DNA of 34,134 bases, taken from Nitrospirota bacterium. GTDB lineage: Bacteria > Nitrospirota > Thermodesulfovibrionia > UBA6902. The translations under genes were made by a program, and so were the position numbers. Below are positions 1 to 34,134 of this stretch, piece by piece. The stretch lies in NCBI GenBank assembly GCA_016222905.1, contig JACRPZ010000017.1:68319-102452 (forward strand), written 5' to 3'. The notes beneath the pieces were generated by a model. It had not been told where the DNA came from, ran no database searches, and was given only the letters and a program-made list of their open reading frames with translations. Position 1 is the stretch's first letter. Every line of letters starts with the position of its first letter.

Positions 1-92
1 GTCGAACTGGAGCTGCTGCTGCATCCTGCGACAGTAATGAGAAGAGCCATTAATATTGCAATAATAGGCCACCTTTTTTTTATCTGTGACAT
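1..92 (-). CDS. Putative lipoprotein, N-terminal fragment cut by window edge
   Basis: The reading frame begins at an ATG (complement 90-92) and runs off the left edge, giving about 30 residues. It starts MSQIKKRWP, continues with a hydrophobic helix, and then has the lipobox VAGC followed by a run of serines, which is a textbook signal-peptidase II signal. A strong ribosome site GGGAGGTG lies 6-7 bases upstream (complement 99-106). The ATG overlaps the end of the pentaheme cytochrome gene by 13 bases, so the two are probably translationally coupled. It is the third gene of the barrel-cytochrome operon. The mature protein is outside the window, so its function is unknown; another electron-transfer component is possible but only a guess from position. 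Confidence 0.75.
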   Translation of the reverse strand, partial: MSQIKKRWPIIAILMALLITVAGCSSSSSS

Positions 93-523
93 GTGAGACA
101 CCTCCCGTTGTTATTACGGCCATGGCACCTGAAACAGGGCGCCGGGTTGATCTTGCCGTCGATCTGATGCTGGGTAAGGTAATCCCCTCTGTGGGGAAGC
201 GACCTTTCAGGAGAATTTAAAAATTTATCGCTCGGCTTGAGTTCTTCCTTATGTGCATGACAATCAGAGCAGAATGATTCCTTATGGCACATACCGCAGG
301 TATTTTTCTGTTGTGCTGCGTAAAATTTGTGTCTCGTAATATAGTCTGATGAATGATCTAAAGCGTCCCGGCCGTCACTGTGGCATACGCTGCATATGAC
401 TGGGGCTGTGACTTCCGCGGGGTGCCGCTTAGAAATGCTCTTCTCCGGAGCGCACGCGTACACCACCGGGATAAGAACCAGAAGCATGAAAAGTATAATA
501 TTCTTCAGCGTTGTATATCTCAT
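80..523 (-). CDS. Pentaheme c-type cytochrome lipoprotein
   Basis: The 147-residue protein has a basic N-terminus, a hydrophobic helix and a likely lipobox (VYAC, Cys24), so it is probably lipid-anchored in the periplasm or outer membrane. Five CxxCH heme-attachment motifs are visible in order: CSVCH, CGMCH, CSDCH, CFRCH and CLTCH (the last near the C-terminus). Many additional His residues (DHSSD, RHKF, PHRGD, TQHQ) could be distal axial ligands. It starts 3 bases after the stop of the barrel gene, with GGGGGTG as ribosome site, and overlaps the next lipoprotein gene. The role is presumably electron transfer across or near the outer membrane. I do not recognise a named family; the small size and dense hemes resemble periplasmic multiheme shuttles. 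Confidence 0.88.
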   Translation of the reverse strand: MRYTTLKNIILFMLLVLIPVVYACAPEKSISKRHPAEVTAPVICSVCHSDGRDALDHSSDYITRHKFYAAQQKNTCGMCHKESFCSDCHAHKEELKPSDKFLNSPERSLPHRGDYLTQHQIDGKINPAPCFRCHGRNNNGRCLTCHR

Positions 524-526
524 TGA

Positions 527-1789
527 TTACACCCCCTTCTTTGCCTGCGGCATTATGTCGAATTTGTAGATAAGCTTAAAGAAGCCCCTGATGTCCTTGT
601 CATAATACGGATTTCTGGAGTATGAGGCATCAGCCTCCAGCCTCAACTGTCTTGAAATATCATAGCCGATACCGGCCAAAACCGAAGTGGCGGTTTTGCG
701 TATGTTTATCTCCTCGTCATATTTCACGAAAAATGAGTCAAGAACAACATCGAATTTACCGGTGCGGTTATGTACATAGGCCCTGTATTCATTATATTTC
801 AACCGTTCAGTATCGCCGTCCATCCTGTGGAATCCAAGACCCACGCTGCTTGATTCGAACACTTTATAGGACAGCTTCCCACCATAATAATTAGCGGTGC
901 CGGCAATATCATAGCTGCAATTTTTATAATCGGCCGTCACTATAAGCTTGCTGTTCATGGTGTATTGACCGTCTGCTCCTACGATGAGCGCCTTTTCGTC
1001 AGGGTCTATAATGTCAGGTGAAAATCTGAACGCTCCCGAAGTAGCCGCAGAAAAGAAGGTCTTATAATTAATCCACGACGCCATTGGAGTTATAGTAAAA
1101 CCGCTGAAAGGACCGATTGCGACTTTATAGGAATGGTCCTGCCAGTCCGATTGTTCCGAACTGTATGAGGATTTTCCAACCAGTTGGATCTTATCGGCAG
1201 GCCGATACCATAAATCGACACCCTCTTCTTCCCTTTCAAAAGAAGCGTCTCCATTTTCCTTGAGATAGGAAAACCCGACCTGGTATAGGTCCGGAATTCC
1301 ATGACTTAGACGCGCGCCGTAAATGAAATCCCCGTTGCCATCGAGATAGTCAGTTTCCACAGGACTTCCGGCATAGCCTGAAACAGCAAAGCCGCGCTGC
1401 AGATCGGTCTTTGCATAAATGCCGTCAACATGCTCAGCAGCTACTCCCTCAAATACCATAAGCCGTCCGAGATTTGCTATTGTGTTACTCGTGTCCTTTC
1501 TAAGACTGAGGTAGGCATATTGAATGTCTCTGTCAAATCTCTTGTCGAAGCTCTTATCCGCCAAGTCCTGTGAGAGCCATCCACCGAAATGAAAGGAGAC
1601 ATCATTATGTTCTATTCCATCAAGGTTGAAATCAAGGTACTCATAAAGGGGAATGAGCCTTGAAGAATCAAAAGCCTCCCTGTCCGTCAGGTAGGTCCTT
1701 GATTCACCGGATAGTGTAACGGCTGACGCAATTACCGGCGATAAAACAAGAAAAAGCACTGCCACAAATGTTCGAAAGAAACTCCCCAT
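527..1789 (-). CDS. Outer-membrane beta-barrel (porin-like) protein
   Basis: The 420-residue product has a clear signal peptide (MGSFFRTF, hydrophobic core, cleavage near ASAV). The mature part alternates polar and aromatic residues in short amphipathic strands with Gly/Tyr/Asp-rich turns, which is typical of a transmembrane beta barrel. The last residues are KKGV rather than a terminal Phe, but the strand ending in LIYKF is close to the end. No heme motifs occur in it. It is the first gene of an operon with a pentaheme lipoprotein directly downstream, an order reminiscent of porin-cytochrome electron conduits (a barrel holding a multiheme cytochrome). That function is inference; a plain porin or a structural Omp is the alternative. 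Start ATG is preceded by GAGAGGGGG. Confidence 0.75.
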   Translation of the reverse strand: MGSFFRTFVAVLFLVLSPVIASAVTLSGESRTYLTDREAFDSSRLIPLYEYLDFNLDGIEHNDVSFHFGGWLSQDLADKSFDKRFDRDIQYAYLSLRKDTSNTIANLGRLMVFEGVAAEHVDGIYAKTDLQRGFAVSGYAGSPVETDYLDGNGDFIYGARLSHGIPDLYQVGFSYLKENGDASFEREEEGVDLWYRPADKIQLVGKSSYSSEQSDWQDHSYKVAIGPFSGFTITPMASWINYKTFFSAATSGAFRFSPDIIDPDEKALIVGADGQYTMNSKLIVTADYKNCSYDIAGTANYYGGKLSYKVFESSSVGLGFHRMDGDTERLKYNEYRAYVHNRTGKFDVVLDSFFVKYDEEINIRKTATSVLAGIGYDISRQLRLEADASYSRNPYYDKDIRGFFKLIYKFDIMPQAKKGV

Positions 1790-1842
1790 GTCTAAATTCC
1801 CCCTCTCGTGATTTGTCTGATCAACTTCTCAGAGAATATATA

Positions 1843-1890
1843 TATAAACGTTTATAAGAACCATTATATCAACTTGATTCTGCTTGTCAA
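1843..1890 (-). promoter_or_regulatory. Sigma-70 type promoter with palindrome at +1 for the barrel-cytochrome operon
   Basis: On the minus strand a perfect TTGACA (1885-1890) is followed after 16 bases by a perfect TATAAT (1863-1868). Directly downstream, where transcription should start, lies the perfect 14-bp palindrome TATAAACGTTTATA (1843-1856). The leader from the predicted start to the ATG at 1789 is about 65 bases. The palindrome is well placed to act as a repressor operator. Confidence 0.75.
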
Positions 1891-1901
1891 GCTTTTTTGT
1901 G

Positions 1902-1921
1902 GGTTAACTATTGGTTAACTA
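1902..1921. repeat. Two-copy tandem GGTTAACTA with 11-bp period
   Basis: GGTTAACTA occurs at 1902-1910 and again at 1913-1921, separated by TT, so the copies sit about one helical turn apart on the same DNA face. They lie between the divergent promoters of the cytochrome operon and the radical SAM gene. A protein-binding role is possible; chance in AT-rich DNA is the alternative. Confidence 0.4.
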
Positions 1922-1995
1922 CAACCGTCTTGCTTCCTAATAGTCTTCCGATGTAAGATTCAAGACTCGTCCATATACATTGATTCTTTGCACCG

Positions 1996-2023
1996 TTGTT
2001 TCTTACGGTTTTAGTGGTATACT
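1996..2023 (+). promoter_or_regulatory. Probable promoter of the radical SAM gene
   Basis: TTGTTT (1996-2001) and TATACT (2018-2023) are separated by 16 bases. The predicted start is about 20 bases before the ATG at 2050. No regulator site is evident apart from the upstream tandem repeat. Confidence 0.45.
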
Positions 2024-2049
2024 TATACTATAAATTTGAGGAGTTGTTC

Positions 2050-3564
2050 ATGAAAGTTTTGCTCATATATCCGGAATACCCGGATACTTTCTGGAGTTTT
2101 TCTTACGCACTGAAGTTCACTTCGAAAAAGGCTGCGTATCCGCCCCTCGGACTGCTTACCGTGGCCGCCATGCTCCCGCCTGAATGGGACAAAAGAGTTG
2201 TGGACATGAATGTCCGGAAGCTTAAGGACAAGGATATTCTGTGGGCCGATTATGTATTTCTCAGCGCTATGTCCATCCAGAAGGAATCTGTTAAATCCGT
2301 ACTCGCCAGATGCAAGGAGCTTGGCGTAAAGGTTGTGGCAGGCGGCCCCATTTTTACCAATGACAGCGAAGAGTTCGGAGAAGTGGACTACCTGGTGCTC
2401 AATGAGGCAGAGATAACGCTGCCGTTTTTTCTTAGCGATCTAAAAGAAGGAAGGCCGAAACGTCTCTATGCAACCGCTGAAAAAGCCGACATAACGAAAA
2501 CTCCAATTCCCCTATGGGAACTGATAGATATGAATAAGTATTCTTCCATGAACATACAGTATTCCAGGGGTTGTCCATTTGACTGTGAGTTCTGCAATAT
2601 CACATCGCTCTACGGCCGCGTCCCAAGGACAAAGGAGAGCGGGCAGCTTATTGCTGAACTGGAGAAGATATACTCCCTCGGATGGAGAGAGGGGGTATTC
2701 TTTGTTGACGACAACTTCATAGGCAATAAAAAGAAGCTTAAGGACAAGATACTCCCGTCACTTATACAATGGATGAAGGCGCGAAAGCACCCTTTCTACT
2801 TTTCGACAGAGGCATCCATCAATATAGCTGACGACGAGGAACTTATGAGGATGATGGCGCAAGCGGAGTTCATAATGGTCTTTGTTGGCATAGAGACGCC
2901 GCATGATGAAAGCCTCATAGAATGCGACAAAGTACAGAACAGGAACCGCGACCTTATAGCCAGTGTCAAAAAGATTCAGGACTTCGGACTGGAGGTACAG
3001 GCAGGTTTTATTGTGGGGTTCGATCAGGATCCTGCTTCGATCTTCGAGAAGATGATAACCTTCATCCAGAAGAGCGGGATAGTGACGGCCATGGTGGGGC
3101 TGCTGAACGCGCCGCGTGGCACAAAACTCTATGAGCGTCTGGTAACAGAGAAGAGGATGTTAAAGACGGCGACCGGAGACAACACAGACCTTTCCATGAA
3201 CTTCGTTCCCAAGATGAGTTATGAAAAGCTTATCAAGGGGTACAGGCATATCATAGAGACCATTTATTCCCCCAAGCATTTTCACAAGAGGGTCAAACGT
3301 TTCATGAAGGATTACCAGCCTGTGCAGAAAAAGGTAGTGCAGATGCGGTACAGTTACTGGAAGGCCGCCTTAAAGTCCGTCTTCATATTGGGGGTAGTCG
3401 GAAAGGAGCGTTTCTACTATTGGAGGCTCGTCACATGGTCTCTCTTTAGGAGACCCAAGCTGCTGCCGATGGCCGTGACCTTCTCCATTTACGGCTATCA
3501 TTTCAGGAAGATATTCGAGAGACACTTCAGGAGGATGGAGAAGGGAAATTGGGGTCAGACGTGA
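2050..3564 (+). CDS. Cobalamin-dependent (class B type) radical SAM protein
   Basis: I chose ATG 2050 because GAGGAG sits 6 bases before it; the upstream in-frame ATG at 1996 lies inside the promoter. The 504-residue protein has an N-terminal B12-binding-like Rossmann domain (about 1-140, MKVLLIYPEYP, VVAGGP), then the radical SAM core with the [4Fe-4S] cluster motif Cys175-x3-Cys179-x2-Cys182 (RGCPFDCEFC), and glycine-rich SAM-contact segments (VGIETP, AGFIVGFD). The C-terminal 150 residues are basic and aromatic, as in the DUF4070 group. Relatives include the HpnP/HpnR hopanoid methylases, and the N-terminal pattern (DTFWSF, LKF, KKA.YPPLGLLTVAA) strongly recalls that group. The true substrate cannot be read from the sequence. 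Radical methylation of a lipid or other hydrophobic substrate is the leading guess. Confidence 0.85.
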   Translation: MKVLLIYPEYPDTFWSFSYALKFTSKKAAYPPLGLLTVAAMLPPEWDKRVVDMNVRKLKDKDILWADYVFLSAMSIQKESVKSVLARCKELGVKVVAGGPIFTNDSEEFGEVDYLVLNEAEITLPFFLSDLKEGRPKRLYATAEKADITKTPIPLWELIDMNKYSSMNIQYSRGCPFDCEFCNITSLYGRVPRTKESGQLIAELEKIYSLGWREGVFFVDDNFIGNKKKLKDKILPSLIQWMKARKHPFYFSTEASINIADDEELMRMMAQAEFIMVFVGIETPHDESLIECDKVQNRNRDLIASVKKIQDFGLEVQAGFIVGFDQDPASIFEKMITFIQKSGIVTAMVGLLNAPRGTKLYERLVTEKRMLKTATGDNTDLSMNFVPKMSYEKLIKGYRHIIETIYSPKHFHKRVKRFMKDYQPVQKKVVQMRYSYWKAALKSVFILGVVGKERFYYWRLVTWSLFRRPKLLPMAVTFSIYGYHFRKIFERHFRRMEKGNWGQT

Positions 3565-3627
3565 GCCTGTCCTGACCTTTTCTCCATTACCCTCGGCTTA
3601 TCCTTTCAATCTTTGCAGCAACTGAAA

Positions 3628-3657
3628 TTGACATCGGCGAAGGATACCAGTTATTAT
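3628..3657 (+). promoter_or_regulatory. Promoter of the histone-H1-like gene
   Basis: TTGACA (3628-3633) and TATTAT (3652-3657) are separated by 18 bases. The predicted leader is about 45 bases and ends in a strong AGGAGGAG ribosome site. Confidence 0.6.
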
Positions 3658-3709
3658 TCGGGCAAGTCTTTAGGCATCCGGGAAAAAACAGATTATTTTA
3701 GGAGGAGAC

Positions 3710-3907
3710 ATGTTCAAGAAGAAGACGGTGAAGCAGAAAGTGGAAAAAGCAGTGAAGAAGGCTGTAAAGAAAGCCGTAAAAAAGGCGAAGAAGGTCGAGA
3801 AAAAAGTAGTGAAGAAAGTCGAAAAGAAGTTCAAGGCCGTCAAGAAGACCGTTGTGAAGAAAACCTCTTCAGCGGTAAAGGCGGCAAAGAAGAAGATTGC
3901 CAGGTAG
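3710..3907 (+). CDS. Small lysine-rich histone H1-like DNA-binding protein
   Basis: The 65-residue protein is almost entirely Lys, Ala and Val in KKAVKKA-type repeats, with a few Phe/Thr/Ser. This is the composition of bacterial histone-H1-like and AlgP-type C-terminal tails that bind DNA or polyanions nonspecifically. AGGAGGAG lies a few bases before the ATG, and a good promoter lies upstream, so I prefer this frame over the longer overlapping frames on both strands, which have no ribosome site. It is monocistronic: a hairpin follows 17 bases after the stop. Roles in nucleoid compaction or polyphosphate/RNA binding are possible and not distinguishable here. Confidence 0.82.
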   Translation: MFKKKTVKQKVEKAVKKAVKKAVKKAKKVEKKVVKKVEKKFKAVKKTVVKKTSSAVKAAKKKIAR

Positions 3908-3923
3908 CCTCCAATAGGCATTC

Positions 3924-3946
3924 GGGGCTGGCCTCTCGCCGGCCCC
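3924..3946. terminator. GC-rich hairpin after the H1-like gene
   Basis: GGGGCTGGC (3924-3932) pairs with GCCGGCCCC (3938-3946) over nine base pairs (one G-U on one strand) with a five-base loop. It lies between the convergent H1-like and NapH-like genes. There is no long U tract on either side, so it may be a weak or factor-assisted terminator. Confidence 0.5.
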
Positions 3947-4028
3947 TTCATATAGCCGATCAATACACGCAGACGAGAAAAGCAAATAGGGAAATTCCAA
4001 AAGTATAACCTTTTAATGAACTTCTGTA

Positions 4029-5063
4029 CTATAGTTTCCCTTGGTACTGCTTTTCCCTGTTACGCAAGTGCTCCTCTCTGCTTACATCAAATCCGAAAGA
4101 GACCTTTAGCGCTTCATTGGGGCACACACTGGTGCATGTCATACAGATAACACACTCAGACGATGTAATACGGCGATCTGCCTTGATATATTCCGTCAGA
4201 CTGACATCCATTGGGCAAAAGATCTCACATGTTTTGCAATCTGTGCATTTATTCTTTTCTGCGCTTATTTTCGTAAGGGAAAACCTCGAACCTATCTTAA
4301 AGAAACCAACGATCGGACATAGATATTTGCAGAATGCCCTGTTGTCGCGAATGATGAAGGCAAGTAATATCCCAAAGAAATAATATCCGATGTTACCGGC
4401 AACAAACCAATGAAGCTCGGGAATATGCCACGTGCTTGAATATACACGAATATTCATCGGATTAACGTCCTTGTATTTCACAATTCCGAGCGTATCGGAA
4501 AGACCGTAATTAAAATGATACACAAGCGTAAATACAACGACCGCAACCAATATAAAATGTATGTAACGGAGATGTCCCCAGCGGCCGGATACCCTTCCCG
4601 GGGACTTCTTCCACGGCAGCAGATCAAGGACGGCAGTTGTCCAGCAAGCCCATCCGCACCAGCCCCGGTTCAAAACAAGAGGCCCGATTATCTTTGCAAT
4701 CGAGTAATGCAGAACCGAGGCTGCTGACATGCCTGCAAGAAGCCAGAACCAGAAACCCTCGATCTGCATATTCTCAGGCTGAATAACGCCAAATCCAAGG
4801 TAGATAAGTCCCATGCCCAGACCAAAGAAGAGATAGCCACCCACAAGGACTTGCGACAGCCTTCTTGCCCAATGTTTATGCTTCCGAGGTAAAAGAGGCC
4901 AAAGCCCCATTCCAAGCATGAGGGAACCGCCTATAATAGAGAAGTTGTAAAGATAAAAAATTATGCCGGTCTTTAGCCAAAGCCCTACTGCAATAGAGGC
5001 GAACATAGCGCCCACGACCAGCATAAGGTTGAAATCTGATAATTTTATTTTGCGTTTTGGCAT
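4029..5063 (-). CDS. NapH/CcoG-like membrane polyferredoxin
   Basis: The 344-residue inner-membrane protein has about six hydrophobic helices in its first 250 residues. It carries the membrane-embedded cysteine motifs GWCGWACW (after the fourth helix) and FCKYLCP, typical of NapH/NosR/CcoG-family electron carriers. The C-terminal cytoplasmic part has two classical 4Fe-4S motifs, CTDCKTCEIFCP and CVICMTCTSVCP. The family transfers electrons between quinol and periplasmic or cytoplasmic acceptors, or helps metal-center assembly. No nap, nos or cco structural genes lie next to it, so the partner is unknown. It is a single gene, convergent with the H1-like gene and divergent from the glyoxalase-fold gene. 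The start has no obvious Shine-Dalgarno sequence. Confidence 0.85.
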   Translation of the reverse strand: MPKRKIKLSDFNLMLVVGAMFASIAVGLWLKTGIIFYLYNFSIIGGSLMLGMGLWPLLPRKHKHWARRLSQVLVGGYLFFGLGMGLIYLGFGVIQPENMQIEGFWFWLLAGMSAASVLHYSIAKIIGPLVLNRGWCGWACWTTAVLDLLPWKKSPGRVSGRWGHLRYIHFILVAVVVFTLVYHFNYGLSDTLGIVKYKDVNPMNIRVYSSTWHIPELHWFVAGNIGYYFFGILLAFIIRDNRAFCKYLCPIVGFFKIGSRFSLTKISAEKNKCTDCKTCEIFCPMDVSLTEYIKADRRITSSECVICMTCTSVCPNEALKVSFGFDVSREEHLRNREKQYQGKL

Positions 5064-5220
5064 AAGTCTATTATTTTATCATCAGCGAATAGTATATATT
5101 CCACATTATAACTTAATTAAAAAATGAGCATAAAGTAGCATGAAAAGTGGTGATGGAGAGGCAGGGAAAGCAAGCCTCCGCCTCTTTGTATTCTTGAGCC
5201 AGTATAATATGGGCGATAGG

Positions 5221-5248
5221 TTGACAGAAGGAATATACCTGCTATACT
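5221..5248 (+). promoter_or_regulatory. Promoter of the glyoxalase-fold gene, with leader stem-loop
   Basis: A perfect TTGACA (5221-5226) is followed after 16 bases by TATACT (5243-5248). The leader of about 100 bases holds a stable hairpin, CTGCGG / CCGCAG (5308-5325, extendable by two pairs), before the ribosome site GAGGAGG (5343-5349). Confidence 0.65.
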
Positions 5249-5355
5249 TTGATTATAAATGGACAGCGAGCGAATGTAATAGAAATAAATTCCTTAAATT
5301 AGATTCTCTGCGGTCTCTGCCGCAGGGAAGATCAATAACCTTGAGGAGGCGAATT

Positions 5356-5715
5356 ATGGCAAATCCATTTGTTCATGTTGAATTGCAGACGAAAGATTTA
5401 GACAAATCAAAGAAGTTCTACGCAGGTATGTTCGACTGGAAGCTGGAAGAAATTCCGGGCATGGGCTACACGATTATCAGCGTCGGAGATGGGACCGGAG
5501 GAGGAATGATGAAGAACCCTGTTCCAGGCGTTCCTGACAATTGGCTTCCGTATATCCTGGTTGATGACGTTGCAGCCTCGACAAAAAAGGCGCAGGCCCT
5601 CGGGGCGACGATCTGCAAGGATGTCACCGAGGTCCCGAACATGGGGTGGTTCAGCGTAATCACAGATCCGACCGGCGCTGCTTTTGGGCTTTGGCAGATG
5701 AAAGCAGGGAAGTAA
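5356..5715 (+). CDS. Glyoxalase/VOC-fold protein
   Basis: The start is ATG 5356, chosen for GAGGAGG six bases upstream; the open frame extends 5' to 5140 but that part overlaps the promoter and looks noncoding. The 119-residue protein begins FVHVELQTKDLDKSKKFY and ends DPTGAAFGLWQ, the first and last beta-alpha-beta-beta-beta elements of a VOC domain. His8, near the start, and a Gly-rich loop (DGTGGG) are present. Members of this subgroup are usually annotated as VOC family or glyoxalase/bleomycin-resistance proteins; the substrate cannot be assigned. It is monocistronic with its own promoter. Confidence 0.85.
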   Translation: MANPFVHVELQTKDLDKSKKFYAGMFDWKLEEIPGMGYTIISVGDGTGGGMMKNPVPGVPDNWLPYILVDDVAASTKKAQALGATICKDVTEVPNMGWFSVITDPTGAAFGLWQMKAGK

Positions 5716-5827
5716 AAAAGGTCAAAGGGCTTGAAACGGCTGTACGTTTTCATGAGCTTGCCGGTTCAGGGATTAAAAAATGGGTCGTGCCTTCAAGATT
5801 CATTTAAAAGCAGGTCTGGGAGGTTCA

Positions 5828-6151
5828 TTATCTTTTATCGGAAGTGAAGTAATCTCCCAATAGCCCTCTGCTGTGTTCGTCTTCATGGCAATATGCGCAG
5901 AGATTTTCCCAGTTTGATCCGTCAGGGGGATTATTTTTATGATCTCCATCTTTGTGGTGAACAGTCAGAAGATTCTGATTCTTAAGGTCAAACTCACGTC
6001 CGCATTTGGCGCATATGAGCCCGTGGATTTTTAGCGATTGTTGTCTGTAATTGCCGGAGAATGAACTGCTCTGCTTCAGCTCTTTTACAATATCTGCAAC
6101 AGACCTGGTGTTTGCTCCTTTTTTGACTTTTATAGGGCGTTTATTTCTCAT
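5828..6151 (-). CDS. yajD: YajD-like HNH nuclease
   Basis: The 107-residue protein matches the YajD pattern: Y(R)QQSLKI, then CAKCGREF, LTVHHKDGDHKNNP, DGSNWENLCAYCHEDEHS. The two CxxC pairs should hold structural zinc, and the HH/N/H residues form the HNH beta-beta-alpha metal nuclease center. YajD proteins are small, widely conserved and poorly characterised; nicking of DNA is presumed from the fold. It is the last gene of the minus-strand glycan array, 5 bases after the SemiSWEET gene, and probably co-transcribed by position only. Confidence 0.88.
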   Translation of the reverse strand: MRNKRPIKVKKGANTRSVADIVKELKQSSSFSGNYRQQSLKIHGLICAKCGREFDLKNQNLLTVHHKDGDHKNNPPDGSNWENLCAYCHEDEHSRGLLGDYFTSDKR

Positions 6152-6156
6152 ATCGT

Positions 6157-6420
6157 TTATCCGTACTTAATTTTAAAGATCAATATAATCAATGCAAGAA
6201 GCATACTTAATGCGTTCGCTAAAATTACCGGAGGGGCTTCAATTAATACGCCGTAAATTATCCATAGCAGCATGCCTGATATGAGGATAATATACATTGC
6301 CATTGAAATATCTTTTGTCTCTCTTGTCTTGAAGGTTTTAATGACTTGAGGCAATAATGAAATGGTCGTACATGCCCCGGCAATTAAGCCGATAACAGCT
6401 GTGTAATTTATATTCATCAT
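6157..6420 (-). CDS. SemiSWEET-type PQ-loop sugar transporter
   Basis: The 87-residue protein has three transmembrane helices and the conserved Pro-Gln of the PQ loop (SLLPQVIKTF), with KTRETKDIS after helix 1 and Asn69 in helix 3. These are hallmarks of bacterial SemiSWEETs, which dimerise to form a passive sugar carrier in the inner membrane. Its start codon overlaps the stop of the GT2 gene (ATGA at 6417-6420), giving translational coupling. In this context a role in supplying or recycling a sugar for glycan assembly is an inference. Confidence 0.85.
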   Translation of the reverse strand: MMNINYTAVIGLIAGACTTISLLPQVIKTFKTRETKDISMAMYIILISGMLLWIIYGVLIEAPPVILANALSMLLALIILIFKIKYG

Positions 6421-7130
6421 ATGGCATTCTTTTCAGGAGAATAAAACATATTCCCAAATACAGCCTTTAAAATCCTGTATCCTATGATAAATATGCCTTT
6501 TATATTTCCTGTAAATTTTGACTTGCCTGTTCCCATCCTGTAACTCACCGGCACCTCTTTAATCTTCAGCCCGCAACTGACGGCCTTTGCCTGCATCTCA
6601 ACGGTCCATCCAAGGTTGTCATTCATATCCAGTTGCAGGAGTTTTTTAAACTTTATCGCCCTGAATGGGCCGAGGTCTGTATATTTGAACCCGTAGAGAA
6701 TGCTTATTAAGGTCGTTGCAAGCAGGTTGCCGAAGCGGACCGGAAAACGAAGCGCCCCTTTCTGAGCTTGTCCCATCACCCTTGAGCCGAGAACAAGATC
6801 ATAATCCTCTTTTATCATAGGTTCAATAAGCCTCTTTATTTCATCCGGATAGTCGCTGTAATTGCCGTCAAGAAAGACCACAATGTCTGGACTCTTTGCC
6901 TTGAGATACTCAATTCCTTTGAGGCAGGGATACCCGTAGCCTCTTCTTGTCTCGGACAGGACGGTTGCCCCCAATTCTTTTGCTATCTCAGGCGTTCTGT
7001 CGCTGCTTCCGTTGTCAACTACAACAACTTCGTCTACTAAATCCGCAGGAATATCATTAAGAACAAGAGGCAGGGTCTTCTCTTCATTAAGCACCGGTAT
7101 TATTACGGCGATCTTCTCGTCATGCTTCAT
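6417..7130 (-). CDS. GT2 glycosyltransferase, Dpm1/polyprenyl-phosphate type
   Basis: The 237-residue protein has the GT-A fold order: VIIPVLNEEKTL, VVVDNGSSDRTPEIA, then the metal-binding region VVFLDGNYSDYPDE, and a conserved GSRVMG loop. There are hydrophobic stretches but no long C-terminal membrane domain, so it resembles single-domain dolichol-phosphate mannose synthase and related bacterial enzymes. These make polyprenyl-phosphate sugars that GT-C enzymes then use. The GT-C gene at 7301-9292 lies just upstream in the same operon, which supports a donor-acceptor pair. The 51-aa membrane protein sits between the two. The sugar is not predictable. Confidence 0.85.
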   Translation of the reverse strand: MKHDEKIAVIIPVLNEEKTLPLVLNDIPADLVDEVVVVDNGSSDRTPEIAKELGATVLSETRRGYGYPCLKGIEYLKAKSPDIVVFLDGNYSDYPDEIKRLIEPMIKEDYDLVLGSRVMGQAQKGALRFPVRFGNLLATTLISILYGFKYTDLGPFRAIKFKKLLQLDMNDNLGWTVEMQAKAVSCGLKIKEVPVSYRMGTGKSKFTGNIKGIFIIGYRILKAVFGNMFYSPEKNAI

Positions 7131-7148
7131 GCTTTTCTCATTTTAGTA

Positions 7149-7304
7149 TTAAGAGACTATGACTCTCCACATCTCTTTCCACCATTTTAATTGATTCTCT
7201 ATGAATAATGCTCTCTCAGGGACTGTGAAATATATCACAGCCAGTATCACTATTATTATTATGTACAAAATAAAATATATATCTTTTCTGCCTTCTGACT
7301 TCAT
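7149..7304 (-). CDS. 51-aa single-span membrane protein, unannotated
   Basis: The ATG at complement 7302-7304 overlaps the stop of the GT-C gene as ATGA, with GGGAGA just before it, and the frame stays open to TAA at 7149. The peptide begins MKSEGRKDIYFILY, has one very hydrophobic helix (about residues 9-26) and a short tail rich in Trp and charge (LKWWKEMWRV). It is translationally coupled to the GT-C gene and ends 18 bases before the Dpm1-like gene. I do not recognise a family. By position it could be a stabilising membrane subunit for the neighbouring glycosyltransferases, loosely like Dpm2/Dpm3 in eukaryotes; this is speculation. Confidence 0.7.
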   Translation of the reverse strand: MKSEGRKDIYFILYIIIIVILAVIYFTVPERALFIENQLKWWKEMWRVIVS

Positions 7305-9292
7305 TCTCCCGCCTTTTTAAATCGTACTATCTTATAGTTTATATCGGAATAAACAGTTTCATATCTATTTATTGATCCCTTCACCCACCAGAGGCTTTTA
7401 AGGGCTTCCGCCTCTTTTTCTATCCACCCATCCTCTATTGATCTTGTCCTGACTAATATATATGTAACATTCTTCTCCTTCAAGGTCTTTAACCATTCAG
7501 GGTGAGTATCGGACTTGATGCTCACTATCTTGCTTGAAAAACCCCTGTTCCATAAAGGTGAATGGAAAAGCGGCTCAAAGGTGTAGGCAAGGGTCTCACC
7601 CGCCGATATATTTTTGCTTATCCATATCCAGTATCCGTATTCCTGACGCGCGTGCATGTCTATATTAAAGGGGGCGAGATGGGCTATTGTTCTGTCTTCC
7701 GCGGGTAGACTTATAAACTCTTTTATCTTCTCAGGCATAACACATGGTGAATTTGATACAAGAGACGTATAACCTGCAAGCAGGAGCGCAAGGATCTTCA
7801 GAATATTCTCCCTCTCTTTGAAGTATTCAAGAATCATTCCGAAGGATATGGCTCCAAGGCCGACTATGAAGATCACATACCTTGTGTTCCAGTTCCTTGG
7901 ATAGAGAATGAACGTAACAATAAGAATTATTCCTATAAATAAAAAATTATGCTCTTTTCTTTTTATTGTCAGGAGAGTTGAAAAGAGTATGCCCGGCAGA
8001 AAGAGGATAAACCATAAGGGGCCGAAACCGCTGAACCTCGAATCATAGAGATAGTACTTTACCCTCTCCTCCCAGACGTATAAGAGTTTCTTCAGAGGGG
8101 AAAGGTTATTTAAGACCTCAGGGGAAGGATCAATGATCCCGCCGTACAGGCCTTTGAAGATCGTGATATCGGCAATAGCAATCTCCATAGGATATACGGG
8201 ATTGCCGTATAAAACCCAGTTTTTTATATACCAGTAGCTTCCAAACAGAATTGCAGGCAGTAAAAAATTGAGAAGGTAAGGTCTGATGCCGTGCCTTAAG
8301 AACCCTATTTTTTTTGAATGCGAAGGCCGGTTGAAAGGATTGAGTCGCTTAAAAAACATCCTTGATAGAATGGCAAGTGACAGGATTGCAATAAAGAGAG
8401 GTCCCGATCCCTTTGAGCCTAATAGAATCCCGGCAGCAATCCCTGAGAGGAGAAGCGGCCACTTTTTGAAATACACCTCAACATTTTCATCGTCTGCGTG
8501 ATCTTCAGGTCTGGATATAAGAAAGTTTACGGCAATTAGAAAAAGAACGGATATCGCAACATCTACATAATTGGTTGTAGATTGTAGGATCATTATAGGG
8601 GTGAAGAAGAAGAGAAGAGAAGAGTAAATAGCATACTTCTCTCCGACCTTGAGTTTTAGCGCCACGCTGTAGATTGTCAAAACCCCCATTACAGTAAAAA
8701 ACATCTGGCTCAAATCCACAATATTATCGCTCTTTAAAAAGATGGTATTCCAGAGGAAGAAGAGCTCCGTATTCTTCGGAAATATATTTATGAATTGATC
8801 AATGAACCAAGGCGTATAGGTTTCGTGAATAGCTCCGCTCTGCATTATGTAGCCGACCATTGGAAGATGGTACCAGAGGGCGTCCCATGCATATGACGGG
8901 AAGAGATATCCGAGGAATATCATCCAGCATACTGAGGCAAGAAATAGAGCAAAAATAAAGAGCAGTGAACGGTCATAATTTATTATATTTAAAATACGTT
9001 CGGTTTCAGCTTTAATTTCATTGTAAGCGTTGGAGAAAATATTTCTTCTGGCTGAAGCGGCAATAAATACAGATGACGAGATGATAATATTGAGTATAAA
9101 AAGAGGGGTTGCATACAGCTGTTTAAAGAGTATGCCAAGCAGCATCTCTGTAGCTATTATCTGTGCGAGTCCCAGGATAAAAGAGCCTATGATTCTGTCG
9201 GCGAATGAGAGGTCTTTTTTCTTGTTAGCAAGAAAGAGAAACCATGAGGAGAATAGGGCAAGATTTATTATGATATATTTTAAAGTTTCCAC
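7301..9292 (-). CDS. GT-C family membrane glycosyltransferase (PMT/ArnT-like)
   Basis: The 663-residue protein has about 11-13 membrane helices and a soluble C-terminal domain of about 130 residues. In the first large periplasmic loop it has WDALWYHLPM, the acidic-residue loop seen in GT-C glycosyltransferases that take sugar from a polyprenyl phosphate. Further markers are NTELFFLWN and YWYIKNWVLYGNPVYP, both common in uncharacterised PMT-like proteins. The start is GTG, immediately after the TPR stop codon (no gap), so translation is probably coupled. The TPR gene upstream and the Dpm1-like GT2 downstream suggest periplasmic glycosylation of a lipid, protein or polysaccharide. Confidence 0.82.
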   Translation of the reverse strand: METLKYIIINLALFSSWFLFLANKKKDLSFADRIIGSFILGLAQIIATEMLLGILFKQLYATPLFILNIIISSSVFIAASARRNIFSNAYNEIKAETERILNIINYDRSLLFIFALFLASVCWMIFLGYLFPSYAWDALWYHLPMVGYIMQSGAIHETYTPWFIDQFINIFPKNTELFFLWNTIFLKSDNIVDLSQMFFTVMGVLTIYSVALKLKVGEKYAIYSSLLFFFTPIMILQSTTNYVDVAISVLFLIAVNFLISRPEDHADDENVEVYFKKWPLLLSGIAAGILLGSKGSGPLFIAILSLAILSRMFFKRLNPFNRPSHSKKIGFLRHGIRPYLLNFLLPAILFGSYWYIKNWVLYGNPVYPMEIAIADITIFKGLYGGIIDPSPEVLNNLSPLKKLLYVWEERVKYYLYDSRFSGFGPLWFILFLPGILFSTLLTIKRKEHNFLFIGIILIVTFILYPRNWNTRYVIFIVGLGAISFGMILEYFKERENILKILALLLAGYTSLVSNSPCVMPEKIKEFISLPAEDRTIAHLAPFNIDMHARQEYGYWIWISKNISAGETLAYTFEPLFHSPLWNRGFSSKIVSIKSDTHPEWLKTLKEKNVTYILVRTRSIEDGWIEKEAEALKSLWWVKGSINRYETVYSDINYKIVRFKKAGE

Positions 9293-9901
9293 TTAATCGA
9301 GGCAGTTCCAGAATCTCCTGAAGCTGCAATCTGTCATTTCATGATAATGCCTGAGTTCTTCTGCAGCCTTCTCCTTCATCCCCATCTTCTCATAAAGCGC
9401 CGCAATATCCCAAAGTGCATACCGGTAAGCAGGGTCAATCTCCAGCACTTTCTGGTATTCTTTCAGGGAATCATCATATCTGCCGCTTTCCTTGTAAACA
9501 TATGCCAGATCATAATGAACGTAAACGCTGTCTGGATTTATCTTCAGCGCCTTTTCATACTGCGCCAGCGCCATGTCATACATTCCCTTTTCCCTGTATA
9601 CATAACCTAAATCATAATTGGCATCCGGATGCTCTGGGAATATATTCAGCAGCCTCTTGTAAACATATTCAGCATTATTAAACTCTCTTCTCTCTTTATA
9701 CATTAATCCTAACTGGTAAAAGGAATAGGCATCCTCTGGGTTTGATTCCACGGCTTTCTTGAATTCAACAATGGCTTTGTCAGGCAGTTTTAAGGACTGA
9801 TAAAAGACTGCTGTCAGTGTATGTTTGTGCTGAAGTATATATAAAGATGATATTAATAGAAGACAACCAGTCGCCAGCAGGGGGAAGAACTTTTTTTTCA
9901 T
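9293..9901 (-). CDS. Membrane-anchored TPR protein
   Basis: The 202-residue protein has an N-terminal signal anchor (KKKFFPLLATG plus hydrophobic residues) and about four tetratricopeptide units between residues 40 and 185, with the usual W/Y-x2-LG-Y and A-x3-Y/F-x2-A-L spacing and P at unit ends. It should face the periplasm. The last residues (CSFRRFWNCLD) carry two Cys that could form a disulfide. TPR proteins in polysaccharide loci often scaffold synthases and outer-membrane exporters (for example BcsC or AlgK), so a similar role is plausible here. An intrinsic hairpin ends only a few bases before its ribosome site AAGGA, so its expression is probably limited relative to the upstream genes. 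Confidence 0.82.
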   Translation of the reverse strand: MKKKFFPLLATGCLLLISSLYILQHKHTLTAVFYQSLKLPDKAIVEFKKAVESNPEDAYSFYQLGLMYKERREFNNAEYVYKRLLNIFPEHPDANYDLGYVYREKGMYDMALAQYEKALKINPDSVYVHYDLAYVYKESGRYDDSLKEYQKVLEIDPAYRYALWDIAALYEKMGMKEKAAEELRHYHEMTDCSFRRFWNCLD

Positions 9902-9905
9902 TATC

Positions 9906-9945
9906 CTTAAAAACTGAAATTGCGATGCCGAAGCATCGCAATTTC
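9906..9945 (-). terminator. Intrinsic terminator or attenuator in front of the TPR gene
   Basis: On the minus strand GAAATTGCGATGC (9933-9945), loop TTCG (9929-9932) and GCATCGCAATTTC (9916-9928) form a perfect 13-bp stem with the very stable UUCG tetraloop. It is followed by AGTTTTTAAGG, so the U tract runs straight into the ribosome site of the TPR gene (ATG at 9901). It should end most transcripts from the outer-membrane gene; the five or more genes downstream then depend on read-through or a promoter I cannot see. Confidence 0.85.
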
Positions 9946-9979
9946 TATATTACAGAAATACTGATTTCTATCAAAGTTT

Positions 9980-10966
9980 TTAATGCATGTAAACCAGCGC
10001 TATGCCGTAAGTATTGCCGAGAGCAGTGTCTTTAGTCTTGAAAGGACCGAAGCCTTCAAGTGTCCTGTCGTACGATAACACTGTCTGTATCTTTGGGGTA
10101 ATGTTAAATGCCAGACTTACCCCTGCGCTTAAGGAATCCGCTTCAAGGCCCAATGAATCCTTTATCAGCACAACATCACCATGCTCCGCAAACCCGCCAT
10201 ACTTATAATTCTCTCTTATAAGTTCATCAGATACAGAGGCATTGCCAACCGACTTTGTCCATGCCACAATACCTCTTATGGATAACCGTGAAGTAATCGG
10301 GTATCCGCCGCCAAAAGAGATTTTAATCTCATCGCCCGGATCAAAGGTCATCGGTTCAAATTCATCGTTTTCGAATCTGAAATTGTAGCCGATGTTTGCC
10401 CATCCATAACCTTTCGGATTAAAAGCTTTGCCGAACAATATCGCTAATGTCGTATCGTACTGACCGTTTCCGAGGCTTAAATGTGTCAAAGGATTTCCAT
10501 AATCGTATGCCTCCGGTATCTTTACTTGTCCCTGGACAGACATGAGTATGCCTTTGCCGAGGAGATTACCAGCAAGGCTGTGTCTTAATCCTATATTTAT
10601 ATCCCCGACACCGCTTGGTCCATCTTCACCCGCATATTTTAAGGCATCATTGGACTTCTGCCAGTCGTAAGGGATGGCAGTAAAGACCGTGAGCTTATCC
10701 GTAATTCCATATTCTCCATAGTATGTAATCTTCTTTGATACAAATGCTTCCTGGTCCTCCTTATGTACATCACCATATATATCAAGGATTGCACCTTCCT
10801 CATCGTGTTCAATTGATGTGTATTTTTCGGTGGTGTCATAGTAGCTGAAGGTCAACTGATTGTAAGAATGTCCTTTTGCCTGTGTCCAGGCTGAAAAGGC
10901 ATTGCCGGATATAAACGCTACACTAAAGGCAGATAGAAATAAAACCGTTAAAATCCTTTTGCTCAT
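9980..10966 (-). CDS. Outer-membrane protein, phenol-degradation MetA-pathway type fold
   Basis: The 328-residue protein has a signal peptide (cleavage near AFSAW) and a barrel-like body beginning WTQAKGHSYNQLTFSYY. The segments YGITDKLTVFTAIPYDW and GVGDINIGLRHSL resemble the transporter family named after the MetA pathway of phenol degradation, whose members are outer-membrane barrels of mostly unknown function. The terminal strand ends YGIALVYMH, with an aromatic residue near the end. It follows the cellulose-synthase-like GT2 by 36 bases with GAGGAGGGA as ribosome site, so it could be the export pore for the product of that synthase (inference). Confidence 0.75.
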   Translation of the reverse strand: MSKRILTVLFLSAFSVAFISGNAFSAWTQAKGHSYNQLTFSYYDTTEKYTSIEHDEEGAILDIYGDVHKEDQEAFVSKKITYYGEYGITDKLTVFTAIPYDWQKSNDALKYAGEDGPSGVGDINIGLRHSLAGNLLGKGILMSVQGQVKIPEAYDYGNPLTHLSLGNGQYDTTLAILFGKAFNPKGYGWANIGYNFRFENDEFEPMTFDPGDEIKISFGGGYPITSRLSIRGIVAWTKSVGNASVSDELIRENYKYGGFAEHGDVVLIKDSLGLEADSLSAGVSLAFNITPKIQTVLSYDRTLEGFGPFKTKDTALGNTYGIALVYMH

Positions 10967-11002
10967 GATTCCCTCCTCTTATCCCTATTTTTAGAAAAAT
11001 AA

Positions 11003-12523
11003 TTATGCAGTAATTATATCTTCACTGCTTCTTTTAGCGGCTTCCAGACGAATGAGCCTCTTCGAAATTATACGACCCCATAATAGCTGAAAAAAAGAAA
11101 AAAAAGCAACGTAAAAATAGCCGATCTGAAAAATCATCAAAAACGGGATGGATATATAGACTTTATTTGTAAATGCAAAGTAAATATTGAATGTAAAATA
11201 GATGCCGAGAAGCAGCTCAATAATTACCAGAGAGCTTATCCCGCCTTTATATATTTTGCCGGCCCACCTATCTTTCCTGCCCTGTATACTGAACTTTGGC
11301 GTGCGTTCAAATTCAGTCTTTCTGTTAAAAAGCGCTTCTAACACTGCTTTTGAATTGTTAACTGACAGCCCGATACCCAGGGACATCAGCATGGGCATAT
11401 AAATCAGTCTCGACTTCCAGTCTTTATACGCCTCTTTCTGTGAACAGGTATAAAAAAATGAGATGCCCACTGTCGCAACCAGCAGGAAAGGCACGTCTGT
11501 AACTATCATGCGGAACCACCCGGCATTAATCCTTGCAACCATTGACGGGTACATCAATACCGAGAGCATTAACATAAGAAGATAGGAGATATTATTTGTA
11601 AGATGGAAGAAAGCCTCGATTTTCACTTTTAGAGGAAGTTTGCTTTTTAATATTGCAGGCAGCAGTTTCTTTGCGGTCTGTATTGATCCCTTTGCCCATC
11701 TGTACTGTTGGCTCTTAAATCCATTGATCTCAACCGGAATTTCAGATGGCGACAATTCATCTTTTAAAAATATAAATTTCCATCCATTAAGCTGCGACCT
11801 GTAGCTTAAATCCAGATCTTCCGTAAGCGTATCGTTCTGCCATCCTCCTGAGCTCTCTATGGCTTCTTTTCTCCAGATTCCCGCTGTTCCGTTGAAGTTG
11901 AAGAACCGGCCCGACCAGTTTCGAGCTGCATGCTCTATTACAAAATGACCATCAAGCATAATTGCCTGAATTCTGGTCAATAGTGAATAGTCTCTATTCA
12001 GGTAACTCCATCTCATCTGTACCATGCCGACTGACTTATCAGAAAAGTAATGAATGGCTTTATGGATTATATCTTTCGAAGGAAGAAAGTCCGCATCAAA
12101 GACCGCGATAAACTCGCCTTTTGCAGTCTTGAGCCCTTCCGAAAGAGCCCCGCCCTTGAAGCCTTCCCTGTTTTCGCGGTGAATATAACTTATATCAAAC
12201 CCTTTATCCTTAAATTCCTTGACGCATTCTTGGGTGATAAGAGTTGTTTCGTCTGTTGAATCATCAAGGACTTGTATATCAAGCAGCTCTTTCGGGTAAT
12301 CAATACTGCAGGACGCTTCAATCAGTCTCCTGACAACATACATCTCGTTATATAAAGGAAGCTGCACTGTAACTCTGGGCAAAGGGTGTAATCTTCCTGA
12401 AAGCTTCGGTTTGTCTTTCTGATGCTTGTAATATAGATATACCATATGGTAACGGTGTGAGGAATAAATAAAGACGGTGATGAGAATAATAAAGTATACC
12501 GCTAAAAATAAATAAAGAAGCAT
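11003..12523 (-). CDS. Cellulose-synthase-like GT2 (processive beta-glycan synthase)
   Basis: The 506-residue membrane enzyme has one N-terminal helix pair, a cytoplasmic GT-A domain (about 45-290) and four or five C-terminal helices. The catalytic signatures are all present: Asp87/88 in VLDDSTDE, the DxD Asp143-x-Asp145, TED 234-236 and QQYRW 272-276. This is the D,D,D,QxxRW set of processive beta-glycosyltransferases. There is no PilZ domain at the C-terminus, so it is not the BcsA type; it is closer to the CESA/CslA-like bacterial group that makes glucan or glucomannan-type polymers. It is the first gene of an eight-gene array and has a near-consensus promoter. The polymer is not identifiable. 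Confidence 0.88.
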   Translation of the reverse strand: MLLYLFLAVYFIILITVFIYSSHRYHMVYLYYKHQKDKPKLSGRLHPLPRVTVQLPLYNEMYVVRRLIEASCSIDYPKELLDIQVLDDSTDETTLITQECVKEFKDKGFDISYIHRENREGFKGGALSEGLKTAKGEFIAVFDADFLPSKDIIHKAIHYFSDKSVGMVQMRWSYLNRDYSLLTRIQAIMLDGHFVIEHAARNWSGRFFNFNGTAGIWRKEAIESSGGWQNDTLTEDLDLSYRSQLNGWKFIFLKDELSPSEIPVEINGFKSQQYRWAKGSIQTAKKLLPAILKSKLPLKVKIEAFFHLTNNISYLLMLMLSVLMYPSMVARINAGWFRMIVTDVPFLLVATVGISFFYTCSQKEAYKDWKSRLIYMPMLMSLGIGLSVNNSKAVLEALFNRKTEFERTPKFSIQGRKDRWAGKIYKGGISSLVIIELLLGIYFTFNIYFAFTNKVYISIPFLMIFQIGYFYVAFFSFFQLLWGRIISKRLIRLEAAKRSSEDIITA

Positions 12524-12577
12524 TCCACAGATCCTTAATGTTTTAGTTGTAAAAATAGAGGGTTTTTCAGTTTAAGA

Positions 12578-12620
12578 ACTATAACACAGCACCTCTATGG
12601 TGTCAATATTGTCTAATATT
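12578..12620 (-). promoter_or_regulatory. Promoter of the glycan operon with adjacent dyad (candidate ArsR operator)
   Basis: On the minus strand a perfect TTGACA (12601-12606) is followed after 17 bases by TATAGT (12578-12583). The predicted leader to the ATG at 12523 is about 48 bases and contains AAGGA. The dyad AATATT-GTCT-AATATT (12605-12620) overlaps the upstream edge of the -35 box and lies between this promoter and the divergent ArsR gene, the usual place for an operator. Confidence 0.7.
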
Positions 12621-12652
12621 TGCGTATAATTACAAATACCTAAATGTTTCTC

Positions 12653-12681
12653 TTGACAAAAGTAGAGTAAAAATCATAAGG
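12653..12681 (+). promoter_or_regulatory. Possible promoter of the ArsR-family gene
   Basis: TTGACA (12653-12658) is followed after 17 bases by ATAAGG, a poor -10 match. A second TATAAT at 12625-12630 lacks a good -35. GAGG at 12691-12694 would serve as ribosome site for the TTG start. Confidence 0.4.
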
Positions 12682-12702
12682 TTTAAACATGAGGATGCCC
12701 TG

Positions 12703-13026
12703 TTGAAAACTCCATATTCAAAATCTTCTATTGACTGGACGGTAATTTTAAAGGCTCTTGCAGATGAAAGCCGTTTGCAGATTATTCACGAGCTTTTAAA
12801 AGGCGATTCTTCTGTAACAAGCCTGTCAGATGTCCTCGGGATAAAAATATACAATATCTCCCGGCACCTTAAGGTTCTTGAGAACAGCAGGCTGGTGACA
12901 AAGAGGAAAGACGGCAACAGCAGAATCTACCGCATAACAGAAGACCTTATGCATCGTTATTTACGCAAAGAACAGGTGCTTGACCTCGGCTGCTGTAAAT
13001 TTACCTTTAAAGGGTTAAGCAAGTAA
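12703..13026 (+). CDS. ArsR/SmtB-family transcriptional regulator
   Basis: The 107-residue protein is a winged helix-turn-helix: LADESRLQIIHELLKG, then the recognition region LSDVLGIKIYNISRHLKVLE, then the wing LVTKRKDGNSRIYRI. It lacks the classical CVCDL metal site in helix 3; instead a Cys pair (LGCCKF) sits in the C-terminal tail, which could bind metal or sense redox. No ATG fits the frame: the start is TTG at 12703, eight bases after GAGG, and two upstream ATGs are out of frame. It is divergent from the glycan operon, whose promoter carries a dyad, so that operon is its likeliest target along with itself. Confidence 0.85.
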   Translation: MKTPYSKSSIDWTVILKALADESRLQIIHELLKGDSSVTSLSDVLGIKIYNISRHLKVLENSRLVTKRKDGNSRIYRITEDLMHRYLRKEQVLDLGCCKFTFKGLSK

Positions 13027-13163
13027 GCCTTAACCATCTTCAAACGTGATAGCTTCCCCGGCATTTTTCTGATGTAGCAAACATGGTTCGTTTTAACTTG
13101 AGGCAATATTTTTGCGGCTTAATTTGCGGGCAAAATTCAGCTTGATGTATCTGACAAATTTTA

Positions 13164-13192
13164 TTACACTTTTTCAGAGATTAACATACAAT
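13164..13192 (+). promoter_or_regulatory. Possible promoter of the acyltransferase gene
   Basis: TTACAC (13164-13169) and TACAAT (13187-13192) are 17 bases apart. Transcription would start about 19 bases before the ATG at 13218, and that short leader has no Shine-Dalgarno sequence. Confidence 0.4.
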
Positions 13193-13217
13193 ATCGCCAT
13201 ACTTATGTTCTTAGTAA

Positions 13218-13871
13218 ATGCATTATAATATCTCCAAAAAGATCAAAAAAGAGATGGGCCTGATTTACAGGTTTGCCGCCCTGATTATAAGGCTGATATT
13301 TCATATCAACGGCGGGCTGGTTGTTAAAGGCAGCGAAAATATCCCCCTTGAAGGCGGCGTTATTATCGCCTTCAATCATTTAAGCTTTCTGGACCCGCTT
13401 TTAGCAGGAGCCGCGCTTCCGAGAAGGGCTACGTTTATGGCAAGAAGAGAGCTCTTTAATGTTCCTGTTCTGGGCTGGATGGCAAAGCATTATGCGCTTC
13501 CTGTTGACAAGGAGAGGTTTCTTCCTTCAACCGTAAAGCAATCTGTAAAAAGACTCCGGGGAGGAGAGGTTGTCGTGATATTCCCTGAGGGCATGAGAAG
13601 CAAGACAGGCGAGCTCCTTGAGGCAGGCCAGGGCGTCGGCATGATAGCTCTTCACGGAAATGTTCCTATTGTTCCTGCGCTTATCACAGGCTCAAATGCG
13701 GCGCTTCCATTTGACGCCAGGTGGCTAAAGAGGGCGAAGGTATCAGTAATTTTTGGCAAACCGATATATTTTTCCAAAGGAGAGGTAGCCGACCAGCGCC
13801 ACTCTTTATACAAGGATATAAGCGATAAAGTTATGTATAATATAGGCAGACTTCAAAAGAGATCTGCTTAA
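13218..13871 (+). CDS. plsC: PlsC-like 1-acylglycerol-3-phosphate acyltransferase
   Basis: The 217-residue protein has the acyltransferase block I NHLSFLD (His-x4-Asp, catalytic), block II-like FMARRELF, block III FPEGMRS and block IV VPIVPALITGS. A hydrophobic N-terminal helix (about 14-30) should attach it to the inner membrane. It would acylate lysophosphatidic acid to phosphatidic acid in phospholipid synthesis, although other lysolipid acceptors are possible in this large family. The start is uncertain: ATG 13218 has no ribosome site, and ATG 13254 is an alternative that loses 12 residues. The stop codon is one base from the convergent yacG stop. Confidence 0.85.
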   Translation: MHYNISKKIKKEMGLIYRFAALIIRLIFHINGGLVVKGSENIPLEGGVIIAFNHLSFLDPLLAGAALPRRATFMARRELFNVPVLGWMAKHYALPVDKERFLPSTVKQSVKRLRGGEVVVIFPEGMRSKTGELLEAGQGVGMIALHGNVPIVPALITGSNAALPFDARWLKRAKVSVIFGKPIYFSKGEVADQRHSLYKDISDKVMYNIGRLQKRSA

Positions 13872-13872
13872 T

Positions 13873-14067
13873 TTAATCGCGCTCTTCTTCATTTTCCGGT
13901 TCCGAAGAAATTTGGTCTGATTCATCCTCAGGCCTTCCGGCTATACTGTATTCATCCGATGCCCATGCACCGAGGTCTATCAGCTTGCACCGTTCTGAAC
14001 AAAAGGGTCTGAAGGGATTACCCTCCCATTTTGATTCTTTCTTACATCCGGGACATTTTATCTTCAT
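13873..14067 (-). CDS. yacG: DNA gyrase inhibitor/zinc-finger protein YacG
   Basis: I chose the internal ATG at 14067 because it gives 64 residues, the usual YacG size, and because the 20 upstream residues have no counterpart in the family; neither start has a clear ribosome site. The protein has the four-Cys zinc finger (CPGC and CSERC) and the family signature [17 protein letters not shown] followed by W and Y. The C-terminus is a long acidic tail (EDESDQ, EPENEEE). In E. coli YacG binds GyrB and blocks DNA binding by gyrase. It is convergent with the acyltransferase gene with no space for a terminator. Confidence 0.9.
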
Positions 14068-14164
14068 GGCGGCTTGTTCAGTATAAACAATTAATTTTAA
14101 GTGTTGCAATGAAAGATTATGGTTCATTCGTAAAAAAATGGAAAGAAGCTATAAAATAAAAAAA

Positions 14165-14634
14165 TTTACAAAAAGGAGGGATCCTGACGATAGAGACAAT
14201 GCCGGCAGTATGGACAGTGCATTTATCAAGATGCACGGCTATGGAGAACCCGGAATGCATGCACTTATTACAGTTTCCGACACGGGCGAGGCCATGAGTG
14301 ATAGAATAAGGGAGAAGATATTCGAGCCGTTCTTCACCACAAAAGAAGTTGGCAGAGGCACGGGACTCGGTCTTTCAATAGTCTACGGCATAGTGAAACA
14401 GCACAATGGCTATATAAACTGCTACAGCGAACCCGGCAAGGGTGCAACATTTAAGATATATCTGCCTTTAATTAAAGATGAAGCTGAAAAAATTGAAATC
14501 GCCGAGGAAGAATTACAAGCCGCTATGCGGCGGACATTATACAGAGATTCGGAATTGAAGAGGGCATTGAATTCATCTCAAAACCAGTCTTTCCGAATGA
14601 ACTTTTGCGGAAGGTTAGGGATATGCTCGGATAA
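14165..14634 (+). pseudogene. Relic of a hybrid histidine kinase (HATPase plus receiver tail)
   Basis: Three frames must be joined to read this. Frame one (14175-14201) gives GGILTIET, the end of an N box. Frame two (14208-14515) gives a long HATPase segment: [16 protein letters not shown]1 box altered to DTGEAM, F box EPFFTTKE, G2 GTGLGLS, and YSEPGKGATFKIYLPL. Frame three (about 14518-14634) gives the end of a receiver domain: YAADIIQRFG, EFISKPVF, PNELLRKVRDMLG, stop. The sensor, the phospho-accepting His domain and most of the receiver are gone. The 166-residue open frame at 14138-14638 is therefore a decayed gene and not a functional protein. Family recognition rests on conserved kinase boxes. 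Confidence 0.8.
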
Positions 14635-14648
14635 ATGAAGGTAATCAA

Positions 14649-15854
14649 ATGAAACGACAAATGTTATTCTTGGGCATCGCATGGCTGATAATTTTATCCG
14701 CTTCATTTATGTTCCAGCATTATGAATCAGAGCGTACCCATAATGATCTGATACTAAACACCACACGGACATTATTCGACAACATTGTATTGACAAGGAA
14801 GTGGAATGCCATACATGGCGGAGTATATGCCCCTGTGACAAAAGAGAATCAGCCAAACCAATATCTCGATGATCCCATGAGGGATATAAAGGTCAACGAT
14901 ACTTTGACGCTGACCAAGATCAATCCTGCTGCTATGACCAGGCAGTTGGGTGAAATGTCGGTCAAGGGAGGAAAATTTCAGGTCCATATAACAAGCCTGA
15001 AGCTTTTGCGACCTGAAAACCTGCCTTCACCTCGCGAGCAAAAGGCACTGGAATCTTTTGAAAAAGGCGAGAAGGAGGCTGGGGAATTTATTAAAGACGG
15101 CACAAATATGAAGTTTTTTTATATGGCGCCTCTGAAAGCTGAAAAGGCATGTTTGAAGTGTCATGAAAAGCAGGGATATAAAGAAGGAGAGATCAGAGGC
15201 GGCATCAGCATCATTATACCAGTACATCACAATGAACACTTAGCATCTATTATAGCAGGCCACGCTATTGTGGGACTGTTTGGCTTGTTTGGAATAATGC
15301 TATTTTCAATGAAACTCAATAAATCCTATCGAAAAATTCAGAAGCAGGCTGTTATAGACGCCTTGACTGAGATTCCCAACCGGCGTGCTTTCATGTTGCG
15401 AATAGAGTCGGAATTCAGACGCAGCGCAAGAGAAAACAGACCGCTCTCCGTCATTATGATCGATATAGACCACTTTAAATTGTATAACGATACTTACGGT
15501 CACGCGGCAGGCGATGAATGCCTTAAAAAAGTGGCGCAGGCCATTATAAATACAGTAAAACGTCCCGGTGATTTTTGCGCAAGATACGGAGGAGAAGAAT
15601 TTGTTGTTTTACTGCCTGATACGGCGGTTGATGCAGCGCGCCTGCTTGCGGAAAATATCAGATCCAACATTAAAGATATGAAACTTTCTCATAAAGAATG
15701 CCCGCCGCTGTATGTTGTCACCATAAGCCTCGGAGTAGCCGCAACAGTCGGCAGTTCAACAACAACATACGAAACGGTTCTTCGGCAATCGGACAAGGCG
15801 CTGTATAATGCAAAGCGTAGAGGCCGGAACCAGGTTGAGGTGTTTGAAGTATAA
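14649..15854 (+). CDS. Membrane diguanylate cyclase with heme-type DUF3365 sensor
   Basis: The 401-residue protein has a transmembrane helix (about 6-22), a periplasmic domain to about 197 of the DUF3365/Tll0287-like type, a second helix (about 199-221) and a cytoplasmic GGDEF domain (about 235-401). The sensor has one c-type heme motif, CLKCH (Cys168, Cys171, His172). The cyclase active site is GGEEF 314-318, with RPGD (305-308) five residues before it, matching the inhibitory c-di-GMP I site, and DIDHFK at the metal site. It should make c-di-GMP in response to redox, gas or heme state; the sensed signal is not visible. GAAGG precedes the start. It lies between two signalling relics. Confidence 0.9.
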   Translation: MKRQMLFLGIAWLIILSASFMFQHYESERTHNDLILNTTRTLFDNIVLTRKWNAIHGGVYAPVTKENQPNQYLDDPMRDIKVNDTLTLTKINPAAMTRQLGEMSVKGGKFQVHITSLKLLRPENLPSPREQKALESFEKGEKEAGEFIKDGTNMKFFYMAPLKAEKACLKCHEKQGYKEGEIRGGISIIIPVHHNEHLASIIAGHAIVGLFGLFGIMLFSMKLNKSYRKIQKQAVIDALTEIPNRRAFMLRIESEFRRSARENRPLSVIMIDIDHFKLYNDTYGHAAGDECLKKVAQAIINTVKRPGDFCARYGGEEFVVLLPDTAVDAARLLAENIRSNIKDMKLSHKECPPLYVVTISLGVAATVGSSTTTYETVLRQSDKALYNAKRRGRNQVEVFEV

Positions 15855-15902
15855 AACCTTTCGATAACTGCCCAGAGAAAAAGCTCTCGGAAAAAGAAGC
15901 GG

Positions 15903-16103
15903 GTTTGCGTTTGTGATACTGGTTATTGCGACAAGCGTTTCCATGACCGGCATAAAATAATAGAAGAGCATGAATGAATTGTTGACGGATATATTTCCAA
16001 ACCGATCAAAAGAGAGAAGCTTTTAAAGAAGCTAAAAAAGGCTGAATTAGCGAGGCATTCTCAATATGTTGTATACAAAAGATATTGCTTCAGGGAGGTG
16101 TAA
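15903..16103 (+). pseudogene. Relic of a response-regulator receiver domain C-terminus
   Basis: In one frame this stretch reads DTGYCDKRFHDRHKIIEEHE, an in-frame TGA at 15975, and then IVDGYISKPIKREKLLKKLK to a TAA at 16101. DGYISKPI followed by LL is the beta5-alpha5 end of a receiver domain with its conserved Lys-Pro. The upstream domain with the phospho-acceptor Asp is missing. The same frame is also that of the cyclase gene that stops at 15854, so the relic directly follows it. The final TAA abuts the ATG of the nitroreductase, and the relic supplies that gene's ribosome site (GGGAGGTG). Confidence 0.6.
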
Positions 16104-16640
16104 ATGTTTATCCCGCTTATTCAGAAGAGAAGGAGCATCAGAAGGTTCTTAAAGAAGCCTGTAGAGCCGGAAAAGATAGAGCTCTTGATCGAAGCCGCGC
16201 TGCGCGCTCCGTCATCAAGGGGGCTTAACCCGTGGGAGTTTATAGTTGTTTCGGACAGGGAGCTCTTAAAGAAGCTTTCTAAGGCAAAGATACACGGCTC
16301 GGCTTTTTTAAAGAATGCCGCGCTCGGGATTGTTGTATGCGCAGACCCGGGCAAGTGCGATGTCTGGATAGAAGACGCGTCCATCGCCTCAATATTTATA
16401 CATCTTGCAGCGGAATCAATCGGCTTAGGAAGCTGCTGGATACAGATAAGGGAGCGGATGCATAATGATTCTCTAACTTCAGAAGATTATGTATCTGGAA
16501 TCCTGAATATCCCCGGCAATATAAAGGTGGAGTCCATTGTTGCTATAGGATCCCCTGCTGAGAAGAAGCATCCTCACACAAAAGAAGCATTGCATTATGA
16601 GAAGGTTCATAACAACTTATTCGGGATAGATTTTAAATAA
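16104..16640 (+). CDS. Nitroreductase-family flavoprotein
   Basis: The 178-residue protein begins with the FMN-binding signature RRSIRRFL, followed by ALRAPSSRGLNPWEFIVV, and has AAESIGLGSCWIQ and a late IVAIGSPAEKKHP. These are the FMN phosphate and ring contacts of the nitroreductase family. It should form an FMN-containing homodimer that uses NAD(P)H; the natural electron acceptor cannot be told. The start has an ideal GGGAGGTG ribosome site that lies within the end of the receiver relic. It is followed by 249 bases of AT-rich DNA in which I see no gene. Confidence 0.88.
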   Translation: MFIPLIQKRRSIRRFLKKPVEPEKIELLIEAALRAPSSRGLNPWEFIVVSDRELLKKLSKAKIHGSAFLKNAALGIVVCADPGKCDVWIEDASIASIFIHLAAESIGLGSCWIQIRERMHNDSLTSEDYVSGILNIPGNIKVESIVAIGSPAEKKHPHTKEALHYEKVHNNLFGIDFK

Positions 16641-16889
16641 GAGCGGTGAGTCTTTCAACTTAAGACGGCAACTGTATCGTCATCAAAAACATGAACAAAA
16701 AGATAACTTAGAATTTATAATGAATTTTGCAGTTTGGGCAATAGTCTTGTTAAACTTAGATAGGATTTAAAAATTATTTTTTATCATTTATAAGATCAAA
16801 TTGTCCAATGATAATTCTGGCTCGCTCGCTTTATCTTATATAGTCTCAACATGTCTTAAAATAACACTATAGTTAGTATTTAATTCTCA

Positions 16890-18857
16890 ATGAAATACCG
16901 CCCCGACATAGATGGCCTGCGTTCGGTAGCGGTTCTTGCAGTCTTGCTATTTCATGCAGGCTTTAAACATTTTAGCGGTGGATATGTTGGAGTTGATGTA
17001 TTTTTTGTAATAAGTGGTTATCTGATCACTCGCATTATACATGACGAGGTTTTGGAAACAAATTCTTTTAGCTTTTCCAATTTTTATGTGCGTCGCGCAA
17101 GAAGGTTGTTCCCGGCTCTATTTTTTACTTTGGTACTGAGTGGCATATTTGCATGCCTGCTCTTCTCTCCTAAATATCTTGAGATGTTTTCTGGTTCGCT
17201 CGTATGTACTATAGCATCCGTTTCAAATATATTTTTCTGGCGGGAAAGCGGATACTTTGATGCGGACGCCAGCTTCAAACCGTTGCTGCACACATGGTCT
17301 TTAGGAGTGGAAGAGCAATTCTATCTTGTTTGGCCTTTACTTTTCGTGTTTCTGCTGTTGAAGGCCCCAAAATTTGCATCTCGTATTACCATTTTAATTG
17401 CCGGCATTGTTAGTCTGTACTTGAATCATCTGTTTTCAGGCGGAGAGATTACTATTCTATCGAAACTATCACCAGGAATAGCTGCATGGTTTACTAACAA
17501 ATCCACTATATTTTATTTAATGCCATTTCGTGTCTTTGAATTTGCTATAGGGGCTGCCCTTGTTTGGTTGATAAAATATCAGCCAAAAAACAAGATGCTT
17601 CTCGAACCTATGGCCGCTATAGGTCTGGCAATGATTGCTTACCCAGTATTCACATATACAGAAGATACCCTGTTTCCATCATATAACGCGCTCATGCCTT
17701 GCATAGGAGCGGCCCTTATAATTTACAGCGGCACTGCCAAGTATGTTGGGAGATTACTCAACAACCCTGTGGCAGTTGGTGTTGGATTGATCAGTTATTC
17801 GCTCTATCTTATCCATTGGCCCATAGTTGTTTTCTATAAATACTATAAATTGGATATCATGACATACAAGGAGCAGTGGCTCATCTCTGCAGTATGTATT
17901 ATTGCTGCTGTATTAATGTACCGTTTTGTGGAGAGGCCATTTAGGCGGGGGACAAACGCCTCATTATCTCCAGGAGGATTTGGGTTCGCATGCGTAACGT
18001 TAGCACTCGTCATCATACTGCCTGCTTCCATCATATGGACAAATAAAGGGTGGGAGTCGAGGTTTAAGAACAGATCCGCTTTCATTTCCATTGATGAAAT
18101 AAGGTCTGCGGAGGAAAAGCGATTCCAACATTTGGAATCTGGAAGCGGCTGTAAAATTACAGATATTTCTCATTGCAATAAAAATGCAGAATTACAAATT
18201 CTTACATTTGGAAATTCACATGAACTTGATGCGTACAATGTATTGACCTCGCAATATGGGGAGAGAAATAATGTAAATATCATCTCTTTTGAGTCAGATT
18301 ATGGTTGTGGATTAAAACTGGAGAAAGACAAGGTTATAAATACAATAAAGGACGATCAATTGCACTGTTCATATAGGGCTGAGATGCTCAATAATGAGCA
18401 GTTTATCAGCAGTTTGGATATTATTGCATTCAATGCTTATCAGCCGCTATCGTGGGGAAAGAATTTGATAGAAATACTGGATCATATAATCAAAACCCAT
18501 AAACACATAAATATAATTTTCTTTAGCGGCTATTTCGGGGTTCGTCCCTATCGTTGCGATGATATAATTAATCGGTTTGGAAATTCAAGTTATTGCAAAG
18601 AACCAAGGTTTGTTAAGTATTTTGCAAGTAATGACAAAGATGAAATTCTTAAAATGCCAATGGCACGTTCTAACTTCCTCTATGTGGATGAAGTAGATTT
18701 GTTTTGCGAAGGTAGGTTATTAAAAAATTGCCTGACAGAAATAAATGGCGTACCGGCTTTTTACGATGGAGATCATCTTTCTGTGGAGTTTTCGAAGTTG
18801 TTGGGTGAAAAAATGAGGGTGTTCTATTCAGACGAGCTAACGATGATGGGATTATAA
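16890..18857 (+). CDS. OafA/YrhL-type membrane acyltransferase with C-terminal SGNH domain
   Basis: The 655-residue protein begins YRPDIDGLRSVAVLAVLLFHAG, the acyltransferase-3 signature with the catalytic His. It has about ten membrane helices to residue 380 and HTWSLGVEEQFYLVWP in the loop. The C-terminal part (from about 390) is an SGNH-hydrolase-like domain with the Ser block LTFGNSHELDA and the Asp/His block DGDHLSVEF. Such two-domain proteins O-acetylate surface polysaccharide, such as O-antigen or peptidoglycan-linked glycans. No ribosome site is visible (TTCTCAATG) and the flanks look more AT-rich, so recent acquisition is possible. A hairpin terminator follows about 60 bases after the stop. 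Confidence 0.88.
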   Translation: MKYRPDIDGLRSVAVLAVLLFHAGFKHFSGGYVGVDVFFVISGYLITRIIHDEVLETNSFSFSNFYVRRARRLFPALFFTLVLSGIFACLLFSPKYLEMFSGSLVCTIASVSNIFFWRESGYFDADASFKPLLHTWSLGVEEQFYLVWPLLFVFLLLKAPKFASRITILIAGIVSLYLNHLFSGGEITILSKLSPGIAAWFTNKSTIFYLMPFRVFEFAIGAALVWLIKYQPKNKMLLEPMAAIGLAMIAYPVFTYTEDTLFPSYNALMPCIGAALIIYSGTAKYVGRLLNNPVAVGVGLISYSLYLIHWPIVVFYKYYKLDIMTYKEQWLISAVCIIAAVLMYRFVERPFRRGTNASLSPGGFGFACVTLALVIILPASIIWTNKGWESRFKNRSAFISIDEIRSAEEKRFQHLESGSGCKITDISHCNKNAELQILTFGNSHELDAYNVLTSQYGERNNVNIISFESDYGCGLKLEKDKVINTIKDDQLHCSYRAEMLNNEQFISSLDIIAFNAYQPLSWGKNLIEILDHIIKTHKHINIIFFSGYFGVRPYRCDDIINRFGNSSYCKEPRFVKYFASNDKDEILKMPMARSNFLYVDEVDLFCEGRLLKNCLTEINGVPAFYDGDHLSVEFSKLLGEKMRVFYSDELTMMGL

Positions 18858-18919
18858 TAATGCCGCTTAGTTTGTACCGAATTAACTAAATGTACAGGAA
18901 AGGAAAAGACTCTCTTTTC

Positions 18920-18944
18920 TTCACCGGCCCGGTGAATTATTTTT
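18920..18944 (+). terminator. Intrinsic terminator after the acyltransferase gene
   Basis: TTCACCG (18920-18926) and CGGTGAA (18930-18936) form a 7-bp stem with a GCC loop, followed on the plus strand by TTATTTTT. It also lies just beyond the stop of the small Cys-rich gene on the other strand. Confidence 0.7.
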
Positions 18945-18951
18945 GCGACTG

Positions 18952-19113
18952 TCAGCACCCCGGCTCATCCGGGTGTCCGCAGCAGTTCTGCTTCCTGATG
19001 ATCTTAATAGCGTTATTACGGAGAAGCAAGTGTATCTTCCTGCTCAGCGGCATCGGCGCGCTCAGATTTGTAAAAAAATCTTTTATGCTTGGCTTCTGAT
19101 GCTGGTCGCACAT
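18952..19113 (-). CDS. 53-aa protein with C-terminal CCGHPDEPGC motif, unannotated
   Basis: An ATG at complement 19111-19113 opens a frame of 53 residues ending in TGA at 18952. The protein is basic and amphipathic in the middle (PLSRKIHLLLRNNAIKIIRK) and ends NCCGHPDEPGC, a compact three-Cys plus His cluster at the very C-terminus. It starts 23 bases after the pirin stop and has only AAAG as possible ribosome site. I recall similar short proteins ending CCG-x-x-x-x-PGC in other anaerobes, but this is a memory and not a search result. The Cys/His tail suggests metal binding or redox function. The plus-strand frames across this stretch have no start support. Confidence 0.65.
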   Translation of the reverse strand: MCDQHQKPSIKDFFTNLSAPMPLSRKIHLLLRNNAIKIIRKQNCCGHPDEPGC

Positions 19114-19136
19114 TTTAAAGTCTTTAAGTATTCAGA

Positions 19137-20048
19137 TTACTTAGGATGTTTGATGAACGTGCCGTTATTGTATTCCTCAAAGGCGATACGCAGTTCCTCC
19201 TGGGTGTTCATTACGATAGGCCCATACCATGCCACCGGTTCTCCGATCGGCTTTCCTGAAATAAGGAGAAACCTGACTGGCTCTTTTTCTGTGATGGCAA
19301 TTATTTCATCACCGCTGTCAAAGAGAACAAGGTTCCCGTTGCCTGCAAAAGCATCACGCTTGATATCAAAATAGTTTTCACCTGTAACTTCATAAGTGAA
19401 CGGGTTCTTCTCCTTGCAGAAATAACCCTTGCCATCAATTACATATGCGAATACATTATGGTCCTTCTTTGTGTGATGAGTGAATTCAGTCTCCGACGGC
19501 ACAGTTATATCCAGATATTGAGGGTCTATGATAATGTCTTGCACGGGCCCTTCGACTTTGCCGACCTTCCCGCAAATAATCTTGATCTTTACCCCGTTCT
19601 CAAGCACGACCTCAGGTATCTGAGAACGCTTCACATCCCTGTACCTGGGATCCATCATCTTGTGGGATGCGGGGAGATTAGCCCACAACTGAAATCCTCC
19701 CATAATACCTTGACTGTCGCCCTTCGGCATTTCCTGATGGATGATGCCGCTTCCCGCTGTCATCCACTGCACGTCGCCCGATGTTATCACGCCTTTGTTG
19801 CCCATGCTGTCTCCGTGTTCAACTTTTCCGTCAAGGACATATGTTATTGTCTCGATCCCACGATGGGGATGCCAGGGGAACCCTTGCAGGTAATGTTCGG
19901 GATTGTCGGAACGGAAATCATCGAGCATGAGAAATGGATCGAATGCCGGAACTTCGCTGAAACCAAAGGCCCTCCGAAGATGCACTCCCGCGCCCTCAAT
20001 GGTAGGTTTGCTTTTCAGGACTTTTTTGATCTTCCTTGTGTTGCCCAT
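19137..20048 (-). CDS. Pirin-family cupin protein
   Basis: The 303-residue protein has the bicupin pirin layout. The N-terminal cupin holds the metal ligands His60 and His62 (FPWHPHRG) and His104 and Glu106 (GSGIIHQEMP), the same four-ligand set as human pirin. Further markers are FDPFLMLDDFRSD near the start and GEPVAWYGPIVMNT at the end. Some pirins have quercetinase activity and others modulate enzymes or transcription; the role here is open. It lies 68 bases downstream of the flavin reductase gene and 23 bases upstream of the 53-aa gene, in the same direction. Confidence 0.92.
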   Translation of the reverse strand: MGNTRKIKKVLKSKPTIEGAGVHLRRAFGFSEVPAFDPFLMLDDFRSDNPEHYLQGFPWHPHRGIETITYVLDGKVEHGDSMGNKGVITSGDVQWMTAGSGIIHQEMPKGDSQGIMGGFQLWANLPASHKMMDPRYRDVKRSQIPEVVLENGVKIKIICGKVGKVEGPVQDIIIDPQYLDITVPSETEFTHHTKKDHNVFAYVIDGKGYFCKEKNPFTYEVTGENYFDIKRDAFAGNGNLVLFDSGDEIIAITEKEPVRFLLISGKPIGEPVAWYGPIVMNTQEELRIAFEEYNNGTFIKHPK

Positions 20049-20116
20049 TTTAAATTCTCAGATATTTTCTTCTGGCTAATTAAATTATATCGCAATAATC
20101 CCACTAAATGCTCCCA

Positions 20117-20695
20117 TTATTCCTGCTTGAGCCGGTCACGGATTGCGATACCTTCATGCCATGCTTTGCCTATACAATCTCCTATCGCCCAGTACCTGTT
20201 GTCAGGCATGGTCAGCACAAAGGGATTCATTTTCTTGACATCAGGCTTACCGTCAGTCAGAAACCGCTCTTCAGTATAGATATTAATGATCTCGGCAATG
20301 AAGAAAGAATTTGTGGGAAGCTCAACTGGCTGCACGAGCCTGCATTCCATAGTGACCGGGCAGTTTACTATCATGGGCGCGGACTTGAGCTTGCCGTAAA
20401 AGACCTCGAAGAGTTTTGATTTGTCCGCCTTTTTCCCTGATACGATCCCGGCATAATCCGTCAATGCCACCATGTCCGAAGAGGGGACATTAATGCTGAA
20501 CTCTTTTGTTTCGAGAATGGCGGAATGAGAGGCGTTGCCCTTGTTTACGCAGATGCCCATCATCGCCGGGCTGTAATTAACACGCGTCAGCCAGTCAAGG
20601 GCCATGAAATTTACCCTCCCTTCAAGGTGCGTGCCGAGAAGCGTCTGAGCCCACGGCAGGCAGAAGAGATTTTTTTCTATGGTTATTTTTGACAT
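20117..20695 (-). CDS. Flavin reductase-like FMN-binding protein
   Basis: I chose the ATG at 20695 because GGAG lies eight bases before it; an upstream ATG adds eight residues without a ribosome site. The 192-residue protein has the split-barrel flavin reductase pattern: LGTHLEGRVNFMALDWLTRVNYSPAMMGI, then SINVPS and the later CRLVQPVELPTNSFFIAEI. It should bind FMN and either reduce it or act as a flavoredoxin-like electron carrier in the cytoplasm. It is divergent from the GalT-like gene and likely co-transcribed with pirin. The partner is unknown. Confidence 0.85.
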   Translation of the reverse strand: MSKITIEKNLFCLPWAQTLLGTHLEGRVNFMALDWLTRVNYSPAMMGICVNKGNASHSAILETKEFSINVPSSDMVALTDYAGIVSGKKADKSKLFEVFYGKLKSAPMIVNCPVTMECRLVQPVELPTNSFFIAEIINIYTEERFLTDGKPDVKKMNPFVLTMPDNRYWAIGDCIGKAWHEGIAIRDRLKQE

Positions 20696-20811
20696 GATAG
20701 TGTCTCCTTTTAAGATCAAAAATTATAGTATACGCACTAATGTTTATAATATCATTTACAATAAAGAGATTCTAATTGTGATAATGAACTCCGAGCGTCA
20801 GGAGGTTTTTA

Positions 20812-21915
20812 ATGATTGAAAAGGCTGATAACAACGCTTTGCCCATAAAAAATGTTCGTGAGATACGGATAAATCCTATCGTACCGAGTGAATCTGTGCT
20901 CATTGCAACTGCCCGAAGTATGCGGCCTAAAAAAGAAGAAGCGCCAGTGCAGCATGATTCGCGGCCGCATATTGAGACATGCCCTTTCTGTCAGGGAAAC
21001 GAGGCAATGACACCCGCTTCTATTATTCAGGTACCAGCCGAAGGTGACTGGAAGCTCCGCATAGTCGAGAACCTTTACCCCGTGCTCGATGATGACCGTA
21101 ACACTCCGAACTTCGCGTTCGGCCTGCAGCACACCATAGAAGGCTATGGACGTCATGAAGTGGTCATAGATCACGCGTCACACGGCATCCGTATTCACGA
21201 AATGACCGATGAGCATTTTACCTTCCTCCTCTCCCTCTACCGCGACCGGATGGATCAGCTCTATCATTCTGACGAGCGGCTGAAATATGTCCTTGTCTTT
21301 AAAAATTTCGGCGCTGCCGCAGGCGCGAGCATAGGACATACACATAGCCAGATAATCGCAATGCCGGTGGTGCCTGATAATGTGCAGGCGGAAGTCCGCA
21401 GCGGCAAGGCCCATTACGAGGCCTCACATCAATGTATCTTCTGCAGTTTGATAGATGAGGCCCTTACTTTTGAGGCGACCCTGTATGACAGGGAATCAGG
21501 CGAGATACGGCGCCGGATCAATGTCGGCCAGTTCGTTATCGAGCGCAGCAAACGGTTTGTAGCCATAAAACCCTTTGCAAGCCGCTATGAGTGGGAGATA
21601 CATATCCTGCCTCTTGCGCATCATGCCGATTATCTTGACGCAGGGCCCGATGACATCGCAGATCTCGCAGTTATATTCAAAAGGACCATGGCACGCCTGA
21701 ATGCCGTGCTCGGTGGAGTTCAGTATAATTTCTTCCTCCATTCACTGCCGCACGGCACGGAGTACGCAGGGAGCGCGGAGGCCTTTCACTGGCATATCGA
21801 GATATGCCCGCGCACAAGCATCCCGACAGGGTTTGAATTAGGCTCCGGTCTTTATGTAAATACTATCTGTCCCGAAATCGCTGCTGATCAACTGAGGAAA
21901 GTGAAACTACCTTAA
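20812..21915 (+). CDS. galT: GalT-like nucleotidyltransferase (HIT superfamily)
   Basis: The 367-residue protein has the galactose-1-phosphate uridylyltransferase layout. The zinc-site Cys pairs are CPFC (57/60) and CIFC (208/211). The catalytic loop is GASIGHTHSQ with His176, nucleophile His178 and Gln180, and a second HIT-type motif, FHWHIEI, comes late. The sequence between His and Gln differs from classical HPHxQ (HTHSQ), so substrate range may differ; related enzymes include ADP-glucose or UDP-sugar phosphorylases. The start has a strong GGAGGT site. No gal genes are nearby, but the glycan array 8 kb away would be a user of such sugar nucleotides. It is convergent with uup. Confidence 0.85.
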   Translation: MIEKADNNALPIKNVREIRINPIVPSESVLIATARSMRPKKEEAPVQHDSRPHIETCPFCQGNEAMTPASIIQVPAEGDWKLRIVENLYPVLDDDRNTPNFAFGLQHTIEGYGRHEVVIDHASHGIRIHEMTDEHFTFLLSLYRDRMDQLYHSDERLKYVLVFKNFGAAAGASIGHTHSQIIAMPVVPDNVQAEVRSGKAHYEASHQCIFCSLIDEALTFEATLYDRESGEIRRRINVGQFVIERSKRFVAIKPFASRYEWEIHILPLAHHADYLDAGPDDIADLAVIFKRTMARLNAVLGGVQYNFFLHSLPHGTEYAGSAEAFHWHIEICPRTSIPTGFELGSGLYVNTICPEIAADQLRKVKLP

Positions 21916-21936
21916 TCATGAGATTAGGTATGAACT

Positions 21937-23835
21937 TCAAACAGACGCTGACTTTGCAATCGTTTCGAGAAATTCCCACCGTTCAAAGGCCCCGGGGATC
22001 TCCTTTCCAAGCTCTTCGATCCGCGTCTTTATCTCTGGGATCCTGCTGCCATCTTGCTTGTAGAATTCAGGATCCGCAAGGGATTCATAGAGCCTGTTAC
22101 GCTCCATTTCTAAAGATTCTATCAGCGCTGGCAATGCCTCAAGTTCTCTTTTCTCCTTGAATGTCAGGATGCGAGGCCGCTCCTGCTTCTGTCGGGGCTT
22201 TACAGGCTTTACGGGTTTTTCCGTTTTATCGGGGGTTGAGGCCTTGCGCTGACGCAGCCAGTCATCATACCCTCCTACATATTCTTCGACCCTTCCGTTG
22301 CCTTCAAAAACTATTGTGCTCGTTACGATGTTATTAAGAAATTCCCTGTCGTGGCTCACGAGAAGGACCGTGCCTTCGTACTCCATCAGCATCTCCTCAA
22401 GGAGTTCCAGTGTGTCTGTGTCAAGATCATTGGTGGGCTCGTCCATCACTAATACGTTTGAGGGTCTTGTGAAGAGCTTCGCAAGGAGCGCCCGGTTTCG
22501 CTCTCCACCTGAAAGGACCTTTACAGGTGAGCGCGCCCTGTCGGCTGGGAAGAGGAAATCAGCAAGATAGCTGATTATGTGCCTGGTCCTGCCGTTGACT
22601 GTCACATGCTCACTTCCCTCTGACACATTTTGAATGACCGAACTCTCATCATCAAGCTGAGCGCGATGCTGGTCGAAATACGCGACATTGAGATTATACC
22701 CCATGCGCACATGGCCGCTGTGCGGCTTCATCTCGCCAAGCAGTATTCTGAGAAGAGTGGTCTTACCCGAACCGTTGGGGCCTATGATGCCGATCTTGTC
22801 GCCGCGCATGATAGTCGTGGAGAAATCATTTATTACAGGATTGCCTTCATACATATGCCTGATGTGTCTGGCCTTAAGAACCAGTTTGCCGGAGCGTTCA
22901 GCCTCGTTCAGGCTCATCGCAGCGCTTCCAACTTCTTCACGCCTTGCGCTGCGCGCAGTTCTCATCTCCTTCAATGCCCTCACACGCCCTTCGTTGCGCG
23001 TTCGTCTGGCCTTGATGCCCTGCCGTACCCACGCCTCTTCCTGCGAAAGCTTTTTATCGAACTGCGCATTGCGCGTAGCCTCCGCATCAAGCTCGGACTG
23101 TCTTCTTCTCAAATATGCCGCGTAATCGCCGGGCCAGTCTGTGACCCGTCCCCGGTCCAGCTCTATGATTCGTGTTGCAAGTGTCTGAAGGAATCTGCGG
23201 TCGTGCGTTATGAAGAGTATGGAGCCCCGGAACTCGCGGAGAAATTCTTCAAGCCATGTGATTGATGTTATATCGAGATGGTTCGTCGGCTCATCAAGGA
23301 GGAGCAGGTCCGGCTCATTAACGAGTGCACGGGCCAGCAGCGCCCTGCGTTTATTTCCGCCGGAGAGCTCAGCCACCAAAGCGTCAGGGTCAAGCCTGAG
23401 TCGGGAGATCACGGTCTCAACCCTCTGCTGTATCTGCCATCCGCCAGAGGACTCTATCAGGCACTGAATGCGTTCAAACTCTGCCATCAGAACTGCGTCT
23501 GCACCATGCGCGAGCTTCACGCTTATTGAGTGGTATTCTGAAAGCAGACCGACTATATTGCCGAGCCCTCCCGAAACAACATCGAATACGGTTCCGGATA
23601 AATCCTGCGGGACTTCCTGAGAAAGAGAGGCTATCCTCACCCCCTGTTCGTATATGACCTCACCGGAGTCAGGGGTCATCTCGCCGGTGATGATCTTCAT
23701 AAGCGTGGACTTTCCTGCCCCGTTCCTTCCGACAAGACAGACCCGCTCATTGCTGTTGATCTGAAGCGTCACCCCGTCGAGCAGTTCCGGTCCGCCGAAT
23801 GCAAGCTTTATATTCTGTAAAGAAACTAATGCCAC
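21937..23835 (-). CDS. uup: ABC-F ATPase Uup
   Basis: The 632-residue protein has two ABC domains in one chain and no membrane segment. Domain 1 has GRNGAGKST, LSGGNKRRA and LLLDEPTNHLD; domain 2 has GPNGSGKTT, LSGGERNRA and VMDEPTNDLD. Both Walker and signature sets are intact. The linker region is basic and helical (RRRQSELDAEA to RRTRNEGRVRALKE), and the C-terminus (from about 540) is the coiled-coil DNA-binding domain that defines Uup. Uup acts on ribosomes and influences branched-DNA intermediates and transposon excision. The start is GTG with GAGG six bases before it. Position directly downstream of polA fits a DNA-metabolism neighbourhood. Confidence 0.93.
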   Translation of the reverse strand: MALVSLQNIKLAFGGPELLDGVTLQINSNERVCLVGRNGAGKSTLMKIITGEMTPDSGEVIYEQGVRIASLSQEVPQDLSGTVFDVVSGGLGNIVGLLSEYHSISVKLAHGADAVLMAEFERIQCLIESSGGWQIQQRVETVISRLRLDPDALVAELSGGNKRRALLARALVNEPDLLLLDEPTNHLDITSITWLEEFLREFRGSILFITHDRRFLQTLATRIIELDRGRVTDWPGDYAAYLRRRQSELDAEATRNAQFDKKLSQEEAWVRQGIKARRTRNEGRVRALKEMRTARSARREEVGSAAMSLNEAERSGKLVLKARHIRHMYEGNPVINDFSTTIMRGDKIGIIGPNGSGKTTLLRILLGEMKPHSGHVRMGYNLNVAYFDQHRAQLDDESSVIQNVSEGSEHVTVNGRTRHIISYLADFLFPADRARSPVKVLSGGERNRALLAKLFTRPSNVLVMDEPTNDLDTDTLELLEEMLMEYEGTVLLVSHDREFLNNIVTSTIVFEGNGRVEEYVGGYDDWLRQRKASTPDKTEKPVKPVKPRQKQERPRILTFKEKRELEALPALIESLEMERNRLYESLADPEFYKQDGSRIPEIKTRIEELGKEIPGAFERWEFLETIAKSASV

Positions 23836-23903
23836 ATATTACCTCAGACAAGAAAATTTCGGGAATTGCATGATCCCGAATAGTCGGGACCACAAAAGAG
23901 TAT

Positions 23904-23997
23904 GAAAATAACACCCTCCCTTAATCCCTCCCCTCAAGGGAGGGAAACTTTGTGTACCTCGCCCCTTGGGGGAGAGGGTTGGGAGAGGGGTATTTTC
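23904..23997. repeat. Palindromic intergenic element with terminal inverted repeats
   Basis: The 94-bp element is bounded by GAAAATA (23904-23910) and TATTTTC (23991-23997). Inside it are two GC-rich hairpins: TCCCTCCC with GGGAGGGA (23925-23945) and CCCCTTGGGG (23962-23971). It begins 3 bases after the polA stop. Its C-rich pyrimidine pattern resembles the widely dispersed short palindromic repeats of many bacterial genomes. A smaller hairpin, TCCCGA / TCGGGA (23874-23889), lies just beyond it. It may also terminate polA transcripts. Confidence 0.7.
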
Positions 23998-24000
23998 GGG

Positions 24001-26658
24001 TCAATGCGCATCTGCCCAGTTTTTGCCGATGCCGATCTCCACTTTGAGCGGTACATAGAGTTTAATAGCTTTTTCCATCTCTTCTCTGACAAGTGAAGCG
24101 AGCAGATCTTTTTCATCCTCCGGCGTCTCAAACAGCAGTTCATCATGAACCTGCAAAAGCATTCTGGTTTTCAGCTTTTCCTTCTTCAGCCTTCTCCATA
24201 TGTTAAGCATTGATATTTTGATTACATCAGCAGCAGAGCCCTGTATCGGTGTGTTTATTGCAAGCCTTTCGCCAAGCTGTTTTGTGTTCTTATTTGTGCT
24301 CCTAAGCTCGGGCACAGCCCTCTTCCTCCGGCATATTGTTTCGGCAAAGCCACTCTTTTCAACTTCTTTTATTAAAGAGTCTATGTATCTCCGCACCCCT
24401 TCATGCTGGACAAAATAGGCATCAATATAGTTTTTTGCTTCTCCCGGTGAAATGCCGAGTTCTTTGCTCAGCCCGTAGGGGCTCATGCCGTATACGATCC
24501 CGAAGTTGACGACCTTCGCCCTTCTCCTCATCTCTGAAGTAACATTTTCTGCTGAGACGTTGAAGAGGCCTGAAGCTGTAGTTGTATGAATATCACCATC
24601 GCTCTTGAAGACCTCTATCAGTTTTTCATCTCCGCTCAGGTGAGCTAATATGCGAAGTTCAATCTGGGAATAGTCGGATGAAAGGAGAAGGCAGCCGTCT
24701 TCTGCTATAAAGGCTTCGCGTATCCTTGTTCCCCATTCTCCTCTTGCAGGAATATTCTGCAGATTAGGGTCGGAACTGCTGAGCCTGCCGGTAGCTGTAA
24801 TTGTCTGATTAAATGATGTATGGATCCTGCCGGTCTTCGGGTTTATTATTTTGGGAAGCGCGTCGACATATGTATTTTGAAGTTTCGATAATCCGCGGAA
24901 TTCGATGATCTCTCTTGGAAGTTCATGCTCAAGGGCCAACTGTTCAAGCACGTCAACATCTGTTGAAAATCCTGTTTTTGTCTTCCTGATAGTCCTGAGT
25001 CCGAGTCTTTCAAAGAGTATCTCCTGAAGCTGTTTCGGTGAATTGATATTGAACTCCCCGCCCGCGATAAAGTATATCCTCTTCTCAATGCTTGCAAGTT
25101 CATTAATCAGTCTCTTTGAGAACGCTGCCATAAGCGAAGTGTCAATCTTGATCCCCGCCATCTCAATATCAGCAAGCACTTCCATAAGCGGGACCTCTAT
25201 ATCGTGAAGCAGTTCTGAAAGCCCTTCCTTCTCTATCACAGGTTCAAAATACTTTTTGAGCTTCAATGTTGCCGCAGAATCTTCACCTGAGTATCGCGTA
25301 GCATCTTCAATTGGAACTTCTCTAAAATTCAACTTGCCTTTGTTCGTGACATCATTGTAAGAGAGCTTCTTTAAACCGAGATAATCCATGCTGGCGTCTT
25401 CAAGATTGTGGTTGGACTTGTTAGGGTTCAGGAGATAAGAGGCTAACATTGTGTCAAAGGCTATGCCCTGTAAATTTATTCCCTCATTCTTCAAAATTAT
25501 GAGATCGTATTTTATGTTGTGGCCTGTTTTTTTAATGTCCGGGTTTTCAAGGACCGGTTTTATTTTCTCCAGGACATATTCTTTTGATAACTGTTCCGGT
25601 GCTCCTGAATATGAATGAGTCAAAGGTATGTAATAAGCCTTTGCAGGGTCTGCGGAAAAGGATATGCCGACAAGCTCTGCTATAACAGGATATTTTGATG
25701 TGGTCTCAGTATCGATAACTACTTCATTAGATATGGAATTGAGGGCTTCTTTTAAAGTTTCCTTGTCTAAAACGGTTATATATTCTGTTGTCTGAGAGTC
25801 GTCCGAGCTCTGCTGCGGGATCAATTTCATCAGACTGCTGAAATTAAATCTGCGGAAATACCCCAGCAGTCCCGGCCAATCAGGCTCGCCCTGCTTAAGA
25901 TCTTCAACCGATACGTCAAGAGGCACTTCGGGATGAATGGTTGCAAGCTCCCTGCTGAGTTTGATCTTATCTATATTTTCAGAAACGGCCTTCTGGGCCT
26001 TTGCATTCTTTATTGCTGAATAATTTTTCAAAAGATTATCGAGGCTGCCGAATTCCTGCAAGAGCTTTATCGCGGTCTTCTCTCCGATGCCCGGGGCTCC
26101 GGGTATGTTGTCTGACGCATCTCCCATAAGTGCGACAATTTCAGGAAAGCGGGACGGCTCAACGCCAAACCGTTCAACGACATCCTTCACCTCTGTGAAC
26201 TTCTCCTTCATAGTGTCATATAATTTGATCTTCGGGCTGACAACCTGGCACATGTCTTTGTCGCCGGTGACAATATAGACGTCCAATCCCTTTGCCTCAG
26301 CCTCTTTTGCAAGAACTCCCAATATGTCATCAGCCTCATACCCTGGTTTTTCAATAGTCACGATCCTGAAGGCATTGATTATCTCTTTAATTAAAGGGAC
26401 CTGTATTTTGAGATCATCGGGCATTCCGGGCCTATGCGCCTTGTAAGCCTCATAAGCCTCATGTCTTTTAGTCGGCGCTGGCGTGTCAAAGACAATGGCA
26501 AAGTACTCCGGATTCTTCTCCCGCAATATCTTTAATATCATGTTGGTGAAGCCGTAAATGGCATTTGTGGGAAAACCGTCTGCCGCGGAGAGGTTCCGGA
26601 TTGCATAAAAGGCGCGGTACATATAGGAGTTGCCATCAATGAGGTATAAAGTGGGCAT
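24001..26658 (-). CDS. polA: DNA polymerase I, with active-looking proofreading domain
   Basis: I prefer ATG 26658 (885 residues) over TTG 26664. The N-terminal 5' nuclease (to about 300) has LYLIDGNSYMYRAFYA, ADDILG, GDKDMCQ and GDASDNIPG. The 3'-5' exonuclease domain (about 310-500) keeps all three motifs: DTET, NIKYDLIIL and YSGEDSAA, so proofreading should be active. The polymerase domain has motif A DYSQIELR, motif B RRRAKVVNFGIVYG (Phe at the position that discriminates against dideoxynucleotides) and motif C QVHDE. Length and order fit standard PolI. It is monocistronic or precedes uup; 3' of it lies the palindromic element. The start lacks a clear ribosome site. Confidence 0.97.
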   Translation of the reverse strand: MPTLYLIDGNSYMYRAFYAIRNLSAADGFPTNAIYGFTNMILKILREKNPEYFAIVFDTPAPTKRHEAYEAYKAHRPGMPDDLKIQVPLIKEIINAFRIVTIEKPGYEADDILGVLAKEAEAKGLDVYIVTGDKDMCQVVSPKIKLYDTMKEKFTEVKDVVERFGVEPSRFPEIVALMGDASDNIPGAPGIGEKTAIKLLQEFGSLDNLLKNYSAIKNAKAQKAVSENIDKIKLSRELATIHPEVPLDVSVEDLKQGEPDWPGLLGYFRRFNFSSLMKLIPQQSSDDSQTTEYITVLDKETLKEALNSISNEVVIDTETTSKYPVIAELVGISFSADPAKAYYIPLTHSYSGAPEQLSKEYVLEKIKPVLENPDIKKTGHNIKYDLIILKNEGINLQGIAFDTMLASYLLNPNKSNHNLEDASMDYLGLKKLSYNDVTNKGKLNFREVPIEDATRYSGEDSAATLKLKKYFEPVIEKEGLSELLHDIEVPLMEVLADIEMAGIKIDTSLMAAFSKRLINELASIEKRIYFIAGGEFNINSPKQLQEILFERLGLRTIRKTKTGFSTDVDVLEQLALEHELPREIIEFRGLSKLQNTYVDALPKIINPKTGRIHTSFNQTITATGRLSSSDPNLQNIPARGEWGTRIREAFIAEDGCLLLSSDYSQIELRILAHLSGDEKLIEVFKSDGDIHTTTASGLFNVSAENVTSEMRRRAKVVNFGIVYGMSPYGLSKELGISPGEAKNYIDAYFVQHEGVRRYIDSLIKEVEKSGFAETICRRKRAVPELRSTNKNTKQLGERLAINTPIQGSAADVIKISMLNIWRRLKKEKLKTRMLLQVHDELLFETPEDEKDLLASLVREEMEKAIKLYVPLKVEIGIGKNWADAH

Positions 26659-26720
26659 GCCCAAAAGAATATCAGATAATTTTGTAATAAAGCAAATGAA
26701 TCTTGCATTTGAATACGGCA

Positions 26721-26779
26721 GTGTTTTGTGAAAGTTTTGAGTAAGGTTGAGGGGTAACTATTAATAGTGAAACCTGACT
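26721..26779 (+). repeat. Island repeat copy A (3' half only)
   Basis: The stretch GTGTTTTGTGAAAG, TTTGAGTAAGGTTGAGGGG and AACTATTAATAGTGAAACC matches the right half of the dispersed island repeat. It lies between the polA start and the hicA stop. The left half (GAGGGGGATTGTCAGG) is missing. Confidence 0.75.
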
Positions 26780-26828
26780 CTGCGTTTTGCTACACATGCG
26801 GCTGTCACTCAGGTAAGGGTAAGGCTTT

Positions 26829-27035
26829 TCACAACTCGGTTTCTTCTATTTCCGCAAGCTTCATAATTGACTTTAACATACCTATCTTTAAATCTTTACT
26901 GCCGTGAACGGGAACGCTGATCCGTTCTTTTCTGCCGGACATCATATACACATGGTGACTGCCGTGTATCTTTTTCAATTGCCAGCCCTTCTTCTCCAGA
27001 ATTCTGCACAAATCCTTTCCTGATATGCTCTTCAT
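26829..27035 (-). CDS. hicA: HicA toxin (mRNA interferase)
   Basis: The 68-residue protein is a complete Hic[15 protein letters not shown], then [13 protein letters not shown] with the catalytic His in GSHH, then [21 protein letters not shown]. HicA cuts mRNA and tmRNA and is neutralised by HicB. Its start overlaps the hicB stop by four bases. The order hicB then hicA is the reverse of the E. coli hicAB order but is common elsewhere. A repeat copy lies just beyond its stop. Confidence 0.93.
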
Positions 27036-27235
27036 ACGGCAATTTCGAGCACCTTGTCCTCAGGATTTAATTCGAACTCTTCCGCATCAACCGAGAGACA
27101 TGCCTCGATCGCTTCGTAAATATTCTTCAATAATTCTTCCCACGTGTCTCCCTGCGTGTGACATCCCGGAACAGACGGAACCTCAGCCCAAAACCCGCCT
27201 TCCTCGGCATTATGGACAACGACTTTTATTTTCAT
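27032..27235 (-). CDS. hicB: HicB antitoxin
   Basis: The 67-residue protein is the short HicB form: [43 protein letters not shown], the partial RNase-H fold that binds HicA. There is no C-terminal DNA-binding domain, so autoregulation would need another part. AGGAGG lies 7 bases before the ATG. It is the first gene of the module. Confidence 0.93.
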
Positions 27236-27311
27236 CTCCCATCCTCCTGTATATGCAGATAGTTTACCATAAGAAAAGTTATTGGGTCTTCGCGGTAAAC
27301 AAAAATCAGCC

Positions 27312-27409
27312 GAGGGGGATTGTCAGGATGCTGTTTGTTTTTAGACAGAGAGTGTTTTGTGGGAGTTGTGAGTAAGGTTGAGGGCTAAATATAAATAGGT
27401 AAGTTGACC
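27312..27409 (+). repeat. Island repeat copy B (full length)
   Basis: A complete copy begins GAGGGGGATTGTCAGGATG, has TTTTTAGACAGAGAGTG in the middle and ends at GGTAAGTTGACC. It lies between the hicB start and the stop of the broken PIN gene. Confidence 0.8.
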
Positions 27410-27431
27410 CTATTTTCTTTTCTCGCTTTGC

Positions 27432-27848
27432 TTAGACAAAAGAGACTTTAAAGTCAAAGATATCATGTATTGCTTCAAAATCTTTTCGGTTCTGTGTATA
27501 TAAAATAGCGCCTATGCTTCTGGCAGACACTGCAAGCAGACAATCATTTGTAATAGAAGCACATTTCTTAATGTCGTAACCTTTGGCACTTTGCAGCCCC
27601 GCAATAATTTCTCCCGCCTGTTCATAATCTTTTGCAGGAGGAGCAACAATTCTGTCTACCCGTCTGAACAAAGTACGCAGTTCGTTATATGCGTGAACTG
27701 CTTCTTTTGAATGAGCGACAGCCCGAAGTTCCATTGAAACAACAGAGGAGAGGTAAACCAAACCTTCTGATAAAAATATATCCTGCTACGCGTCCGGATT
27801 TAAGAATCTGTCAATGAAGATATTGGTGTCTATCAGCTTTTTAAGCAT
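27432..27848 (-). pseudogene. VapC-like PIN toxin interrupted by an in-frame amber codon
   Basis: The natural start is ATG at complement 27846-27848, which overlaps the upstream antitoxin stop. It reads MLKKLIDTNIFIDRFLNPDA and then meets TAG at 27786-27788 (codon 21); the same frame continues unbroken to the stop at 27432. The rest is a normal PIN domain: LSSVVSMELRAVA, TNDCLLAVSARSIGAILYT and the late RKDFEAI. So one nonsense mutation splits an otherwise intact 138-codon gene, and only a non-AUG internal start (TTG at 27759-27761) would give the 109-residue remainder without the first catalytic Asp. The toxin is probably dead while its antitoxin remains open. Confidence 0.85.
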
Positions 27849-28038
27849 AGACCTTTTTTATCTTTACGCCTTTGAACTTCCCGAAAATATTCTCAAGCTC
27901 GATTTTGCCGGATGCCATATCCAATGCCTTTCTTACAGCTTCGGCATTATCTTTGACATCAAAGATTTTTTTGACCCGTTCAATATCGCTCTTTTTGACT
28001 TCAAGATGTTCAATCCTTACCACGCCGGCTTTTGACAT
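27841..28038 (-). CDS. VapB-like antitoxin of the broken PIN module
   Basis: I chose the ATG at 28038 because AGGAGG lies ten bases before it; the ATG at 28047 directly abuts that site. The 65-residue protein has a short strand (VVRIEHLEVKK), a helix pair (SDIERVKKIFDVKDNAEAVRKALDMASG) and a basic toxin-binding tail (GKFKGVKIKKVYA). The helix with NAEAVRKAL is typical of ribbon-helix-helix type antitoxins. Its stop overlaps the PIN start by eight bases. It is likely an orphaned antitoxin because the toxin has a nonsense codon. Confidence 0.75.
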   Translation of the reverse strand: MSKAGVVRIEHLEVKKSDIERVKKIFDVKDNAEAVRKALDMASGKIELENIFGKFKGVKIKKVYA

Positions 28039-28127
28039 TATATTCATCCCTCCTGATGCAGAATTCTGTTATCCATAGTATATCAAAAAGTACGCTCTCC
28101 TTGTCCTCCGGGTGAATAAAGGTCAAG

Positions 28128-28177
28128 GCAGCGGGGGATAGTGAAGAAGATCGAGGGGGGATTATCATGATGCTGTT
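28128..28177 (+). repeat. Island repeat copy C (5' part only)
   Basis: GCGGGGGATAGTGAAGAAGATCGAGGGGGG and TGATGCTGTT match the left part of copy D, including an extra GATAGTGAAGAAGAT lead that copies B and E lack. The right half is absent; the PIN stop follows at 28199. Confidence 0.7.
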
Positions 28178-28198
28178 ATCGGGCTTCTGGCGGCAGGC

Positions 28199-28606
28199 TT
28201 AGGAAGTGATGAATGTTTCAATAAATGACCGGGGCGTCAAAACCTCAATCCCTCCATATCCCGATAAAACCAGGAGATGCTTATCACCGCTCACAATCAA
28301 CTTCGTTTTGCTTGCTAAAGCGCAAGATATAAACTTATCATCATCCGGGTCTGTTGAAATACCAAAGGGAATTCGCGGCGCCACAACCCAAATAGCGTTA
28401 ACTGCAAGAAGATCAAGAAATTTTGAAATGTCTACACCTTTAAATTCCTTTAAAAATTCCCGCGCAATTCGCTGATACTCATCAAATATTTCTTCTGATA
28501 ATACGATATCAATTTGTCCATGCCGCCAGGCATCAAGAATTTGATACGGAGGGCCGCCAAAGAATACTCCTGATATAAATACATTTGTATCAAGTACGAT
28601 TCTCAC
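28199..28606 (-). CDS. PIN-domain toxin (COG1569-type)
   Basis: The 135-residue protein starts MRIVLDTNVFISG with the first catalytic Asp6 and continues with Glu43 in SEEIFDEYQ, the acidic cluster DPDDDKF (Asp86-90) and SGDKHLL (Asp108). These are the four acidic PIN metal ligands in order, so it looks active as an RNase. Its start overlaps the AbrB-type antitoxin gene by four bases (ATGA arrangement). This is the PIN group usually found as a putative toxin component next to AbrB or RHH antitoxins. Confidence 0.88.
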   Translation of the reverse strand: MRIVLDTNVFISGVFFGGPPYQILDAWRHGQIDIVLSEEIFDEYQRIAREFLKEFKGVDISKFLDLLAVNAIWVVAPRIPFGISTDPDDDKFISCALASKTKLIVSGDKHLLVLSGYGGIEVLTPRSFIETFITS

Positions 28607-28866
28607 TTTTGTTTTCGTACTTTTTGAATCATTGAAGTGACATCTGCCCTCTTCATGCCTGCTTTTCTGGCCTGTGTGCGGGCATCAGAGATTAACTGAT
28701 CGAATTCGGTCATGGATGGTTGAGCAATAGACTTTAATATGACCACATCGTTTTTGCCCACTACAACAAATTGGGCCCCGCTTTTTAAGCCAAGTCGTCT
28801 TCTTATGTCTTCAGGTATAACAACTTGTCCCTTGGAAGACATTTTTGTTGTCGCTAATGGCGCCAT
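28603..28866 (-). CDS. AbrB/MazE-type antitoxin
   Basis: The 87-residue protein opens with a swapped-hairpin AbrB domain: TTKMSSKGQVVIPEDIRRRLGLKSGAQFVVV, followed by a helix-rich basic C-terminus (FDQLISDARTQARKAGMK) that should bind the PIN toxin. AGGAG lies seven bases before the ATG, and a promoter with two dyads is upstream. It is the first gene of the pair and should repress its own promoter. Confidence 0.9.
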   Translation of the reverse strand: MAPLATTKMSSKGQVVIPEDIRRRLGLKSGAQFVVVGKNDVVILKSIAQPSMTEFDQLISDARTQARKAGMKRADVTSMIQKVRKQK

Positions 28867-28890
28867 TTTATACTCCTATGGAAATTTATT

Positions 28891-28932
28891 CTTACCAGTA
28901 AGATTATAGCACATTTGCAGTTTTTACAAATG
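28891..28932 (-). promoter_or_regulatory. Promoter and dyads of the AbrB-PIN module
   Basis: On the minus strand TATAAT lies at 28903-28908 with a weak -35 (TTTGTA, about 16 bases upstream). Two dyads flank it: CATTTG and CAAATG (28912-28917 and 28927-28932) over the spacer and -35 region, and CTTAC-CA-GTAAG (28891-28902) at the start site. Both are candidates for autoregulation by the AbrB-type antitoxin. Confidence 0.55.
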
Positions 28933-28946
28933 CCAACTTATTTAAC

Positions 28947-29069
28947 GCTGCGGGGATAGTGAAGAAGATTGAGGGGGATTGTCAGTAGACTGTTGTTTTT
29001 AGACAGATAGTGTTTTGTGGAAGTTGTGAGCAGGGTTGAGGGATAAATATCAACAGTTAAATCTGCACC
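28947..29069 (+). repeat. Island repeat copy D (longest copy)
   Basis: This copy has the leading part shared with C (GATAGTGAAGAAGATTGAGG) and the body shared with B and E (TGTTGTTTTTAGACAGATAG, TTTTGTGGAAGTTGTGAG, GGTTGAGGGATAAATATCAA). It lies just before the stop of the ImmA-linked PIN gene at 29076. Confidence 0.8.
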
Positions 29070-29075
29070 TGCGCG

Positions 29076-29591
29076 TTATGTGCCGAAATTTTCTATCCAT
29101 CGCTCTTTCCCAATCTTTAAATTATTCTGAAAATATGCCTCAGTATGTTTAACATCCAACGTAACTTTTTTAAGTCCTGATGAAGCTATCAAATTTTCAA
29201 GGGAGATCCCTCTCTCAGCGACATCCAGAAAAGGTAACGCTCTGATTGCAGCGGCATCACAGCTGCAAAATACTATATCTTCCTCTTTTACGAGTATTGC
29301 CAATGATTCAATTTCCCCTATGTGAATTGTGCTTACCCAAAGCGGCGGCATTTTTGAAATAACAAGTTTGTCAATCTCACTTGCCGTTGCATTAAGTTCT
29401 TTGACTCGTCCGCTTTCTATATATTGTCTCCTGAAATTAATTAATACCTTTGTTCTATCGTTCCAGTAAGACTTCACTTCATCAATAACTGATTGACCAG
29501 CAAATGTTTCATGCCTGTCGACTAATGTATCAAAAAGTCCAAGAGACAAAAGATCAATAATAACATCTGCATCAAGAAGCCATAATTTCAA
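29076..29591 (-). CDS. PIN-like protein paired with an XRE-ImmA protein
   Basis: The 171-residue protein starts at TTG (complement 29589-29591), inside the end of the upstream gene (20-base overlap), with AAGG eight bases before it. The N-terminus LWLLDADVIIDLLSLGLF resembles a PIN first strand with Asp7 and Asp9, and later segments are HIGEIESLAILVKEED and VFCSCDAAAIRAL with an Asp. The pattern is PIN-like but divergent, so nuclease function is an inference. Pairing with an XRE-ImmA/IrrE gene is known for some toxin-antitoxin-like and phage-regulatory systems. The strong overlap says the two act as a unit. Confidence 0.7.
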   Translation of the reverse strand: MKLWLLDADVIIDLLSLGLFDTLVDRHETFAGQSVIDEVKSYWNDRTKVLINFRRQYIESGRVKELNATASEIDKLVISKMPPLWVSTIHIGEIESLAILVKEEDIVFCSCDAAAIRALPFLDVAERGISLENLIASSGLKKVTLDVKHTEAYFQNNLKIGKERWIENFGT

Positions 29592-30702
29592 TGGAATTAC
29601 CTTCTTCCTCTATAAAGCCTCTGCTTGTTATATAGTCATCAATGTCACTTCTATCATTTATCTCCATAAACTCGGCAAACTTGCCTCTTGAAATTAACCC
29701 CTTCCTCAAGCACCGAATTGATAGAGAAGTAAACTGTTCAGATTCTCTTTCTTTCCATTCACCAATTCTTTTTTTATTGCTGATCTGAAGCAAATCAAAA
29801 TCTTTAGCAATTGCGTCGGCCTGCACAAATGAGCGAATAAAATTTAAATAAAAGAGGCGGTAAACAAGCGCCTGAGTAGATACTCCAAACTCGATAGCTA
29901 TATCAACCATATCGGAGTATGTAATATGTTTAGATGTTTCCGCCCTCGCCATTATCTCTTTACTTACTTCATCACCTGGCAGTAATAGAGCGGAAGCAAA
30001 GGCATCTGCTTTTTTTTCTATATCTTCACTATATCCCTCGTTTATATGGTTCTGGCCTAAAACTACAGCATCCCATGTTATAAGGTGAAACAATTCATGG
30101 GCCAGATCAAAATTCTGCCGCCATGGAGCTTCGTTATTATTGATCACGACAACATTGCCGAGATAATGGTTTATAGTAGACACTGAAGATCCCTCAGATA
30201 AAGCGTAATAAAGCACCTTGATGCCGTAATCCTGCTCCAAGACTTTTTGTAACGTGAAAGCCGGCCGTCTTCCTAACTTTAAAAGCCCGCTTACTTCTGA
30301 AGCCAGCTTCTGTACCTTATAATTCGTATTGATGTCATCTATAGTCACATTGATAAATCTATCCATAGGCTTCAAGTTTAGAAGGGACTCAAGCAGTCTG
30401 TATCTCTCACACCGGGAAAGAATATCTTTCTCAATCTCAGCCCTACGCTCTTTTGGAGGATTTCTCCATACAAATGCTACATCTGCCAAAGGCTTCTCGT
30501 AACCGAGCAGTTTATCAATACTGCAATAATAAACAGATGAGAATTTAAGCAACTCAGAAGCCTTAACTTCTCTTTTCCCCTCTTCGATATTGCTGAGGAT
30601 CTGATAGCTTGAGAAACCCAGTTTATCAGCCGCGTCTGTAAGCTTCATCCCCAAAGACTCTCTGATTTGTTTTAACCGTAACGCTAAAGATGAACTTGAC
30701 AT
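29572..30702 (-). CDS. XRE-family regulator fused to ImmA/IrrE metallopeptidase
   Basis: The 376-residue protein has an N-terminal helix-turn-helix (about 8-66: LRLKQIRESLGMKLTDAADK, then SSYQILSNIEEGKR). The central domain is an M78 zinc peptidase: FDLAHELFH gives HExxH (His202, Glu203, His206), and the third ligand is probably Glu229 in EKKADAFA. The C-terminal 100 residues are helical and unassigned. Such proteins cleave repressors or antitoxins after damage (ImmA, IrrE). Here it probably acts as regulator or antitoxin for the overlapping PIN-like gene. GGAGGGGG precedes the ATG. Confidence 0.88.
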   Translation of the reverse strand: MSSSSLALRLKQIRESLGMKLTDAADKLGFSSYQILSNIEEGKREVKASELLKFSSVYYCSIDKLLGYEKPLADVAFVWRNPPKERRAEIEKDILSRCERYRLLESLLNLKPMDRFINVTIDDINTNYKVQKLASEVSGLLKLGRRPAFTLQKVLEQDYGIKVLYYALSEGSSVSTINHYLGNVVVINNNEAPWRQNFDLAHELFHLITWDAVVLGQNHINEGYSEDIEKKADAFASALLLPGDEVSKEIMARAETSKHITYSDMVDIAIEFGVSTQALVYRLFYLNFIRSFVQADAIAKDFDLLQISNKKRIGEWKERESEQFTSLSIRCLRKGLISRGKFAEFMEINDRSDIDDYITSRGFIEEEGNSIEIMAS

Positions 30703-31173
30703 GATATGCCCCCTCCCTTTCTAAAGACTACAAAATATTATATATAATGTCAAGGAATATAAGATAATATTACATTGAAAGATTCAATAACTCAGGATTT
30801 GCTATAGAAAAGTGTTGGTTAGCAAGTGTCTTTTTGATAACAACGAAGGAAATATTTAACCGATCTTTTCACTTTAGAAATAGCACCTGTTTTGTTTGAA
30901 GCTGCCGGGACAACCTACAGCACTTCCGGGCTTCGGCTCTTAGCCATTGAGGGGGGATTGTCAGGGTGCTGTTGTTTTTAGACAGAGAGTGTTTTGTGAA
31001 AGTTGTGAGGAAGGTTGAGGTATAAATATCAATGGTCAAGTCAAGCCGTGCCTTCTCGTCCCGTTGAAGTCAGCCCCTTGCTGTCAATCAACATAATGGA
31101 AAACGCTAAAATTAAAGACCTGACCCTGTGTCCTCTGAGGCTTAATCTGCGACGGTTGAGTGAATTGTTAAGT
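30703..31173. other. 471-base intergenic stretch with island repeat copy E
   Basis: No gene is supported on either strand. The left part (30703-30800) is AT-rich and should hold the promoter of the XRE-ImmA gene; on the minus strand a TTGACA is followed too closely by TATAAT to be a standard pair, so I leave the promoter unassigned. The middle (30895-30945) is GC-richer and contains CTTCCGGGCTTCGG. Repeat copy E occupies 30949-31045. Beyond that, short open frames on both strands lack ribosome sites. Confidence 0.6.
30949..31045 (+). repeat. Island repeat copy E (full length)
   Basis: A complete copy: GAGGGGGGATTGTCAGGGTG, TTGTTTTTAGACAGAGAGTG, TTTTGTGAAAGTTGTGAGG and GGTTGAGG with the tail ATAAATATCAATGG. 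It marks the right border of the TA island and lies between the XRE-ImmA start and the hypothetical gene at 31174. Confidence 0.8.
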
Positions 31174-31674
31174 TCATTTGAGAGCGAACTTAGATAATAT
31201 TTTCTCCCAATCATCCACTGCTTGAATAGCGATTGAAAGTCCATCTAGTTTACTCCCATCAGAGGTCTCAATATAAAACGGGTGCTCGAAATATCCTTTT
31301 TCTTGAGGTTCAAGTTGTTTCGGATAGGGATTTAGACAAATAGCTAAGGCTGGAACATGCGCAATAATAACCATCTTAGTGATTTTTGCATCCTTCCTAA
31401 TCTTCCGTGTTAGTTCTGAGTGCTTACTTCTATTTGTCAAATCAGCGCATATCATAAGACTATTATAGTTTTTTACTTCTCGTTCAATATTATCTCTAAC
31501 CTTATTCGGCAAAGCTGGGTCGTTTTTTATCCAGTCTTTTAAATGCCAGCAATTTTGAAAAAACCCCAATATGTCGTCACCATACTCAATACTATCTCGG
31601 TCTTGGTTTTTGATCTTATCCAAGTACCGTTTTACCCTTTGAAATTGTTCGTTATACCCGCCGGTTAATAGCAT
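31174..31674 (-). CDS. Conserved hypothetical protein next to nuclease-helicase gene
   Basis: The 166-residue soluble protein is mostly helical at the N-terminus (residues 1-90) with FFQNCWHLKDWIKND and CADLTNRSKHSELTRK, and then has beta-like segments. The pattern of Cys-x-His-Leu-x-x-Trp followed later by N-R-S-K-H recalls a widespread uncharacterised family of helical proteins in defence or mobile regions; the RSKH pair is faintly HEPN-like, but I cannot assign it. It begins 41 bases downstream of the nuclease-helicase stop in the same direction, so the two may form an operon. AGG lies close to the ATG. Confidence 0.65.
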   Translation of the reverse strand: MLLTGGYNEQFQRVKRYLDKIKNQDRDSIEYGDDILGFFQNCWHLKDWIKNDPALPNKVRDNIEREVKNYNSLMICADLTNRSKHSELTRKIRKDAKITKMVIIAHVPALAICLNPYPKQLEPQEKGYFEHPFYIETSDGSKLDGLSIAIQAVDDWEKILSKFALK

Positions 31675-31715
31675 GACCTAACAGTTATTATTATATTCCT
31701 TAAACGTTCAATTTT

Positions 31716-33944
31716 TTAAACATCCTTTTTTCTTGCCCACTTAAACCCAATCGCCTCAAGCCTTTTTATCCTCTCAGAATCCAACTTGCCATTCTTGAAG
31801 TTCTGTCTTTGCGTGTCCTGCCAGCTTCCAAGTGCATACCCATCGGGTGTTTTGTACCGTTGAGGGGTATTGGCATCACCTGTTTGTTCCTTGTATCGCA
31901 AAGTCTCTTGAAATCCCTTTTCAAAGGCATCTTCAATTCGCTCCCACTTAAACCCAATCGCCTCAAGCCTTTTTATCCTCTCAGAATCCAACTTGCCATT
32001 CTTGTAGTTCTGTCTTTGCGTGCTTTGCCAGTTTCCAAGGTTATATCCATCTGATTTCGTGCAACTTAAACGAGTATTGGCATCGCCAAACTCATCTTTA
32101 TATTTCAGGGTTTCCTGAAATCCCTTTTCAAAGGCACCTTCGATGAAAGGCCAATTAAAGCCAATTTCCTCAAGCATTTTTATCTTCTCAGTACCCAGTT
32201 TGCCTTTCTTGTAGTTCTGTCTTTGATTGTGTTGCCAGCTTCCAAGCTTATAACCTTTTGGTGTTATGTAGTTAACAGGAGCATTACTGTCGCTTGTCTG
32301 TTTCTTATATCGCAAAGTTTCTTGAATCCAAAACTCAAAAGTTTTGTCAGGCATAGCCCACTTAACTCCTATATACTCAAGCCTTTTTGCCTTCTCAGTG
32401 TCCAGCTTACCTTTTTGCTGTGCTTGCTTTTGGGTAGCTTGCCACATTCCAAGTTTATAACCATCGGGTGTTTTGTAACTTTGAGGCGCATTCGCATCAG
32501 CAAACTCTTCTTTATATCTAATCGTCAACCCATACCAGAAATCCCATTGTTTACCTATCACCTCTAATGTCTTCGTCTGAAGCGTATTGATAAACCGTGT
32601 CTGGTTGATTCTGGTAGGAAGATTATAAACCTCAACCTTCTCTCCATACTCAGCCATGGCATCTTTCCATGCCTGCGTCCCTTCTTCTCCTTTACCCTGC
32701 ATGACCCTTAAATTAGAGACTATATCCTCAAGCCTCTGGTCCTGATCCATCATCGCTTGAAGTACCTGCCAGACAGCATCAAAATCCGAACTCTCTATAA
32801 ACTTTTCAGGGTCAGGGGCATCTTCTACAACAACAGGTATGAAGACATAGCCGGTTTTCTTCCACTCTGCATTTCTCATGGCCCTTCCTGTGGCTTGCAC
32901 TATGTCAATAAGGCTCTTCTTGGGGTCAATGAACGCGACAGTATCTACCGCAGGGACATCCACTCCTTCGTTCAGGCATCTGGCGTTGCTCATTATTCCC
33001 AGTTCCGCCTTTTTAAACTCCCTCATCAAACCGTTTCTTTCTCCTGTTGACATTGTGCCGTTTACATGGAAGAATCCTGCTGCATCGTTTTTAATATCAG
33101 GAGTGAGCATATTGAATATCCGGTGGATGCCGTATGGTATTTTCGTATCAGTAAAAGCCTTGGCCCCTTTTACTCTGCTATGGAATGTGAAGATCTTTTT
33201 TAGTCCATACGCGTTTATTCCTTTAACAAGGGCGATGCGCTTTGCAAGGGCTTTGGCATCCCACTCATGCCCGTCATCTGTGACAACCCTTCCTGACTTC
33301 CGTATGACCTCTCTCACCTCTGAATCAGTAACGCAGATAACAACAATCTTGTAATCCGTAATATGCCCTCTTGCAATGGCTTCGCCAAAGGTCATCTCAT
33401 AAAACGGCTTTCCGTAAACAGCCTTATCATCCATGCTGCATATAAGCAGATCATCCTCTTTTGCTTTCTTCGTGATATGGAGAGCGTAGATTCTGGGTGT
33501 TGCCGTCATAAAGACTCTTTTTTCTATTTGAACTTTATCATCATCAAGCGCAATGTTCCATACACCAGCTTTAGTTCCGGTTGTCCTGCGCCAGTCAGCC
33601 TTGTCGGACATAGTGAAGAATGTGGATAGTTCCCTGAGAGTGGGAGTATTATCGGGGTTCTTCCTGAACTTTGCCTGATACGCGAAGAGTTTTCCGTCTG
33701 TTGTTACTGCCAGACCGTCTATGCCGATGTCCTGAATGCCGGGGTATCCAAGGCGGCTGCGTAATGAAGGCGAGATTTCATTATGACGGTAGACCTCATT
33801 AAACTGAAACACGGGATCGAGAAGAAAGAACGGCTTGCAGAACTGCTCAAACGCCTCACCCCTCTCATTTTCAGTGGGCAGATCTGAAATACGGGACTCA
33901 AGTTCAGCCCATGATGAAACACCATCAAGCAGCTTTAATAGCAT
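31716..33944 (-). CDS. Nuclease-helicase protein with four helicase-associated repeats, Walker motifs missing
   Basis: I prefer ATG 33944 (742 residues) because AAGGGA is nine bases before it; GTG 33950 is the alternative. Residues 1-110 form an Mrr/type ISP-like nuclease with GIDG (Asp76) and YQAKF (Gln90, Lys92). The sequence then jumps at Trp118-Arg120 from SDKADW to RTTGTKAGVWNIALDD. In relatives RTTG follows the DEAH box, with about 200 residues carrying Walker A, Ia and DEAH before it, and here these are absent. Motif III (TATP, 147-150), FHSRV, CLNEGVDVP and QATGRAMR remain. From about 460 on are four 68-residue helicase-associated repeats ending in (I)GFKW. It is probably a defence nuclease crippled in ATP hydrolysis. 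Confidence 0.8.
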   Translation of the reverse strand: MLLKLLDGVSSWAELESRISDLPTENERGEAFEQFCKPFFLLDPVFQFNEVYRHNEISPSLRSRLGYPGIQDIGIDGLAVTTDGKLFAYQAKFRKNPDNTPTLRELSTFFTMSDKADWRRTTGTKAGVWNIALDDDKVQIEKRVFMTATPRIYALHITKKAKEDDLLICSMDDKAVYGKPFYEMTFGEAIARGHITDYKIVVICVTDSEVREVIRKSGRVVTDDGHEWDAKALAKRIALVKGINAYGLKKIFTFHSRVKGAKAFTDTKIPYGIHRIFNMLTPDIKNDAAGFFHVNGTMSTGERNGLMREFKKAELGIMSNARCLNEGVDVPAVDTVAFIDPKKSLIDIVQATGRAMRNAEWKKTGYVFIPVVVEDAPDPEKFIESSDFDAVWQVLQAMMDQDQRLEDIVSNLRVMQGKGEEGTQAWKDAMAEYGEKVEVYNLPTRINQTRFINTLQTKTLEVIGKQWDFWYGLTIRYKEEFADANAPQSYKTPDGYKLGMWQATQKQAQQKGKLDTEKAKRLEYIGVKWAMPDKTFEFWIQETLRYKKQTSDSNAPVNYITPKGYKLGSWQHNQRQNYKKGKLGTEKIKMLEEIGFNWPFIEGAFEKGFQETLKYKDEFGDANTRLSCTKSDGYNLGNWQSTQRQNYKNGKLDSERIKRLEAIGFKWERIEDAFEKGFQETLRYKEQTGDANTPQRYKTPDGYALGSWQDTQRQNFKNGKLDSERIKRLEAIGFKWARKKDV
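31736..32020. repeat. Near-identical DNA repeat inside the helicase-associated region
   Basis: About 75 bases encoding the end of repeats 3 and 4 recur almost exactly at about 31736-31812 and 31946-32022, a 210-base period (70 codons). Repeats 1 and 2 are more diverged. The pattern points to recent duplication or gene conversion of a repeat unit. Confidence 0.75.
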
Positions 33945-33998
33945 ATTCACTTATCCCTTCCCTAAACTACTAATACAAACGCATAAAAAATTATTACA

Positions 33999-34134
33999 AA
34001 TTGAGACTGCTGAAAAAGACTGGCATTAAGTTTGCATAAATAAAGCAAACATAAAGTCAGGAGGGACGATGATAAAGAAGGATTACGGGCAGGTCAGTTT
34101 CTACAGCTATATATACGACGCGGTAATACCGAAA
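33999..34134 (+). mobile_element. Probable left end of an insertion sequence
   Basis: The last 130 bases contain GAGACTGCTGAAAAAGAC (34002-34019), then a short dyad GTTTGC / GCAAAC (34030-34050), then a transposase-like start. The arrangement fits the left end of an IS inserted just upstream of the nuclease-helicase gene. The outer end and any target duplication cannot be fixed because the element runs off the window. Confidence 0.4.
34069..34134 (+). CDS. Transposase N-terminus, probably IS1182-like, cut by window edge
   Basis: AGGAGGGA (34058-34065) precedes ATG 34069, and 22 residues are visible before the window ends: MIKKDYGQVSFYSYIYD followed by AVIPK. A start of the form K-x-Y-G-Q-x-S-F-Y-S followed by Y-D-x-V-x-P-K is what I remember for IS1182-family transposases, in which the next residues are usually DHFLR. 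Twenty-two residues are too few for certainty. Confidence 0.55.
   Translation, partial: MIKKDYGQVSFYSYIYDAVIPK

Follow-up and report, generated by a model that had tools for sequence, protein, structure and literature searches.

An in-frame deletion has probably disabled a Type ISP-like nuclease-helicase gene with HA repeats in a Nitrospirota bacterium

Architecture of the nuclease-helicase gene

The window, which is the whole 34,134-nt stretch of DNA analyzed here, contains a minus-strand open reading frame (ORF) at 31716-33950. This ORF encodes 744 residues followed by a stop codon, has no internal stop, and can start at either GTG 33950 or ATG 33944. A search against Pfam found Helicase_C and four HA repeats (PF03457) in the 744-residue protein, as expected from the original prediction that the helicase part and four HA repeats were retained, and found neither a ResIII or DEAD domain nor a methyltransferase; the motor is followed by HA repeats instead. 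The ORF can be divided into three parts, all on the minus strand: a retained Mrr-type nuclease part with the motif GID...QAK (residues 1-121, 33588-33950, assigned by alignment), a retained helicase part consisting of lobe 2 and a linker (residues 122-420, 32691-33587), and the HA array. Lobe 2 contains TATP, NARCLNEGVDVP, and QATGRAMR, which we take to be helicase motifs III, V, and VI. The HA repeats 1 to 4 are located at 32349-32546, 32142-32348, 31935-32141, and 31719-31934, respectively (Pfam matches, bounds set by eye), and the DNA of repeats 3 and 4 is 79.7% identical. Structure models from six sequences were of low confidence, with a pLDDT of 54.7 for the window protein and 47.7 for a control, the relative in genome G024. 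Upstream of the ORF, 34001-34134 (plus strand) is the end of an IS1182-type insertion sequence (IS) that is divergent from the gene, and the contig ends inside this element. A ribosome-binding-like sequence is still present upstream of the ORF start, the IS element notwithstanding.

Five close relatives (G024, G032, G036, G047, and G178) share the domain order of the window protein and are 61-88% identical to it, the nearest being G024 with 88% identity over aligned positions. By motif count they carry 5 to 8 HA units (4+3 in the split array of G032), compared with 4 in the window copy. The HA array is interrupted by a frame break in G024 (L035:4702-8320) and by a TGA codon in G032 (L036:5093-8587), lesions that could be assembly errors; in both genomes the frame before the lesion holds the nuclease and the motor. 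Both copies have an intact motor, so the lesions are no proof that the genes are inactive. We also note that the copy in G047 (L038:5649-8876) carries ~45 extra residues in frame between helicase motifs, which by eye resemble a translated repeat element.

A 208-codon in-frame deletion

Alignment with the full-length relatives revealed that 208 codons (624 nt) are absent in frame from the window gene and present in all five close relatives. The stretch has exactly this length in each of the five and falls between residues that are adjacent in the window protein. The lost segment holds Walker A and DEAH, and all five relatives keep both GTGKT and DEAH. The in-frame loss of these two motifs in the original prediction is confirmed by the 744 codons without a stop and by the alignment, and its figure of about 200 missing residues can be refined to 208, with the end of the nuclease domain gone as well. 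The junction, which had been placed within 33580-33600, is at 33588|33587 (minus strand) with a 2-nt overlap, CA. On its left side the window DNA tracks that of G024 as far as the R121 codon, and on its right side it resumes with the codon that follows DEAH.

The extent of the nuclease loss was estimated from two comparisons. G024 aligns to LlaBIII over the nuclease and ATPase (E 8.3e-72), which places G024 residue 122 near LlaBIII residue 121. A nuclease-domain deletion construct of LlaGI, described in PMC4666363, lacks residues 1-165, and the same paper gives near-complete identity of LlaGI and LlaBIII outside the recognition domains. Together, these suggest that the window copy has lost ~45 residues of its nuclease domain. 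The lost nuclease segment includes RITITNA or its equivalent, which is present in 12 of 12 aligned relatives. The Mrr-like label that the original prediction gave to the head is based on the GID...QAK motif, which is kept, and on alignments of full-length relatives to LlaBIII that begin at residue 24 or 25. The window protein itself has no Pfam match to a nuclease domain, its nuclease part matches LlaBIII only over a weak stretch (8.4 bits), and the domain is shortened.

Comparison with Type ISP enzymes

The full-length relatives resemble the Type ISP enzymes LlaBIII (4xqk) and LlaGI (5ffj) in the nuclease and SF2 ATPase, the front half of those enzymes. The full-length G036 protein aligns from 24 to 625 with LlaBIII 25-657 (E 1.1e-75) and matches the PADLOC models REase_MTase_IIG and REase_MTase_I over their first ~650 positions. 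For the window protein, the LlaBIII alignment (114-418) covers the sequence beyond the junction. Type ISP enzymes carry methyltransferase and recognition domains where the full-length relatives have HA repeats and, by Pfam, none of those domains; ResIII, DEAD, Helicase_C, and HA were found in the two full-length HA relatives scanned, and no methyltransferase was. Compared with Type ISP enzymes, the window copy is also without lobe 1, which includes Walker A and DEAH, and without the end of the nuclease. A Type ISP-like nuclease-translocase with HA repeats would carry the nuclease, the two helicase lobes, and the HA array in a single frame. The window copy, with lobe 1 deleted, does not, but what it retains is clearly homologous, and it is best seen as a broken descendant of this group. 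A different arrangement is seen in a helicase-HA protein of the Pseudomonas aeruginosa plasmid pF076 (NZ_CP115197.1), the one that was read among the listed matches. Its lobe 2 and HA repeats align with the window protein at 31.1% identity, but it has GTGKT and DEAH, its motor lies near the N-terminus, and no nuclease precedes it. No description of the nuclease-motor-HA-repeat architecture was evident among the listed open-licence PMC papers.

The missing segment and the contig end

Among 395 genomes of the phylum searched, 17 matched, including the window genome (G000); with G036 added, the wider family is found in 17 other genomes. G[TSC]GK[TS] and DEAH occur together in one open frame in 16 of these 17. 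The exception, G378 (L055), keeps lobe 2 and a split HA region and has no Walker A-type motif, DEAH, or nuclease motif; it is a remnant of a related gene, 5'-truncated and frame-broken. Several members of the 17 are less closely related Type ISP-like proteins that have few or no HA units, which leaves five genomes for the comparison with close HA relatives. The lesions in G024 and G032, together with the G378 remnant, hint that the gene may often be damaged.

As the original prediction called for, homologues with the same junction were sought, and none was found among the matches from the 395 phylum genomes or in viral contigs, where both a protein search and the exact junction pattern were used. 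One scan of the genome_contigs collection with the window protein returned three full-length relatives. In phages, 101 records match a full-length relative and none covers more than 80% of it; in plasmids, matches to the full-length relative number 793 records, and those to the window protein 785. One plasmid match, H61, appeared to cross the junction unbroken and was rejected, as its protein has GTGKT and DEAH.

The deletion could also be an assembly error or a minority strain variant, in which case the gene would be intact in the population and the deletion wrong or rare. The genome is fragmented into 90 contigs, and the window contig ends 184 nt from the ORF within an element that has 38 matches in the genome. 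The retained codons, moreover, resemble those of an intact gene. However, a 212-residue query covering the missing segment found no match elsewhere in the window genome at E<=10, on any other contig, and no second copy of the gene was found there. As a control for this empty search, the whole G024 protein finds both retained halves in G000, and it gives a continuous match in G024, G032, and G036. The contig end, which lies more than 400 nt from the junction, is accounted for by the IS element. Comparison of copies that differ in their flanks puts the edge of the element near 34001, ~50 nt upstream of the ORF. Its reading frame begins with a match to the IS1182 transposase family (E 7e-12 over 65 residues, below the whole-protein cut-off). 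Of its 38 matches, 13 begin no more than 6 bases from the first base of a contig; such multiplicity explains contig breaks, including the one at this end, and suggests IS expansion in this genome. Finally, the longest word common to the two deletion endpoints in G024, used as a proxy (40 nt around each), is 6 nt, which appears too short for the usual repeat-driven misjoin. Taken together, an artifact or rare variant is unlikely.

Conservation and age of the deletion

G024 and four outgroups agree at 187 sites after the junction; G000 differs privately at 1 of them, and the reverse count for G024 is 6. The 39 amino-acid differences between G000 and G024 in this part include 5 derived in G000 and 17 derived in G024, with the remainder not assigned to either branch. 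For the retained part of the nuclease, G000 has 0 private changes and G024 has 3. Pairwise dN/dS to G024 after the junction is 0.12-0.14 (YN00), with several outgroup dS values saturated. If the gene has evolved neutrally since it lost the segment, the deletion is, at the upper 95% bound, no older than ~5% of the G000 branch. This estimate uses a pairwise dS of 0.456, halved, and assumes 2.25 nonsynonymous sites per codon. The dating is valid only under neutrality, because a misassembled intact gene or a selected short protein would show equal conservation. With this in mind, the deletion is probably recent.

The same conservation bears on whether the HA array is still useful, with the short protein binding DNA without cutting it and so competing with other proteins or serving as a roadblock. 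The four HA repeats all remain in frame and intact, dN/dS is low over the retained part, and a static Walker A mutant of LlaGI was an activating roadblock for a partner in vitro, according to PMC4666363. This form is, however, shared by no other genome searched, the genome has no second copy with which the protein could interact, and if the deletion is recent, the low dN/dS mostly reflects the history before it. We consider such a DNA-binding role very unlikely.

A probable loss of function

We believe that the window gene is probably a Type ISP-like defence-type gene that was broken recently. Its intact form combines a nuclease of the Mrr type, an SF2 ATPase motor, and, at the C-terminus, an HA array. 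The array probably does the DNA binding, standing in for the methyltransferase and target-recognition domains, and the intact protein may serve in defence. If it works like LlaBIII and LlaGI, this protein would bind DNA, translocate on ATP, and cut on meeting a partner. A single 624-nt deletion, sealed at the 2-nt overlap, would have removed the nuclease end and nearly all of helicase lobe 1, and the reading frame would have been kept by chance, one in three. The shortened product would show no normal ATP binding and no translocation, and its nuclease would be truncated; we infer that the window copy has lost its activity.

The original prediction had offered two readings, a recent inactivating deletion and an ATP-independent nuclease. 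The first is favored by the 208 codons that all five relatives have and the window copy lacks, a junction shared by no other genome searched, the nearly unchanged codons, the lack of a second copy of the segment in the assembly, the IS element upstream, and the damage in some related copies. It has to be weighed against 744 codons without a stop or frameshift and against the conservation of the nuclease motif, the motifs of lobe 2, and the HA repeats. These features would fit a gene still under selection, or one that is intact and lacks the segment in the assembly only. The ribosome-binding-like sequence that is kept ahead of the start also counts against inactivation.

The second reading, a nuclease that works without ATP and is kept by selection, fares worse. 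The GID...QAK motif is intact, and weak cleavage by the LlaGI Walker A mutant alone is reported in PMC4666363, which makes ATP-independent nicking possible in principle. Yet the ~45 nuclease residues that are gone include the segment found in every relative aligned, and double-strand cleavage by Type ISP enzymes depends on converging, translocating enzymes, as stated in PMC7049714. In addition, the helicase motifs are conserved like those of working motors, which would be superfluous in a motor-less enzyme, and the junction is unique among the genomes searched. We therefore see hardly any chance that this reading is correct. It is also highly improbable that the deletion created a motor-less protein that selection keeps. 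In such a protein, the HA array would tether DNA, and either the truncated nuclease or a static lobe 2 would work without ATP, nicking DNA or blocking other enzymes that translocate along it.

A recently broken copy would make this locus a clean case of a defence-type gene that was probably disabled by one in-frame deletion. As the frame is left open, domain-based annotation would still call the product a helicase. The locus also points to a little-described architecture, in which a Type ISP-like nuclease and motor are joined to a variable HA array, and experiments would do better to start from its intact forms.

Neighbouring genes and related observations

The gene directly downstream of the nuclease-helicase gene differs among copies: it encodes a DUF3644 protein (PADLOC PDC-S19) after the L003 copy and a DUF4238 protein after the G047 copy, whereas a 166-residue ORF (31174-31674) with no family match follows the window copy. 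These downstream genes give no more than a loose hint of a defence setting. The 31174-31674 gene was considered as a fixed partner and rejected, as its relatives occur in 3 other genomes of 295, and these three are absent from the list of nuclease-helicase matches.

Further along the window, 29076-30702 contains a gene for a 376-residue protein with an HTH and an M78 peptidase domain, resembling RmrA and spr1629-type antitoxins, followed by a gene for a 171-residue protein with no family match. The two are perhaps a toxin-antitoxin-like pair. A PIN_3 domain protein is encoded at 28199-28606.

Among the plasmid matches, the helicase-HA genes of Streptomyces and Kitasatospora (H67, H69, H71-H76, and H86) lie within ~2 kb of the end of the record. 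Telomere-linked helicase genes of linear plasmids are expected near plasmid ends.
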